From: Cerasicoccus sp. TK19100
GTDB taxonomy: Bacteria; Verrucomicrobiota; Verrucomicrobiia; Opitutales; Cerasicoccaceae
Reading direction: 5' to 3'
Assembly (NCBI RefSeq): GCF_027257155.1
Contig: NZ_JAPWDU010000001.1
Location: forward strand, 310,001 to 374,000
Length of the DNA: 64,000 nt
The translations under genes and the position numbers were made by a program. Position 1 is the first letter of the stretch, and each line of letters begins with the position of its first letter. Below are positions 1 through 64,000 of this stretch, piece by piece. The notes under the pieces are model-generated. The model worked only from the letters and a program-made list of their open reading frames with translations, ran no database searches and was not told the DNA's origin.

Positions 1-759
1 ATTCGGGTAGTCGATGATGCGGCGGATGTTGCACTTGAAATGCCCGTGGTAGACGGCGTCAAATCGGATCAGCGTACAAAATAGCCGCCAGTCCGTTTCC
101 ACAATGCGCTCGCCAAAGAGGAACGGACCGCCCTGGGCAAGGCGGTCTTCGAGCTTATCGAGTGCATCAAACAGGGCGATGACAGCCTCGTCGTAGGCGG
201 GTTGCTTGTCGGCGAAGCCCGCGCGGTAAACACCGTTGTTGACATTTTCGTAAATCATTTCGCTGAGCGCGTCTTGCTCGTCGCGAATGGACTCCGGGAA
301 GAGGTCGACGGGGTGCTTGGCCAGCGGGCGAAAGGCGTCAGCCCACATGCGGCAGATGTCGTCCTCGGAGTTGTTAACGATGCGGCGGGTCTGCTTATCC
401 CACAGCACGGGCACCGTTACGCGGCCCTTGAAGTCGGGGTTAGAGAGTCGGTAGGCCTCGGATAAAAACTGAAAGCCCTCGGCCTCATCCGGCCCATGGC
501 CGTCGCCCTCGCGAAAGGCCCAACCGGTGTCATCGGTGCGAATCGGGTCTGCGACGCTGATGCCTACGGCGTGCTCCAGCCCCATCAGCCGCAGCGTGAT
601 CCAGCTACGGTGCGCCCAGGGGCAAGCCTTGCAAATGTAGAGTTGATAACGGCCGGCCTCGGGTGGAAATTCGCCGCCAGGCTTTACCCATTGGCGGAAC
701 TCGTCTTCCTGTCGTTCGAATGAGCCGTCTTCGGAGGTTTCTTCGGAAAATTGCGCCAT
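1..759 (-). CDS. Glutathionyl-hydroquinone reductase-like protein (GST superfamily), 3' end cut by the window
   Basis: The gene reads on the minus strand from an ATG at 757-759 and stays open to the window edge, so at least 253 residues are present and the C-terminus is missing. The motif CKACPWAHR lies at about residues 43-51. CPWAHR is the hallmark active-site motif of the ECM4/YqjG family, which reduces glutathionyl-hydroquinones using glutathione; the Cys of CPW is the catalytic thiol. The rest fits a thioredoxin-like N-domain followed by an all-helical GST C-domain (for example a VPVLWD segment and 'NNSEDDI'). It is probably a soluble detoxification enzyme. It is transcribed divergently from the DUF481 gene, with about 117 bp between the starts. 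Confidence 0.85.
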   Translation of the reverse strand, partial: MAQFSEETSEDGSFERQEDEFRQWVKPGGEFPPEAGRYQLYICKACPWAHRSWITLRLMGLEHAVGISVADPIRTDDTGWAFREGDGHGPDEAEGFQFLSEAYRLSNPDFKGRVTVPVLWDKQTRRIVNNSEDDICRMWADAFRPLAKHPVDLFPESIRDEQDALSEMIYENVNNGVYRAGFADKQPAYDEAVIALFDALDKLEDRLAQGGPFLFGERIVETDWRLFCTLIRFDAVYHGHFKCNIRRIIDYPN

Positions 760-876
760 GGCTCAAGCCTGTGCAGGAGCGGGATTTCTGCAACCGGGAA
801 ATGGACTTTAACGCGAAGAGGGAATCGACGTTTGACACACCCGCTAGAGACGTTTCGATCTGCCATCGTGGGACGG

Positions 877-1968
877 ATGATTCAGAATATTTTGCGTGGC
901 GGAGCTGTTTTGGTGGCTCCGGTATTGCTCGCGCCTTTTGTATTGGCCGAGGATAAAAGCGAGAACTGGATGCCGCCGGGTGCTAAGGACGACACGAAGT
1001 TTGACTGGATCGAGCTGACTTCCGGGGAATGGCTCAAGGGCGAGTTTTCCCACATGTACGATGACTCGGTCGAGTTCGACAGCGACATTCTGGGCGATCT
1101 CGACATCGATTGGAGCGACATTAAGCAAATTCGCTTCCGGCAGCCCATGGGAGTCCGTTTGGATAACCGCACGGTCCACCGGGGGAAAGTCGTTATGGTC
1201 GACGGTGTCATCACCTTCGAAGATACCGGTGAAACCGCGCCACGAAAAGAAGTGGTGTCGATCACGCCAGTTTATAAAAATGAATGGGACCGCTGGGAAC
1301 TGGAGGGCAAGCTCGGGCTTGACTTCCAAACCGGCAATACGGACGAGACCCGCTACACGGCGAATTTTGAGGCCGTCCGCCGCACCGTCAGCACGCGCTG
1401 GAAGTCTGACTATCTCGGAAACTACACAAAGACCGATGGTTCCGAGTCGGCCAACAATCATCGGGCAAGCACGGAGTTTGACTACTTTTTTGATGAGCGC
1501 CTGTTTATCCGGGTGATCAACGTGGAGTTCTACCGCGATAAATTTCAGAACTTGGATGTGCAGCTAACGGCCGGTGCCGGTATTGGTTACAAGGTGATCG
1601 ACAGCAAGGACTTCGATTGGGAAGTTCAGGCAGGTCCGGCCTACCAGTATAATCAGTATTCACAGGTGCAGCCCGGGGAGAGTCGCACTGCGCAAAGCCC
1701 GGCCGCAATCTTCTCGACCACGCTGGATTGGGACATTACGGATGATCTGGAGTACAAGCTCAGCTACCAGGGGATCCTGACCAATGCAGAATCAGGGCTG
1801 TTTACGCAGCACGTTGTCACTTCACTGGAGTATGAGCTGACCTCGATTTTCGACGTATTCGTCATGTTGCAAATGGACCGCGTGCAGAATCCCAAGCAGC
1901 TCAGCGACGGTTCGACGCCTGAGAAGAGCGACGTCACGCTTTCCTTCGGCTTGGGCGTGGATATTTAA
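877..1968 (+). CDS. DUF481 family outer-membrane beta-barrel protein (YdiY-like)
   Basis: This predicts a 363-residue exported protein. I chose the ATG at 877 because it gives a clean signal peptide (MIQNILRGGAVLVAPVLLAP, cleavage near VLA-ED); the open frame continues upstream to 751 without signal-peptide character. An N-terminal soluble part (about residues 30-130) resembles the small beta domain that precedes DUF481 barrels. From about residue 140, a series of alternating amphipathic strands rich in Trp, Tyr and Phe (WELEGKLGLDFQTGNTDE and on) matches DUF481. The chain ends in a strand, as outer-membrane barrels do. The function of the family is not established; it is often described as salt-induced or unknown. 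Confidence 0.8.
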   Translation: MIQNILRGGAVLVAPVLLAPFVLAEDKSENWMPPGAKDDTKFDWIELTSGEWLKGEFSHMYDDSVEFDSDILGDLDIDWSDIKQIRFRQPMGVRLDNRTVHRGKVVMVDGVITFEDTGETAPRKEVVSITPVYKNEWDRWELEGKLGLDFQTGNTDETRYTANFEAVRRTVSTRWKSDYLGNYTKTDGSESANNHRASTEFDYFFDERLFIRVINVEFYRDKFQNLDVQLTAGAGIGYKVIDSKDFDWEVQAGPAYQYNQYSQVQPGESRTAQSPAAIFSTTLDWDITDDLEYKLSYQGILTNAESGLFTQHVVTSLEYELTSIFDVFVMLQMDRVQNPKQLSDGSTPEKSDVTLSFGLGVDI

Positions 1969-2001
1969 AAAGCCGTGCTTCCACATGGAAAGCACGGCTT
2001 T
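1969..2001. terminator. Bidirectional intrinsic terminator between convergent genes
   Basis: A perfect 12-bp stem (1969-1980 with 1990-2001, arm AAAGCCGTGCTT) with a 9-nt loop begins directly after the DUF481 stop codon. It lies between that gene and the convergent PEP-CTERM gene. A and T residues flank both sides, so it can serve both strands. Confidence 0.8.
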
Positions 2002-2026
2002 GAAATTGTTTAGTGAGACCGAGGTT

Positions 2027-4063
2027 TTACTTGCGGCGACGAATGATGCAGTAGCCGAGGCCAGCCAAACCCGCGAGTAAGGCCCAGGTGCCCGGCTCGG
2101 GAACCAGTGCTGCCTGCCAGACCGTTTCATCCGAACCGCCAAGATAAACTGCGCTGAAGGCAAAGAGCGGGTTGCTGCTATCGATGACTTGGCCGGAGAA
2201 GGTGTTCCAACTGGAGGTCAAGTCGCCCAGGCCGACAAAGCCCGCAATGTTTTGGCCATCGGTTAGCGTCAAACCGGTGTTCAAATCGAGCGTGGCACCG
2301 GTTTCAAGAAGAAGGCTGGCTACCTCAACATTGGCTTCACCCAAGTTGGCGTCGAGGTAGCTGTTCTCGCGAACATTCAGGGCACCGGCGATCAGCTTTT
2401 CCCCGATCTTGTCGATATTGGGATCACTAACGAACGGATTATCGTTCAGGAATTCATTGACGAGCTTGATGTGTGACGTGTCACCTGCATCAACGCCAAT
2501 GTTGAAGGTCGCGACAGACCACGTTTGCGCTTGAACGCCGGTCGTCGAGGAGGCGTCGCCCACTTCCCAGGTTTTAGACTCCGCACCATCGCCACCCGTC
2601 ATGGTCAAGGTGGAGGTGCTCAGGTTGTAGTTGTTGCTGGAACCCTTGGCCGCCACGGTGTGCACGATCCAACTGCCGCCGAGGGTTACGTTAGCGCCGT
2701 TTGCGCCGCCATCGAGGCCGATATTTGTGTTTACATCTCCGCCGCCTGGCAAGCGGTAGGCGTCACCTGTCATGAGCACATCGCCGCCAATGGAAACATT
2801 ACTGTTTTCCATAAAGAGCTTCAGATTTCGCCCTGCCTGTGATGATGACGATAGGTCTTCCAGGAGAATGCCTTTGGAAATGTCCAGTGTGAAGCCCTGG
2901 GTGTAGAAGTTCTGGGAGTCCGTTTGCTGGGTGCCGATAGACGCGACTTGGCGAAGCGCAAAACCGTAGTCAGAGTCATAGGCTTCGCCGAGCTCATTAA
3001 ACAGCACGGCGCTGCCGATAAGGCTGACGTCGTCATTCATCTTGATGGCTTGAACGCGCGCGACCGTGTTGGTGTCGCCTTGGGATTGCAAGCTGCCGTA
3101 GGTGCCGCCGTGGAGCTGCATTGCAGTGGCGAGTGACGAGCTCTGAGAGGTGCTGTAGAGCTTGATGTCCAGCTCACCGAGGTTATCGAGGCGACCGCCA
3201 TCAATGGAGCCGACGATGAATTTGCCGGAGTTGCCACTTGAGCCGGTGGAGCCCGTCATGCTTACAAAAGCCGTTTCTTCGGCGGTCCAGGTTTGGTCAC
3301 TGCGCACATTGAGATGGACCAGCCCGAGACCGATGGTGCCGGAGGTGCGGTTGTTGGGCGATTCTAGGTTAATCGTGCCGCCAACATTGGTGAAGTTCCA
3401 GCTTGGGTTTTCAATCAGCGCGGCATCTTCAGTTGCCTTGCCCCCGTTAATGGATTGGGAAAGGCTGTTGTCTGGCGTTGCAAAGGTAAAGCTGCTTCCC
3501 GTGAAGTTAAACGCGGTGCCCGCGACGCCAGTGCCCGCGCCCAGGTTGAACCAGGCCCAACCGGGCGCTTGCCCTGTAGTTGTCCATGAGGTGATGTCCA
3601 GCGTGACGCCGGAGGCTTGGGTGCCGACTCGAAAACGGTCATTCTGTTGGCCGGAGCCCCCGCCGGAGCCATATCCGGAGAAGCTGAAACCATCAGTCAG
3701 CGTCAAACTTTTGTCGAGATACAGGTCCATCTCCTGCGCCCAGCTGTTGGGGTCGACGTTACTGTTAAACGTCAGGCCGCTGGGGTTAAAGTTTGTGTCC
3801 GCCGCGCTGATAAACAGGTCACCTTTGAAGGTGTTCGTCTGGTCGAGCCCTGAATAATTGAATATCGCGGTGTCGCCGGTGGTGGGAACCGTGCCCGAGT
3901 CCCAGTTGGCTCCGTCATTAATGTCGGTAGCGAGGCTTTCGGCTGTGGAGTTTAGGCCGATCCAAGCGACGTCAGCGGCAAAAGCCGAAGCGGTGGCAAA
4001 ACAAGTTATAATTGCTGCTGGCATTAAGCCACGCCAGAAGAGTGATGGGGGTATGTTAGTCAT
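2027..4063 (-). CDS. Large PEP-CTERM sorting-domain protein
   Basis: An exported protein of about 678 residues. The C-terminus carries the tripartite PEP-CTERM signal: VPEPGTW, a hydrophobic helix (ALLAGLAGLGYCII) and a final RRRK. In this family the tail is recognised by an exosortase (EpsH/XrtA type) and processed in the inner membrane. The ATG at 4063 gives a conventional signal peptide ending near ATASAFA-AD; an in-frame ATG at 4117 would add 18 residues, and neither start has a good ribosome binding site. The long middle is Gly, Ser, Thr and Asn rich with repeated short beta strands (GTINLESP, LTLTDGFSF), as in passenger-like beta-solenoid surface proteins. The substrate or role is unknown. 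Confidence 0.8.
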   Translation of the reverse strand: MTNIPPSLFWRGLMPAAIITCFATASAFAADVAWIGLNSTAESLATDINDGANWDSGTVPTTGDTAIFNYSGLDQTNTFKGDLFISAADTNFNPSGLTFNSNVDPNSWAQEMDLYLDKSLTLTDGFSFSGYGSGGGSGQQNDRFRVGTQASGVTLDITSWTTTGQAPGWAWFNLGAGTGVAGTAFNFTGSSFTFATPDNSLSQSINGGKATEDAALIENPSWNFTNVGGTINLESPNNRTSGTIGLGLVHLNVRSDQTWTAEETAFVSMTGSTGSSGNSGKFIVGSIDGGRLDNLGELDIKLYSTSQSSSLATAMQLHGGTYGSLQSQGDTNTVARVQAIKMNDDVSLIGSAVLFNELGEAYDSDYGFALRQVASIGTQQTDSQNFYTQGFTLDISKGILLEDLSSSSQAGRNLKLFMENSNVSIGGDVLMTGDAYRLPGGGDVNTNIGLDGGANGANVTLGGSWIVHTVAAKGSSNNYNLSTSTLTMTGGDGAESKTWEVGDASSTTGVQAQTWSVATFNIGVDAGDTSHIKLVNEFLNDNPFVSDPNIDKIGEKLIAGALNVRENSYLDANLGEANVEVASLLLETGATLDLNTGLTLTDGQNIAGFVGLGDLTSSWNTFSGQVIDSSNPLFAFSAVYLGGSDETVWQAALVPEPGTWALLAGLAGLGYCIIRRRK

Positions 4064-4354
4064 AGATGGAAACAGGGGGTTAAGCCTATGTTGAAGGCTA
4101 ATGTATCGTTGATCCATCCTGTAATTGCAATGAAAAATATCCTGTTAGGCGTTTTGAATTACGATTATTGATACTGCCGCAGCCGAAATTAAGTTGGGTT
4201 TATATGCTGTTAGGGGGGCTCGATAAATCATCAGGGCCAATGTTAGCCAGACGGATGTGATCCATGACGTAGGCTGGCTCATTGTTTGTTTGGGCAAGCG
4301 CATTGAAATTTTGACTCGCCTCGCCAGCGCGGGTTTTCGCATGCTGGTCGGGCT

Positions 4355-6067
4355 ATGGCTTTAGAAAACTCCCGCAAACACTCCTCGATCGTTGTTGATG
4401 GCACGGACCGCGCTGCGGCCCGCGCAATGCTGCGCGCTGTCGGCTTCGAAGACGAGGACTTTAAGAAGCCGCAGGTTGCGGTGGCTAGCTCGCCCAGTGA
4501 CATGACTCCGTGCAATGTCCACCTCGGCGAACTGTCTGAGTACGCCCGTAAGGGAATTGACGCGGCTGGCGGCAAGCCGGTCTCCTTCAACACCATTACC
4601 GTCACCGACGGCATCAGCATGGGCACGAAGGGTATGCGCTACTCCCTCGTCTCGCGCGATGTGATTGCGGACTCCATCGAAACCGCCGTTGCGGCGGAGG
4701 GCTTTGACGGCCTCGTGGCCATCGGTGGCTGCGACAAAAATATGCCCGGTTGCATGATCGCCATTGCGCGGTTGAACCGCCCGGCAGTCTTTGTTTACGG
4801 CGGTACCATTTTGCCGGGCTTCCTGCCTTCCGACGAGAAGGAGTGCAACCCGATGGACGTTGTTTCCGTTTTTGAAGCCGTGGGCAAGCACGCCAAGGGT
4901 GAACTGACCGACGAGCAACTCAAGGAAGTTGAAAAATACGCCATCCCCGGCCCGGGCTCCTGTGGTGGTATGTATACGGCCAACACCATGGCCAGCGCGA
5001 TCGAAGCGCTCGGCATGAGCCTTCCCGGCAGCAGCGCGCAAGTCGCCATCGGTGAAGCCAAGCGCAAGGACTGCGAGAACGCCGGTGCTGCCGTTTGCAA
5101 CATGTTGGAGAAGGGCATCAAGCCGCGCGATATCATGACGCGCGAGGCTTTCATTAACTCGATTACCACCTGTCTCGCGCTCGGCGGTTCCACGAATTTA
5201 ATCCTCCACATGCTCGCCATCGCGCACAGCGCAGAGGTCGAGCTGACCATCGACGACTTCAAGGAAATCGGCGAACGCATTCCGCTGTTGGCCGATATGA
5301 AGCCCTACGGTCGCTACAGCATGAGTCACCTGATCCGCATCGGCGGTATCCGCCCGATGATGAAGATGCTCCTCGACCGTGGCCTCCTGCATGGTGATTG
5401 CCTGACCGTGACTGGTGAGACCGTTGCCGAAAGTCTCAAGGACGTGAAGCCCTATGGCAGCTACCCGGACGAGCAGGACATCATCCGCCCGTGGGATCAG
5501 CCAATGAAGTCCACCACGCACTTGCGCATCCTGCGCGGCAACCTGTGCCCCGGCGGCGCAGTGGGTAAGATCACCGGTAAGGAAGGCACGTATTTCAAGG
5601 GCGTGGCCAAGGTTTACGAAGGTGAAGAAGAAGCATTAGTCGGCATTTTGAAGGGTGACGTCGTCAGCGGCGATGTGGTCGTGATACGCAACGAAGGCCC
5701 CGTTGGTGGCCCGGGCATGCGCGAAATGCTTTCCCCGACTTCCGCGGTGGCCGGCCGCGGCCTGATCAAGGAAGTGGCGCTCATTACCGACGGACGTTTT
5801 TCCGGCGGCAGCCATGGCTTTGACGTGGGTCACATCACGCCGGAAGCCGCAAAGGGCGGCCCGATCGGCATCGTGAAGAACGGCGACCTCATCGAGATCG
5901 ACGCCGTGAAGAACACGATGAACCTCCTCATCGACGATGCGGAATACGACGCTCGCATGAAGGCCTATAAACCAGCTCCGCCCCGGGAAACACGTGGTGT
6001 CTTGGCCAAGTATGCCAAGCTCGTCGCGACCGCTTCCGAAGGTGCTGTAACTGATAAGAACCTGTAA
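4355..6067 (+). CDS. ilvD: Dihydroxy-acid dehydratase
   Basis: A full-length 570-residue IlvD. It dehydrates 2,3-dihydroxy-isovalerate and 2,3-dihydroxy-3-methylvalerate to the 2-keto acids in branched-chain amino acid synthesis. The expected iron-sulfur cysteines are visible: C53 in MTPCN, C126 in [10 protein letters not shown] and C203 in [13 protein letters not shown], with the Mg-binding Asp near TVTDGIS (about residue 85). The C-terminal part has the GRFSGG motif typical of the IlvD/Edd family. The gene stands alone here; no other ilv gene is adjacent. It is followed by an inverted-repeat element at 6091-6194 rather than by a recognisable terminator. Confidence 0.95.
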
Positions 6068-6090
6068 GCGCAAATCGATCCCTGGACACT

Positions 6091-7577
<1,487 letters not shown>

Positions 7578-7598
7578 ACGCCGAACCCCATCTCCCCC

Positions 7599-9290
7599 AT
7601 GAAGCGATCGGAAATCTACGCCGCAATTGCCGATAAGCTCGGCCCTACCTGCAATGCATCGATCGACGATGCTGGTTATCAGCGAATCGACGAAAGCCAT
7701 GGCAAGCTCTCGGATGGCAACATCTATTACTGCATTGGCGAGATGTATCGCGTGCGTGGAGTGCAGCCCGGGGATTTGCTCGGGCGCGACTATGTGCAAA
7801 TCGCGCATGCGTTGATTTCCCGCTGGGAAGAGATGGACACGCTCAAGGGTTGTTTTGCCGCAATGGGTTTGGCCATGCTCGGGCCCGACTCGCCCGAGCA
7901 CCCCATCCTCGGGAAACTTTGCGATGCAAAGCGTGCTAAAGTGGAGAAGACGCTGCGCGTGACCCGTGCCTTCCCGCACAATTGGGAAGTCTTCAATGCG
8001 AGCCTTCGCATGGGTCGTTCGGTCTTGTGGGGAGACGACCCGGCCCTGGTGCTTCCGCATCTGGATAAGCTCGTGAAGAAATATGAAGTCTCGGGCTACT
8101 TCGACGACTCGGCCAACAGTGGTGACTACAATAACTACGGGCTTATGACGATTAACTTCGCGCTGCGATTGTCCGAGTTTTTACCCGTCGATCATGTTGT
8201 GCGCCGTGAAGTCGAGGCGCAGTTCAAGGTGCACGCGATGCGTTATTTTGAATTGCTCAAGAGCTTTATCGGTCCGCAGGGTGAAGGCTGGCTCTTTGGC
8301 CGGAGTAGTGGAGTGCTCGGGCAATTGCAGTGTATCTCGTATCTGGAACAGCTGTTGAGCAAGGGATGGTTTTCAGCGGAGGATGCCGCCTGGTCTCGCC
8401 GCGCATGTCGCGAACTAACGCAATACATGCAGGATGTTTTCTGGGATGAGGGAGGGCAATGGTTCCTCTTTCGCGATGAGAATCGCCAGTGCTATAACTA
8501 TCGCACCACGCTGCCAATGACGTGGGACCTGTGGCGCTACTTCCTCCAGCTTGAGAACTATGCGCGCATTGATGAGGCGTTGCCGCAAAACGAGCTGGAA
8601 ACTTTGCCATGCAAAGCTGACTGCCGTGAAATTATCACGAGTGTCGAGCGTCGAACTACGTATTTAGTCTGGAGTGATGACCACATGAAATGGCAAATGC
8701 CAATCATGGGCGGCCCCACTACTATGGCTGGCGATAGCTTGCCGCGGCCTTACCTGCCAGGACTGTTCGAGTGGGTGACGGGCAATGACGTTGTGCCTGC
8801 GCTTTGTCCGGAGTTTCAAATTGGTGAGGAAAAAGGCTGGCCCGCGTGGTGGCCGAAGTCGACGAAGTTGCAGGCCGAAGGCGATAACTGGCGTTACACG
8901 GTCAAATATGCGAAGCTCTGTGGAAGGCATGGCGAGGCCTTGGGTTGGCCAGTATCTGTTCGCGTGGAGTACCACTTTGGCACCGGGTTCTTTGAACGAA
9001 TCGACCACCTGGAAGTTAGTGGCGAGATTGAGTTCGATAGCGTTCGCTTGGAGATCCTGCAAGGTGCACCACACCCGAAGGCACAGCGATATCCCAAAGT
9101 ATACCAGATCAACTCTGCGATGCAAAGTAATCTGCCTGGTTTGACCGTCGAGGAAGTGGATGTGAGCGCCGATCCGCGTTACCGAAATTACTTTTCGCAC
9201 CCAGCCAAGAGCTATGTGCTCAGCGGCGAGAAAGTAACGCTGGTGCCAGGCTCCTATACGATCGAGAGCCGGATTAGCTGGAGTATTTAG
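7599..9290 (+). CDS. Conserved-looking protein of unknown function, possibly an alpha/alpha-toroid carbohydrate-active enzyme
   Basis: A 563-residue protein, without a signal peptide, that I do not recognise firmly. About the first 380 residues look all-helical with conserved-looking aromatic and acidic patches (YFDDSANSGDYNNYG, GEGWLFGRSSGV, MTWDLWRYF). The last 150 or so look like a beta sandwich (VSVRVEYHFGTGFFERIDHL). Helical toroid plus beta sandwich is the layout of DUF2264 and heparinase-like proteins, which is why I suspect a glycan lyase or hydrolase. It starts 21 bp after the GH1 stop and reads in the same direction, so the two are likely co-transcribed and may act on one substrate. 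This is inference from layout only. Confidence 0.6.
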   Translation: MKRSEIYAAIADKLGPTCNASIDDAGYQRIDESHGKLSDGNIYYCIGEMYRVRGVQPGDLLGRDYVQIAHALISRWEEMDTLKGCFAAMGLAMLGPDSPEHPILGKLCDAKRAKVEKTLRVTRAFPHNWEVFNASLRMGRSVLWGDDPALVLPHLDKLVKKYEVSGYFDDSANSGDYNNYGLMTINFALRLSEFLPVDHVVRREVEAQFKVHAMRYFELLKSFIGPQGEGWLFGRSSGVLGQLQCISYLEQLLSKGWFSAEDAAWSRRACRELTQYMQDVFWDEGGQWFLFRDENRQCYNYRTTLPMTWDLWRYFLQLENYARIDEALPQNELETLPCKADCREIITSVERRTTYLVWSDDHMKWQMPIMGGPTTMAGDSLPRPYLPGLFEWVTGNDVVPALCPEFQIGEEKGWPAWWPKSTKLQAEGDNWRYTVKYAKLCGRHGEALGWPVSVRVEYHFGTGFFERIDHLEVSGEIEFDSVRLEILQGAPHPKAQRYPKVYQINSAMQSNLPGLTVEEVDVSADPRYRNYFSHPAKSYVLSGEKVTLVPGSYTIESRISWSI

Positions 9291-9426
9291 CTGCTAACTG
9301 CGTTTGGGCAAGCCGCACCATTCGTTGAGCGGGCGATCCGCGTTGACATACTACCCAAGCTCAGACTTTGGTCCGTATTCTGCTTGCGGAGGCTGTCGTT
9401 GCTGAACAGTTTGGTGACGCCTCTGC

Positions 9427-10731
9427 ATGCACGTTTCCGGAAATAAAAAACTCGGCCTCTTCATGGCCACGATGCTGGTGACCGTAAATATGGTCGGCAC
9501 CGGCATCTTCCTATTGCCCGTTACGATGGCGGGCATTGGTAGCATTTCGATCTGGGGCTGGCTTGTGGCTGCGCTAGGAGCAGGGGCGATCGGGCTGATG
9601 TTCGCCTATCTCGGAGCGACTGATCCGCAGCCCGGCGGACCGTATGCCTACGCGCGCTCGACGTTTGGGCCATATTTGGGTTTTCAAACCAACTACGTTT
9701 ACTGGACTGCGAATCTGGTCGGTAACATCGCCGTTGCGACGACGGTGACCAGCTACTTCACCTTGTTCATCCCGGCGCTGAAATCCCAATGGGTGGGCGC
9801 GGGTTTCACGGTGCTGATTATTTGGGTGGCGACGGTTTGTAATATTATCGGCCCGCGCTTCGTGGGGATTGTTACGGGGTGGAGCACGGCGCTGGCGATT
9901 ATACCGCTGTCCTGCGTGGCGTTGTTTGGCTGGTTTTGGTTTGATGTAGAAACATTTCTCAGTGGCTGGAATCCCCATGATAAGGCTCCAATGGCGGCGC
10001 TGACGACGAGTGCGACTTTTGCTCTTTGGGCGTTTATCGGGATCGAAAGCGCCTCGGTGGCCTCGGGGGTCATTGAGAATCCGAAGCGCAATGTGCCGCT
10101 GGCAACCCTGCTGGGTTTGCTAATCGCGACCGTGCTTTACGTGAGTACCTGCACGGTGCTGATGGGAATCATCCCCGCCGAGGAGCTCGCCAAAAGTGAT
10201 GCGCCGTTCAGCGTCGCGGTGCAGAAATGTGTTGGGGTTATCGGTGCGACCGTGATTGGCATTGCGGCGATTTTGAAGGCCAGTGGCTCACTGGTGGGGT
10301 GGACGCTTACCATCGCGCAATCGGCGGAGTCCGCCGCGAAAGATGGCATTTTTCCGCGTGTATACGGGCGCGCGAATCGACATGGCGTGCCCGTGTGGAA
10401 CTTCGTGATATCGGCTGCCCTGATGACGGCAATTGTCTTGCTGACCGCTTCGCCCTCACTGACCGAGCAGTTTAACAAGATCATCGACACGGCGATTATT
10501 TTAACGCTGCTGCCGTATTTATATTCCGCCGTTGCGTTCTTGATCAGCTGTCGCGCAAGAGCATTTCACGGATGGCGTCGGGTTGGGGCCTGGGTCGTGA
10601 CTTTTGTGGCGATGGCTTACTGTATGTTTGCGTTGGTGGGTTCGGAGAACGAGCTGGTACACAACGCGATGTTTTTGCTTTTCCTGAGTGTGCCGATTTA
10701 CCTGGCGTTTTTGCCGCGCAGATCGGACTAG
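9427..10731 (+). CDS. APC-family amino acid antiporter/permease (AdiC/PotE-like)
   Basis: A 434-residue polytopic membrane protein with about 12 hydrophobic segments. The first helix has the APC motif VGTGIFLLPV, and the sixth helix carries WAFIGIESASV, close to the WSFIGVESA segment that binds substrate in arginine/agmatine antiporter AdiC. A basic amino acid or polyamine exchange role is therefore likely but the substrate cannot be read from sequence. Its stop codon overlaps the stop of the convergent PhyH gene by 3 bases (10729-10731 against 10728-10730). Between 9291 and 9426 there is no gene. Confidence 0.85.
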   Translation: MHVSGNKKLGLFMATMLVTVNMVGTGIFLLPVTMAGIGSISIWGWLVAALGAGAIGLMFAYLGATDPQPGGPYAYARSTFGPYLGFQTNYVYWTANLVGNIAVATTVTSYFTLFIPALKSQWVGAGFTVLIIWVATVCNIIGPRFVGIVTGWSTALAIIPLSCVALFGWFWFDVETFLSGWNPHDKAPMAALTTSATFALWAFIGIESASVASGVIENPKRNVPLATLLGLLIATVLYVSTCTVLMGIIPAEELAKSDAPFSVAVQKCVGVIGATVIGIAAILKASGSLVGWTLTIAQSAESAAKDGIFPRVYGRANRHGVPVWNFVISAALMTAIVLLTASPSLTEQFNKIIDTAIILTLLPYLYSAVAFLISCRARAFHGWRRVGAWVVTFVAMAYCMFALVGSENELVHNAMFLLFLSVPIYLAFLPRRSD

Positions 10732-11525
10732 ATTTCGGGGAAGAACTCGGCGTTGTCGAGGCGGTCGCCGACGGATAAATTGAGTGAGTCCGTCAAGACA
10801 TGGCGGCCGGCTTTTCCTTTTAAAGTCGTGTCGTAAACCGTATCGCGATCCATGAAAATTGCGACATGAGCAATGCGGTATTCGTCGGTGTCGTTGGCGT
10901 TTGCCATATGAGGGCACAGGCCATGGTGGAATGTGCAATCCCCGGCGCGAAGCGGCACGGTGATCTTGGTGGCGTATTCTAAATCCGGTGCGACAGAGAA
11001 CAGCTTGCGGGAGTCGTTTAGGTTTTGCATGGCCAAGTCCGTCCGCCGATGAGCACCCGGAATGAAGGACATGCAGCCTCGGCGTTCGGGCACGTCGATG
11101 AGTGCCATCCAGCACGAAAGAGGGTTCGGGCTTTGGGCATGTGGCCAGAAGGGCTGGTCCTGGTGCCAGGCTGAGATCTTTCCGTTGTGTGGATCTTTGG
11201 CTAGCACGTGATCGTGCCAGAGCCGGAGAGGGACGCCGGCGAGAGCTTTAGCCGCAGCAGTCACGTTTGGGTGAAGCGTGAGGGACTTCATGATCTCGCT
11301 TTCACGCCAGGCGTTGACGGTCTGGTTGAGGATGTTTCGGTAGGCCCCGTCTTTGGATTTTTCGGGTGAGTTTTCTACAGCGATACGCAGTGTCTCGGCA
11401 TGGTAGAACTCGACTTCATCAGTAGTCAGGATGCCTTCAATTTTCACGAAGCCGTTTTCGCGATAGAACGCAATTTGTTCTGAGGTTACATCAATGGGCT
11501 TGGGCTGTGGAAGAGTAGTTTTCAT
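10728..11525 (-). CDS. Phytanoyl-CoA dioxygenase (PhyH) family Fe(II)/2-oxoglutarate oxygenase
   Basis: A 265-residue protein. I chose the ATG at 11525 (MKTTLPQ); an upstream in-frame start at 11558 would crowd the divergent AraC gene. The HxD pair of the iron site is H121/D123 in WHQDQPFW, and the distal histidine is probably H206 in LCPHMANAN. The motif ending YRIAHVAIFMD includes the likely 2-oxoglutarate-binding Arg. Bacterial members hydroxylate varied small molecules, so the substrate is unknown. The divergent AraC regulator on the other side of a short intergenic gap is the probable controller; a PhyH/AraC pair suggests an inducible catabolic step. Confidence 0.85.
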   Translation of the reverse strand: MKTTLPQPKPIDVTSEQIAFYRENGFVKIEGILTTDEVEFYHAETLRIAVENSPEKSKDGAYRNILNQTVNAWRESEIMKSLTLHPNVTAAAKALAGVPLRLWHDHVLAKDPHNGKISAWHQDQPFWPHAQSPNPLSCWMALIDVPERRGCMSFIPGAHRRTDLAMQNLNDSRKLFSVAPDLEYATKITVPLRAGDCTFHHGLCPHMANANDTDEYRIAHVAIFMDRDTVYDTTLKGKAGRHVLTDSLNLSVGDRLDNAEFFPEI

Positions 11526-11564
11526 AATGCCGTATATTAGCAAACGCTTTAGATTCACGCTTGA

Positions 11565-12488
11565 ATGTTTGGGGGATATTCATTGTATATTTCCGATGTG
11601 ATGCAGGCGATGCATACGGTAACTCAGGAGGAAGTCCGGCTGTCTAAACGACATCCAGTCAAAGTGGCGGGCATCTCGGGAATTCGTCATGATGTGGCAC
11701 CGCATGATCATGAGTTTTACGAAGTGGTGTTGATTCGCAGTGGTCGCGCGACGCACATGACCAGCGATGGTGAGCGCCCGTTGGGGAGGGGGGATTTATT
11801 GGTCGTTTCACCGGGGCAAGTGCACGCAATTTCGAGTCCGCGCAATTTGTCTCTCTTCAATGTGTATTACCTTTCGGAGTGGCTGCTGCAGGATTTCCTC
11901 TTGCGCGATGTAGCGCCGCAACTGAGTTTGCTGTTTTTGGGCCAACACCTTTTCCCGGACCGATCTTATGCACTGCCGATCCACGTCAATTTGCCGTCGG
12001 ACTGTTGTCAGCAGGTCACGGGCGAGCTGCAGTTATTGGCCCGGCTGTCAGGCTTGGAATCGCCCAATGCCTTGCTGATGAAGGCTTCGCTAATCAAGGC
12101 CTTTGCCTGGATTGTGGACTCGCTGCCGGAAGGCATTCAAGTGGATCATGAGTTTATCCAGCATGCGCTGGTGCAGCATTTAATTAGCTGCGTTGATCGC
12201 GCGCTGGACGACGGCGCTCCCGGTAATGTCGCGAACTGGGCGGAGCGTGTGAACTACTCGGCCGATCATTTTTGTCGGCGGATTCGTGCGCTCACGGGGG
12301 AGTCGCCCAATGCCTTTTACCAGAGGCGTCGCTTGCAGCGTGCGGTGGCGGCCCTGGTGCACGGGCAGGAATCGGTTAGCGAGATTGCGCATCGATTAGG
12401 GTTTACTGACAGCGCGCACTTTTGCCGGGTCTTCAAGGCGTCGTATCAACTGTCGCCTTCGGCTTATCGTGACCGTTTTCCGGGGTAG
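11565..12488 (+). CDS. AraC-family transcriptional regulator
   Basis: A 307-residue protein with an N-terminal cupin-like sensor half (HDHEFYEVVLIRSGRATH, then GDLLVVSPGQVHAI) and a C-terminal pair of helix-turn-helix motifs (about residues 200-305). The C-terminal part includes the diagnostic VSEIAHRLGFTDSAHFCRVF. Alternative ATG starts lie at 11601 and 11610. It is divergent from the PhyH gene, with 39 bp between the starts if the ATG at 11565 is used, so it probably regulates that gene and itself from the shared gap. The 3' end overlaps the convergent glycosyltransferase gene by 56 bp, an unusually deep tail-to-tail overlap. Confidence 0.88.
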   Translation: MFGGYSLYISDVMQAMHTVTQEEVRLSKRHPVKVAGISGIRHDVAPHDHEFYEVVLIRSGRATHMTSDGERPLGRGDLLVVSPGQVHAISSPRNLSLFNVYYLSEWLLQDFLLRDVAPQLSLLFLGQHLFPDRSYALPIHVNLPSDCCQQVTGELQLLARLSGLESPNALLMKASLIKAFAWIVDSLPEGIQVDHEFIQHALVQHLISCVDRALDDGAPGNVANWAERVNYSADHFCRRIRALTGESPNAFYQRRRLQRAVAALVHGQESVSEIAHRLGFTDSAHFCRVFKASYQLSPSAYRDRFPG

Positions 12489-13428
12489 CCAATTTCAATG
12501 CCCGCAGTAGGCCAAGTGGAAGGCCAGTGAGAATAACTCCTGCGATGGGCTTTAGTGAAAATCGCTGACCGAGTGCGGCGAAAAAACGCTCTCTTGCGGG
12601 GCGGCGCATCCCGAAGTAGAGGCGGTCTTTGCCCGTTAAAAACAGTGCACTGGCTAGCTGTGCCCGCAGATAGCGTTGGTGCTCCGGGAACGCGTTCAAT
12701 GTAAGCAACTGGGAAAATATATAGACGAGGTTGTCGTTTTTATCGGGGCTACGTCGGCCGGTTTCCATTTGCGAATGCACGCGGTATCGCGTGAGGCGTT
12801 GGGGCACGTAGTGGATTGCTTTGCCAGTAGCGGTCAGCAGACAGCTGATCCAGAAATCATAGGCTCCGGCTACATCATTCGTCAGCCGCTTCCAATCGAT
12901 GGCATCCTTGCGAAAGGCCGAGGCCATGGCCAGCGGAACCCCATTGTGGACGAGCGTAAACGTCGCGGCGTCGGCGACCTTGCCTTCCGGTTTGTTATGG
13001 CGATGGTATTGCTGGGTATTCGCCTCGGTTTGCTCTGGATCAACGACGCTATGCTCGTCCATGATCCAATGGTCGCTAAAGCACAGGACACAGTTTTTAT
13101 CCGCCACCATTGGCGGAATCACGCCCGCGAGAAAGCCCGGCTCCCAGGCATCGTCATCATTCAGGATCGCCACGTATTGGCCGGAGCTTTGGCTGACCGC
13201 TTTTAGGATGCTGCCGACGATGCCGATGTTTTCGCGGTTGGCAATGTAAGTGATCTTGCCGCTTTGGATGTGAGGCGCGCAGATATCCCGGGCGGCGGCA
13301 AACCCGGAGTCATCGACGACGATTATTTCGCAATCCGGCCAGGTTTGCTCTAGCGCGCTGTTCAACGCTTCCGGCAAATACTCGGTCCGTTTATAAACGG
13401 TTAAAATGACTGTGACCCGCTCGCTCAT
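12433..13428 (-). CDS. Glycosyltransferase family 2
   Basis: A 331-residue GT2 enzyme with a GT-A fold start (VTVILTVYKRTEYLPEAL), the nucleotide-sugar binding segment CEIIVVDDSG and the metal-binding acidic triad LNDDDAW (residues 91-93). The C-terminal 60 or so residues contain a hydrophobic stretch (PIAGVILTGLPLGLLRAL) that could associate with the membrane. The acceptor is unknown; cell-surface glycan or exopolysaccharide synthesis is the usual role. It lies 7 bp downstream of the AEC transporter in the same direction. Confidence 0.88.
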   Translation of the reverse strand: MSERVTVILTVYKRTEYLPEALNSALEQTWPDCEIIVVDDSGFAAARDICAPHIQSGKITYIANRENIGIVGSILKAVSQSSGQYVAILNDDDAWEPGFLAGVIPPMVADKNCVLCFSDHWIMDEHSVVDPEQTEANTQQYHRHNKPEGKVADAATFTLVHNGVPLAMASAFRKDAIDWKRLTNDVAGAYDFWISCLLTATGKAIHYVPQRLTRYRVHSQMETGRRSPDKNDNLVYIFSQLLTLNAFPEHQRYLRAQLASALFLTGKDRLYFGMRRPARERFFAALGQRFSLKPIAGVILTGLPLGLLRALKLATPENGHDKPKATVDTTP

Positions 13429-13435
13429 TTTAAGG

Positions 13436-14395
13436 CTAATTCCAGCCGTTCCAAATGAGGCCGACTTGAATCCAAAGGGGGATGGTGACGAGGCTTAGTA
13501 AGCACGTTGGCACCACTGTTCGCAATGCTATATCGGTGCGTCCGCCATATACGCTGGCCAACACAACCGGGAATACGCCACATGGCATCGTGGCATGGAC
13601 GAGTGCGGCTTCACGCAACGGCTGCGGTGCGGGAATGAGCAAATACACGGACATCAGGATTAGCGGCATCACCGCCAGCCGCGTAATGCAGGCACCGATG
13701 GCTACCGAAGGGCGGGTGAAAATCGGTTCGCGCGACATCAGGTCGGCAATGGTGGCACCGATCATGATCAAGCCGATCGGGATGGCGCAGCGGCCAAAGA
13801 GTTCGAGGCTTTCGGTTAGGAATCCTGGGATCATTTCGGTGAGCCCCAACAGATTTACCGGGATCGCGAGGATGATCGCCATAAGCGGCGGTGAGATAAT
13901 GCGCTTAAGACTATTGCGGTTAAATTCCCCGCTGATGATCAGCACGCCCACGCTCCACATGGCCAGCTCTACGCCCACGCTAACCACGAGCAGCACGCCG
14001 GTGGTATTCATGCCGAAGAGTGGCTCGCAAACCGGGATCGCAAAATAACCGTAGTTATAAATACCGCCCGTAAAGCTGAAGCTGCGGCGTTCGTCGTTGC
14101 GCTTCATGCCGAAGAGCGGGGCCATGCCGTAGAAGACCGCGTAGCCGATCATGACGAACACAAAGCCCGTTAAAACCGCGCTAACGATCAGGCCCTCGGT
14201 GCGCAGAGATTCGTTTTTGGAAACGACGGAAAAAAGAAACGAGGGGTAGAGGATGTTGACGACCAGCTTAAGCAAGGTCTTCTCGCCCGCGTTAGTAATC
14301 CAATCGATCCGACGCGCAATCCCCCCCGCGCCCAACATGAAGAACACCGGCAGAATGGCAAAAAACAGATCCGTAAAACCGAGCAAGCCACTCAC
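13436..14395 (-). CDS. AEC-family (auxin efflux carrier-like) transporter
   Basis: A 319-residue protein with about ten hydrophobic segments in two five-helix halves. The start FFAILPVFFMLGAGGIARR and the segments GGIYNYGYFAIPV and GRCAIPIGLIMIGATIADL are typical of the AEC family, whose bacterial members export or import organic acids such as malate. The start codon is GTG (14393-14395) and sits inside a 13-bp hairpin (14386-14416), so initiation may be restricted by RNA structure. The glycosyltransferase gene follows after 7 bp, probably in one transcript. Confidence 0.85.
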   Translation of the reverse strand: MSGLLGFTDLFFAILPVFFMLGAGGIARRIDWITNAGEKTLLKLVVNILYPSFLFSVVSKNESLRTEGLIVSAVLTGFVFVMIGYAVFYGMAPLFGMKRNDERRSFSFTGGIYNYGYFAIPVCEPLFGMNTTGVLLVVSVGVELAMWSVGVLIISGEFNRNSLKRIISPPLMAIILAIPVNLLGLTEMIPGFLTESLELFGRCAIPIGLIMIGATIADLMSREPIFTRPSVAIGACITRLAVMPLILMSVYLLIPAPQPLREAALVHATMPCGVFPVVLASVYGGRTDIALRTVVPTCLLSLVTIPLWIQVGLIWNGWN

Positions 14396-14416
14396 CCTGT
14401 GCAGGGATGAGTGGCT
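14386..14416 (-). terminator. Hairpin spanning the AEC GTG start; possible terminator of the upstream peroxiredoxin gene
   Basis: AGCCACTCA (14386-14394) pairs perfectly with TGAGTGGCT (14408-14416). An inner CCCT/AGGG stem (14395-14398 with 14403-14406) adds four pairs with one bulged A and a 4-nt loop. Read on the minus strand it lies 34 bp after the peroxiredoxin stop and covers the AEC initiation codon. No immediate T-run follows, so termination would be weak; translational control is the alternative. Confidence 0.55.
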
Positions 14417-14449
14417 GTCGAAGTTATTTTTAAAACTGTGGTATGGGTC

Positions 14450-15241
14450 TTAGCTCGCTGGAGTCGTCTCGGGCAGGGCCTGGACGGCTTCGAGGATGTC
14501 GGCTGGTTCAGCGCGTTCCTTGTAGTCCGGACTCACGAAATCCCAGGCGATCGTGCCATCGGTGTTGATGACATAGGCCACCGTGAGAGGCAGCTCCTTG
14601 GAGTCGCTGCCGTTGTACTCGGACAGCTTCAGGCGGTCTTCGAGGATGCGGTGTGTGTCGTCATCGAGCGTGTAAACAATGCCGTAGTCCTTGGCGACGA
14701 GGTTGCCCTGGTCGCTGAGTACGATGAACTGCAGTTCGTTCTTCTCTTCGGTGGAAAGTGAGTTGTCTGGCGTCTCGGGGCTGATGGCGACGAGCTGCGC
14801 ACCGGCTTCCTTGAGCTGCGGGAGAATGCCCTGCATGGCGCGGAGCTGCAGGTTGCAGTAGGGGCACCATCCGCCGCGATACCATACGACGACGACCGGG
14901 CCTTCCTGGAGCAAGTTAGACAGGGTGACGTCCTTGCCCTCAGCACTGGGTAGCGTGAAATCGGGGGCGGTGTCGCCCGTGCGCTTGGCGGTATCGACGA
15001 CGCCAGAGGCCGAGACGTGCTCGATGCCTTTCTTGAAGGTTTGCTTCAGCGGCTCAGGTGCGGTTTGGGCGAAGTTGTCTGCGCGTGCGTCGAGATCCTT
15101 TTGCAGGCTCGGCACGGATGTTACTTTGTTTTCCGCAGAGCAACAGTCGTCGGCAAATACTTTTCCGCTGAGGAAAGTCAGTCCAACGGCTGCGATGGCA
15201 GCAAATTTAATGGCAAGGCAAGGAGTGCATTTGATGGTCAT
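14450..15241 (-). CDS. Exported peroxiredoxin-like thioredoxin-fold protein (AhpC/TSA family)
   Basis: 263 residues with a signal peptide (hydrophobic core about residues 10-30, cleavage near VFA-DDCC). A thioredoxin-fold domain runs from about residue 85 (DTAPDFTLPSAEGKDV) and has the active-site pair C126/C129 in GWCPYC. The AhpC/TSA signature is followed by LVAISPETPDNS and a C-terminal TIAWDFVSPDYKERAEP segment. It should reduce peroxides or exchange thiols outside the cytoplasm. The cysteine pair just after the cleavage site (DCC) is odd and might bind metal. It is followed by the hairpin at 14386-14416. Confidence 0.85.
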   Translation of the reverse strand: MTIKCTPCLAIKFAAIAAVGLTFLSGKVFADDCCSAENKVTSVPSLQKDLDARADNFAQTAPEPLKQTFKKGIEHVSASGVVDTAKRTGDTAPDFTLPSAEGKDVTLSNLLQEGPVVVVWYRGGWCPYCNLQLRAMQGILPQLKEAGAQLVAISPETPDNSLSTEEKNELQFIVLSDQGNLVAKDYGIVYTLDDDTHRILEDRLKLSEYNGSDSKELPLTVAYVINTDGTIAWDFVSPDYKERAEPADILEAVQALPETTPAS

Positions 15242-15280
15242 ATGCGTAGATGTCGGCCCAGATGCCGTAACCTTGCAACT

Positions 15281-16438
15281 TTACTGGGAGAAAACTTCAA
15301 AAACTTTCTTGGCCAGTAGTTTTTTGCCGTCGGCAATGGAGCGCTCGCGCGTGTAGTTGGATGGGGCAAGGACGTTGCCCGTGGCTTTGGCGGGTAGCTG
15401 GAGGCCGCTCTCGATGATGCCGGCCATGACTTTTGCGGGCTTTCCCTGGCGGGCGGCCTCTTTTAAAATCGAGCCGGGGCCTTTGCCCTGAAGCGAAGAG
15501 GAATCAAAGCGACCCTCGCCGGTGACGATGAGGTCGGCATCGGCAATTTTCTTCTTCAAATCGAGCCAGGCTTCCACGAGGTCAAAGCCGGGCACAAGCT
15601 GGGCATCGCAGGCCACGCTGAGCCCAAAGGTAATGCCGCCAGCAGCGCCAGCTCCTGGCTGCATCATCTCGGTGCGGTCTTTGTTGAAGAACGAACAGAG
15701 TTTTTTAGCCATCTCGCCAAAGCCCTTTTCGAAGCTGGTCATGTCGCCCGGTGTCAGGCCTTTCTGCGGGCCATAAACGGTGACGGCACCATTGGGCCCG
15801 AGGAGCGGGTTTTGCACGTCGCAGGCGATATAAATGGGAGGGATGTGCGGCCAGATTTCTCCACGAATACGGGAGACCTGTCCCCAGTCGCGCGGGACGA
15901 CGTGGTCCATCATGTCCATTTTCTCGTCGAGCAGCTCCAGGCCAATGGCTTCCAGCGCACCCATGCCGAGGTCAATCGTGGCGCTGCCGCCAACGCCAAG
16001 GATGATTGCGCTGGCCCCGGCATCGGCGGCCTCGGCGATGAGTTGGCCGGTGCCAAACGACGTGGCAATCCACGGATCGCGTGCGGCCTCGGGGATGGCT
16101 TCCAGGCCGCTGGCTTGGGCCATTTCGATAATGGCGATTTTGCCGAAAGAGGGCAGGCCGAGCATTTTCTTAACTGCAGCCGGGACCTTGGTGGCCTCCA
16201 CGTAGCCCATTTCGGCGCGCATGGGTTCTAGCTGGGGGCCAATGATCGGCTTGGAAACGATCTCACCATAGAGCGCGCGGGTAAGGATTTTGCAAAAGCC
16301 TTCGCCACCGTCAGCCAGTGGGGCTACAGTGACTTCCCAACTGGGATGGGCCTTAAGCAGCGCCTCCTGCGCAATGGCGCAGGCCTCGAAGGCGTTCATG
16401 GAGTCTTTAAATTTGTCGAATGCGAACAGAATATGCAT
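15281..16438 (-). CDS. Glycerate kinase (GarK/GlxK type)
   Basis: A 385-residue glycerate 2-kinase that phosphorylates D-glycerate with ATP. The family start FAFDKFKDSMNAFEACAI and the ADGGEGF motif (about residues 42-48) are clear, as are the Gly-rich nucleotide-binding segments ILGVGGSATIDLG and GAGAAGGITFGL and the catalytic-region VTGEGRFDSSSLQGKGP. It links glycolate, serine or glucarate breakdown to glycolysis. No other glycerate pathway gene is adjacent. Confidence 0.92.
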   Translation of the reverse strand: MHILFAFDKFKDSMNAFEACAIAQEALLKAHPSWEVTVAPLADGGEGFCKILTRALYGEIVSKPIIGPQLEPMRAEMGYVEATKVPAAVKKMLGLPSFGKIAIIEMAQASGLEAIPEAARDPWIATSFGTGQLIAEAADAGASAIILGVGGSATIDLGMGALEAIGLELLDEKMDMMDHVVPRDWGQVSRIRGEIWPHIPPIYIACDVQNPLLGPNGAVTVYGPQKGLTPGDMTSFEKGFGEMAKKLCSFFNKDRTEMMQPGAGAAGGITFGLSVACDAQLVPGFDLVEAWLDLKKKIADADLIVTGEGRFDSSSLQGKGPGSILKEAARQGKPAKVMAGIIESGLQLPAKATGNVLAPSNYTRERSIADGKKLLAKKVFEVFSQ

Positions 16439-16507
16439 GGCGTAGTGGGTCCGTTTTGTAGGGGGGAGTAAACGGGCTACAAACAGCGACTTCGACCGGG
16501 GCGTTTC

Positions 16508-17581
16508 TTATTCATCCTCTTTGTCGCCAAAAAGGATGGTTTCGCTTTGGGCCAAAAATTGCTCGCGAGCTTTAATGAGCTTCTCGGTCTTGGCGAGGGA
16601 TTTTTCCCGCGCAACCAGCTCTTCTTCCTTCTCCTTGATCTGGGCACGCATGTTTTCCAACTCGCTGAGCTCTTCGGGGGAGAGGCCTTCTCCGCCGCCA
16701 CCACCCGAGCCACCGCCTTGCTTTTGGAGGTCTTCGCGCATTTGTTCCAGCTCGGTCTCGATCTCCTGGAGGCGCTGACCTTTCTCGAAAAGGCTTTCCT
16801 CGCTCTCCTGCAGGAACAGCTCGCGCTCCTGAATGTTGGTCTCCATGGTCTGGAGTTCGTTTTCCTTCAGTTCCAGCTCTTCCTTGAGGCGTTGTAGCTC
16901 GGCCTGGGCTTCCGCGGACAGTCCGCCTCCGCCTTGCTCCTTCTCGGCGCTTTTGAGAGCGTCCATGCGTTCCCGCATGACGTTCTCCATCGTCTTCATT
17001 GCGCCTTCTTTCAGCTCCAGTTCGGTGAGCTTGTTTTTCAATTCCTTGTCCTGCTGCTTACGCTGGGTCAGCTCGTTGCGGACCATCTCCAGCTCGGCAG
17101 CGAGTTGCTCATTTTGCGCCTTGGTGTCCTCGTAGGAGTCCAGCTCGGCTTTGAGGCGCTGCATTTCGTCGACCAGTTCCGGGTTGGCACCATCGGCGGT
17201 GGCGACTTGCAAGCGCTGTTGGCGCTCTTGCACCCCACGCTGCACGGTAGCGATCAGCTCGTCTTCGTCGTAGGGCTTTTCGATGTAATCGTAGGCACCC
17301 AAGCGCAAAGCCTTGAGCACAAAATCGCGGGATTCGGCGGCTGTCATCATGACGACGACGACGCGCTCATCCATCCTCTTGAGTTCGGAGAAAAGCTCCA
17401 AGCCGGACATGCCGGGCATTTCAATATCCGTCAGCACCAGGTCGATGGTGTTGTTGCAGAACACTTTAACAGCTTCTTCTCCCGAGAGAGCGTGCAATAG
17501 GTCGATACCGGTGTCCTCAAAAACGAGGTCGAGCATTTCGTGCACGCCTTCTATGTCGTCAACTATCAGTACCTGAGCCAT
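16508..17581 (-). CDS. Response regulator with a long C-terminal coiled coil
   Basis: 357 residues. Residues 1-120 are a receiver domain: acidic pocket D8/D9, phosphoacceptor D52 in LVLTDIEMPG, conserved Thr in MMTAAES and Lys in IEKPYDED. There is no DNA-binding or enzymatic output domain. From about residue 130 to 350 the chain is almost entirely Glu, Lys, Gln and Leu rich coiled coil, interrupted twice by Gly-rich linkers (EQGGGGLS near 215-222 and a longer one with GGGSGGGGG near 290). The coiled-coil modules share near-repeats such as RERELFLQESEE and EKSLAKTEKLIKAREQF. A scaffold or localisation role is plausible; the partner kinase is not in the window. Confidence 0.85.
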   Translation of the reverse strand: MAQVLIVDDIEGVHEMLDLVFEDTGIDLLHALSGEEAVKVFCNNTIDLVLTDIEMPGMSGLELFSELKRMDERVVVVMMTAAESRDFVLKALRLGAYDYIEKPYDEDELIATVQRGVQERQQRLQVATADGANPELVDEMQRLKAELDSYEDTKAQNEQLAAELEMVRNELTQRKQQDKELKNKLTELELKEGAMKTMENVMRERMDALKSAEKEQGGGGLSAEAQAELQRLKEELELKENELQTMETNIQERELFLQESEESLFEKGQRLQEIETELEQMREDLQKQGGGSGGGGGEGLSPEELSELENMRAQIKEKEEELVAREKSLAKTEKLIKAREQFLAQSETILFGDKEDE

Positions 17582-17678
17582 AGCAGATTCAATCGTAGTG
17601 CAAACACTAGGAAAACCTTCCCCCAGACGGCAAGCGTTATGATGAATCCCTTTTCACTGAAAATTTGGGGACCTACTT

Positions 17679-17695
17679 CCCGGGCAGTGCCTGGG
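17679..17695 (-). terminator. Short GC-rich hairpin after the MFS gene
   Basis: CCCGGGC (17679-17685) pairs with GCCTGGG (17689-17695) with one mismatch and a 3-nt loop. It lies 2 bp past the MFS stop on the minus strand. There is no clear T-run, so it is a weak candidate. Confidence 0.35.
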
Positions 17696-17697
17696 CC

Positions 17698-19068
17698 CTA
17701 TTTCTTCCGCTTAATAATCGGCGAGACGAAGTTGGCGTTAGCCAGGAAATTGAGACCCTGTATCTGCAGCATCTGGCGGACGGTCCGCATCGTACCCATG
17801 AGCGAGCCCTCGGCGTAAGTTTCCGGCTCTTTGATGCGGCGCAGGATGAACAGGCCAAGCAGCAGTGCAGTCGGCCCGACGGCGAAGCCAATGCGGTAAA
17901 CGGTCAATGTCGACCAGCCCATGTCGTCGCTGATCTCGATGAGCTGTCCGGCGATCATTGGGGCGATCGCGGAGGCAACGGATGTCACGGCCATATTGGC
18001 ACTGATCGCAGCCGTGCGCCCCGTCTCCGGCATGACTTTAAACAGCAGATTGAACAGTCCCAGTAAGTAGGCGTTGCCCACGATGCCGCCACAGATCCAC
18101 ATGAAGTAAAGCAGCCAGGAGATACTCGGTGTGAGAATGCACCAGAGGTAATTTTGCACCTGCCAGATGATCATGGAAAGGATCATCACCGGGATGCACC
18201 CGTGGCGGTCAATCACCTTGCCCCACAAGGGCAGTGTGAGGGCCCCGGAAAGCGTCGCCAGGATGTTGATCAGGGCAAACTGCCACGGCGCAATGCTCAG
18301 GTGCTCATAGACAAAACGCGGGATGAAGGGCCCTGTTAGGCTCATCCAGAAACCGCACCAGCTGCCGAAAATCACCAGCAGGATGAACTTCTTGTGATGG
18401 CGGAGGTTCTTCAGGTCTTTCAGCCAGCCATCGGTCTTGAGCATGCCCTCCGATTCGGGTGGCGTGACGATTATATGTTGGTAAAGCAGCGAGAAAAACC
18501 GGCAAAGTATCGCCACGATGATCAGTGACTGATAGGCCCAGATCGAGTCGGAATACCAGTTGAGCATGCCCATCGACACAAGCAGGAAGCAAATGGTGAC
18601 AATGCTGATCAGGCGGTTGCGATTGGCAAAATAGCTGCCGCGCACCTTACTGGGCGTCCACTGCTGCACCCAGGCCGTCCAGCCAACGCCGATCAGCGAC
18701 TGCGTCAGCGAAGCCAGCCCGAAGAAAATCAGAAACAGCTGACCGGCGGCCTTGGGGTCATCGGGTGGCAGGTAACCGAGCACAGCGGCCATTACGGCCC
18801 ACAGACCGAGATTCATCCATCCGGGCGCCAGGGCGAGGTCGCGCGAAGTCAGGAATTTGCCCACGATCGGGGTCAGCACGATCTGGAGCGCATTACTCCA
18901 GGCGGGCAGGGACGCGATCACGCCATAGACGACGGGCGAGATTTCGTAATAAAGCGTTAGTAGGGCGGAAATGATAAAGCCGGCCGGCAGGCACAGTAAA
19001 ATCCAAGGCGTCGCCAGCAAGCCCTCGAGTATGCCCAAGCGCAAGTTCCGTTGCTCCGTGGTTTCCAT
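17698..19068 (-). CDS. MFS transporter
   Basis: A 456-residue membrane protein with about 12 hydrophobic segments and a longer central loop (SEGMLKTDGWLKDLKNLRHH) between the two six-helix halves, as in the major facilitator superfamily. The ATG at 19068 (METTEQRNLRLG) places the first helix 17-20 residues in; the open frame extends to 19104. The loop between helices 2 and 3 (PIVGKFLTSRDLALAPG) and the WGKVIDRHG motif at the start of the second half fit MFS motif A. The substrate is unknown. Verrucomicrobial genomes carry many such transporters near sugar genes, but no sugar gene adjoins this one. Confidence 0.83.
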   Translation of the reverse strand: METTEQRNLRLGILEGLLATPWILLCLPAGFIISALLTLYYEISPVVYGVIASLPAWSNALQIVLTPIVGKFLTSRDLALAPGWMNLGLWAVMAAVLGYLPPDDPKAAGQLFLIFFGLASLTQSLIGVGWTAWVQQWTPSKVRGSYFANRNRLISIVTICFLLVSMGMLNWYSDSIWAYQSLIIVAILCRFFSLLYQHIIVTPPESEGMLKTDGWLKDLKNLRHHKKFILLVIFGSWCGFWMSLTGPFIPRFVYEHLSIAPWQFALINILATLSGALTLPLWGKVIDRHGCIPVMILSMIIWQVQNYLWCILTPSISWLLYFMWICGGIVGNAYLLGLFNLLFKVMPETGRTAAISANMAVTSVASAIAPMIAGQLIEISDDMGWSTLTVYRIGFAVGPTALLLGLFILRRIKEPETYAEGSLMGTMRTVRQMLQIQGLNFLANANFVSPIIKRKK

Positions 19069-19233
19069 GGTGTCACCCGATGACAATTTTGCCAAACGCG
19101 TCAAGCCTCATGCCGTCTCCTCCCTCAGAAAAATACCACGGGTAATGAAGATCATTACGATCATTGAGCTATCGGGGGTGGAGATCGCGGCGGGAAGTTA
19201 TATGACTAAGCATAACCCATAACTTGTTGCGCC

Positions 19234-19722
19234 ATGATAAAAAAGATGATGCTTTTGGCCGCATTGTGCGGTCTGTTGATGAACGGGTTGGCCACGGTCT
19301 CCCTTGCCCAAAGTGACGTAAACCCCAACACCGTAACCAGCCAGAAGCTGCAAAGCATCCGCATTCCGCAGCTAAAGTTTGAAAACGCGCCATTGGGCGA
19401 GGTGCTCAATTACATTTCCAAGCAGTCGCTTGAGGAAGACCCCGGCCCCGTCGTGACTGGCGTTGAGTTTATCTATATGCCGCCCAAGGAAAATGCTCCC
19501 AATCTCACCATCTCACTACGCAATATCAAGGTAGGCACCGCGCTGGACATCATTTGCGCCAAGACGGGGATGCAGTGGGACTATAATCAAGGCCTGATCG
19601 TCGTGAAGCCCGGCAAAAACGACAGCAATTTGACCTCGCCCAGCCAGCCCATGAAGACCGAGGTATTCGATTTCAGCCGCCAAATGGTCAACCGCGCGAA
19701 GTATAGTAACTCCACTGACTAA
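19234..19722 (+). CDS. Small exported protein with a secretin/TonB N-terminal (STN)-like domain
   Basis: 162 residues with a signal peptide (hydrophobic core about residues 5-23, cleavage near SLA-QSD). Residues about 40-125 follow the STN pattern: IPQLKFENAPLGEVLNYIS, then NLTISLRNIKVGTALDIIC and MQWDYNQGLIVVKPG. This is the fold found at the periplasmic mouth of secretins and TonB receptors. No secretin pore domain follows, so this is a stand-alone STN protein. It is divergent from the MFS gene. Its partner is unknown. Confidence 0.7.
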   Translation: MIKKMMLLAALCGLLMNGLATVSLAQSDVNPNTVTSQKLQSIRIPQLKFENAPLGEVLNYISKQSLEEDPGPVVTGVEFIYMPPKENAPNLTISLRNIKVGTALDIICAKTGMQWDYNQGLIVVKPGKNDSNLTSPSQPMKTEVFDFSRQMVNRAKYSNSTD

Positions 19723-19752
19723 CCGCGAGGAAGGCGTTTGCCTGGCCCTTGC

Positions 19753-20166
19753 CTATTCCTGAATCTTATTCAGGACGTCTTCGCTGAAATAGAAGGTCTC
19801 GCCGTCGGCGATTGCCTGGATGGCTTTGGCGAGTTCGCCAATACCGGAAGCCTTGCTGACGAAGCCATCGGCATGGCCGTGGTTGGCGAGGCGAATCGTC
19901 TCAGGAGTTACCCGTCCCGTGTAGATAATGATCTTGGTCTCGGGAATCTTCATCTTCAGCAGGTGAAGGATTTCCAGACCGTTTACTTCCGGGATGCCTA
20001 CATCGGCAACGACCAGGTCGGGCTTGAGCTCCAGGCATTTTTGCATCGCTTCAGAGCCATCGGCAGAGATGCCCAGCAGTTCCATGTCGGGCATTTCGCT
20101 GGTGATAAATCTCTCCAGCAAGGTCTTCAACATGTCGTTATCTTCGATTATATAAAGTGTCTTCAT
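19753..20166 (-). CDS. Single-domain response regulator (receiver only)
   Basis: 137 residues from the ATG at 20166 (MKTLYIIEDN); an upstream in-frame start at 20220 adds 18 residues that do not belong to the fold. The acidic pocket (E8/D9), phosphoacceptor D55 in LVVADVGIPEVNG, the Thr in IIIYTGR and Lys in FVSKASG are all present. The last segment (ELAKAIQAIADGETFYFS) is what normally links a NarL-type receiver to its LuxR helix-turn-helix. The chain stops there, so it looks like a NarL-type regulator that has lost its DNA-binding domain, or a phosphorelay/adaptor protein. Confidence 0.82.
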   Translation of the reverse strand: MKTLYIIEDNDMLKTLLERFITSEMPDMELLGISADGSEAMQKCLELKPDLVVADVGIPEVNGLEILHLLKMKIPETKIIIYTGRVTPETIRLANHGHADGFVSKASGIGELAKAIQAIADGETFYFSEDVLNKIQE

Positions 20167-20291
20167 CGGAGGTATGTGTATTAGACTATAAGTGTAATCT
20201 GGAGCATGTCCATGCTTCATCTCTATTCTCGCTTAGATATCACTAACATACTGTTTGCTTTACCGGGCACCATCAACAGGTTGGTTGCTGA

Positions 20292-21377
20292 ATGAATTTG
20301 CTGCGCCTGCACGCTGAGAATTTCCGCAACATTCCTCTGGCCGCTGTCGGGCTGGAGGCGGACAGCGTATTCCTGCTCGGGGCCAATGGGCAGGGTAAAA
20401 GCAACTTGCTGGAGGCCGCAGGCCTGGTGACGGCGGCGCGGTCGTTTCGCACCACGGAGACGCGGCCACTCATTCGGCAAAACCAACCGCAGGGGCGCGT
20501 CTTTTTTAAAGTCCGGCACGAGCACCGTGGCGAAACGGAGATCACGCTGACGCTCGCCAGCGGTGCCAAGCAGATCGAAGTCGACGGCGAGAAAATTACC
20601 CGGCTGGCGGACTTTATCGGGCAATTTCCCACGGTCGTTTTTTCGGCGGAGGATATTCAGCTACTGCGCGGTTCGCCGGGCCTGCGTCGCCGCGCGCTCG
20701 ACCTCACCCTGGCCGCGACTGACCCAGATTATTTCAAGGCGCTCTCGCGCTACACGCGGGCGCTGCGCGATCGCAATAAATTGCTCAAAGACGAGGCGCC
20801 GACCGCTTCGCGGCGTCCGTTTGAGCGCTTGCTGGCCGAAGAAGCGGTCAAGTTGATTGCGGCGAGAAGCCAAGGGGTGAAGCAGTTGTCGGCGTCGCTG
20901 GTCGAGTGTTACTCGGAGCTTTGCGGGGTAGATGAGTCACCAGCCCTGCAATACAAGGTCGATTGCCAGGCAGCGACCACGGAGGATTTTTTGAAAACAC
21001 TGGAGCAGCAGCAGCGCCGCGACGAGGCCATGGGCTCCACACAAAAGGGGCCGCACCGTGATGATCTGGCTTTTAAGCTGAAAGGCCGTTCGGCGCGGGA
21101 TTTTGCGTCCGACGGGCAGCAGCGCGGTCTTGTGGTAGCACTTCGGTTGGCGCAGCTGCGTTACTTTCAGTCACGGACGGGCTTGGCTCCGGTGGTGCTG
21201 GCGGACGACGTGTTAGGCGAACTGGACCCCGTAAGGCGCGCAGGCTTTTGGCGCGCGGTGGGGCCAGATTTGCAGGTCATCGCCACCGGCACCGAGCCGC
21301 CCGTCGGCGATGCGCGGCAATGGAAAATCATTCACGTCGAAGGCGGCGCTTTCGACGAAGCAAAGGGGGAGGCCTAG
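20292..21377 (+). CDS. recF: DNA replication and repair protein RecF
   Basis: 361 residues. The SMC-like ATPase start LLRLHAENFRNI is followed by Walker A GANGQGKS (residues 30-37), the QLLRGSPGLRRRALDL segment, STQKGPHRDDLAFKL, the signature-like SDGQQRGLVVALRLAQL, and Walker B PVVLADDVLGELD. RecF helps load RecA at gapped DNA. It is not beside dnaA, dnaN or gyrB here, so this is not an obvious origin region. The stop codon overlaps the GTG start of the next gene (TAGTG). Confidence 0.93.
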   Translation: MNLLRLHAENFRNIPLAAVGLEADSVFLLGANGQGKSNLLEAAGLVTAARSFRTTETRPLIRQNQPQGRVFFKVRHEHRGETEITLTLASGAKQIEVDGEKITRLADFIGQFPTVVFSAEDIQLLRGSPGLRRRALDLTLAATDPDYFKALSRYTRALRDRNKLLKDEAPTASRRPFERLLAEEAVKLIAARSQGVKQLSASLVECYSELCGVDESPALQYKVDCQAATTEDFLKTLEQQQRRDEAMGSTQKGPHRDDLAFKLKGRSARDFASDGQQRGLVVALRLAQLRYFQSRTGLAPVVLADDVLGELDPVRRAGFWRAVGPDLQVIATGTEPPVGDARQWKIIHVEGGAFDEAKGEA

Positions 21378-22135
21378 TGGAGTTTCTCGGCATCGGCTGG
21401 CAGGATTGGTTGTTTGCAGCCTTGGGAGCGGCCTTAATAGGTCTGTCTAAGGGCGGGCTTCCGGGCGCGGGCAACGTCAGTATTTGGATTTTTGCGGAGG
21501 TCTTTGGGGCCAAGGAATCGGTGGGCTACCTGCTGCCGGTGTTGGTCTGCGGTGACACGGTGGCGATCATCATCTACCGCCGTAATGCGGACTGGGGGCA
21601 CGTTTGGCGGCTATTCCCACCGATGGCAATTGGTGTGTTGGCCGGATGGCTGCTGTTTCACCAGATTCCGGCGCAGGAGTTTCGCGTCGTCATGGGGTGC
21701 CTGCTACTGATGATGACCGCGCTGCACTTTGGCCGCAAGTGGATGCTGCGCAAACAACAGGCCGGTGAGGACAAGGTGCCACACGCCAAGTGGTTCATCT
21801 GGAGCACGGGCGTGGGCGGTGGCTTGGCCACAATGCTCGCCAATGCCGCGGGCCCGGTGGCGGCGTTTTACCTGATGGCGGTGCGGCTGCCGAAGTTTGC
21901 CTTTATCGGGACCTCTGCCTGGCTGTTTTTCATGATCAACCTGTTCAAGATGCCCTTTCAGGCGCAACTGGGCACGGTGAATGTCACCTCGATCCCGATT
22001 AGTCTGACGCTGGGCGTGGTCGCGGCACTGGCCTGCTTGGTGGCTCCAAGGATCGTGAAGTATATTCCGCAAAGGCAATTTGAGTGGTTGGTCTGGGCGG
22101 TAATCGTCTTTGCCGGGGTGCGATTAATATTTTAA
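21377..22135 (+). CDS. TSUP (TauE/SafE) family anion transporter
   Basis: 252 residues with about eight hydrophobic segments. The GTG at 21377 shares its G with the recF stop codon (TAGTG) and gives VEFLGIGWQDW as the N-terminus; the longer open frame from 21248 would run inside recF and encodes an Arg-rich tail that is not membrane-like. Family motifs are GLSKGGLPGAGNVSI in the first repeat and LANAAGPVAAFYLM in the second. TSUP proteins export or import sulfite, sulfoacetate or other small anions. The overlap suggests translational coupling to recF. Confidence 0.85.
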   Translation: MEFLGIGWQDWLFAALGAALIGLSKGGLPGAGNVSIWIFAEVFGAKESVGYLLPVLVCGDTVAIIIYRRNADWGHVWRLFPPMAIGVLAGWLLFHQIPAQEFRVVMGCLLLMMTALHFGRKWMLRKQQAGEDKVPHAKWFIWSTGVGGGLATMLANAAGPVAAFYLMAVRLPKFAFIGTSAWLFFMINLFKMPFQAQLGTVNVTSIPISLTLGVVAALACLVAPRIVKYIPQRQFEWLVWAVIVFAGVRLIF

Positions 22136-22153
22136 AAATCTTTCGATCCATGC

Positions 22154-22181
22154 TTGACGAGCCTCTGCTCAGATGTAGTTT
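22154..22181 (+). promoter_or_regulatory. Candidate promoter of tRNA-Gln
   Basis: TTGACG (22154-22159) and TAGTTT (22176-22181) are separated by 16 bp, and the mature tRNA begins 15 bp further on. The -35 match is good and the -10 match moderate. Confidence 0.45.
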
Positions 22182-22195
22182 ACAGCGCTTACGTT

Positions 22196-22269
22196 AGGCC
22201 CATGGTGTAATGGTAGCACAGAGGTTTTTGGTACCTTTAGTTGGGGTTCGAGTCCCTGTGGGCCTGCCA
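22196..22269 (+). tRNA. tRNA-Gln (anticodon UUG)
   Basis: A complete cloverleaf of 74 nt including an encoded CCA. The acceptor is AGGCCCA (22196-22202) paired with TGGGCCT, followed by discriminator G, as expected for glutamine. The D arm is GTGT/GCAC. The anticodon stem GAGGT/ACCTT encloses loop TTTTGGT with anticodon TTG. The T arm has loop TTCGAGT. It is followed directly by a row of hairpins. Confidence 0.95.
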
Positions 22270-22597
22270 TAAAAGCAAAGCTTTTAAAAACGAGATGCGG
22301 TGCATCTCACGCGGTTAAGTAACCGCACGTCCGCCAAAGGGACGAGAAACCCCAAGGGGTTTGACGAAGCGGAAGAGCGATCATGGGCCGATAGGTGTGC
22401 ATAATGAGTCTCTCAGAGTTTACCTATAAGCTTGTACTCAAAACTTGGATCTGTATTAAGTAAATGATTGTGCATGAAGCTTTGCGCCTAATATGTGCAC
22501 TATTTTCTTTTATATTCCAGATTAGTCATACATAGTAATCAAGTATATGAATATAGGGTTGGGGTTGTTTTATTTTCAGCAATGGTATGTTCGCAAA
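22270..22597 (+). other. Gene-free gap after tRNA-Gln beginning with five consecutive hairpins
   Basis: Five small hairpins follow the tRNA head to tail: 22271-22285 (AAAAGC/GCTTTT), 22292-22308 (GAGATGC/GCATCTC), 22311-22326 (GCGGTTA/TAACCGC), 22328-22344 (CGTCC/GGACG) and 22347-22362 (AAACCCC/GGGGTTT). All stems are perfect, 5-7 bp with short loops. The first could terminate the tRNA transcript. After 22390 the sequence becomes AT-rich with no gene until the sulfatase. One frame of the first part reads KAKLLKTRCGASHAVK before a stop, so a decayed coding end is possible. Confidence 0.7.
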
Positions 22598-24706
22598 ATG
22601 ATATGCGCTTTTCTTTTGCTGTTCTTCGCTGCGGGTAGCCTTTTGGCTGATGCTCGACCGAATTTTGTCATATTCCTAAGTGATGACCAGTTGGAGTATG
22701 AATATGGTTTTTTGAATCCAGAAATCGTGGCAACGCCAGCGATAGACAGATTAAGGGCTGAGGGCGTATATTTTGAGAACTTTTATTTGAATGCCTCTGT
22801 CTGTTCAAGCAGTCGATATAGTATCTATTCCGGGAATTATCCTAATCGCGGCATTTTTGGCAGTAACACTATCCATCGCTACAATCAGCGTCGATTGGCG
22901 TTCGCAAGTTTGATTCAGAAAGGTTCACCTTCAGTGGGGGCCGTGCTTCAGGCCGCTGGCTATCGCACTGGTTTCGTTGGAAAATCGGATGGCTACGCTC
23001 GCAATGGTTCATATCGATTGACTTCAACGGCTGACCGCAGAGATCCTCTATTACAAGCGGATTTAGCTCACGATCAGGTAGTGCTACAAGATGCAATCAA
23101 AGCGCATGGTTATGACTTTGCCGCTGCTCTTTATCGGGGGAATGTCATTAGCGGGAGCCCACATAATATGGAATGGGTTACGAGTGCGGCGCTTGATTTT
23201 TTGAATGAACCCGGGGATGAACCTTTCTTTCTGGCGATCAATTCAACCTTGGTCCACAGTCCATTTGGTTTGGTGAACCATCTATCTGGCGATCCGAGTA
23301 ATACCGATGGTGGATTGTTGAGTGATTCAGCTGTAAATTACATTGCCGCTAGCATGACTCCACGAACTGAAATCAAAGAGAGTTATGAACAGCTTGGCCT
23401 CTCGGATGCTCATCTTCCCCTGTATTGGATGGATGACGCAGTCCGCGCAGTATATGATCACTTGGATGAATTGGGAAAGTTAGATAATACCTATTTCATC
23501 TTTCTTACGGATAATGGCGGGGCTTTACCGCAGGATGGGAAAGGCGATATCTACGAAGAAGGTATGCACGTGCCTCTTATAATCAGAGGGCCGGGAATCC
23601 CTGCTGGAGCGACTTCTGGTGCACTCTTATCGGCTGTCGATATATCCGCGACCATCTATGATCTTGCAGAAGTTGATACTGCGGATTGGCCTATCATTGA
23701 TGGTATCTCGTTTCGCAATAGCCTTGATGGCGTAACACCCGCGAGATCATGGGTTTTTATGGAAATGGGCGTCACGCGCGCTCTAGTGTCTGCTGATAGG
23801 TATAAATACATACATTTTGCGATTACTTATGATATTCTAGAGCAGAATGCAGATGGTGTGATTGATCCGCACGCCGCATTGCCCCATGACCCAACTAAGC
23901 CAGATATTGCTTTTTATACTCACTTTGGTGCTCAAACTGCATTTGCACCGACCCTTTCCTCATGGGGGGGAGCGTGGATAAACCATCCGCATTACTTTGA
24001 TCGTGAGCAGCTCTATGACCTGGCTTACGATGAGGCGGAAACCATTAATTTGATCGGTACATATCCTGAATTAGATCAACAGTTTCGCCTAATCCTAGCC
24101 GAGCTTTCCGATTCATTGGAAGGTACCTATCCGGGCTTTAAATATGAGTTGGAGATAAATGATCAGGGGCAGGTTGTCGGCGGTCCCATTCCGAGCGGTG
24201 GAATTCCAGCCCAATGGCCCGCGTTATTTGAGCTAGCGGCAGGTTCTGCATATCCTGCTTCAGAGACCGTGATTTCCGGGGGGGATGTTAACGCTGAATA
24301 TAAAGTCTCGGCAGATCTTCAGGATCGAGGTCTAGTTGTTGGAATGAGTGATGGGAAACTGGTATTGCTACCGAACTACCATCTTTGGCTAAAATCTGGT
24401 GGTCTCATTCCTGACGAAGTTGGAGATGATTTGCTGATTCAGTATGCAACCAATGAGGCATTCAATCTATCAGCCACGGGCATTGCTATTATTTCCGATG
24501 CCGATACTCCTCTTCATCTGAAATATCGAGCTCTTAGGCCCGAGCTCAATTATGTGCTTGAGTATTCTAGCGAGCTTGATGGGGATTGGATGGAAGTTAA
24601 TGCAGGAGACATTTTCGACGAGGGTAATATGAAACGTATGTTGCTTGGTAGTGACGTAGGAAAAATCCCCAGCTTTTACCGTCTAAGTGTAGATAGACGC
24701 TTCTAA
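22598..24706 (+). CDS. Exported sulfatase (alkaline phosphatase superfamily), AT-rich
   Basis: About 702 residues from the ATG at 22598, which gives a signal peptide (MICAFLLLFFAAGSLLA-DARPN); an ATG at 22547 would add 17 residues. The metal-binding FLSDDQ near the N-terminus and the formylglycine motif CSSSR (in NASVCSSSRYSIYSGNYPNR) mark it as a type I sulfatase. FLTDNGG supplies the second metal-site pair. The catalytic domain ends near residue 530; the rest is a beta-rich tail ending in FYRLSV, like the C-terminal modules of verrucomicrobial exoproteins. It needs a formylglycine-generating enzyme, not seen here. Its base composition and codon use are visibly more AT-rich than neighbouring genes, and it lies behind a tRNA, suggesting acquisition. 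Confidence 0.85.
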   Translation: MICAFLLLFFAAGSLLADARPNFVIFLSDDQLEYEYGFLNPEIVATPAIDRLRAEGVYFENFYLNASVCSSSRYSIYSGNYPNRGIFGSNTIHRYNQRRLAFASLIQKGSPSVGAVLQAAGYRTGFVGKSDGYARNGSYRLTSTADRRDPLLQADLAHDQVVLQDAIKAHGYDFAAALYRGNVISGSPHNMEWVTSAALDFLNEPGDEPFFLAINSTLVHSPFGLVNHLSGDPSNTDGGLLSDSAVNYIAASMTPRTEIKESYEQLGLSDAHLPLYWMDDAVRAVYDHLDELGKLDNTYFIFLTDNGGALPQDGKGDIYEEGMHVPLIIRGPGIPAGATSGALLSAVDISATIYDLAEVDTADWPIIDGISFRNSLDGVTPARSWVFMEMGVTRALVSADRYKYIHFAITYDILEQNADGVIDPHAALPHDPTKPDIAFYTHFGAQTAFAPTLSSWGGAWINHPHYFDREQLYDLAYDEAETINLIGTYPELDQQFRLILAELSDSLEGTYPGFKYELEINDQGQVVGGPIPSGGIPAQWPALFELAAGSAYPASETVISGGDVNAEYKVSADLQDRGLVVGMSDGKLVLLPNYHLWLKSGGLIPDEVGDDLLIQYATNEAFNLSATGIAIISDADTPLHLKYRALRPELNYVLEYSSELDGDWMEVNAGDIFDEGNMKRMLLGSDVGKIPSFYRLSVDRRF

Positions 24707-24750
24707 TAAAAGATCTGTTTAGAGTTTTTCTGATCGCCAGCCTTGCCCAG

Positions 24751-25680
24751 CTAAGCCGTCAGCACGGTCAGAATCGCTTTTTGCACGTGGAGGCGGTTTT
24801 CGGCTTCGTCAAAAACAATGGAGGCCGGGCTGTTGTAAACGTCTTCGCTGACTTCCTCGCCCAGGTGTGCGGGGAGGCAGTGCATGAAGAGCGCGTCCGG
24901 CTTGGCGGCGGCCATTACATCGGCATTGACTTGATAGGGTTGGAGGAGCTTCAGGCGTGATTCCTTTTCCTCTTCGGCCCCCATGCTGACCCACACGTCG
25001 GTGTAAACCACGTCAGCATCTTTCGCTGCCTTGAGCGGGTCCGTGGTGAACTGGTCCGTGAGCGGCTTGCCTTGTGATGCAAGGTCGTCGATGACGGCTT
25101 GCCCTGGCGCGAGTTCTTGCGGTCCGCCCAGTGCGATGTCGATGCCCAGGTGTGCGCCAGCGAGAAGCCAGGAGTTGGCCATGTTGCAATTGGTGTCGCC
25201 GAGGAAGGCGATCTTGCGGCCTTGGACGCTGGCCAGGTAGTTGTCGCCGTCAGCGTATTTTTCCGCCGCGGTAAAGATGTCCGTAAGGATCTGGCACGGG
25301 TGCGAATAGTCGGAGAGGGCGTTGATGATCGGCATCGTGCCGTGCTCGGCAAATTGCTCGAGCAGCTCGTGCTCGTAGCACCGGATCACCATGCCGTGCA
25401 GGTAGCGCGAAAGCACCTTGGCGGTGTCGGCCACGGATTCGCCGCGCGAGATCTGCGTATTGCTCGCGCTGAGGATCAGCGGGTGCGCGCCGAGTTCATG
25501 CAAACCGACCTCGAACGACACACGCGTCCGCGTGCTATTCTTATAAAAGAGCATGCCCCAGCTTTGCCCAGCGAGGGTCTTGGGGGTGGCGGCGCGCTCG
25601 CGCTTGTATTGGGCAGCCAGCTTAAAGACCTCGTTAATTTCATCGTTGGTGAGGTCGGTGACTTTCAGGAAATGCTTCAT
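24751..25680 (-). CDS. argF: Ornithine carbamoyltransferase
   Basis: 309 residues. It condenses ornithine with carbamoyl phosphate to citrulline. The carbamoyl-phosphate site is STRTR (residues 49-53), with HPCQ (127-130) and the ornithine-binding, catalytic HCLP (267-270), the classic OTC signature. It is the last gene of the argC-J-B-D-F operon, 4 bp after argD. Confidence 0.95.
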   Translation of the reverse strand: MKHFLKVTDLTNDEINEVFKLAAQYKRERAATPKTLAGQSWGMLFYKNSTRTRVSFEVGLHELGAHPLILSASNTQISRGESVADTAKVLSRYLHGMVIRCYEHELLEQFAEHGTMPIINALSDYSHPCQILTDIFTAAEKYADGDNYLASVQGRKIAFLGDTNCNMANSWLLAGAHLGIDIALGGPQELAPGQAVIDDLASQGKPLTDQFTTDPLKAAKDADVVYTDVWVSMGAEEEKESRLKLLQPYQVNADVMAAAKPDALFMHCLPAHLGEEVSEDVYNSPASIVFDEAENRLHVQKAILTVLTA

Positions 25681-25684
25681 CGTT

Positions 25685-26881
25685 TTACAGCTCGGAGAAT
25701 ACTTTGAACAGGATATCGGTCGCGGCCTGGAGGTCTTCCTCGGACGCGATCAGGGGAGGTAATAAACGTAGCACATTGCCGCCGGCGGGGATGGCCACAA
25801 GGCCCGCTTCCCGCAGCTTCACGACAATGGGCCGCGGATCGGTTTTCAGTGCGAGACCGACCATGTAACCCCGGCCCCGGACTTCGTCCACGAGGTTCGG
25901 GTAAGACCGGATCAGCGTCTGCAGCCGGGCAATCCAAGGCTCGGAATTTTTCTTAACATTGCTGAGCAGGTCTTCGTCTTCGATGACGTCGAGCGTGGCC
26001 AGTGCCGCCGTGCAGGCTAGGGGGCCGCCGCCAAAGGTCGTGCCGTGCGAGCCCGGCGTAAACAGCCCGGCATGCGCCTCGGCAATCCAGACTGCACCCA
26101 TGGGGAAGCCGCCGCCAAGGCCCTTGGCCATGCCGATGGCGTCCGGTTGGATACCCGCTTCTTCAAAGGCAAAGAACGTGCCCGTCCGCGCGATGCCGCA
26201 TTGGACTTCGTCAATCAGCAGGAGCAGATTGTTGTCGTCGCACAGTTTACGCAGGCCCTGGAGGAACTCCGGTGTGCACGGTTGGATGCCGCCTTCGCCC
26301 TGGATGGACTCGACCATGATGGCCGCGGTCTGATCATCGATCTTGTCTGCAAAGCTGTTCAAGTCGTTGAGCTTGCCGTGGGCAAAGCCGTCGAGCATCG
26401 GACGGAAGCCGCCTTGAATTTTCTCCTGAGGAGTCGCTGCCATGCCGCCAAAGGTCCGGCCGTGAAAGGCGTTCTCAGCGGTGATTACTTTGTAACGCAA
26501 AGCTTCCTGGCCGTCGGACAGCTTCCGGCCATGGAGGCGCGCGAGCTTGAGCAGGGCCTCGTTGGCTTCGGCACCGCTATTGCAGAAAAAGGCTTTGCCC
26601 GGGCCGGCTTTTTTCACGAGGCGCTCGGCGAGGAGGCCCTGTGATTCGTGCGCATACAGGTTGCTGATGTGCGCGAGCTGGGCGGTCTGCTTTTGCACGG
26701 CGTCTACCCAATGCGGGTGGCAATGGCCGATGTTGGTCACGGCGATACCGGAGCCAAAGTCGAGCAGGCGGCGGTTGGAATCGTCATACACATAGACGCC
26801 TTCACCCCGCACAAAGGTGGTGCTGGGCGGGCCGTAATTACCAAGAACGTATTGTTCGTAAAGTGAAGTTGCTGTGGTCAT
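25685..26881 (-). CDS. argD: Acetylornithine aminotransferase
   Basis: 398 residues, a class III PLP aminotransferase that converts N-acetylglutamate semialdehyde to N-acetylornithine. The PLP lysine is K253 in GMAKGLGGGFPMG; the LLIDEVQCGIARTG segment has the pyridine-ring Asp, and NSGAEANEAL binds the phosphate. It lies 10 bp after argB and 4 bp before argF in the arginine operon, which favours ArgD over the related GabT and OAT enzymes. Confidence 0.94.
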   Translation of the reverse strand: MTTATSLYEQYVLGNYGPPSTTFVRGEGVYVYDDSNRRLLDFGSGIAVTNIGHCHPHWVDAVQKQTAQLAHISNLYAHESQGLLAERLVKKAGPGKAFFCNSGAEANEALLKLARLHGRKLSDGQEALRYKVITAENAFHGRTFGGMAATPQEKIQGGFRPMLDGFAHGKLNDLNSFADKIDDQTAAIMVESIQGEGGIQPCTPEFLQGLRKLCDDNNLLLLIDEVQCGIARTGTFFAFEEAGIQPDAIGMAKGLGGGFPMGAVWIAEAHAGLFTPGSHGTTFGGGPLACTAALATLDVIEDEDLLSNVKKNSEPWIARLQTLIRSYPNLVDEVRGRGYMVGLALKTDPRPIVVKLREAGLVAIPAGGNVLRLLPPLIASEEDLQAATDILFKVFSEL

Positions 26882-26891
26882 CGGGGTGAGA

Positions 26892-27803
26892 TTAACGATT
26901 CACGATTTCGGTGCCGATGCCCCGATCCGTGAAGATTTCCAAAAGAATGCTGTGTGGTTGCCGGCCATCGACGAAGTGGACGCGATGGACGCCGTTGTGG
27001 AGCGCGTTGACTGCGCTGTCGACCTTGGGGATCATGCCCTTGCCAATGGTGCCGTTGGTCTTGAGGCCGGCGACTTCGTCCACGTGGAGCGTGGAGATGA
27101 GCGAACTTGGGTCGTTGGGATCGCTGAGCAGGCCGGGCACGTCGGACATGTAAACCAATCGTCGGGCGCGCAGGGCTCCGGCGACGGCGGCGGCGGCCAC
27201 GTCGGCATTGGTGTTGTGGGGCTGGTCGCTGTCGTCAACAGCAACGGGCGAAATAATCGGCGTGTAGCCGTCGGTCAGGGCCTTCTTGATGAGCTTGGCC
27301 TTCACGAACTTAATGGAGCCCACGAAGCCGAGGTCGATATCGTTGCCATCGGCGTCCTGGGAGAGCATCTTTTCGCAGTTGAAAACGGAGTTGCCGGGGA
27401 TGCCCAGCGGGCGTCCGTTCTTTTGCTGAATGAGCTCGCAAATGTCGAGGTTGACCTGGCCGTTGAGCACCTTGTCGACGATTTTCACCGCCTCGGCATC
27501 GGTTACGCGCAGGCCGTTCTTGAAGATCGGTTCGAGGCCGGCTTCTTCCATGCCGCGGGTGATGGCCTTGCCGCCACCATGGACGACGACCACCTTGATC
27601 CCGACAGCGGCGAGGAACACGATGTCCGTGGCGACCCGCATGCGGGTGTCCGGATCGGGGTCATCCATGAAGCTGCCGCCGTATTTCACGACGAAGATCG
27701 AGCCGCGGAAGCGCTGAATATAGGGGAGCGCTTCCAACAAGACCTGGGCCTTGGTGGTGATGTCGATTTCGTCGATGGTGGGTGTTGCAGGTTGGGCAGC
27801 CAT
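26892..27803 (-). CDS. argB: Acetylglutamate kinase
   Basis: 303 residues. It phosphorylates N-acetylglutamate, usually the committed and arginine-controlled step. Family motifs seen are [22 protein letters not shown] and the C-terminal [20 protein letters not shown]. The N-terminal extension of about 20 residues before the first strand ([15 protein letters not shown]) is the helix found in arginine-inhibited, hexameric ArgB proteins, so feedback inhibition is likely. It starts 9 bp after argJ. Confidence 0.94.
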
Positions 27804-27812
27804 GAGGTTCAG

Positions 27813-29042
27813 TTATTCGGATTTGTTAAAGTCAACGTAGCCGGTCGAGAGGTCCGTCGAAAGCAATTCGTAGGCCCCTTCGCCGACATTTAAATTTAGG
27901 GTGATGGAAAATTCTTTTTTGGCGACGATGTCCTTCCACGTTGCGAGATTGTCATCTTGCGGCGTGCCCTGGAGCAGGGCGGGGACGTCGTTGTAAAATA
28001 GGTCGACCTTGGCTTCGACGAGGCCGACCCGGGCGTAGCCCGCGGCGTCCATTAGTCGGCCCCAGTTGGGGTCGCTGCCAAACCAGGAAGTCTTGACCAG
28101 CAACGAGTTGCCAATCGCCCGCGCCACCTTCTCGGCGGCTTGATCGGACGGGGCACCCTTAATGTAAAGCCGGACAAACTTGGTGACCCGCTCGCCGTCG
28201 CCGACGATTTTCTCCGCCAGTTTCCGGCAGACAATGCTCACGGCCTCCTGGAAAAGCTCGAGCAGTTCGGGCTGGTCTTCGGTGACTTCGATGCCGCTCA
28301 CGCCGTTGGCAAAAAGCAGCACCGTGTCATTGGTGCTCATGTCGCCATCGACGGTGATCTGGTTGAAAGACGTTTTATTGGCAGTCGAGAGCACCTGCTG
28401 AAGCAGTGGCTTGGCGACGGCAGCGTCGGTCGTGACAAAGGCAAGCATCGTGGCCATGTTGGGCTCGATCATGCCCGCCCCCTTGCCCATGCCGGACACG
28501 GTGATGGTCTGTCCCTGCCAGTCAAACCGCGTGGTGACGGTCTTCGGCTTGGTGTCGGACGTGAGGATCGCGTAGGCAGCCTTTTCACTTTGCGCCGCAG
28601 AGTCTTCCAGCGCGGAACCCGCTTCAGCAATGCCTTTCCGCAGGTTGGTCATGGGCATCTGCCGACCAATCCGTCCCGTCGAGCAAACGAAGAATGAGCC
28701 CGCTGGCGCGCCGGACGCTTGCTCGGCGAGGGTGACCATTTCCTTGGCGTCGGCCATGCCTTGCGCGCCGGTGCAGGCGTTGGCGTTGCCGCTGTTGGCG
28801 ACGAAACCGTGGATCGGAGCGCCGCTCTTTAAAATCTCCATGTCGAGGACGACGGGTGCCGCCTTGACGTCATTCGTAGTGAAAACACCCGCGGCAGTGC
28901 ACGGCGTTTTGGAATAAACCAGTGCTAGGTCGAGCCGCTCCTTGCCGTTGTTGCGTACGTCGCAGGCGATGCCCGCAGTGCTGAAGCCGGGCGTGTCGCC
29001 GAGGCCAGGGGAGGGGTTGGTAATTTGGATGGCGTCGCTCAT
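27813..29042 (-). CDS. argJ: Glutamate N-acetyltransferase / ornithine acetyltransferase
   Basis: 409 residues from the ATG at 29042; the longer frame back to 29288 lies inside argC and encodes Arg-rich nonsense. ArgJ recycles the acetyl group from acetylornithine to glutamate, making the pathway cyclic. The self-cleavage site is A197-T198 in KGAGMIEPNMATML; the Thr becomes the N-terminal nucleophile of the beta subunit. The SGNANACTG oxyanion region and the C-terminal DFNKSE are present. Its presence explains why no argE is needed in this operon. Confidence 0.95.
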   Translation of the reverse strand: MSDAIQITNPSPGLGDTPGFSTAGIACDVRNNGKERLDLALVYSKTPCTAAGVFTTNDVKAAPVVLDMEILKSGAPIHGFVANSGNANACTGAQGMADAKEMVTLAEQASGAPAGSFFVCSTGRIGRQMPMTNLRKGIAEAGSALEDSAAQSEKAAYAILTSDTKPKTVTTRFDWQGQTITVSGMGKGAGMIEPNMATMLAFVTTDAAVAKPLLQQVLSTANKTSFNQITVDGDMSTNDTVLLFANGVSGIEVTEDQPELLELFQEAVSIVCRKLAEKIVGDGERVTKFVRLYIKGAPSDQAAEKVARAIGNSLLVKTSWFGSDPNWGRLMDAAGYARVGLVEAKVDLFYNDVPALLQGTPQDDNLATWKDIVAKKEFSITLNLNVGEGAYELLSTDLSTGYVDFNKSE

Positions 29043-29050
29043 GGTCGGAT

Positions 29051-30088
29051 TTAGAAAAGGCCGGCGGTTTCGGGGAAACCAAGCCAGAGATTCATGAGTT
29101 GCACGGCCTGGCCACTGGCACCTTTGAGGAGATTGTCCTCGGCGCTCGTGATGACCACGTTGCCGGTCCGCGCGTCGTAGGCGGCGGAGAAATCGATCCG
29201 CGACGTGCCGGTCACGTGGGCGGTGTCGGGCGTCTTGCCGCTGGGCAGCAGGGAGACGAGGGGCCGATCGCCATAGGCTTTTTCCCACTCGGCGTAGATG
29301 GCCTCAATGCCGGCTTGCTTCGCCTTGGCGACGATGGTCGTGGCAATGCCCCGCTTCATTGGGACGAGGTGTGGCGTAAATTGAATGACGACGCCTTCGC
29401 CCGCGGCGGCGCTGAGCTGCTCTTCGATTTCGGAGAGATGCCGGTGCTTCGGCACGCCGTAGGCCTTGGCGGACTCGTTCCGCTCGCAGTAAATGTAGTC
29501 TTCGGAAACCTTCTTGCCTGCGCCGCTGACGCCGCTCATTGCGTTGACGATGATGCTGTCTTTTTCAACGAGTCCGGCCTTGAGTAAAGGAGCCAGCGGG
29601 GTGATGACGCTCGTCGGGTAGCAACCCGGGCAGGCGATCATTTTGGCGTTTTCCCAACCGCTGCCATGCACCTCGGGAATGACGTAGGCGGCGTCTTTAA
29701 GTAGTTCCGGCGCAGGGTGTTCCGCACCATAAAACTCCTTGTAGGTCTCGGTCGAGCTGAGCCGGAAGTCAGCGCTCAGGTCGAGCACCTTCTTGCCTGC
29801 GGCAACGAGGGCCTCCGCATATTCGGCGGCAACGCCGTGGGGGAGGGCCAGGAAAAAGACGTCGATATCGTCCCGCGCGGCGAGGGCCTGGGGATCGGAT
29901 TCCGTGAATGCAAAGTCATTGGGCAGCAGGCCCCGGAACCGCGGCATGACTTCCACCACCGGTTTTCCCGCGAGCGACCGGGAGGTCACAGCGGTGAGGT
30001 TGGCGTGGGGATGCCCGGCGATGAGCCGCACGAGCTCTTCACCGGAGTATCCGGCGGCGCCGACGATGCCTACATTGACTGGTTTCAT
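29051..30088 (-). CDS. argC: N-acetyl-gamma-glutamyl-phosphate reductase
   Basis: 345 residues, first gene of the arginine operon. It reduces N-acetylglutamyl phosphate with NADPH. The N-terminal nucleotide-binding GAAGYSGEELVRL and the active-site CPGCYPT (catalytic Cys about 156) are clear, with FTPHLVPMKRGI in the C-domain. The ATG at 30086-30088 is preceded by a run of ACC triplets and no good Shine-Dalgarno sequence. The promoter is presumably in the heptamer-repeat region just upstream; no ARG-box-like operator was recognised. Confidence 0.95.
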   Translation of the reverse strand: MKPVNVGIVGAAGYSGEELVRLIAGHPHANLTAVTSRSLAGKPVVEVMPRFRGLLPNDFAFTESDPQALAARDDIDVFFLALPHGVAAEYAEALVAAGKKVLDLSADFRLSSTETYKEFYGAEHPAPELLKDAAYVIPEVHGSGWENAKMIACPGCYPTSVITPLAPLLKAGLVEKDSIIVNAMSGVSGAGKKVSEDYIYCERNESAKAYGVPKHRHLSEIEEQLSAAAGEGVVIQFTPHLVPMKRGIATTIVAKAKQAGIEAIYAEWEKAYGDRPLVSLLPSGKTPDTAHVTGTSRIDFSAAYDARTGNVVITSAEDNLLKGASGQAVQLMNLWLGFPETAGLF

Positions 30089-30113
30089 AGCGGTGGTGGT
30101 GGTAGTGGGAAAT

Positions 30114-30205
30114 TGTCAGTGGTCGATGGTCAGTTATCAATTATCAGTTGGATATGTGTAAAAAATGAAAATCGAAAACTGACCATTGAAAATTGATGAT
30201 TGAAA
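30114..30205. repeat. Two inverted arrays of degenerate heptamers
   Basis: Left array: five adjoining 7-mers of form KRTCRRT at 30114-30148 (TGTCAGT, GGTCGAT, GGTCAGT, TATCAAT, TATCAGT). Right array: six 7-mers on the opposite strand at 30164-30205 (AATGAAA, ATCGAAA, ACTGACC, ATTGAAA, ATTGATG, ATTGAAA). Reverse complements of the left units (ACTGACA, ATCGACC, ACTGACC and so on) match the right-hand pattern, so the two arrays form an imperfect inverted repeat. It fills the gap between argC and the rpsI terminator. Confidence 0.7.
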
Positions 30206-30238
30206 AATCTTCGTAACGAACGGTCGTGAAAACGCAAA

Positions 30239-30269
30239 AACCCTCCTAGGCAACGGCCACAGAAGGGTT
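30239..30269 (-). terminator. Intrinsic terminator of rplM-rpsI
   Basis: On the minus strand, AACCCTTCT pairs with AGGAGGGTT (30261-30269 with 30239-30247, 9 bp with one G-T), followed by a run of T. It lies about 34 bp after the rpsI stop codon. Confidence 0.85.
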
Positions 30270-30302
30270 TCGAAAGTAGAAGTGAACCTTCGCGGAGTTG
30301 CG

Positions 30303-30704
30303 TTAGCGCTTGGAGAACTGGAAACGCTTGCGAGCGCCGGGTTGACCGGACTTCTTACGTTCCTTCATGCGCGGATCACGGGTGATCAGACCAGCCTTCT
30401 TGAGGACGGGGCGAAGCTCGGGATTGAACTTCTGCAGGGCGCGGGCAATGCCGTGTGCCATGGCACCGGTTTGACCGGTTGGGCCACCGCCTTCAACGCG
30501 GATGAACACGTCGAAGTCTGCCTTGGTTTCGGTGATGTCGAGCGGGCGGGCAACGCCGCGCTGCATCATTTCCGAGTAGCAGTAATCTTCGAATTCACGA
30601 TCGTTGATCGTGATCTTGCCGGAGCCGCCCGGAGTCAGGCGAACGCGGGCGGAAGAGGTCTTGCGACGGCCAACGGCGGTGTAAACTGTCTGAGTTTCGG
30701 TCAT
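30303..30704 (-). CDS. rpsI: 30S ribosomal protein S9
   Basis: 133 residues with the S9 start (TVYTAVGRRKTSSARVRL) and the diagnostic C-terminal tail ending RKRFQFSKR, whose final Lys-Arg reaches the P-site tRNA. It follows rplM by 14 bp, the near-universal L13-S9 gene order, and ends at a strong terminator. Confidence 0.97.
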   Translation of the reverse strand: MTETQTVYTAVGRRKTSSARVRLTPGGSGKITINDREFEDYCYSEMMQRGVARPLDITETKADFDVFIRVEGGGPTGQTGAMAHGIARALQKFNPELRPVLKKAGLITRDPRMKERKKSGQPGARKRFQFSKR

Positions 30705-30718
30705 GGTAGGTAACTAAA

Positions 30719-31144
30719 TTACTTGCTGAGCGGTTGCGGGTTTTGCGCTTCGTGCGGGTGCTCCGAGCCGGCGTAAACCTTGAGCTTGCTCATCATGTGG
30801 CGAGCCAGCTTGTTGCGGGGGAGCATGCCCTTGACGGCATTTTCAATTAAGAAAGCTGGCTTGTTCGCGCGGAAGTGCGCGACATTGCGGCGGTATTCAT
30901 TACCGACCCAGCCAGTGTGGAACATGTATTGTTTGTCCTCTTCCTTACGGCCGGTCAGCTTGACCTTCTCGGCGTTGATTACGACGACATAGTCGCCAGC
31001 ATCGACGTGCGGCGTGTAGGTAGGCTTATTGCGGCCACGGAGGATATTGGCAATCTCCACAGCGATACGGCCAAGGACTTTGCCCTCGGCATCTACGAGC
31101 ACCCACTTCTTGTCGGCGTCTGGTTTTGCTAAAGTTGTCTTCAT
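30719..31144 (-). CDS. rplM: 50S ribosomal protein L13
   Basis: 141 residues, the usual length. Diagnostic segments are WVLVDAEGKVLGRIA, LRGRNKPTYTPHVDAGDYVVVINAEKV and MLPRNKLARHMMSKLKVYAG. It is the first gene of the rplM-rpsI operon and is preceded by a near-consensus promoter at 31166-31193. Confidence 0.97.
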   Translation of the reverse strand: MKTTLAKPDADKKWVLVDAEGKVLGRIAVEIANILRGRNKPTYTPHVDAGDYVVVINAEKVKLTGRKEEDKQYMFHTGWVGNEYRRNVAHFRANKPAFLIENAVKGMLPRNKLARHMMSKLKVYAGSEHPHEAQNPQPLSK

Positions 31145-31165
31145 CGAAAATAGGGAAAAGCGGAG

Positions 31166-31193
31166 AAAGTAGGCTAACAGCCCTCTCTGTCAA
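31166..31193 (-). promoter_or_regulatory. Sigma70-type promoter of rplM-rpsI
   Basis: On the minus strand there is a perfect -35 TTGACA (31188-31193), a 16-bp spacer and TACTTT (31166-31171) as the -10. The initiation codon of rplM lies 21 bp beyond, implying a short leader with little room for a structured control element. Confidence 0.65.
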
Positions 31194-31397
31194 CCACTTT
31201 TCCGGGCGAATTTGCAGTATTTTTAGCCTGTGCCGGTTCGCGGCGGGATTCAGGTCAAAGACTGATGCATGACGCAGTCGCGCGCGTGTGTAAAGGGTAT
31301 GTTTGTTTTATTGGCAAAATCAGACCCGAATTGACCGTCCACATACCGCATGCATGATCATGGCCATTCTCCCGTAGTTAATTTCGCAACAGTCGCC

Positions 31398-34307
31398 ATG
31401 CCACTTGCTTTGAAGAAAATTGTGTCCGCCCGTCTCTCCTGGGTCGCCGGTTGTGTTTGTCTGGCGACTCCGCTCTTGCAAGGGAACCCGCCGCCCACGG
31501 AGTGGCAGATCATTACGCCGGTAGGGGCTGGGGCGGTGACTGGTGGTTTGTATTTTCCGCTACAGAATGCCTTTGACGGTGCGCCGACCTGGGATGGCGG
31601 GGCCGCCGTGGTCGGTGGAACCGGTGGGGCCAACTCCGCACCCGGCTACAATGACCGCTACGGTTACATCGATTTTGGGCCCGACTACGACGAGGTCCAC
31701 ATAATGGAGACGTGGACACGTTACCGGAGCTATTCTGGCGGAAGTCATCCGGGCTACGTCGAAATGTGGTGGGATGACGACATTGATGCGGCGAATGATG
31801 ATGGCGTTTCTGAAGATCGTCTCAATTTTAACAACGGGCAGGGGGTGCCCAATGTCGGCTCGGAAATTTGGTTCCGCGACAAGCGCATTAACGAGCTAGG
31901 TGGGGTGATTCCGCAGCGACGATACCTGATCATCAAGTCGTCGTCGACTTATGCCGACCGTGCGCGCGAATACGCTATCGTTGGGTTTATCTATGACGGG
32001 CTCGTGCCGCCGGCATACGCCAACCTACCTCAGTTGACGCTGAGCAATGACGAGTTGGAGGAGAACGGCCCTTGGGAGGAGCTCGTGGGGACGCTCTCGC
32101 TGTCCGGTGGCGAGCCCGGCGAAATCTACACCGTGCAGTTCGACAACACCATTGGTGACAACCGATACTTCCGGCTGGACGGGACGGACCTCTGGGGCAC
32201 ACGCTCTTTTGATTACGAATCGCAGGCGGGCTACAACCTGGAGTTCGACGTGGTCGACAGCGGTGGCGGCGTGACGGATATTCAACTGGAAGTGCGCATC
32301 CTCGACCGCACGGGTAAATGGGACGCCAATGGAGTGGCTGACGCCGAGGTCGCCGCGGCTTATCCGGAGGTGAACGAGGGCGATTTCATTATCTGGAGCG
32401 CCACGGATTCCTCCGGCCCGCATATCTATTATAATAGCGGCATTGAGCTGACGACTCCGAACAAGCTCCTGATCAAGGCCGGCATTTACGACTCGATCAG
32501 CCTGAATCTGGCCGATGTTAACGGAACGAATGCCGACAACCGCGTACCGATTACGAACTTTCTGGGGCAGGTTTACGCGAACTCATTTGCCTTGCGCAAT
32601 GGGCAGTATTGGCGGCTGACGGGGCAGTACGATGCCGCCAACGGCCTCGGTCATGCGGATTTCCCCGGCTGCGACACAGCGGTGAGTTCGGTCGATTTCG
32701 GGTTTTCGCATCAGCGCTTTGGCATCTGGGTGTCCAAGGAGTGGGAGAACGAGAGCGGGAGCATGGTCTATGTGAACGGGCAGGCCTATGGTTGGGAAAT
32801 TGACCACATCGAGGTGTCCGACGGCGGTTTTGCGGGCATGCTGCTCAAGCAGGATAGCGGTTCGTTCGACATGAACGAGGTTTACCTGCACCATCTATAT
32901 ATACACGACACCGGCTCGGAGGGTATCTACCTCGGTTCGACGCAGGGTGACCCGCAGCACATGTTTCACGATTTGACGGTGGAAAATTGCCTGATCGTGC
33001 GCACCGGCACCGAGGCGCTCCAGCTTGGCCAGCTCGGGGCCAATTGTCTGATCCGCAATAATGTGCTCTGGGGCGCGCTGGACTGGATGTCGCCGTTTCA
33101 GCGTTATCAGGATAACACGGTGCAGGTCGGCACGCGGCAGGGCGGGGTTACCTTCTCGGGCAACGTGCTCTTGGGCGCTGCGGGTAATTTTTACAACGTG
33201 TCCAATGCCCCGCGCGGCGACATCACGCCCAACGGCGATCCCTTCGTCTTCGAGAATAATGTCCACTGGGCGAGCCGCAGTGGCAGCGGCGGTTATCAGT
33301 TTGCGAACACCGATGGCGTGACGCCGTGGATCTGGCGCAACAACTTCTTTGGCGGCTTTGAGTTCACCTACGACTTGGTGATCCCGTCATCGTGGAACAC
33401 CGGCAGCATCCACCTGATCCCGACTGCGAGTGTGGACGTGACCGTCGAAAATACGGTTTATGACGCCACCCGCAGCAGCGCCTACCTGCGTTGGGCCAGT
33501 GGCACGGCCAACATCATTGCGAGTAACAACGTGCAAAAGACAGTGCTGCCGCCTGCGTTCCGCGACTTCCTGGGCTTGGGCGCGCGGGAGGACTTTCTGC
33601 GCTGGAACCGTTGGTCGGCCACGATTGGCGAGGACAGCGGTTTCCCCTCAAATGGCACCAACAAGGGTGACCCGATTACCTACGCGGTGGGCGACATCGT
33701 GCAGCATTTTCATAATGGGCAGACGCGCTTTTATCGCTGTCTGCAGGAGCACACCCTGCAAGAGCCGCCCGCAGACGGCAATGCATACTGGGAACTGCTG
33801 ACCTGGACCAATGGCGAGCGTGAGCAATACATTCCGCCGGATGATGCGCGCCTCGTGCCGGGCAGTATTTATGATCAGCTAGGCATGGGCCTCGGCGGTG
33901 ATGACGATTACGACACTGATGTCGATGGCCTGCCCGCCAGCTGGGAGCGCGAACACGGCCTCAATGACGCCATCCCGACCGCTGCCAATGGCCCGGATGG
34001 CAACCCGGACGGCGACGCTTTTTCCAACTGGGATGAATTCCTGGCTGGCACCGATCCCATGCGCGCGGACCTGCCGCTCGCGCTGGCTATTAATATGGCT
34101 CCAGGCACTTTTCAGGTTAATTGGACGCCGCCCGCCGGGCGTGTCTGGAAGCTGCAAAGTAGCGAGGACTTAATCGAATGGGACGACCTGACCAGCTACG
34201 CGCAGGGCGGGGCGGTCCCGGTAAACGAAACGGGACCCGTTTCCGGATCCCGTCTGTTAATTCGTGCGGTGGTTGAGGAAGAGTCCGTCCTCGATCTGTT
34301 GCCTTAG
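31398..34307 (+). CDS. Exported right-handed beta-helix protein with CBM5/12-like and calcium-binding C-terminal modules
   Basis: About 969 residues from the ATG at 31398, which fits a signal peptide (cleavage near LLQG-NPPP); an ATG at 31350 lies upstream. The middle (about residues 380-720) has repeated short strands with Asn turns (IDHIEVSDGGFAGMLLKQ, FHDLTVENCLIVRTG, GANCLIRNNVLWGAL), the pattern of pectate-lyase-like parallel beta helices. Near 760-810, YAVGDIVQHFHNGQTRFYRC with a following W resembles a CBM5/12 chitin/cellulose-binding module. Near 835-890, DYDTDVDGLPASWEREHGL and NPDGDAFSNWDEFLAGTDP are DxDxDG calcium loops. An extracellular polysaccharide-degrading role is likely but the enzyme class is not fixed. 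Confidence 0.75.
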   Translation: MPLALKKIVSARLSWVAGCVCLATPLLQGNPPPTEWQIITPVGAGAVTGGLYFPLQNAFDGAPTWDGGAAVVGGTGGANSAPGYNDRYGYIDFGPDYDEVHIMETWTRYRSYSGGSHPGYVEMWWDDDIDAANDDGVSEDRLNFNNGQGVPNVGSEIWFRDKRINELGGVIPQRRYLIIKSSSTYADRAREYAIVGFIYDGLVPPAYANLPQLTLSNDELEENGPWEELVGTLSLSGGEPGEIYTVQFDNTIGDNRYFRLDGTDLWGTRSFDYESQAGYNLEFDVVDSGGGVTDIQLEVRILDRTGKWDANGVADAEVAAAYPEVNEGDFIIWSATDSSGPHIYYNSGIELTTPNKLLIKAGIYDSISLNLADVNGTNADNRVPITNFLGQVYANSFALRNGQYWRLTGQYDAANGLGHADFPGCDTAVSSVDFGFSHQRFGIWVSKEWENESGSMVYVNGQAYGWEIDHIEVSDGGFAGMLLKQDSGSFDMNEVYLHHLYIHDTGSEGIYLGSTQGDPQHMFHDLTVENCLIVRTGTEALQLGQLGANCLIRNNVLWGALDWMSPFQRYQDNTVQVGTRQGGVTFSGNVLLGAAGNFYNVSNAPRGDITPNGDPFVFENNVHWASRSGSGGYQFANTDGVTPWIWRNNFFGGFEFTYDLVIPSSWNTGSIHLIPTASVDVTVENTVYDATRSSAYLRWASGTANIIASNNVQKTVLPPAFRDFLGLGAREDFLRWNRWSATIGEDSGFPSNGTNKGDPITYAVGDIVQHFHNGQTRFYRCLQEHTLQEPPADGNAYWELLTWTNGEREQYIPPDDARLVPGSIYDQLGMGLGGDDDYDTDVDGLPASWEREHGLNDAIPTAANGPDGNPDGDAFSNWDEFLAGTDPMRADLPLALAINMAPGTFQVNWTPPAGRVWKLQSSEDLIEWDDLTSYAQGGAVPVNETGPVSGSRLLIRAVVEEESVLDLLP

Positions 34308-35083
34308 CTGCCGGGTTGCTGCGGCGCGTTTTCCTGCGCGTAGCGGCCGACTGACTTGAACAGTGTGTCTAGGAAGGAGCCCACGGTCAGCACGAGCTGC
34401 TGGAGCTCGTCCTTGGAGAAGTTTACTTTTTCGCCTTCGCGAAGCACCTTGCGCTGGTCAACCAGGCGGGCCTGGCCGGGCTGGCCTTCGGCGGGCTGCT
34501 GCATGATTTCGACAGTCTTCAGGTCGAAGCCGAGCTCGCCCTGGTCGTCGAGGTGGGCCTGCTGAATGACGCCCTGGTGCTGCATCATGGCCTGGATCGC
34601 AAAGCCGATGGAGATGATGGTGTCTTCCAGCTCGCAGAGGATGCCGTAGTTTTCCTCAAGGGTGTTAAACTTGGCGTCGACCTGGGCCTGGGCAAAAGCC
34701 TGCTGGGCCTGCTGCACCTGCTGCTGCGCTTCCGGAGTCTGGCCGTGATCCTTCTGCGCCTTGATGGCGGCGAGGAACATGTGGTAGTTATTCAGGCCGG
34801 CGATGCAGAGGTTGATCATGTCACCGAGCACGTTGCGCATCATGATGTCGGCGGCAAAGGCCTGCATCTGCTCGAAGTTCTGGTGCGCCGGCGGGGCGGG
34901 CATCATCTTCGTCGCGTGGGTGCGGGTGTTGTAGGCCTCTTCGGTAATGCAGTCGTGTGCAGCGAGGTTGAAGGACAGCATATCGTAGTGACGCTGCAAT
35001 CCGCCCATCAGCTGCTGGGCCATTTGTTGAAGATTGATTTGGCGGGGTTGGCCGCCCGGTTGGTTGGGTTGCTCGGGATTCAT
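34304..35083 (-). CDS. Protein of unknown function, helical, Gln/Ala-rich
   Basis: 259 residues with no signal peptide or membrane segment. The N-terminus is Pro, Gln and Gly rich (about residues 1-15), followed by predicted helices (INLQQMAQQLMGGLQRHYDM). A Gln/Ala coiled-coil-like stretch lies near 115-135 (EAQQQVQQAQQAFAQAQ) and the tail is Pro/Gln rich. Three Cys are scattered. I do not recognise a family. The last four bases overlap the end of the convergent beta-helix gene, and pckG starts divergently 175 bp upstream. Confidence 0.65.
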   Translation of the reverse strand: MNPEQPNQPGGQPRQINLQQMAQQLMGGLQRHYDMLSFNLAAHDCITEEAYNTRTHATKMMPAPPAHQNFEQMQAFAADIMMRNVLGDMINLCIAGLNNYHMFLAAIKAQKDHGQTPEAQQQVQQAQQAFAQAQVDAKFNTLEENYGILCELEDTIISIGFAIQAMMQHQGVIQQAHLDDQGELGFDLKTVEIMQQPAEGQPGQARLVDQRKVLREGEKVNFSKDELQQLVLTVGSFLDTLFKSVGRYAQENAPQQPGS

Positions 35084-35258
35084 GTGAAAAGTTTAACTAT
35101 CGGGTCGTCGGTAGCGTCGGGCAAGATTTTCTTCGCCTAATGCCATCTAACATTTGGGTGACAGAGCCAGAATGTGCATTTTCCAAACAAAGGGGTTGTT
35201 TCACGCGGCAGCTTGTTTCAGCATCGTCGCGAACTTAGCAACCACACTGATCACTATA

Positions 35259-37070
35259 ATGCCCTCGAAATCAGCAAACTCGGAACCGAAGACTAACCAC
35301 AAGGCCCTGCTCAAGTGGGTCGATAAAATGATCGCCATGTGCCAGCCGGACAGCGTCCACTGGTGCAGCGGATCGCAGGAGGAGGCGGATGCGCTCTTCG
35401 CCGAAATGATCGAAAAGGGCTGCTGTATTAAGCTCAATGAGGAAAAACGCCCGAACAGCTACCTGTTCCGCTCCGACCCGCGCGACGTGGCCCGCGTCGA
35501 ATCCCGCACCTTCATTTGCTCGTTTAACAAAAACGACGCTGGCCCGACCAACAACTGGGAAGAGCCGCGCAAGATGCGCCGCAAGATGAAGACGCTTTTC
35601 GACGGCTGCATGAAGGGCCGCACGATGTATGTTATCCCGTTTTCGATGGGCCCGATCGGTGGTCCGATATCGCAGATCGGCGTGCAGGTGTCGGACTCGC
35701 CCTACGTGGTGGTCAATATGCGCATCATGGCGCGCATGGGTGACGCCGCGCTGGAAGCCCTGGGCAAAGACGGCTTTTTCGTGCCGTGCCTGCACTCCGT
35801 GGGTATGCCGCTGCAGCCCGGCCAAAAGGACGTCGCTTGGCCGTGTGATCCGGACAACACTCACATCGTTCATTTCCCGGAAGAGCGCACCATTGTTTCC
35901 TACGGCTCCGGCTACGGCGGCAATGCGTTGCTCGGCAAAAAGTGCTTTGCGCTCCGCATCGCGTCCACCATGGCGCGCGACGAAGGTTGGCTGGCCGAGC
36001 ACATGCTGATCCTTGGCGTCGAGGAGCCGTCCGGCAAAAAGACTTACGTGACCGCGGCCTTCCCGAGCGCCTGCGGCAAGACGAATTTCGCGATGCTCAT
36101 CCCGCCCGAAGGCATGAGCGATTACAAGGTGACCACGATCGGCGACGATATTGCCTGGCTTAAGCCCGGCCCCGATGGCCGCGTGTATGGCATTAACCCG
36201 GAGGCCGGCTTCTTTGGCGTGGCGCCGGGCACCTCGGCCGACACCAACCCGAACGCCATGGCCTCCTGCTCGCGCGACACGATCTTTACCAATGTCGCGC
36301 TGACCGATGATGGCGACGTCTGGTGGGAGGGCATGACCAAGGAAGCGCCCAAGCACCTGATCGACTGGAAAGGCAAGGACTGGACGCCGAAAAGCGATCA
36401 CCCGGCCGCGCACCCGAACAGCCGCTTCACCGCGCCCGCCGCGAACTGCCCGGCTATCGACCCGGATTGGGAAAAGCCCGAAGGCGTGCCGATCAAGGCG
36501 ATCATCTTCGGCGGTCGCCGCGTTACGGATATTCCGCTCGTCTTCCAGTCCTTCAACTGGAGCCACGGCGTTTACCTGGGTGCCACGATGGGCAGCGAGC
36601 GCACCGCCGCCGCCGAGGGCAAGCAGGGCGAACTCCGCCGCGACCCGATGGCGATGCTGCCGTTCTGCGGCTACCACATGGGCGACTACTTCCGCCACTG
36701 GTTCAACTTCCAGAAGGGCCTCGACCAGACCCCGCGCATCTTCCACGTCAATTGGTTCCGCCGCGACGAGGATGGCAACTTCCTCTGGCCGGGCTTCGGC
36801 GAAAACATGCGCGTGCTCAAGTGGGTCGTCGACCGCTCCAGCGGCCAAAGCTTCGCCCAGGAAACCCCGCTCGGCTGGATGCCCCACTACGACGACATCG
36901 ACTGGCGCGGCTTCGAATACAGCGAAGAGCAATTCAAGAAGGTCATGGCCTACGACCGCCAGCGCACCAAGATGTCACTCCTCCAGCACGAAGAGCTCTT
37001 CCTCCAGCTCTCCGAGCACCTCCCCAAGGAGCTCATCTTCGAGCGCGAGCTGCTGATCAGCAGACTCTAA
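35259..37070 (+). CDS. pckG: Phosphoenolpyruvate carboxykinase (GTP)
   Basis: 603 residues, the typical length of the GTP-dependent class. The enzyme interconverts oxaloacetate and PEP, the entry step of gluconeogenesis. The PEPCK-specific P-loop with the hyper-reactive Cys is [13 protein letters not shown] (ACGKTN at 271-276), and DAGPTNNW (93-100) lies in the substrate-binding region. The ATG at 35259 starts a typical N-terminus; an upstream frame to 35154 adds a Cys- and Phe-rich leader that does not belong. It stands alone. The 129 bp after it contain no clear terminator. Confidence 0.95.
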
Positions 37071-37199
37071 GCAACGGACTCACCGGATTGCGGAGCTGGT
37101 GCTCTGTGGTCCGGTTGGGGGCAGTTGTTGTTGGTATAGTTTAATGATCGATGATGGTCGAGACGTGTCGTTTCGCGTGTTAACAGAGCCATCTTGGAA

Positions 37200-38384
37200 T
37201 TAACTCTTTAATTCTCCGTCAAATTGGTCTTTGTATACTCCTCTGGCTATTAGGAGGTTGATTGCACTGCTGACTTTAGTATTCGAGAGTTCCATTGCAG
37301 TTGCAATTTGTTTATGAATTCCTTTCGGCCAAGGTTGTGCTGGAAGTCTTCTTTCAATTTCGTCGATGACTTGCTCTGGAAGGTCGCTGGGTTTCCCGGT
37401 TGAGACATCAGAGATGTTTTGAAGGCGAATTGTTCCCTTTTTCTTTTCATTTCTTAGATGTCTTTTTAGAAAATATATGGATCTGGGGTTTCCAGAGAAA
37501 TAATACCTGATACCTTTATCTTGTAATACATCTGAGTCCTTCAAGATATCTGATAAGACAACAAGCTCATCATCGGACCAAAATTGAAAGTCGGCTTGTA
37601 GGCATGACGGGATTGAATCGCCTAAAAAAGAAACATCCACAATGTAACGTGAGCGCTCAGTTTTTTTATCTGAGACCGTGACTGAAGATATCAGTTTAAA
37701 TATTTCATGGTGTAACTTCTCTGCGAATTGCTCTACATCTAGGAGTAGAGTGTCAATGTATTCTTGGGAGACGGATATCTTCCTTTCTTCGGTTTCATAG
37801 TCTCGTCGATATTTTGTGTCTGTATTGCCTAGGCGATGAACTAAAATATGGCGCCGATCATGGTATTCTCTCATTATTGAGATACCTGGAGTTATTGATC
37901 CGATATCTATGTCGAATCGTTTCTTGTAGTATTTTATAATCTCAGAAAAACCACCATTAGAGAGTTTTCTAGTCTCTTTGCTGATGATTCTATTAAAGAT
38001 CTTCGCAGGATTATTCAGTGCGATGAGTTCTTCTTGTGAGAATTCGTGAGTGACAGATTTGTCCTTGAATGGTGCCTTTGTGACTAAAAATACGTCTTTG
38101 ATCAGATCAATAAGATAAACCTCAAGTGCTGAAATGGTTCTGATGAGGATAAGCTCTGTTAGTACTTTGTTGGTTCTTCGTTCGAATTTTCTTTTTCGCC
38201 TAAAATGATCTGATTGGATCCATTCGAAGTCTTCATGGTTGCGAAGATTTTTGAACTCAACTTTGTTTTTTCCTCTAAAATTGAGCAATGAGGACGTTAG
38301 GGCGTATGAGTCCAGTGTGGCATGATAGAAGGACTTCAGGACTTTTACTTCACGCAAGAAGTTCTGGTAGGAAGCGGTTTTCAT
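37200..38384 (-). CDS. HEPN-like domain protein with a C-terminal winged-helix-like end; putative RNase/defence gene
   Basis: About 394 residues from the ATG at 38384 (an upstream frame reaches 38492). The first 210 residues are helical and include RTISALEVYLIDLIKDVF (about 82-98) and YHDRRHILVHRLGN with R178-x4-H183. Together these are the conserved parts of HEPN domains, whose Rx4-6H motif is the catalytic core of many RNases in toxin-antitoxin and phage-abortive systems. The last 70 residues (ELSNTKVSSAINLLIARGVY) look like a winged helix. Base composition is strongly AT-rich against pckG and thyA. No nucleotidyltransferase or antitoxin partner adjoins it. The HEPN call is moderate and the function is inference. 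Confidence 0.6.
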   Translation of the reverse strand: MKTASYQNFLREVKVLKSFYHATLDSYALTSSLLNFRGKNKVEFKNLRNHEDFEWIQSDHFRRKRKFERRTNKVLTELILIRTISALEVYLIDLIKDVFLVTKAPFKDKSVTHEFSQEELIALNNPAKIFNRIISKETRKLSNGGFSEIIKYYKKRFDIDIGSITPGISIMREYHDRRHILVHRLGNTDTKYRRDYETEERKISVSQEYIDTLLLDVEQFAEKLHHEIFKLISSVTVSDKKTERSRYIVDVSFLGDSIPSCLQADFQFWSDDELVVLSDILKDSDVLQDKGIRYYFSGNPRSIYFLKRHLRNEKKKGTIRLQNISDVSTGKPSDLPEQVIDEIERRLPAQPWPKGIHKQIATAMELSNTKVSSAINLLIARGVYKDQFDGELKS

Positions 38385-38580
38385 TTTGTCTTTGAAATTA
38401 TTCAAACATATGTTGTAAGGGCAAATTGATAGTATCGCTGTTGAGGAAAATGATATTCTCGACTCGCTTCTAGTAACACTGCCCAAACCCACCTCTTGGT
38501 TCTGCCATAACCCTCCCCAGGGTTTAGGTGCGAACTAGCAGGTGGTTGTGAGACAACCCTTACTAGGTTTTGGTCGAAGC

Positions 38581-38668
38581 GTCGGCGACGCTCCCAGGAA
38601 GTGTCGGCGATACTTCGAGCTACAGTCGGCGGCGCTGGGTTGCGCAGTCGGCGATACTTCGCGAGCTC
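38581..38668 (+). repeat. Four-unit 22-bp tandem repeat (or two 44-bp units)
   Basis: Units start at 38581, 38603, 38625 and 38647, exactly 22 bp apart, each beginning GTCGGCG. Units 2 and 4 continue ATACTTCG; units 1 and 3 continue ACGCT or GCGCT. The alternation suggests a 44-bp higher-order unit present twice. Confidence 0.75.
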
Positions 38669-38796
38669 TGGGGGCTTCTGGTGGGCCGACTTTTCATGCT
38701 GAAAGTATGCCTTTTTGGTCCGCCTTTGGCGAACCTAAAAGGCGGAGGAAAAAGGAAAAAATTAAAGGAAAAAGGGGTAGGCGGCTGGATTGCTTG

Positions 38797-38902
38797 GAGG
38801 GCTACGCTCCGTCGTAGCTGCCTGCATTTCGCTGGATCGTTGGATTAGCGAATTGAGAAAATGCTGACTCCTCAACTGCGGCTACGACAGAGCGTAGCCC
38901 TC
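38797..38902. repeat. REP-like inverted repeat, second copy
   Basis: Arms at 38797-38818 and 38881-38902 are inverted 22-bp copies with one mismatch, beginning GAGGGCTACGCTCYGTCGTA. They closely resemble the arms at 6091-6114 and 6171-6194. The 62 bp between the arms are unrelated to the earlier copy. Confidence 0.75.
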
Positions 38903-38939
38903 AAGTGCAGGCGGGGCAGTTCATGACTGCGGGGCCTTT

Positions 38940-39494
38940 TTAGGAGTCGGCTTGGAGCTCGGGGTGGGCTTCGACGATGTCGAGGTTGGCTTCGCTGAAC
39001 GGTATCCAGGTGTCGCCGTCGCATTCCGGGTCCATGGAGCGGGCTATATTCAGACTGCTTTGGAGTTTCTTCAGGGCGGTGTCGAAGCGGCTCTTGGTGG
39101 TGTTGAATTCGGCAACGGCGTGTTTGCGCAGCGCGGTGGTGGTCCACGGCTCGATGCGCACGCATTCGTAGATTTGCTGGCAGAGCAGGGGAAGCTCGCT
39201 GACGGGCTTGAATGCCTGCGGGTAATGCGTGGTGCGCAGGTATTCGCGCTCCATGAGGACGGCGTCGCCGTTGGGCAGTTTGCCGTAGAATATCTCGTCG
39301 GGAAAGGTTTCCGGGATGCGCGTTTTCCAATCCCACACGGCGCTGACTCGCGGGCTCCATCCGCCACCCTTGGGCTTGTCGGCTGAGAGGTCGGTATTGT
39401 CCCACAGCGAAGGATGTGGAGACCCCTTGCTGCCAAACACCGTGACCACCTTATGCTTGAGCACAAACTCGGTCGCTTCTTCGAAGGTTTTCAT
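38940..39494 (-). CDS. AlkZ-related winged-helix protein
   Basis: 184 residues, no signal peptide. The order 'PSLWDN... AVWDWKTRIPETFPDEIFYGKLPNG' followed by a tyrosine-containing loop and a C-terminal winged-helix-like segment (TTTALRKHAVAEFNTTKSRFDTALKKLQ) matches short proteins related to the AlkZ/YcaQ DNA-glycosylase family as I remember them. It lacks the length of a full AlkZ (about 400 residues), so DNA-repair activity cannot be assumed. It is followed by the REP-like element. Confidence 0.55.
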   Translation of the reverse strand: MKTFEEATEFVLKHKVVTVFGSKGSPHPSLWDNTDLSADKPKGGGWSPRVSAVWDWKTRIPETFPDEIFYGKLPNGDAVLMEREYLRTTHYPQAFKPVSELPLLCQQIYECVRIEPWTTTALRKHAVAEFNTTKSRFDTALKKLQSSLNIARSMDPECDGDTWIPFSEANLDIVEAHPELQADS

Positions 39495-39585
39495 TCTTTT
39501 GAGCGTTTCGGTTTTACAGCGTTCATGGCGTCATTTGCGCAATGTGACGGAGCGAAGCGGAGATGGCATAGCAAAATTTCTGGGT

Positions 39586-39600
39586 GCAGCGGCACGCTGC
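39586..39600 (-). terminator. Short hairpin after thyA
   Basis: GCAGCG (39586-39591) pairs with CGCTGC (39595-39600) around a 3-nt loop immediately after the thyA stop codon on the minus strand. A TTTT run follows about 9 nt later. It is a weak candidate. Confidence 0.4.
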
Positions 39601-40437
39601 CTAGACGGCAATCGGGGCTTTGATGCCTTTGTGCGGGTCGTAGCCGATGAGCTCGATGTCGTCGAAGTCGAAGTCTTCGAGCTTGGTGATGGCTGGGTTG
39701 AGCTTTACCTGGGGGAGGGGGCGCGGGTCGCGGGCGAGTTGTTTTTCCACCTGCTCGAAGTGGTTCTTGTAGATGTGGAGGTCGCCGAACGTGTGGATGA
39801 ATTCCTTGGGCTTCAGGCCGGTGATCTGCGCGACCATGCAGGTGAGCAGGGCGTAGGAAGCGATGTTGAACGGGACGCCCAGGAAGAGGTCGGCGCTGCG
39901 TTGGTAGAGCTGGCAGCTTAGGCCGCCGTCTTCGGAGACGTAAAACTGGAACAGGGCGTGGCAGGGCGGGAGCGCCATTTTGCCTTCGCGGGCGTTATCC
40001 TGCGGCGGGCGTGATTCGTCGGGCAGGTCGGCGGGGTTCCAGGCGCTGACGATGTGGCGGCGGGACTGCGGTTTTTTGCGAAGACCTTCGACGAGCTCGT
40101 CGAGCTGGTTGATGCGGCGTCCGTCGGCGGTTTGCCAATCGGTCCACTGCGCGCCGTAGACGCGGCCAAGGCTGCCGGTTTCGTCGGCCCACTCATCCCA
40201 GATGGAAACGCCGCGCTCCTGGAGCCACTTGACGTTGGTCTCGCCTCGGAGGAACCAGAGCAGCTCGTAGACGACGGACTTCCAGTGCACGCGCTTGGTG
40301 GTGACCATGGGGAAATCCGGCGAGAGCGAATACCGGGCCTGCGCGCCGAAGACGGATCGCGTGCCAACGCCGGTGCGGTCGCCGCGGTCTTCGCCGTTTT
40401 CCATTACGTGACGGAGCAGGTCCAAGTAAGTCTTCAT
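39601..40437 (-). CDS. thyA: Thymidylate synthase
   Basis: 278 residues. It methylates dUMP to dTMP with methylene-tetrahydrofolate. The catalytic cysteine is C159 in [26 protein letters not shown] near the N-terminus binds the phosphate, and [19 protein letters not shown] and [10 protein letters not shown] are conserved family segments. The C-terminal IKAPIAV is intact. No dihydrofolate reductase gene follows, unlike in many genomes. Confidence 0.96.
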
Positions 40438-40575
40438 GCGCTGCGACTATTTCGGGGCAGGGGCGGGGAGTCAAGTTTGGCGAAGGGGAAGGGGAGATTT
40501 GAAAAAGATGTCTAACTACTGACGGCTCAAAAAATCATTTTCAGCGCCGCGCTGATGTGATACTTTAATACGTCT

Positions 40576-41295
40576 ATGAATTTTCCCCGCATCAGTTTGT
40601 TCGCGCTTCTTGCATCCGTGGCCCTTGCCGCCGTGGCGGACGCCGCGCCGCGCCGCCTGTCCGACCTTGGCAGCAGCAACAATCTGACGGACAAGAAGTT
40701 TGACACCAGCACCGTCGAATCACCGCGCGCAGACGAGATGTTTGGCGCGGACAAGGATAAGATCAATTTCAAGGAATGGCACGGCTCGTACTCCAGTATT
40801 GGAGACAAGCGCGTGGACGCCCTGCAGGGGCGTGGCGGCAAGGAGTTTGCCACCAGTGAGCTGAATTACAATAACATCCCTCGCCGCGAGGCCCAGATTT
40901 CGTTGGAGTCCGACGAGCGCAAGATGGCCAATGTGCAAAATTGGAACCGCCTGCGCGACAACGTGATGTCGCACAAGTTTAGCGGCACGGATCTGAATAC
41001 GCCCGATGCGCAGCATTTTTCGGAAATGGTCGACGAGGTGTCCCTGCGCGACGTCAACCGCTACCAATTTTGGCAAAACAAGACCGATGACGGCATCCCG
41101 GTGCAAACCGCTGGTGGTGACTCCGGCCCGCAGTTGAGTGCTGAGCAGCGCCGGGTGATGGCCCGCATTAACGGCATGGACGTCGAGGTGAATGATTACC
41201 GTCAGCAGGACACCAAAGGTGTGGGTGATATGAAGCAGGCTAGCGCGAAGGGTAACGAAGAGCCCGGCTTTTTTGAATCATTGTTTGACTGGTAG
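40576..41295 (+). CDS. Exported protein of unknown function
   Basis: 239 residues with a standard signal peptide (hydrophobic core about 6-20, cleavage near AVADA-APRR). The mature part is strongly hydrophilic, rich in Asp, Asn, Arg and Gln, with no cysteine and no recognised domain. It is probably extended or helical in part (RREAQISLESDERKMANVQNWNRLRDN). The chain ends FFESLFDW, an aromatic tail that could anchor to a membrane or partner. It is divergent from thyA and 41 bp upstream of the YrhK-like gene in the same direction. Confidence 0.7.
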   Translation: MNFPRISLFALLASVALAAVADAAPRRLSDLGSSNNLTDKKFDTSTVESPRADEMFGADKDKINFKEWHGSYSSIGDKRVDALQGRGGKEFATSELNYNNIPRREAQISLESDERKMANVQNWNRLRDNVMSHKFSGTDLNTPDAQHFSEMVDEVSLRDVNRYQFWQNKTDDGIPVQTAGGDSGPQLSAEQRRVMARINGMDVEVNDYRQQDTKGVGDMKQASAKGNEEPGFFESLFDW

Positions 41296-41336
41296 GGCTT
41301 GCGCTTAAGGGCATGGCCTCATTGGATGGCGGCGCA

Positions 41337-42347
41337 ATGGCTGACCAGACCACTCCTGTCCATCTGCCGCCCCACGTCGTCTTTCCGGCGAATTGGGTGC
41401 ATGTCGCGACGCACCGTATCGGGCCGTTCATCACGCGCGTCATCCACCGGCTGCCCGATGGTTCGCTGCACGTGTGGTCCTCGCGCCGTCACCGTAAAAA
41501 GCGCGGTGCCACGATCCACGACACCAGCAGTGACTTAACGCGGAGCGCCGAGCACGATCAGGCGGCGAAGGTCAATCAACGCGTGCGCACGGGGAAATTC
41601 CACTGGCGGCTCTGGGGCTGGCGTCTGCAAAGCCTGTCCTGGTGGATTGGGCTGATCTTCATCATTGGCTCGATTTGCTTCGTGGTCGGAACGGTGCCAG
41701 TGGCGTATCCCGGTGTGTTGGAGTCGTTGGGGCTCGCGCCTTATAATTACGCACTCGTGTGCTTCATTGGGTCGGTCTGGTTTACGATTGGTAGTTACCT
41801 GCTCTTACTGGAAGCGTTGAATGCAGACTTCGACGCGACGTTACAGCTGAAGGCGCACGAGCTGGAGCGCTACGTGGAGGGCAAGGTGCCGGACCAGCGC
41901 ACGCGGCCGATTCGTTGGTTTGGCTTTGCGCCGAACCGGCTGGATTTCTGGATCGCCGCCGTTCAGCTAACCGGCGCGATCACGTTTAATATCAACTGCG
42001 GCATGGGGCTGGTCGAGGGGATGAACTGGGTGCTCGCCGATATCCTGGTGTGGACCCCGAGCACCGTTGCCTCGTGTTTCTTTGTTACCGCGAGCTATCT
42101 GGGCCTGCTGGAGGTGACTCACCGCAAGTGGGCGTGGCTGTGGTGGGATGTCTCCTGGTGGATTAATTTCTTCAGCCTGCTCGGGTCCTTCGGCTTCCTG
42201 ATCTCCAGCCTTGTCGGATACTTTGGGCAGGGGCCGGTTACTTTGCCGCAATGGTTCGGCAATTATTTCGCTTTAATGATGGGATCGTGGTTTTTTCTCT
42301 TCGGAACTTACCTCATGGTTCCGGAGCTCGTGATCGACGATGATTAA
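41337..42347 (+). CDS. Multi-pass membrane protein, YrhK-like
   Basis: 336 residues from the ATG at 41337; an in-frame ATG at 41313 adds eight residues. The first 90 residues are a soluble basic domain (RLPDGSLHVWSSRRHRKKRG). Six or so hydrophobic segments follow, arranged as repeated pairs in which small residues and Gly-Ser recur: LIFIIGSICFVVGTV with FIGSVWFTIGSYLLLLEA, and LLGSFGFLISSLVGYF with MMGSWFFLFGTYLM. This pairing resembles YrhK-domain proteins. The function is unknown. Confidence 0.65.
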   Translation: MADQTTPVHLPPHVVFPANWVHVATHRIGPFITRVIHRLPDGSLHVWSSRRHRKKRGATIHDTSSDLTRSAEHDQAAKVNQRVRTGKFHWRLWGWRLQSLSWWIGLIFIIGSICFVVGTVPVAYPGVLESLGLAPYNYALVCFIGSVWFTIGSYLLLLEALNADFDATLQLKAHELERYVEGKVPDQRTRPIRWFGFAPNRLDFWIAAVQLTGAITFNINCGMGLVEGMNWVLADILVWTPSTVASCFFVTASYLGLLEVTHRKWAWLWWDVSWWINFFSLLGSFGFLISSLVGYFGQGPVTLPQWFGNYFALMMGSWFFLFGTYLMVPELVIDDD

Positions 42348-42560
42348 GCCGCCGTCACGGCCAGAAATTACCCAATCCGCTGTAGGCCTTTGTTTTAGGT
42401 GGCTAGAGGGCATATCGGCAAAACTTAACTAAAGAGCATCCCTAATGCGGCGGACAACGAACCCTAATGATTGCGAACTAATGAAGGAAAGTGACGTTTT
42501 GCACTCATTTTGGGGTTGATTAGAAAAACGAATCCGCGTTCTATGCTTCCTTTCTTGCTC

Positions 42561-42752
42561 ATGGCTGACTCGAATACGCATAGGAAAACCTTTTTGCAGG
42601 CCCTTGCCGCGATAGCGGCTGGCTTGTTTCTATTGCCCCGGAACTCGGGCGCAGCCCCCACGCGTGACCTTGCGTCGGCTGAACCCGAACGCGCGCGCTT
42701 CCCAGTGGAAGCACGCAAAGCACCTCGCGCCGTTGAGCGCGTGAGTCGCTAG
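42561..42752 (+). CDS. Small exported protein preceding actA
   Basis: 63 residues from the ATG at 42561 (MADSNTHRKTFLQALAAIAAG). RKTFLQ followed by a hydrophobic run resembles a Tat-type leader with one Arg replaced by His (THRKTF); a cleavage site is plausible near SGAAP. The mature part would be about 30 residues, basic, ending VERVSR. It lies 39 bp upstream of actA in the same direction and may be a small subunit or assembly peptide of the respiratory cluster. It could also be a non-coding open frame. Confidence 0.5.
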   Translation: MADSNTHRKTFLQALAAIAAGLFLLPRNSGAAPTRDLASAEPERARFPVEARKAPRAVERVSR

Positions 42753-42791
42753 CTCGCGCTAACGTAGAAGACGCAGTTTCCGGTTCAAACA

Positions 42792-43441
42792 ATGGCCAAC
42801 ATCTTCCCAAAGTGGAGCAACACAGCGCCGATCAAGATATTGATTTGCTTGTGTCTCACGGTCGGCACCGTCGTTGCCGGCATAACTTATTACGCAACGC
42901 CGAAGTATTTGCGCGTCGGCTATCAGCCGATCCAGCCGGTATCCTTCGAGCACTCGCTGCACGTGGATCAGCTTGGGTTGGATTGTCGTTACTGTCATAC
43001 TTTTGTGGACCGCTCGGAGCACTCAAATGTTCCCGCTGCTTCCACCTGTATGAATTGCCACAGCCTCATCAAGACGGACAGCCCGAAGCTGGCACCGATC
43101 CGCAATAGCTATGAGTCGGGCGAACCAGTGCCGTGGGTGAAGATCCACCGCACGCCGGACTACGTTTACTTTAATCACTCGGTGCACATTAACCGCGGCA
43201 TCAGCTGCGTGCACTGCCACGGCCAGGTCAATGAAATGGAAGTCGTCTCCCACGAGAAGCCGCTCTCCATGGCCTTCTGCCTCGAGTGTCACCGCAATCC
43301 CGAGAACTTTATCCGGCCCATCGATGAAGTTACTAACTTGAACTTCAAATACGATAGCCGCGAGGAACAGATCGAGCAGGGCACCAAGTTCGTGCACGAT
43401 TGGAAAGTCAACCCGCCGCAGAGCTGTTCCGGATGCCACCG

Positions 43442-43445
<4 letters not shown>
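42792..43445 (+). CDS. actA: Alternative complex III subunit ActA, pentahaem cytochrome c
   Basis: 217 residues with one N-terminal membrane helix (about 14-33) and five haem c attachment motifs: CRYCH (65-69), CMNCH (86-90), CVHCH (139-143), CLECH (163-167) and CSGCH (212-216). Five haems after a signal anchor is the standard ActA layout. In alternative complex III this periplasmic cytochrome carries electrons from the ActB iron-sulfur centres towards cytochrome c or the oxidase. Its TGA stop overlaps the actB ATG (ATGA). Confidence 0.93.
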
Positions 43446-46936
<3,491 letters not shown>

Positions 46937-46969
46937 TTTAAAACCTAGAACCTTTATACTGACCAAACC

Positions 46970-48466
46970 ATGTCCGATTCCACCGCAGAATTGACCCTCA
47001 GCCCCGAGGCCGCGCGCCAGCGCGACGAGGTGCTGGCGAAGGTCAAGCCGGTTGAAGTGCCACGCCCCGAGCTGGTAACCGGCGGTCGCGACTTCCACTG
47101 GGTCACCGAAAAGATTTGTGGCATTCCCGAGTCCAAAACACCTACGTGGTGGTGGATTATGTTCGTGATTGCTGCTTCGATGGCGACTTTCACGCTGTTC
47201 GGCCTGGTCTGGCTTGTCTCGACCGGTGTCGGTGTTTGGGGTTTGGCCAATCCCGTCAACTGGGGTTGGGCGATCGTGAACTTCGTGTTCTGGATCGGTA
47301 TCGGCCACGCCGGTACGCTGATTTCGGCGATTCTCTGTCTGCTGCGTCAAAAGTGGCGGACATCGATTAACCGTGCCGCGGAAGCGATGACCATTTTTGC
47401 GGTGGTCTGCGCGGGTATCTTCCCACTCTTCCACACGGGCCGCGTTTGGTATGCGGTGATGCCGGGTTACCTGGTGCCTGCGCCAAATAGCAACTGGATT
47501 TGGCCGCAGTTTCGCTCCCCGCTGGAATGGGACGTGTTCGCGGTGTCCACTTATGGAACGGTTTCGGTGCTCTTCTGGTATATGGGTTTGATCCCTGACC
47601 TCGGCACCATGCGTGACCGCGCGCTCAAGGGCGGTCGCAAGATCAAGGCACTGGCCTACGGTCTCTTCGCCATGGGCTGGCGCAACAGCAACCGCCACTG
47701 GCGCAACTACGAGATGGCTTACCTGCTGCTCGCCGGTCTTTCGACCCCGCTCGTGCTGTCCGTTCACACCATCGTTTCGTTTGACTTCGCGGCTTCCAAC
47801 CTCCCGGGTTGGCACACCACGATTTTCCCGCCATACTTCGTTGCCGGCGCCATTTTCTCCGGCTTCGGCATGGTGCTCACGCTGATGCTGCCGGTGCGCG
47901 CGATCTACGGTCTGCACGATCTGATTACGCAATACCACATCGACTGCATGTGTAAGATCATTTTGGCGACTGGCTCCATGGTGGGTTACGCCTACTCGAT
48001 GGAGTTCTTTATCGCCTGGTATGGCGCAAACAACTTCGAAGTCTTCGCCTTCGTGAACCGCGCCTTCGGTCAATACGCTTGGGCCTACTGGATCATGATC
48101 GGCTGTAACGTGATTTCGCCGCAACTCTTCTGGTTCAAGAAGATCCGCGAAAACACCTGGCTGGTCTGGATCATCTGCGGCTTCGTCAACGTCGGTATGT
48201 GGTTCGAGCGCTTCGTGATCACGGTGACTTCGCTGGCCAACGACTTCCTGCCGTCGAGCTGGGGTTACTACTCGCCGACCATCGTCGACATCTTCACTTT
48301 CTTTGGCACATTTGGACTATTCTCCGTTCTGTTCCTGCTCTTCCTGCGCTTCCTGCCGATGATGCCCATGGGCGAAATCAAGGCTGTTATGAAGCAAGGC
48401 GATGGCCACGGCCATGGCTCGGGCACTCAGGGCCAGGGCTATGCTGAGGAAGGAGGCCACCACTAA
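46970..48466 (+). CDS. actC: Alternative complex III subunit ActC, NrfD/PsrC-like membrane protein
   Basis: 498 residues with about ten membrane helices. The NrfD/PsrC-like fold is indicated by [12 protein letters not shown] before the first helix, the [15 protein letters not shown] helix and the conserved [17 protein letters not shown]. In ACIII, ActC is the proposed quinol-oxidising and proton-path subunit. The last 22 residues are Gly/His rich (GDGHGHGSG ending GGHH). The TAA stop overlaps the actD ATG (TAATG). Confidence 0.95.
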
Positions 48467-49002
48467 TGAGTAAGACAGGCACATACGGTCTGCTGGCAAC
48501 GTTCAGCAAGACCCCTGAATTCTTCACCGCCACGGGCAAAGTCCGCGACGCTGGCTTTAAAAAGTGGGATACCTTTACACCGTTCCCGGTGCACGGACTC
48601 GACGACCAGATGGGCGTCGGTCGCTCGAAGGTGCCGATTTTTACCCTCTGTGGCGGCCTGTTCGGCTTCTGCCTGGGGATGCTGATCACTTGGTATATGA
48701 ATGGCTATGACTACCCGCTAATCGTCGGTGGTAAGCCATACTGGAGCCCGGTTTTCCCATTCCCCGTCATGTATGAGCTGACCATTCTCAACGCTGCCTT
48801 TGGCACGTTGACGGGCATGTTCGTCATGAACCTTCTCCCACGTCACAACCACCCGCTGTTTGAGTTCGAGGACTTCATTCGCAGTGGTGACGATACATTC
48901 TTCATTGTGATCGAAAAGGCGGATCCGCAGTTCGATCTCGATAAAACCAAAGCTTTTTTAACTGAAATCGGGGCCGAAGAGGTCCACGTCGTCGAAGCCT
49001 AA
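48466..49002 (+). CDS. actD: Alternative complex III subunit ActD (DUF3341)
   Basis: 178 residues with two central membrane helices (about 62-80 and 96-120) and a C-terminal ferredoxin-like domain ([21 protein letters not shown]). The start [26 protein letters not shown] is the DUF3341 signature, and [19 protein letters not shown] lies between the helices. ActD is a structural subunit without cofactors. It overlaps actC by one base and is followed by actE after 1 bp. Confidence 0.93.
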
Positions 49003-49003
49003 C

Positions 49004-49660
49004 ATGCGCATATTTCTGGCAGTCTGGTTATTTGTGGTCGTCGCGGTGGTTTCCATTCTTGGATTCCGCGGCGAGAAGTTCCGCAAGCCTCCGATCTGGG
49101 TGTTCCAAGACATGGACATTCAGGCCAAGTATTTGCCTCAGGGGCAAAATGAATTCTTCGCCGACGAGCGCAATGACCGCCCGATGGTGCCCGGCGCTGT
49201 GCTCCGCGGCTACAACTGGGACGTCAAGGAAGTCTTCGACGGCGACTACCAATTCGCCAAGGCTGAGAATCCCAGTGCGTGGACCGGTCAGACCGACGGC
49301 GGCGATTTCGTGAAGGACATTCCGGTCGAAGTTACTTACGACCTCGTTCAGCTTGGTCAGAAGAAATACACGATTTTCTGCCAGCCTTGCCACGGTCGGG
49401 TAGGGGACGGTAACGGCATTACCAAGAAATACGGTATGGCCGCCACACCGACTTATCACGACGATCGCTTGCGCGACATGGCCGATGGCGAGATTTTCAA
49501 TACCATCACCAACGGTAAAAACACCATGATGGGCTATGGCATGAAGCTGAACCCCGAGGAGCGCTGGGCGGTAGTCGCCTATGTGCGCGCCCTCCAACTC
49601 GCTCAAAATGCAACTGTGGAAGACGTTCCTGAGCAATATCGAAAGGAGCTTGGACTATGA
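49004..49660 (+). CDS. actE: Alternative complex III subunit ActE, mono-haem cytochrome c
   Basis: 218 residues with one N-terminal anchor helix (residues 2-20). A cytochrome c domain carries CQPCH (126-130) and a likely axial Met in NTMMGYGMKL. In the ACIII structures known to me ActE is held by a lipidated cysteine; here there is no cysteine before the haem motif, so the anchor is probably the uncleaved helix. It is the likely exit point for electrons towards the oxidase. The last four bases overlap the actF start. Confidence 0.92.
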   Translation: MRIFLAVWLFVVVAVVSILGFRGEKFRKPPIWVFQDMDIQAKYLPQGQNEFFADERNDRPMVPGAVLRGYNWDVKEVFDGDYQFAKAENPSAWTGQTDGGDFVKDIPVEVTYDLVQLGQKKYTIFCQPCHGRVGDGNGITKKYGMAATPTYHDDRLRDMADGEIFNTITNGKNTMMGYGMKLNPEERWAVVAYVRALQLAQNATVEDVPEQYRKELGL

Positions 49661-50967
49661 GCAGCGCTAACGCTTCAACCGCTCCTGCCGGCGTCGCATC
49701 TACCTCCGGCGGTAAGAAAGACTTTTCAACCATCGCGCTGATCGTTGGCGTGATTGGTATCGTGATCGCATTGGTCGGTCTCGTGATGGACCTGAGCCAC
49801 GGCTACGGCCGTGTCGGCCAGAGCTGGCTGATTGGCTTTGGCTTCTGGATGGCCATGCTCATCGGCATGCTGTTTCTGACTCAGATCACCTACCTGTTCG
49901 ATGCGGGCTGGGCGACGATTGTTCGCCGCCAGTGGGAAAATGCATTTTCCGCATTCCCGTTCATGGCTCTGCTGATTGTTCCCGTAGTGGCCTTGCCGTT
50001 CTTTATCGGTGAAAATAGCTCCGGCGCAATCTGGAAGTGGATGGACCCAACCTACCACGTGCCCGGCATCCACGATACCACCGTGGCGCACGACGCGCTC
50101 TACATCGCCAAGGCACCTTACCTGAACACGCCGTTCTTTATTATACGCTTGGTGGCTTACTTCCTGGTCTTCTGTGGCCTGGGTGCGCTCTTGCGCAAGC
50201 ACTCCATTGCGAACGATACCGATGGTGATCCCAAGCACTACGTGGCCTGCCGTAAGATTTCCGCGATTGGCATTTTCCTGACTGCTTTCGCCACGACCTT
50301 TATGGCCTTCGACCTGTTCATGAGCTTGAGCTATCACTGGTTCTCGACCATGTTCGGCGTATGGTTTTTCGCCGCTTCGATGCGCGCGGGCTTGGCAGGC
50401 ACGGTGTTGCTTTGCAACTTTGCCGCCGTCAAGGGCTGGCTCCAGGGGTTCTACAACAAGAACCACAATTACTTCCTGGGCTGCCTTTGCCTCGCCTTCA
50501 CGGTGTTCTGGGCTTACATCAGCTTCTCGCAATACTTCCTGATCTACAACGCGAACATCCCGGAAGAAACCTTCTGGTTCAACATTCGCGAACTGAATCT
50601 CGACGGCTCCAAGAGCACTTGGTGGTGGGTCTCGATGGCCTTGATCTTTGGTCACTTCCTGATCCCATTCCTCGCGTTGCTGCGCTATAAGACCAAGGTG
50701 GTTCGCCCAGTCCTGATGGGTGTTTGCACTTGGATCCTGCTCTTCACTTTGCTGGACATGTATTGGAATATCCTGCCCAAGCAAAAGAGCGCCGACAACA
50801 TTCTCGGCTACGATGTGCAGCAATTCATCCCCAATGGTTGGGACCTCGCGGCCATCGTCGGCTTCGGCGGCATCGTTATCTGGGCCACGCTTCGCAGCGC
50901 CGCCAAGAACCTGCCCATCCCGATTCGCGACCCGCGCATCAAAGAATCCCTTAACGCTCACCAGTAA
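49657..50967 (+). CDS. actF: Alternative complex III subunit ActF, NrfD-like membrane protein
   Basis: 436 residues with about ten membrane helices in the same fold class as ActC. Diagnostic parts are FMALLIVPVVALPFFIG, KAPYLNTPFFIIRLVAYFLVFCGLGALL and FDLFMSLSYHWFSTMFGVWFFA. It is the second membrane half of ACIII, proposed to provide a proton channel. It starts 4 bp inside actE (ATGA) and is followed after 12 bp by the small unknown gene. Confidence 0.94.
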   Translation: MSSANASTAPAGVASTSGGKKDFSTIALIVGVIGIVIALVGLVMDLSHGYGRVGQSWLIGFGFWMAMLIGMLFLTQITYLFDAGWATIVRRQWENAFSAFPFMALLIVPVVALPFFIGENSSGAIWKWMDPTYHVPGIHDTTVAHDALYIAKAPYLNTPFFIIRLVAYFLVFCGLGALLRKHSIANDTDGDPKHYVACRKISAIGIFLTAFATTFMAFDLFMSLSYHWFSTMFGVWFFAASMRAGLAGTVLLCNFAAVKGWLQGFYNKNHNYFLGCLCLAFTVFWAYISFSQYFLIYNANIPEETFWFNIRELNLDGSKSTWWWVSMALIFGHFLIPFLALLRYKTKVVRPVLMGVCTWILLFTLLDMYWNILPKQKSADNILGYDVQQFIPNGWDLAAIVGFGGIVIWATLRSAAKNLPIPIRDPRIKESLNAHQ

Positions 50968-50979
50968 TTTTTCGACACC

Positions 50980-51309
50980 ATGAGCGACGACCACGATTTA
51001 CACGGAGCACCCGAAACCAGCCACTCGAACTTCACGCTGTCCGTCATTGGCGCGTTGGGAACGATGTTGCTCTTTGGGCTGCTTATTTATATCGCTTACT
51101 ATGTGCCCGCAAGTGACCGCGCGCCCGCTAATGCCGAGCTCGTCGAACAGCGCAAGGCAACCTTGAGCGAATTGAAGGCTGCTGAAACCAGTGCAGCGAC
51201 CAGCTATAAAATGCTCAACAAGGAAACCGGCCAGGTGCAGATTCCGATTGAGCAGGCAATGCAGCTTGTCGTGCCACAGCTTAACGAATCCGCTAAGGAA
51301 ACGAAATAA
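50980..51309 (+). CDS. Unknown one-helix membrane protein between actF and ccoS
   Basis: 109 residues. A His/Asp-rich N-terminus (MSDDHDLHGAPETSHS) is followed by one membrane helix (about 18-43) and a charged domain with TSYKMLNKETGQVQIPIEQAM. The IPIEQAM phrase recurs in small proteins of oxidase clusters as I recall them. I do not recognise a named family. Its position between the last ACIII gene and the first oxidase gene suggests a linker or assembly factor of an ACIII-cbb3 complex; this is inference. Confidence 0.7.
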   Translation: MSDDHDLHGAPETSHSNFTLSVIGALGTMLLFGLLIYIAYYVPASDRAPANAELVEQRKATLSELKAAETSAATSYKMLNKETGQVQIPIEQAMQLVVPQLNESAKETK

Positions 51310-51345
51310 CCAGCATTCACTGATTTTGCCCACCGACTTGTCTAG

Positions 51346-51576
51346 ATGTTTGAATGGAACCTATACTTGATGATCATTGCTGCGTTTGGCGGAGTATTCT
51401 TCGCCTCGGCAGTATGTGCATTGGTATGGTCCGCCAAGAACGGGCAACTTCGTAACTTTGAACAAGGCTCTCGCGTCGTCTTTGACGAAGATGAGCCAGA
51501 GGGCGTGCACACCGATTATTTTCCCGGCGAAGCCGCCGAAGCCGCGCGTAAATTGCGGGAGGCTGAGAAACGCTAA
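51346..51576 (+). CDS. ccoS: cbb3-type oxidase maturation protein CcoS
   Basis: 76 residues: one N-terminal membrane helix (about 5-28) followed by WSAKNGQLRNFEQGSRVVFDE, the CcoS pattern in which the helix is followed by a short basic then acidic tail with a conserved 'GQ..D' region. CcoS is needed to insert haem and copper into CcoN. The other usual maturation genes (ccoG, ccoH, ccoI) are not in this cluster. Confidence 0.8.
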   Translation: MFEWNLYLMIIAAFGGVFFASAVCALVWSAKNGQLRNFEQGSRVVFDEDEPEGVHTDYFPGEAAEAARKLREAEKR

Positions 51577-51579
51577 ACA

Positions 51580-53076
51580 ATGAGTCCACTTCTTTCATTT
51601 TTCAGCAAAATCGATCCACAAGGGGAGACGACCGTTTCGCCCAAGGTCGCGTTGAGCGAGGTGGATCAACAGATGCGCCTGCCCGCGATCATGTTTATCA
51701 CCTGCGCCATCCTCTGGCTGCTGGTGGGCACGTTATTCGCCATCATTGCATCGTTTAAGCTGCACACCCCGGACTTCCTGGCGAATTGGGAATTCCTTAC
51801 TTTTGGCCGCGCGCGTTCCGCTCACCTGAATGCCATGGCTTATGGATGGTCCAATAACGCCATTTTTGGTGTTGGGCTCTGGATCATGGCACGTCTGTGC
51901 AAGGCGAAGATTCGCTACTCGGGCATGCTGATCTTAGCTGGCATTTTCTGGAATCTCGCCGTTGTCATCGGCATTCTGGGAATCCTAACTGGTGGCCTCA
52001 CTTCGGTCGAGTGGCTGGAAATGCCGCCGCAGGTCGCTCCGCTGCTCGCGTTTTCTTATGTTTTGATCGGTATGTGGGGCATTTTGATGTTCCGCTTCCG
52101 TGAGCGCGGCCACGTTTACGTATCGCAGTGGTATATCCTCGGTGCGCTTTTTTGGTTCCCTTGGTTGTATGTCGTTGCGCAAACGATGATCCTTTTCGAG
52201 CCCGCACGTGGCACGATTCAAGCCCTGACCAACTGGTGGTTCGCCCACAACGTTCTCGGCCTCTGGATGACCCCGATGGGCCTCGCCACAATCTACTACC
52301 TGATGCCCAAGGTGCTAGGCCGTCCGATTTACAGCTATTATTTGTCGCTGCTCGGTTTCTGGTCTCTGGCGCTGTTTTACAATTGGGCCGGTGTGCACCA
52401 CTTGATTGGTGGACCGATCCCGGTATGGCTGATCTCCTGCGGTATCGTGGCCAGTGTGATGATGGTGATTCCGGTCGTAGTGACCGCGATTAACCACCAT
52501 ATGACCGCCGTTGGTAACGCCCGCGCTTGCTGGTGCAGCCCGACGATGCGCTTCATCGTGTTCGGCGCAATGAGCTACACGCTGGCGAGCTTCTTTGGCT
52601 CGTGGATGGCGCTGCGCGACGTAAACGTCGTGACTCACTTTACCCAGTTCACCGTCGGTCACGCACACCATGGCGTCTATGCCTTCTTTGCGATGACGAT
52701 GTTTGGCGGTATTTACTTTATGATGCCGCGTCTGTTGGCCCGCGAATGGCCGTCAGCCAAGCTGATCAAGGTGCACTTCTGGTGCTCCGGTCTCGGCATC
52801 GGTATCATGGTTGTCGGTCTGCAACTGGGTGGCTGGATTCAGGGGCTCAACCTGAACAACGCCGACATCCCGTTCACCAGTTCCGACCCTGAAGCATTGA
52901 CGATCATGAAGGCACTCGTGCCTTGGTTGTTCTCGCGTTCGGTCTCCGGCATCTTGCTGACGATTGGCCACTTCGCGTTCTTCGTTAATTTTGCCTGGAT
53001 GTTGATTGGCCCGCGTGCCGTCCGCTACAAGGAAGGCCCGACACTGCTCGGCAAGATAGAAGGGAAGGGTGCCTAA
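51580..53076 (+). CDS. ccoN: cbb3-type cytochrome c oxidase subunit I
   Basis: 498 residues with about 12 membrane helices. Haem and copper ligands can be read: RSAHLNAM (low-spin haem b), WWFAHNVLGLW and GVHHLIGGPIP (copper B) and FTVGHAHHGVY (haem ligands). The helix order and the INHHMTAVGN loop fit CcoN and not an aa3 CoxA. It contains the high-spin haem b3-CuB oxygen-reducing centre. It starts 3 bp after ccoS and is followed by ccoO after 3 bp. Confidence 0.95.
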   Translation: MSPLLSFFSKIDPQGETTVSPKVALSEVDQQMRLPAIMFITCAILWLLVGTLFAIIASFKLHTPDFLANWEFLTFGRARSAHLNAMAYGWSNNAIFGVGLWIMARLCKAKIRYSGMLILAGIFWNLAVVIGILGILTGGLTSVEWLEMPPQVAPLLAFSYVLIGMWGILMFRFRERGHVYVSQWYILGALFWFPWLYVVAQTMILFEPARGTIQALTNWWFAHNVLGLWMTPMGLATIYYLMPKVLGRPIYSYYLSLLGFWSLALFYNWAGVHHLIGGPIPVWLISCGIVASVMMVIPVVVTAINHHMTAVGNARACWCSPTMRFIVFGAMSYTLASFFGSWMALRDVNVVTHFTQFTVGHAHHGVYAFFAMTMFGGIYFMMPRLLAREWPSAKLIKVHFWCSGLGIGIMVVGLQLGGWIQGLNLNNADIPFTSSDPEALTIMKALVPWLFSRSVSGILLTIGHFAFFVNFAWMLIGPRAVRYKEGPTLLGKIEGKGA

Positions 53077-53079
53077 GCG

Positions 53080-53709
53080 ATGAAAAATCTCCCACTTCTC
53101 TTTTTCGGAATCTTCTTCATGCTGGCCTTCTCGTGGTCTGGCCTGATTCTCAGCTCCGTGATTCAATTCGGTGATCTGAAGCCGATTGCCTTGAACGAAG
53201 GTGAGACCCCAATGCCGATCGCCCGCGTTGGCGTGGCGCAGCAGGGTAAGGAAATTTACATCAACCAGGGTTGCCTGTATTGCCACTCACAGCAAGTCCG
53301 CCGCAAGGGCTTTGGTGCCGACTGGGAACGTGGCTGGGGCGATCGCCAAACCGTGCCGCGTGACTACATTTTGCAGGAGCGCGTTCTGCTTGGCACCAGC
53401 CGTACTGGCCCAGACCTGATGACCATTGGTCAACGTCAGCCCAGCGCCGACTGGCACCACCTACACCTTTACAACCCGCAGATCACCTCACCGGGCTCGA
53501 TCATGCCGCCGTTCCGCTATCTGTACAAAACGCAGAAAATCGGAGACGCACCGTCGCCCAATGCGCTGAATATTCCGGACACTTTTGCCGACGAGCAGCC
53601 GCCCGAAGGCTATGAAATCGTCCCGACCGAGCGCGCCGAGCAGCTGGTTGAATACCTGTTGAGCCTCAAGCTCGACTATGAACTTCCCGAATCCCGCTTT
53701 GCCCAGTAA
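53080..53709 (+). CDS. ccoO: cbb3-type cytochrome c oxidase subunit II, mono-haem
   Basis: 209 residues with one N-terminal anchor helix (about 4-27), haem c motif [11 protein letters not shown] (C65-H69) and the CcoO hallmark [13 protein letters not shown] soon after. [10 protein letters not shown] supplies the distal Met ligand region. It accepts electrons from CcoP or another cytochrome c and passes them to CcoN. Confidence 0.95.
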
Positions 53710-53712
53710 TAC

Positions 53713-54375
53713 ATGAGCGACAAAATGAAAGAACGTCTACCCGGCGACAGCGTCCCCTACGAGGATGACGATATCCACGTCATTCACTCGCAGCTGCTCC
53801 GCGAAAAAGACGAACCGAGTGAAGGGTTTTCACCGGTGCCGATGCTGTTGCTCTTCCTCTTTGGCGGATTGGTTTTCTGGAGTGGCGTTTATTTGGCGAA
53901 CTACGGCGGTGAATTCAAATGGGACGTTTATGATCCCGAGTGGAAGCCCGGTATGACCGCTGCGGTTGCGGAGAAGCCACCTTTGATGGTGACCGGCGAG
54001 CGTCTCTTTAAGAACAACTGCCAGGCCTGCCACCAAGCCAACGGTGCCGGCGTTCCCGGTGCGTTCCCGCCACTGGCTGGCTCCAGCTGGGTCGTGGGTG
54101 ACGAGGCGCGGATCGTCAAGATTCTCCTGCGTGGTCTTTCCGGCCCGATTGAAGTCGAAGGCAATTCTTACAACGGCAACATGCCTTCCTACGGTGAAAA
54201 CGGTGCTGGCTGGAACGATTATCAGATCGCTTCCGTTGCCACTTACGTTCGCGCTTCGTGGGATAATGGTGCGCCGGAAGTTAGCGAAGAAGCTGTGGCC
54301 GCTATTCGTGCTGATACCGCCGGTAAGTCGGGTGCTTGGTCCGGCGAGGAAATCCTTGGCGCGCATCCGCTGTAG
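53713..54375 (+). CDS. CcoP-like membrane-bound mono-haem cytochrome c
   Basis: 220 residues: a charged N-terminal tail of about 40 residues, one membrane helix (about 43-63) and a single cytochrome c domain with CQACH (103-107) and axial Met in NGNMPSYG. Canonical CcoP proteins carry two haems and are near 300 residues, so this is a shortened, one-haem version. It follows ccoO by 3 bp and is the natural third subunit or a docking cytochrome between ActE and CcoO. Confidence 0.85.
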   Translation: MSDKMKERLPGDSVPYEDDDIHVIHSQLLREKDEPSEGFSPVPMLLLFLFGGLVFWSGVYLANYGGEFKWDVYDPEWKPGMTAAVAEKPPLMVTGERLFKNNCQACHQANGAGVPGAFPPLAGSSWVVGDEARIVKILLRGLSGPIEVEGNSYNGNMPSYGENGAGWNDYQIASVATYVRASWDNGAPEVSEEAVAAIRADTAGKSGAWSGEEILGAHPL

Positions 54376-54468
54376 GGCTTGAGCTGATTTCAGCGAGCAT
54401 ATCGTCCCGCTGGAATCTTGGTTTGACGAGCTTCGTTGTCGTTGGGCAATATCAGGCCCAACGATATC

Positions 54469-54927
54469 ATGAATACCGAGCGTCTAACAGTCATTCAGCT
54501 TGTCCGGATTGGATTCTTTGTGGGATTGGGCTTTTCTGTTCCGCTAACGATTTTCACATACGTCCCGATGTATTTCATGGGAAGCTGGGTCGTCGGCGAT
54601 TTTGAGGAAGAGTGGGGAGATTTCACTGAGTATGACCCGCAAGAATCCGGCTTGGAGGTGGTCATTGAATCCAACAAAGAGACGGAGGATGGCTGGGTGT
54701 TTATTGGGCAACTCGTCAATAATGGGGATCAATCCTGGCAGGGTGTCACCATTCAGATTGAGCTGTTTGATGCTGAGGGCCGTTTTATTGATGAGTCAGA
54801 CGGATATGTTGAGGGAGCCATTGCACCGGGCACGACGCATCACTTCAAACTTCCGTTCTATGACTACGATCTTGGAAGTGACATTAACTTCTCGGATTTC
54901 AAAGCGTCCATCATCGGGGCCTACTGA
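54469..54927 (+). CDS. Membrane-anchored FxLYD-domain protein
   Basis: 152 residues from the ATG at 54469. One N-terminal membrane helix (about 8-33) precedes an acidic linker and an immunoglobulin-like FxLYD-type domain (WVFIGQLVNNGDQSWQGVTI, then IELFDAEGRFIDESDG and PGTTHHFKLPF). Such domains are common in bacterial exoproteins of unknown role. It lies 93 bp after the ccoP-like gene in the same direction, so it may be part of the respiratory transcript. The 85 bp to the convergent ctaB contain no clear terminator. Confidence 0.7.
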   Translation: MNTERLTVIQLVRIGFFVGLGFSVPLTIFTYVPMYFMGSWVVGDFEEEWGDFTEYDPQESGLEVVIESNKETEDGWVFIGQLVNNGDQSWQGVTIQIELFDAEGRFIDESDGYVEGAIAPGTTHHFKLPFYDYDLGSDINFSDFKASIIGAY

Positions 54928-55012
54928 TCAGGAGCACAAACTCCTTGCGTTGCTTGGAGCAGAGTCACTTTAAATTCTCTGCCGAGGCCCGAGTCGGTCC
55001 GATATCCCGCTT

Positions 55013-55945
55013 TTACCCAATGAGCCAGCGGTCGATGACCAAGGCACCGAGCAGGAGTGGCAAATACGCAATCGAAGCGAGGAACATTTTCCGCGAGGCA
55101 GGGGTGCGCATATCGTTTTCGGCGCGCCAGAATTTGAATGCCGTCCACGCATAGCCCAGGCCGCAAACGAGGGCCGCAGCACCGTAGAGCAGCCAGCTGG
55201 CGTAGCCGAGAATGGCTGGCAGCAGGCTGATGCCGAGTAGGAGAATGCTGTGCCCGAGTGACTGGCGCGCGGCGCATCGGCCACTGGGGTCGTTGACCGT
55301 GCTCATCACGAAGCCGCCCTGGGCGTAGTCGTCGCGGTAGAGCCAGGCAATCGCCATGAAGTGTGGGATTTGCCAGCAGAAAAGAATGCCAAAGAGAATC
55401 CAGCCCAGCGGGTCGATTTGTCCACTGGCGGCAGCCCAGCCGATGAGTGGGGGCAGGGCACCAGGAATGGCCCCGATCAGGGTGTTCCACGAAGTGATGC
55501 GCTTAAGCGGCGTGTAAACGAGCAGGTAGGAAACGAGCGTCGCCACGGTCAGGGCACCAGCGAGTGGGTTGGCCCCGAGCCACACCAGTGTGCTGCCGGA
55601 GATCCCGAGGATCAGCCCAAAGGCGAGCGCGGCTTGCGGGCTGACGGCTCCACTGGGCAGTGGGCGGTCTTGGGTGCGGGCCATGCGGCGGTCGACTTCG
55701 CGCTCGAGCCATTGGTTGAGCGCGCCAGCGGCACCAGCGGCCAACGAGGTGCCAATGAGCAGCGCAAGAAAGACTCCGGCATCACGTTGAGGGTCGGCGG
55801 CCATGTAGCCGACGAGTGCCGTGATTACGGATAAAAGGCTGAGGCGCGGCTTGGTTAGCTCCCAGAATTGGCGTAGGGCGAGGCGTTCTGCCAAGGGCGG
55901 GGCGCTAACACGTTCGATGCCGGGCGTGCTGGGCGAAGAACTCAT
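55013..55945 (-). CDS. ctaB: Protohaem IX farnesyltransferase (haem O synthase)
   Basis: 310 residues, a UbiA-superfamily prenyltransferase with about eight helices. The first Asp-rich motif is NQWLEREVDRRMARTQDRPL, exactly the CtaB type with N, D, D and R spacing; the second is YRDDYAQGGFVM. It farnesylates haem B to haem O, the precursor of haem A. The start overlaps the ctaA stop by 4 bp, so the pair is translationally coupled. Confidence 0.94.
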   Translation of the reverse strand: MSSSPSTPGIERVSAPPLAERLALRQFWELTKPRLSLLSVITALVGYMAADPQRDAGVFLALLIGTSLAAGAAGALNQWLEREVDRRMARTQDRPLPSGAVSPQAALAFGLILGISGSTLVWLGANPLAGALTVATLVSYLLVYTPLKRITSWNTLIGAIPGALPPLIGWAAASGQIDPLGWILFGILFCWQIPHFMAIAWLYRDDYAQGGFVMSTVNDPSGRCAARQSLGHSILLLGISLLPAILGYASWLLYGAAALVCGLGYAWTAFKFWRAENDMRTPASRKMFLASIAYLPLLLGALVIDRWLIG

Positions 55946-56982
55946 TGGGTTAGTGTCGCAGAGGTCGGTTTGGGGGTGTCGTTAGTTTGATCCAAGCTGA
56001 AACTACTATTGGTTAAATCACTGGCCGAGAGGCGCAAGCGGAAAGTTTGGATTGTAGCAGTCCAAACATTTGCTAATAACAACGCGCCTACCAGCATGTG
56101 GCTGGAGGCCATCACCGGGTTCTTGTGGGTCAAGACCGTGGCGGCACCAAGAAATATCTGCACCGCGAGCAGCGCGGTGGCGGCGATGATCCAGCCCATC
56201 AGCGCCTTGCGGGTATTGGCGCGGCCCCAAAGCATACCGAGGAAGCCCAGCAGCGCAACGCTCGCCACGACCGCCCCGAGCCGATGAAGCCAGTGCAGGG
56301 TGACGGGGGTGGTCCACGTAGCCGGGAAAATGCCACCTTCGGGCGTGAGGGGAAAAGTCGGAATCGCGAGCCCGGCACCGGCGTGGCGCATCAGTGCGCC
56401 GAGCAAAATCTGCACAATGATCGCGACGGATGCCGCGATGCCCCAGGCGCGGACGGACTTCGCGACCGGCTTTTGCAGGCCGCAGTTTTTCTCTCGCCAC
56501 CAGCGGGACAGGCGCAGGGTGAGTGTGGCCAGCCAGCAAAGCGTGAACTCTGCCCCGAGAGCGTGAAGGATGCGAAAGGTGTAGCCGACGGCGTTGTTTT
56601 CCGCGCCGGTGTTGAGCTGGTCAAACATCACGCGCAGCCCGCCGAGCAGGCCCTGGCCAATGACGAGCGCCAGCAGCCCGTAGGCGAGGCGGCGGGTGGT
56701 CCGGTTACCCTCGGAGAAGAAGGCCCACGCCGCCAGCACGATGGACAGGAAGCCCAGCTTGGCACCGAGGAGGCGGTGGCTGTGCTCGGCGCGCATATCG
56801 ATGTCTTCCCACCAGCCTTCCGGCATGACGGAGGAGTTTGACAGCGGCCAGTCGAGGAACACCATGCCGGCCTGAATGCTCGTGGTGTAGGCACCGGCGT
56901 AGAGCAGCAGCAGCGACCAGCCGAGCGCAAACAGCGCGAACCAGAACAGGGCGGGGTGATAACGGTCTTGGCGTTGAGGCAT
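55942..56982 (-). CDS. ctaA: Haem A synthase (COX15/CtaA family)
   Basis: 346 residues with about eight helices in two similar halves. Haem-ligand histidines are visible in MRAEHSHRLLGAKLGF and in TLHWLHRLGAVVASVAL, with GALMRHAGAGLAIPTFPL in between. It hydroxylates haem O to haem A. It is upstream of ctaB and divergent from the SCO-like gene, with a 56-bp gap. Confidence 0.92.
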   Translation of the reverse strand: MPQRQDRYHPALFWFALFALGWSLLLLYAGAYTTSIQAGMVFLDWPLSNSSVMPEGWWEDIDMRAEHSHRLLGAKLGFLSIVLAAWAFFSEGNRTTRRLAYGLLALVIGQGLLGGLRVMFDQLNTGAENNAVGYTFRILHALGAEFTLCWLATLTLRLSRWWREKNCGLQKPVAKSVRAWGIAASVAIIVQILLGALMRHAGAGLAIPTFPLTPEGGIFPATWTTPVTLHWLHRLGAVVASVALLGFLGMLWGRANTRKALMGWIIAATALLAVQIFLGAATVLTHKNPVMASSHMLVGALLLANVWTATIQTFRLRLSASDLTNSSFSLDQTNDTPKPTSATLTQ

Positions 56983-57038
56983 GCGTTGGAATATTCTCAG
57001 TTGCTAAACGACGAAATTGCGTAAACTGATAGTTAAGC

Positions 57039-57872
57039 ATGCCCCGATCGCAAACGACAATCTTCTTTCACTTTCTTGCCCTTTTGCTTGGTGCCGCGGC
57101 GCTCAACGGGGAAACGGTCAAGGTCACCTCCGCCGATCCCGACGCTCAAACGCTGACCCTCGAAGACGGCCGCACGGTCAACGTTGGCCCTGGTGATGCG
57201 CGCATTGGTTACGTGGGCAAACAGATTAAAGGGGAACTCGAGCCGATGACCGATCCGCCGACCCTCTACGCGATCTGGCCGGTGGACCCCGTCAACGACA
57301 GCATCGAAAAGTCGGTTAACGAAAAACTGCACAACGACACCATTTTGCAGGGCCGCAAGGCGTTTCGCTCGTTGGGCGACTACCTGCCGGACTTTGCACT
57401 GTATGATCAGAACGGCGAGATGGTCCGCAAGAATACCTTTCGCGGCAAGAATGTCGTTTATAACTTCATCTTCACGCGCTGCCAGATGCCAAAAATGTGC
57501 CCGGCGACGACTGCGCGCACGCTCAAGCTGCAGAAGATGCTCGACGCATCGGACCTCAAGGACGCGCACCTGGTCACCATCACTTTCGATCCGGAGTACG
57601 ACACGCCGGGCATTCTCAACGAGTATGCTGTCCAGCGTGGCGCGCACTTTGATAATTACTCGCTGCTTACCGGCGACCCCGATGCCATTGAGGACCTGAT
57701 GAAGCAGTTCGGCATCCTGACGATCGCCGAGGACGGCACGATCAACCACACCATGGCCACCATCATGACGGACGGCAATGGCATGGTCGTTTACCGCAAG
57801 GAGGGCTCCATGTGGTCGCCGCAGGATTTCTTTGACCGCCTCTCCGAACGTGAGAAAGGCCAGGGCTCATGA
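57039..57872 (+). CDS. SCO1/SenC-like copper/thiol protein with N-terminal extra domain
   Basis: 277 residues with a signal peptide (cleavage near LNG-ETVKV). Residues about 25-70 form a small beta domain (KVTSADPDAQTLTLEDG) not present in classic SCO. A thioredoxin-fold domain from about 110 carries FTRCQMPKMCPATT: cysteines 148 and 154 are five residues apart instead of the usual CxxxCP. The histidine expected late in the fold is probably in GTINHTM. SCO proteins deliver copper to the CuA or CuB site or keep its thiols reduced. It overlaps the next gene by 4 bp. Confidence 0.8.
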   Translation: MPRSQTTIFFHFLALLLGAAALNGETVKVTSADPDAQTLTLEDGRTVNVGPGDARIGYVGKQIKGELEPMTDPPTLYAIWPVDPVNDSIEKSVNEKLHNDTILQGRKAFRSLGDYLPDFALYDQNGEMVRKNTFRGKNVVYNFIFTRCQMPKMCPATTARTLKLQKMLDASDLKDAHLVTITFDPEYDTPGILNEYAVQRGAHFDNYSLLTGDPDAIEDLMKQFGILTIAEDGTINHTMATIMTDGNGMVVYRKEGSMWSPQDFFDRLSEREKGQGS

Positions 57873-58741
57873 AGCGCGTTGTCCAGTGTGCGCTGATTAC
57901 GGCGGCGGCAGCAGGGCTATTTGTAGGGCTGCGTTCTTTGCCCGATACCGAGTGCGGCTTCCTGCACTACGACCCGCCCGTGGTCGATGGCGATGGCATC
58001 GAATACTGCGGCGACGATCAACCGGTTTTTATCGAGGTGGGTTCGCTTCAGTATCCCGTCGACTTCAAGATCAAACCTGACCGCCAGGAGATTACCACCG
58101 GTGAGTCGGTCAAGGTCGTGCTCGAAGTCAGTGCCAAGGGCGGCGATCCGCTATCGCCAATGGACCTCGCCATTACGCACACTGAGCTGATGCACGTGCT
58201 GGTGGTCGACCCGTCGCGCGAAGACTATCACCACGTCCATCCCGAGCCGATTGGCGAGTCGGGGCAGTGGGAGTTTACTTTTACGCCAAACCGGCCCGGT
58301 GCCTATCAGGTGTTTGCCGAGTTTGTGCCCAACCGCACGAAGCAAGTGGTAATCGCCAGTGGTAACATCGACGTGCAAGGCGAGGCGACCACCAAGACAC
58401 CGGAGGCCTTGCCATCGGGCTACGTGGCGGAGCTGGTTGTGGAGCCCAAGACACCGGCCACGAACCAGGAGTCGCGGTTGCAGTTAAAGCTTTCCCGCGC
58501 CGATGGGGAGGCAGCCGTTTTGGAACCCGTCATGGGGGCCTATGCGCACTTGGTGGCGTTCGACGAAACGGTGTCGGGCTTTGCCCACCTGCACCCGAAA
58601 TACACCGGTCGCGAAAAGGACGTCGCGCCCCAATTGGAATTTGTGCTCAACACCCACATCCCCGGCGACTACCGCATCTGGGCACAGGTCAAGGTGGATG
58701 GGCAAGAGCGCTTCATGCCGTTCAATGTGCGCGTGAATTAA
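57869..58741 (+). CDS. Exported His-rich protein of unknown function, possible metal-handling partner of SCO
   Basis: 290 residues with a short N-terminal helix (about 5-24). Two similar beta-rich halves each end in a histidine pattern: THTELMHVLVVDPSREDYHHVHPEP (shown over positions 58177-58251) and AHLVAFDETVSGFAHLHP. The repeated 'HLxVx-D-x-FxHxHP' pattern also occurs in proteins annotated as heavy-metal or copper-associated. A cysteine pair (ECGFLHY, EYCGDD) lies near the N-terminus. The 4-bp overlap with the SCO-like gene argues for a joint role in copper supply to the oxidase. The function is inferred. Confidence 0.7.
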   Translation: MKRVVQCALITAAAAGLFVGLRSLPDTECGFLHYDPPVVDGDGIEYCGDDQPVFIEVGSLQYPVDFKIKPDRQEITTGESVKVVLEVSAKGGDPLSPMDLAITHTELMHVLVVDPSREDYHHVHPEPIGESGQWEFTFTPNRPGAYQVFAEFVPNRTKQVVIASGNIDVQGEATTKTPEALPSGYVAELVVEPKTPATNQESRLQLKLSRADGEAAVLEPVMGAYAHLVAFDETVSGFAHLHPKYTGREKDVAPQLEFVLNTHIPGDYRIWAQVKVDGQERFMPFNVRVN

Positions 58742-59049
58742 CCTTCCAGACGATCGGTGAGTCGGCTCAGCATGTCCATTCGCTCATGCAAAATGGCGAC
58801 AATGCTGGCAGGGGCCCTTGAGTGCTCCAAATAAAACACGAAGTGGTGCTGACACCGCACTACGTGAAGCTCAGGAAAGCTTTTGGAGAAAGACTTTGCG
58901 ACCACTCGTTGGTTGGCTATTTCAACGAAGCAGGCCTCCAGTCGGGCCACATATTTTTCTGTCTGCTCATCACCCCAAGTGTCCAAGGTGTAGCGGATGA
59001 TCGACACTAAGTCTGCATCTGCTTGCCGGGTCAGCCGGTAGCCGACCAT
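58738..59049 (-). CDS. ParE/RelE-type toxin
   Basis: 103 residues with the ParE fold start YRLTRQADADLVSIIRYTLDTWGDEQTEKYVARLEAC (positions 58940-59045) and a C-terminal VRCQHHFVFYLEHS and IVAILHERMD. ParE toxins usually block gyrase; RelE relatives cut mRNA, and the two cannot be told apart here. The start overlaps the stop of the upstream antitoxin gene (TGATG). Its stop overlaps the convergent His-rich gene by 4 bp. Confidence 0.88.
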   Translation of the reverse strand: MVGYRLTRQADADLVSIIRYTLDTWGDEQTEKYVARLEACFVEIANQRVVAKSFSKSFPELHVVRCQHHFVFYLEHSRAPASIVAILHERMDMLSRLTDRLEG

Positions 59050-59294
59050 CAGTTAGGCGAGCGCACCGCTTGTAGGATGTCCTGTGGAGAACGCGTGGAA
59101 AACTGGCCGGTTCGCGCTTCTTCGATACGGGGTGCTAGAAACTCTTCCAATACTGCCATCGCCTGATTGGCAGAGGTATCTTCTGCCAATGCACGATCCA
59201 ACACAAATTGTTGGACGCTTTTGCCGGACTGGGCCGCGACTGCCTGAATTTTTTGATGCTCTTCTGGTGTCACGTCGATGGAGATCCTATTCAT
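59049..59294 (-). CDS. Ribbon-helix-helix antitoxin
   Basis: 81 residues from the ATG at 59294 (MNRISIDVTPEEHQKIQAVA); an open frame continues to 59354 but lacks fold character. ISIDVTPEEHQKIQAVAAQSGKSVQQFVLDRAL is a ribbon-helix-helix dimer/DNA-binding unit (positions 59192-59290), and the acidic/extended C-terminus would wrap the toxin. It precedes the ParE-type toxin with a one-base overlap, the normal order for autoregulated type II modules. Confidence 0.85.
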   Translation of the reverse strand: MNRISIDVTPEEHQKIQAVAAQSGKSVQQFVLDRALAEDTSANQAMAVLEEFLAPRIEEARTGQFSTRSPQDILQAVRSPN

Positions 59295-59436
59295 CTTGTT
59301 TTGAAGATAGGATTTTTGCGGGAGAATGTCAACTCGGTCGAAGGCTCCAGACACTCAAACATCGGCGTGAATTAAACGCCACAAAAGAGCGAATTGATTT
59401 GTGTCTTGGCGCTTACTGGATTTACGTGATTACGCC

Positions 59437-59739
59437 ATGATAGAGCTAATTAAAAAGAGTATGCTAGCCGGGGTGGGTGCCGCCGTGGTCTCCAAGGAAA
59501 GCGCCGAGAAAGCCCTGAGCGGTCTTGTTGAAAAGGGTAAGATTTCCACCAGCGAAGCCAGGGAAGTCGCCGATAAAATCGTGGAGGAAGGCCGCGCTGA
59601 ATACGAAAAGGCGCGCACCGAAATGGAAGGCTGGTTCGAGGACATGCTCCGCAAGGGCAAAGTCGCCACGCAGTCCGATGTTGCAAAACTCGAAGCGCGC
59701 GTTGCCGCGTTGGAAGCCGCGCAAAAGACTGCCGAATAA
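59437..59739 (+). CDS. Phasin-like helical protein
   Basis: 100 residues from the ATG at 59437. After a short glycine-rich helix (MIELIKKSMLAGVGAAVV) the chain is charged and helical (EARTEMEGWFEDMLRKGK), ending in a heptad pattern (VAKLEARVAALEAAQK) that can trimerise. This matches small PhaI/phasin-like proteins that are often next to UbiB-family kinases. It may bind a lipid or membrane surface. Only 3 bp separate it from the AarF gene. Confidence 0.75.
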   Translation: MIELIKKSMLAGVGAAVVSKESAEKALSGLVEKGKISTSEAREVADKIVEEGRAEYEKARTEMEGWFEDMLRKGKVATQSDVAKLEARVAALEAAQKTAE

Positions 59740-59742
59740 GCT

Positions 59743-61431
59743 TTGGCCAGTCCCCTCAAGACGCTTGATCTGTTCAGCAACGTCGCCCGTGGCAGAGAGA
59801 TTGTCACGGTGCTGGCTAGCCACGGCTTTGGCGATATGCTGGATGCGGTCCGCATTCCGAAAGGGTGGATCGAAAAGATCGTGCCCCCGACGGACCCCAA
59901 CCTCAATGTCTGGCAGCGTCTGCGTCTGGTACTAGAGGATTTGGGGCCGACGTTTGTGAAGTTCGGGCAGGTGCTGAGCACCCGCCCGGACGTCTTGCCG
60001 GAGGGGCTGATTACTGAGTTTAAAAACCTGCGCAGCCAGGTAAAGCCGATCTCATTTGAGCTGATCGAGCCGATGCTTTGCGCCGAGCTCGGCTGCGGCA
60101 ATTACACCGAGTTTTTCGACGACTTCGATACAAACCCGGTCGCCGCTGGCTCCATTGGGCAGGTTTATAAAGCCCGTCTGAAGGACACGGATGAGTGGGT
60201 TGCGGTCAAGGTGCAGCGTCCCAATATTAAGAAGGCGATCAAGGCCGATATCGAGATCATTGGCTGGCTGGTGAGGATGCTTCACGACCGCGTCGAAGAG
60301 CTGCAGCCGTACGATTTACCGGCGATCGTCGAATCGACTGGCAAAGGAATTCTCCAAGAACTCGATTTTACGATCGAGGCCAACAATGCCGCGCTTTTTT
60401 CCGCGCTCAATCCCTACGAGGAGGTTTTTGCGCCCAAGGTCTATGACCAGTTTGCCCACGAGCGTGTAACTGTGTTTGAGTGGGTGGAGGGCCGCCCGCC
60501 GTGGGACCCCGCCATCCCGGAAGACGTCCGCATCAAACTGGCCAAGGCTGGCGGCAAGAGCGTCTTTCAGCAGATTGTGATGAGTGGGTTTTTCCATGCC
60601 GACCCGCATGGCGGAAACTTAATCGTGACGGATGACGGTCGCCTCTGCTTCATCGACTGGGGATTGGCTGGTCAACTGACCCGCGAGATGCGTTATTTTC
60701 TCGCTGACCTTTTTAGCGCGATTGCCAAGAGCGATCCGGAAAAGGTCTGCCGCGTGGCGATGCTGATGGCGCAGGGCAAAACCCGCATCGATCAAACCCG
60801 CCTGGAGCAGGAGGTCGGCTTTGTGCTGCGGCAGTACCGCTCGAAGTTCGATCAAAACGAAGCTATCGGCAAAATCGTGATCGACCTGCTGTTTGTCTTC
60901 GGCTCGAACGGCATCCAACTCGCGCGCGATTATTCACTGCTCGCCAAGGCGATTATTTCCATTGAAGAAGTTGGGCAGACGCTCGACCCGAAGTTCGACA
61001 TCCGCGAAGTTGGCAAGCCATTCCTGCGCAAGCTGGAGTGGGAGCGTTGGAACCCACAGACCGTCACCGCGCGGCTTTGGTGGAACATCCAGGGGCACTT
61101 GCACAAGCTCCGTGAACTGCCCGGCGACATCCAGCGTTTCTTCCGACATCTTGAAGACGGGGAGATTAAGGTCACCATGAAACACGAGGGGCTGAACGAT
61201 GTCGGCGACGTGTTTGACATGGGCGTCAACCGTCTGACGATGGCGATTATTACCGCAGCCATCCTGCTGGCGTCCTCCATTGTGATTGGAACGACTGCTC
61301 CCAAGGACGCCTCCATGACCGAACTTTACGGCAACACCATCACCGCGCTAGCCGCCTTCGGCTTCAAGCTCAGCATCCTCTTCGGCGTCTGGGTCATCTA
61401 CGACATCATCCGCCACGGCCGCCACAAATAG
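59743..61431 (+). CDS. AarF/ABC1/UbiB family atypical kinase
   Basis: 562 residues beginning with TTG at 59743; the first in-frame ATG would remove the early helix. The family-specific KFGQVLSTRPDVLP, the Ala-rich loop PVAAGSIGQVY, the VAVKVQRPNI lysine, DFTIEANNAALF, FFHADPHGGNLIV and FIDWGLAGQL are all present. Two hydrophobic helices (about 488-510 and 530-555) lie at the C-terminus. Such kinases support ubiquinone or other isoprenoid-lipid metabolism; the substrate is not established. With a quinol-oxidising complex nearby, a quinone role is attractive but unproven. Confidence 0.92.
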   Translation: MASPLKTLDLFSNVARGREIVTVLASHGFGDMLDAVRIPKGWIEKIVPPTDPNLNVWQRLRLVLEDLGPTFVKFGQVLSTRPDVLPEGLITEFKNLRSQVKPISFELIEPMLCAELGCGNYTEFFDDFDTNPVAAGSIGQVYKARLKDTDEWVAVKVQRPNIKKAIKADIEIIGWLVRMLHDRVEELQPYDLPAIVESTGKGILQELDFTIEANNAALFSALNPYEEVFAPKVYDQFAHERVTVFEWVEGRPPWDPAIPEDVRIKLAKAGGKSVFQQIVMSGFFHADPHGGNLIVTDDGRLCFIDWGLAGQLTREMRYFLADLFSAIAKSDPEKVCRVAMLMAQGKTRIDQTRLEQEVGFVLRQYRSKFDQNEAIGKIVIDLLFVFGSNGIQLARDYSLLAKAIISIEEVGQTLDPKFDIREVGKPFLRKLEWERWNPQTVTARLWWNIQGHLHKLRELPGDIQRFFRHLEDGEIKVTMKHEGLNDVGDVFDMGVNRLTMAIITAAILLASSIVIGTTAPKDASMTELYGNTITALAAFGFKLSILFGVWVIYDIIRHGRHK

Positions 61432-61775
61432 CAGCGTCCCCGCCTGGACTGAGCCTGCCGAAGTCCTTGAACCAGAGGGATTTGCACATTGTGAAAATGG
61501 CAGACAGGCAAGGGTGGTGTCCGTATACGTAATGAGCGATATGGAGTGCGCCAGCCCTCTGGCGCTTTAGCATTTTCGGATCGAGAAAATCAATTCATAC
61601 GCAGTCATGCGATTTTCCGTGCGCATTCGTACGCCAACAAAATTTTGAAAGCGCCAGAGGGCTGGCGCACTCCATATCCAACAAACCGCTCAGCAAAAAC
61701 GAGTTCCTTTAACGTGCGCTGCCCCACAGCCCATTTGCACAATGTGCAAATCTATGGATGCAACCGCAGGTTGCC
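61432..61775. other. Gene-free repeat-rich gap
   Basis: These 344 bp hold no credible gene. They contain a degenerate ATTTGCACATTGTGAAAAT (61480-61498), the perfect 31-bp inverted repeat at 61538-61678 and the 19-bp near-palindrome ATTTGCACAATGTGCAAAT (61733-61751). Confidence 0.65.
61538..61678. repeat. Perfect 31-bp inverted repeat around a 79-bp core (MITE-like)
   Basis: The arms at 61538-61568 and 61648-61678 are exact reverse complements over 31 bp (each includes GGAGTGCGCCAGCCCTCT or its complement). The 79-bp core is AT-richer. No target-site duplication was recognised outside the arms. The element could be a small non-autonomous transposon, a REP doublet or a bidirectional terminator. 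Confidence 0.8.
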
Positions 61776-62348
61776 TTAGGAGCGGGCGAAGAGGCGCGTG
61801 AGGCCTTTTTTCTTTTTGGGGGCTTCGTCGGGGGAACCGGGTGGCGGGGGCATGCCTTCGGGGCGTGCGTTAGCCGGGGTTGGTTCGGAAATTTCGTGTT
61901 CCTGGCCGCTTTCATCGCTGATGCCAAGCAGGCCGCCGGCTTTCTTGGGCGCAGCATCAGGGACGGGTATCGGTGGCGCGGTTTTTTTGCGCCGTTTGTC
62001 GGGGTTGAGGAACGGACGCACCACCTGATCGAGCAGGATGGGCTTTTTGAGCACTTCGATGCCGCACATTTGCAGCTGGTTGTATTCGGAGCGCAAAATG
62101 GCGGGGGTCAGCACAACGACATGTAGCTCGGGGTCGGCCGCTTTGGCTCCCATGATGAAGTTCATGCCATCGGACTCATCGGCCTTATGGTCGGCGATGA
62201 AGAGGTCGATTGGTGCCTCCTTGTTTTGGAGGGCAGTTTTGCAATCTTCCAGCGTGCGGGCTGGCACGACATTGTGACGCAGCTTCTCGAGTTTTTTGGT
62301 AACATTTTCGAGAACGGCGTCAGAATCATCCCAATAAAGAATCTTCAC
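61776..62348 (-). CDS. Receiver-domain protein with Pro/Lys-rich tail
   Basis: 190 residues. I chose the GTG at 62348 (VKILYWDDSD); a TTG at 62357 would add three residues. The receiver domain runs to about 115: acidic pocket WDD, phosphoacceptor D53 in LFIADHKADESDG, Thr in VVLTPAIL and Lys in VLKKPILL. After that comes a long disordered tail rich in Pro, Ala and Lys (APPIPVPDAAPKK, then MPPPPGSPDEAPKKKK) ending in the basic amphipathic GLTRLFARS, which might touch membrane or partner. No output domain is present. Confidence 0.78.
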   Translation of the reverse strand: MKILYWDDSDAVLENVTKKLEKLRHNVVPARTLEDCKTALQNKEAPIDLFIADHKADESDGMNFIMGAKAADPELHVVVLTPAILRSEYNQLQMCGIEVLKKPILLDQVVRPFLNPDKRRKKTAPPIPVPDAAPKKAGGLLGISDESGQEHEISEPTPANARPEGMPPPPGSPDEAPKKKKGLTRLFARS

Positions 62349-62475
62349 AATTATCAAATGTTAGCACCATCTTGCCCTAAATCAAGTGGACTTTTGCCCC
62401 TTGCGGGTATTTACAACTCAATTACAAGGTGAATGCCCTAATGGAACTAAGTGTTTCCCGAATAAAGGGTTAGCG

Positions 62476-63720
62476 CTATTGGTAAAGCCAATAGGCCCGG
62501 CTTTGGCGCTGAAACTCCTCGGCCTGCTGTTTCCAGCGCTCTAAAAACATCTCTACGCGGGCGTTCGCGCCCCGTGTCTGGAGCTCTTCCAGCCAGGCGG
62601 GGTCGCCCATATGAATGAGGAATCCGCGCCGCTGGTCGCCGATGTTGACAAAGGGATTTTCCGGGCTCCATTGGCAGGCTAGCCGCATCATGTAGAAGCT
62701 GATCGCACACGGGTCGAGACGGTCCCAATCGGTGACGGTCAAATACACGCCGGGAAACTTTTTGCCGGACGCATTTTCCCCCTCCGTCACCTGAAAGCCG
62801 AGTCCGGGGATTTGGTAGGCTTCCATGACGCGCTTGACCAGCTCCGGCGAGCGGCCTGGGTAGTAGATCATGCGGAAATTATACTGCGTGCCGACACCGT
62901 GACCCCACTTGCCCACGTAGGCACCGAGCCCGGTCATCGAGTAGCCCATTGCGGCGGACAGGTCGGGGATCGCAGGGGAGGTGGCCACCCATTTGAGACC
63001 GGTTTGCGGCCAAAGCATGTCGCGATGCCAGCCCTTCATCGGGACGACCATCAGACGGCCGCGGCGGCGAACATCCTCGCTCACGCCGAGTACGCCGGGC
63101 TTCTTTTTGCACATGACGGCCAGTTCGCCAATCGTCATGCCGTAAACGTAGGGCACCTCGAATTCGCCAACGTAAGACATCCACTCGGGGTCAAGGCCAG
63201 GGCCGTCGACCTTGAGCCCGCCGAGGGGGTTGGGCCGGTCGAGCACCATGACGTCGATGCCTTGCTCAAAGCAGGCGGCCATGGCGTATTTCATCGCGCT
63301 GATGTAGGTGTAGCTGCGCACACCGAGGTCCTGCAAATCGATGACTAACACATCCAGCCCGGCCAACATCTCGGGCGAAGGCTTGCGGTACTCGCCGTAG
63401 AGCGAATAAGCGGGCAGGCCGGTGGGGCCGTGGGTGGCGTGGCCGACTTTTTCATTGGCCTGCGCCTTGCCGTCGATGCCGTGCTCCGGGCCAAACAAGG
63501 CCACGAGGTTGACCTGCGGTGCTTTCTGCAAGACGAGCCAGGACGGGCGGCCGTATTTATCGACGCCAGCGGGGTGGCTCAGCAGCCCCACACGTTTGCC
63601 CTGTAGCTTGTCAAAACCGCTCTGGCGTAGGGTGTCGATGCCGAGGTCGATCATGGGCGCAGCGTGAGCGAGCGAAAAGGTGGCGAACAGTATCAGGAGC
63701 GTCAGCAGGCGCGAGCGCAT
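62476..63720 (-). CDS. DUF1343 family exo-beta-N-acetylmuramidase (NamZ-like)
   Basis: 414 residues with a signal peptide (cleavage near AHA-APM). Family motifs are KRVGLLSHPAGVD, VALFGPEHGIDG, LVIDLQDLGVRSYTYISAM and VLDRPNPLGG. These match DUF1343 proteins, of which Bacillus NamZ was shown to remove terminal N-acetylmuramic acid from peptidoglycan fragments. It acts outside the cytoplasm in cell-wall recycling or scavenging. It reads in the same direction as the small membrane-protein gene just upstream (gap 6 bp). Confidence 0.9.
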   Translation of the reverse strand: MRSRLLTLLILFATFSLAHAAPMIDLGIDTLRQSGFDKLQGKRVGLLSHPAGVDKYGRPSWLVLQKAPQVNLVALFGPEHGIDGKAQANEKVGHATHGPTGLPAYSLYGEYRKPSPEMLAGLDVLVIDLQDLGVRSYTYISAMKYAMAACFEQGIDVMVLDRPNPLGGLKVDGPGLDPEWMSYVGEFEVPYVYGMTIGELAVMCKKKPGVLGVSEDVRRRGRLMVVPMKGWHRDMLWPQTGLKWVATSPAIPDLSAAMGYSMTGLGAYVGKWGHGVGTQYNFRMIYYPGRSPELVKRVMEAYQIPGLGFQVTEGENASGKKFPGVYLTVTDWDRLDPCAISFYMMRLACQWSPENPFVNIGDQRRGFLIHMGDPAWLEELQTRGANARVEMFLERWKQQAEEFQRQSRAYWLYQ

Positions 63721-63726
63721 ACAAAG

Positions 63727-63996
63727 TCAGGAGTTTTTTGGTTGGATATTTTTCAAGTTCTTGGCGTTCTTCAGCGCCTCGGCTTCGCGCAGACGGACCT
63801 TGTGGTATTGGGTCCGCAGGTCAAACATCTTGGCGCTGGCGCGACGTGCGGTGAACTGGTAGGCGAGGCTCAGGAAAAAGCCAATAAAATACCCAATAAT
63901 CGCGCCGCCAACGAAGGTCGCCTTGAAGCCCAGGCCGACGATTTCGGGCAGCGTCATCCCGGTCTCATCGGCGAGCGTTTCCATGGAATTATTCAT
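63727..63996 (-). CDS. Small membrane protein of unknown function
   Basis: 89 residues. One or two hydrophobic helices (GFKATFVGGAIIGYFIGFFLSLAY, positions 63865-63936) are followed by a long basic/charged helix (RTQYHKVRLREAEALKNAK) that would lie in the cytoplasm. The ATG at 63996 is only four bases from the window edge, so an upstream start cannot be excluded. It may be coupled to the DUF1343 gene that follows after 6 bp. Confidence 0.65.
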   Translation of the reverse strand: MNNSMETLADETGMTLPEIVGLGFKATFVGGAIIGYFIGFFLSLAYQFTARRASAKMFDLRTQYHKVRLREAEALKNAKNLKNIQPKNS

Positions 63997-64000
63997 CGTG

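Follow-up and report, generated by a model that had tools for sequence, protein, structure and literature searches.

Hairpins behind tRNA-Gln in Cerasicoccus sp. TK19100: a candidate tRNA trailer combining a two-hairpin repeat with a truncated RtT-like unit

Results

A dense row of hairpins begins at the CCA end of tRNA-Gln

We analysed a stretch of 64,000 nucleotides of the Cerasicoccus sp. TK19100 genome (the window), in which a tRNA-Gln gene is followed by a closely packed row of inverted repeats. The features of this block are listed below in window coordinates.

22196-22269, + strand: tRNA-Gln (TTG) with encoded CCA, the host of the block (ARAGORN; Rfam tRNA, 57.8 bits)
22270-22308, + strand: H1 and H2 together, a copy of the two-hairpin repeat, flush 3' of the CCA (R1 match; family covariation)
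22270-22286, + strand: H1, perfect stem of 7 bp, loop of 3
22292-22308, + strand: H2, perfect stem of 7 bp, loop of 3
22311-22326, + strand: H3, perfect stem of 7 bp, loop of 2; outside model R1
22328-22344, + strand: H4, perfect stem of 5 bp, loop of 7; its downstream half overlaps the left arm of the RtT-like unit
22334-22343, + strand: left arm, complementary at 9 of 10 bases to the tRNA strand 22252-22261; inside an inverted pair
22344-22371, + strand: GAGAA, H5, TTTGAC and the start of the tail, the front of the truncated RtT-like unit (C. maritimus identity; R3)
22347-22362, + strand: H5, perfect stem of 7 bp, loop of 2
22407-22417, + strand: possible degenerate remnant of a tRNA-Gln 3' copy (uncertain; R3 alignment to the tRNA-copy positions, with several mispairs)

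All five perfect hairpins were packed into the 93 bases 3' of the tRNA end at 22269. An earlier reading of this DNA, made from the sequence only, had described five consecutive hairpins at a density far above chance, and the row proved to be real. When the window was divided into 2062 overlapping segments of 93 nt (step 31), none contained five such hairpins and two contained four; dinucleotide shuffles of the block (n = 5000) gave a maximum of three. The minimum-energy fold of 22268-22400 was -44.6 kcal/mol (z -3.80), and 0 of 200 shuffles were equally stable. The same reading had identified H1 as a hairpin and had drawn its stem one pair too short; the first base of H1 lies directly after the CCA. 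A scan for terminator-like sites found none within the row and returned sites at 22483 and 22618, outside it. H3 is not conserved as a stem, as judged by eye from the alignment with C. maritimus, where it has 5 bp in one unit and is broken in the other.

An 8-nt inverted match between the tRNA 5' end (GGCCCATG, 22197-22204) and the end of the block (CATGGGCC, 22382-22389) had also been pointed out. The match exists, and we take it to be a chance one, because other exact inverted pairs of 8-9 nt occur within the same 601 bases and because the C. maritimus units differ in the aligned stretch. The proposal that the block is the degenerated end of a protein gene, which drew on one short open stretch, appears extremely improbable: no ORF of at least 40 aa overlaps 22152-22494, and the differences between relatives are double changes that preserve the stems, together with single-base indels.

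Further downstream, an ORF at 22547-24706, which we take to be sulfatase-like, separates the tRNA-Gln block from a carbamoyltransferase-like ORF at 24751-25680. A gene was gained or lost here, since in C. arenae (L062) the carbamoyltransferase-like ORF directly faces tRNA-Gln.

H1 and H2 belong to a repeat family with compensatory changes

In C. frondis, C. arenae and C. maritimus the tRNA-Gln loci open with H1-H2, and changes have occurred in both strands of the stems. A model, R1, was made from an alignment of 11 two-hairpin copies from which the window copy was left out. In this alignment 98.7% of stem cells were paired, compared to 23-43% in slid controls, and double changes were present in 7 of 14 pairs; the number of further pair types was ordinary (126 of 500 shuffles as high). 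R1 matched the window at 22270-22311 with an E value of 3.3e-8. Conserved pairing with compensatory changes behind other tRNAs, which had been named beforehand as the check for a structured element, was therefore found for H1-H2. G-U pairs exceeded A-C mismatches 11:2 among 64 distinct rows (the best 65 of 90 in alignment A4), a hint at selection on the RNA strand, with the proviso that the model may itself favour G-U.

Six R1 matches at E<=1 were detected in the genome of Cerasicoccus sp. TK19100, two of them below 1e-7. At E<=0.1, matches were seen in at least 20 of 54 relatives, including at least 9 of the 10 genomes of the Cerasicoccus family; G004, a member of that family, had no match at this threshold among the matches listed. 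Outside the family the matches listed were weak, except in G021, which belongs to another family of the same order and had at least four matches, the best of those listed at 3.9e-6. At least two of 145 genomes in a sample of the phylum had a match at E<=1e-4, and those two were from the Cerasicoccus family. To judge from these searches, the two-hairpin repeat is found almost only in the Cerasicoccus family. R1 gave 0 matches at E<=1 in 12 loci holding E. coli and other Verrucomicrobiota units, so that the hairpins seen by eye behind the CCA there need not belong to the same family.

The two-hairpin repeat often abuts the 3' ends of genes

Copies linked to tRNAs in the Cerasicoccus family start 0-3 nt after the CCA of Gln, Trp, Asn, Arg, His and Pro tRNAs, and at tRNA-Gln of G008 (L152 996-1036) the CCA doubles as the first three bases of the first stem. 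Some Cerasicoccus copies follow stop codons rather than tRNAs (L137, L138 and L140), and three copies in tRNA arrays (L067:1909, L136:509 and L136:841) are not directly behind a whole tRNA. Large tRNA arrays with hairpin modules between the tRNAs were present in C. frondis (L067), C. maritimus (L136) and our own genome (L073); near 490-550 of L136 a curtailed tRNA-Trp-like start with a module behind it was seen by eye.

The repeat is dispersed in G005, a genome of a sister genus, with 66 R1 matches at E<=1. Positions were analysed for 51 of these, each with an E value of 0.0013 or better, and 18 of the 51 started between -6 and +2 nt from the end of a same-strand stop codon (ORFs of at least 80 codons; 2.6% for random positions). 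We also pooled the 51 copies with 18 copies of other genomes (n = 69), leaving out L152, three copies of G021 and the other tRNA-linked copies. In this set 21 copies were flush with an ORF end (ORFs of at least 120 codons; random 1.4%, slid 2.2%), 40 had an ORF end within -6 to +30 (random 6.6%, slid 8.5%), and in 21 the stop codon lay within the repeat (+3 to +30; random 4.8%, slid 6.3%). Similarity between the G005 copies has an abrupt left edge at the first base of H1 and a ragged right end. Five core-type genes of G005 with a copy behind them were then compared over ten genomes of the Cerasicoccus family (50 loci, R1 search): all five G005 loci had a match, and SmpB of G008 was the single match among the other 45. 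Orthology is uncertain for one of the genes, the MBL hydrolase, because the Cerasicoccus proteins are only about half identical to that of G005. The G005 copies look young.

Such dispersal behind stop codons in G005 and its relatives is what would be expected if the block were a cluster of REP-type palindromes with no special relation to the tRNA, perhaps acting as a terminator or as a barrier to exonucleases. REPs near stop codons are known, with 446 of 4072 E. coli REPs lying within 15 nt of one (PMC12306157). We nevertheless regard this explanation as quite unlikely: H4, H5 and the tail match a tRNA-tail unit whose arm fits the host tRNA (see below), R1 copies are few in our genome, and the terminator-like sites lie outside the hairpin row.

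The sequence-only reading had further proposed a site recognised by a mobile element. The repeat-like nature of both components of the block agrees with this in part, but no enzyme for it was identified. PF01797 (RAYT) had 8 matches in the genome of Cerasicoccus sp. TK19100 and none in G005, G007 or G008, and a RAYT-driven REP was rejected on that account. Retro-insertion at RNA 3' ends, hinted at by sites flush with CCA, with stop codons and in one case with a T-run (L131), was set aside because PF00078 (reverse transcriptase) had no match in G005, the genome with the most copies; at least one match was present in 7 of 10 Cerasicoccus-family genomes. With neither enzyme in its most copy-rich genome, a repeat that sits flush at CCA ends and stop codons presents a second puzzle that can be tested.

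H4, H5 and the tail are homologous to tandem units behind tRNA-Gln of C. maritimus

In C. maritimus, tRNA-Gln is followed by a 189-bp tandem repeat that runs for 2.1 copies up to the end of the contig, and each unit opens with the last 19 bases of tRNA-Gln. Window positions 22251-22371 were 87% identical to positions 7-126 of the 189-bp unit, and the window block is homologous to these units. The array had no match to plasmids or phages at E<=0.01. The complementarity of 22334-22343 to the T-stem/acceptor strand of the tRNA (22252-22261) is a relation to the tRNA that had been overlooked, and is better than the 8-nt match at the tRNA 5' end. The unit is whole in C. maritimus and truncated in the window, where a search for a repeated tRNA 3' end in the block found none.

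Another unit lies behind tRNA-Glu of the same genome, at the end of contig C1. It is present as one full copy, with the T-loop junction and the tail as in C. maritimus; Tandem Repeats Finder listed no repeat there. The Gln and Glu units aligned far above shuffles (0 of 500 as high), and the fold of the Glu unit was ordinary compared to shuffles (z -0.21). All four occurrences of the tail motif in 49 genomes were located behind a tRNA, one of them about 200 nt away from it.

A second model, R3, was made from ten units with no Cerasicoccus row among them. It detected the unit at tRNA-Glu (E 7.4e-10) and both C. maritimus units (E about 1e-7). For C. frondis and C. arenae, the tRNA-Gln loci gave no match at E<=1. 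Over the whole window at E<=5 it returned a single place, 22334-22417, with 16.1 bits (E 0.18). Among 45 loci around the tRNA genes of Cerasicoccus sp. TK19100, R3 found the Glu unit, the window place and an unrelated locus (L077) at 15.5 bits; the window score taken alone is therefore not above chance, and the assignment of the window copy to the unit rests on its similarity to C. maritimus. The window copy is probably a relic.

The assemblies break in repeats linked to tRNAs, at the end of C1 (L085) in our genome and at the end of C17 (L023) and the start of C18 (L024) in C. maritimus. C. maritimus also has a repeat (L023 977-1140, L024 652-820) that is MITE-like by eye; it is about 165 bp long and its ends are inverted (TTAGAGGGCGTCTAAAAA with its complement).

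Units of the same plan follow other Verrucomicrobiota tRNAs and carry arms matched to them

An intact unit opens with a left arm that can pair with the T-stem/acceptor strand of its host tRNA. GAGAA, a hairpin, TTCGAC and more hairpins come next, and the last part repeats the tRNA 3' end directly, beginning in the T-loop. A pattern of this plan matched 8 of 288 Verrucomicrobiota genomes, and the reversed control matched 0. The matches comprised 13 distinct places. In nine of them a tRNA was detected in front of the unit (Ser, Arg, Pro, Pro, Arg, Ser, Gln, Met and Glu); the other four (three in G187 and one in G158) were near contig ends, with no tRNA in the examined sequence. Seven of the nine units closed with a copy of their own tRNA 3' end, while the copy was imperfect in the Ser unit of G156 and none was found in the Gln unit of G198. 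The pattern also matched stretches of two viral contigs. One (L274) resembles the E. coli repeats by eye; the other (L275) was dismissed, again by eye, as a chance match inside a gene.

The arms match the tRNAs that they follow. In a permutation test on 12 units, including those of the window and E. coli, with some rows related (two Pro, two Gln) in a way that permuting does not correct for, the six positions outside the fixed pattern gave 53 matches between arm and own tRNA, compared to a permuted mean of 25.1 and a maximum of 49 (0 of 20000 permutations as high). The stem formed by the arm and the tRNA copy showed double changes in 7 of 10 pairs across 13 units, and its covariation score was above all 500 shuffles. 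Two further measures were unexceptional: 28 of 500 shuffles had at least as many doubly changed pairs, and 138 of 500 at least as many pair types. Compensatory change behind other tRNAs was thus observed for the arm of the RtT-like unit as well as for H1-H2.

The arm together with GAGAA is a near-inverted copy of the T-arm. A departure of two bases from the inverted copy recurs in E. coli and in Verrucomicrobiota; the search pattern fixed these letters in most rows, so that the free evidence comes only from E. coli, C. maritimus and the window. The arm might be no more than an inverted copy, in which case pairing would not imply a function in RNA, and the units may instead be passive DNA, that is, remnants of site-specific integration in tRNA T-loops or products of foldback or tandem duplication. 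The copies start at the same point of the T-loop in tRNA-Gln, tRNA-Glu and the other units, as such an origin would predict, and tandem duplication from the T-loop would by itself yield a repeated tRNA end. Retention of the arm, GAGAA and TTCGAC behind different tRNAs and in E. coli argues against passive DNA, with the letters partly fixed by the pattern, as does the shortness of the units, which judged by size lack an integrase or other genes. We consider passive DNA an unlikely explanation of the units.

Discussion

On balance we favour a reading of the block as a 3' trailer of tRNA-Gln built of two layers, a family-specific two-hairpin repeat and a truncated RtT-like unit. The repeat (H1-H2) has a sharp left end that abuts gene 3' ends, and the unit behind it would be transcribed together with the tRNA. 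In an intact unit, the arm and the tRNA-tail copy may close a tRNA-like stem that ends in CCA. Since such a stem would end like a tRNA acceptor, tRNA 3' processing could cut there, and cuts at each CCA would free the unit as a small RNA, as the anatomy of the units and the case of E. coli suggest. The structured RNA released from the tRNA transcript that had been proposed for the window fits the intact relatives, but the window copy is truncated. Because its far end is lost, the remnant is probably only a structured trailer that is cut off the tRNA, and this is the likeliest present role of the block. Two partners are available to the arm in the window, the upstream half of H4 and the strand of the tRNA itself. 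As H1 begins on the base after the CCA and leaves no single-stranded run for trimming, we predict an endonucleolytic cut.

A broader possibility, which we raise tentatively and with considerable doubt, is that RtT, rather than being peculiar to enterobacteria, is one twig of a cross-phylum group of tRNA-tail parasites. At each new tRNA these would remake an arm specific to the host, nearly an inverted copy of the T-arm and acceptor strand. It would also follow from this view that the hairpin pair of the trailer in the Cerasicoccus family is an independent mobile repeat that lands exactly at gene 3' ends. If units of the RtT plan with host-matched arms do follow many Verrucomicrobiota tRNAs, their origin and function could be compared across phyla. 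Through the arm one could then ask how a unit becomes adapted to a new tRNA, and whether its RNA acts upon that tRNA or its processing.

Comparison with REP and RtT elements

A limited search of the open-licence literature found nothing on Cerasicoccus repeats or on RtT-like units outside enterobacteria. The two-hairpin repeat resembles the GTAG and CGTC families of REPs, which are short extragenic palindromes in multiple copies and frequently lie near stop codons; for CGTC repeats, PMC3733652 describes no transposase. Many extragenic copies, as expected of a REP, are present in G005 (66), unlike our genome (6 at E<=1). The repeat further differs from REPs in its fixed order of hairpins and in its sharp start at gene 3' ends or behind the CCA, and PF01797 is absent from the three genomes named above.

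The rtT RNA of E. coli is freed from the tyrT transcript. The Cerasicoccus units share with RtT (RF00391) a position behind a tRNA. The E. coli tyrV-rttR-tpr repeats are tandem (178 bp x 3.1 units) and include tRNA 3' ends copied from the T-loop onwards; C. maritimus has such a tandem array, and the tRNA-Glu unit one full copy. The Cerasicoccus units differ in their host tRNAs and in a spacer and inner hairpins that are unlike those of E. coli, and the window copy is truncated and carries no tRNA copy. Alignment of the C. maritimus Gln unit with E. coli was at chance level (149 of 500 shuffles as high), and that of the Glu unit was exceeded or equalled by 6 of 500 shuffles (48 of 500 for the reversed Glu control). 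The Rfam RtT model had no match in window 22100-22600 at E<=5 or in the Cerasicoccus loci L023 and L056 at E<=0.5. Of 11 other Verrucomicrobiota loci, five held units to which it gave 25-38 bits, and four of these belong to a single genome (G239); E. coli scored 133-138 bits. Among the loci scored, its gathering threshold of 45 bits was reached nowhere outside E. coli. Because the scores lie under this cut-off, the units are named RtT-like and are not filed as RtT. PMC7657543 reports a tandem GA motif in RtT RNA. The arm complementary to the host tRNA strand, GAGAA and TTCGAC are all present in E. coli, and the window shows the same plan in an arm that fits at 9 of 10 bases, followed by GAGAA and TTTGAC.
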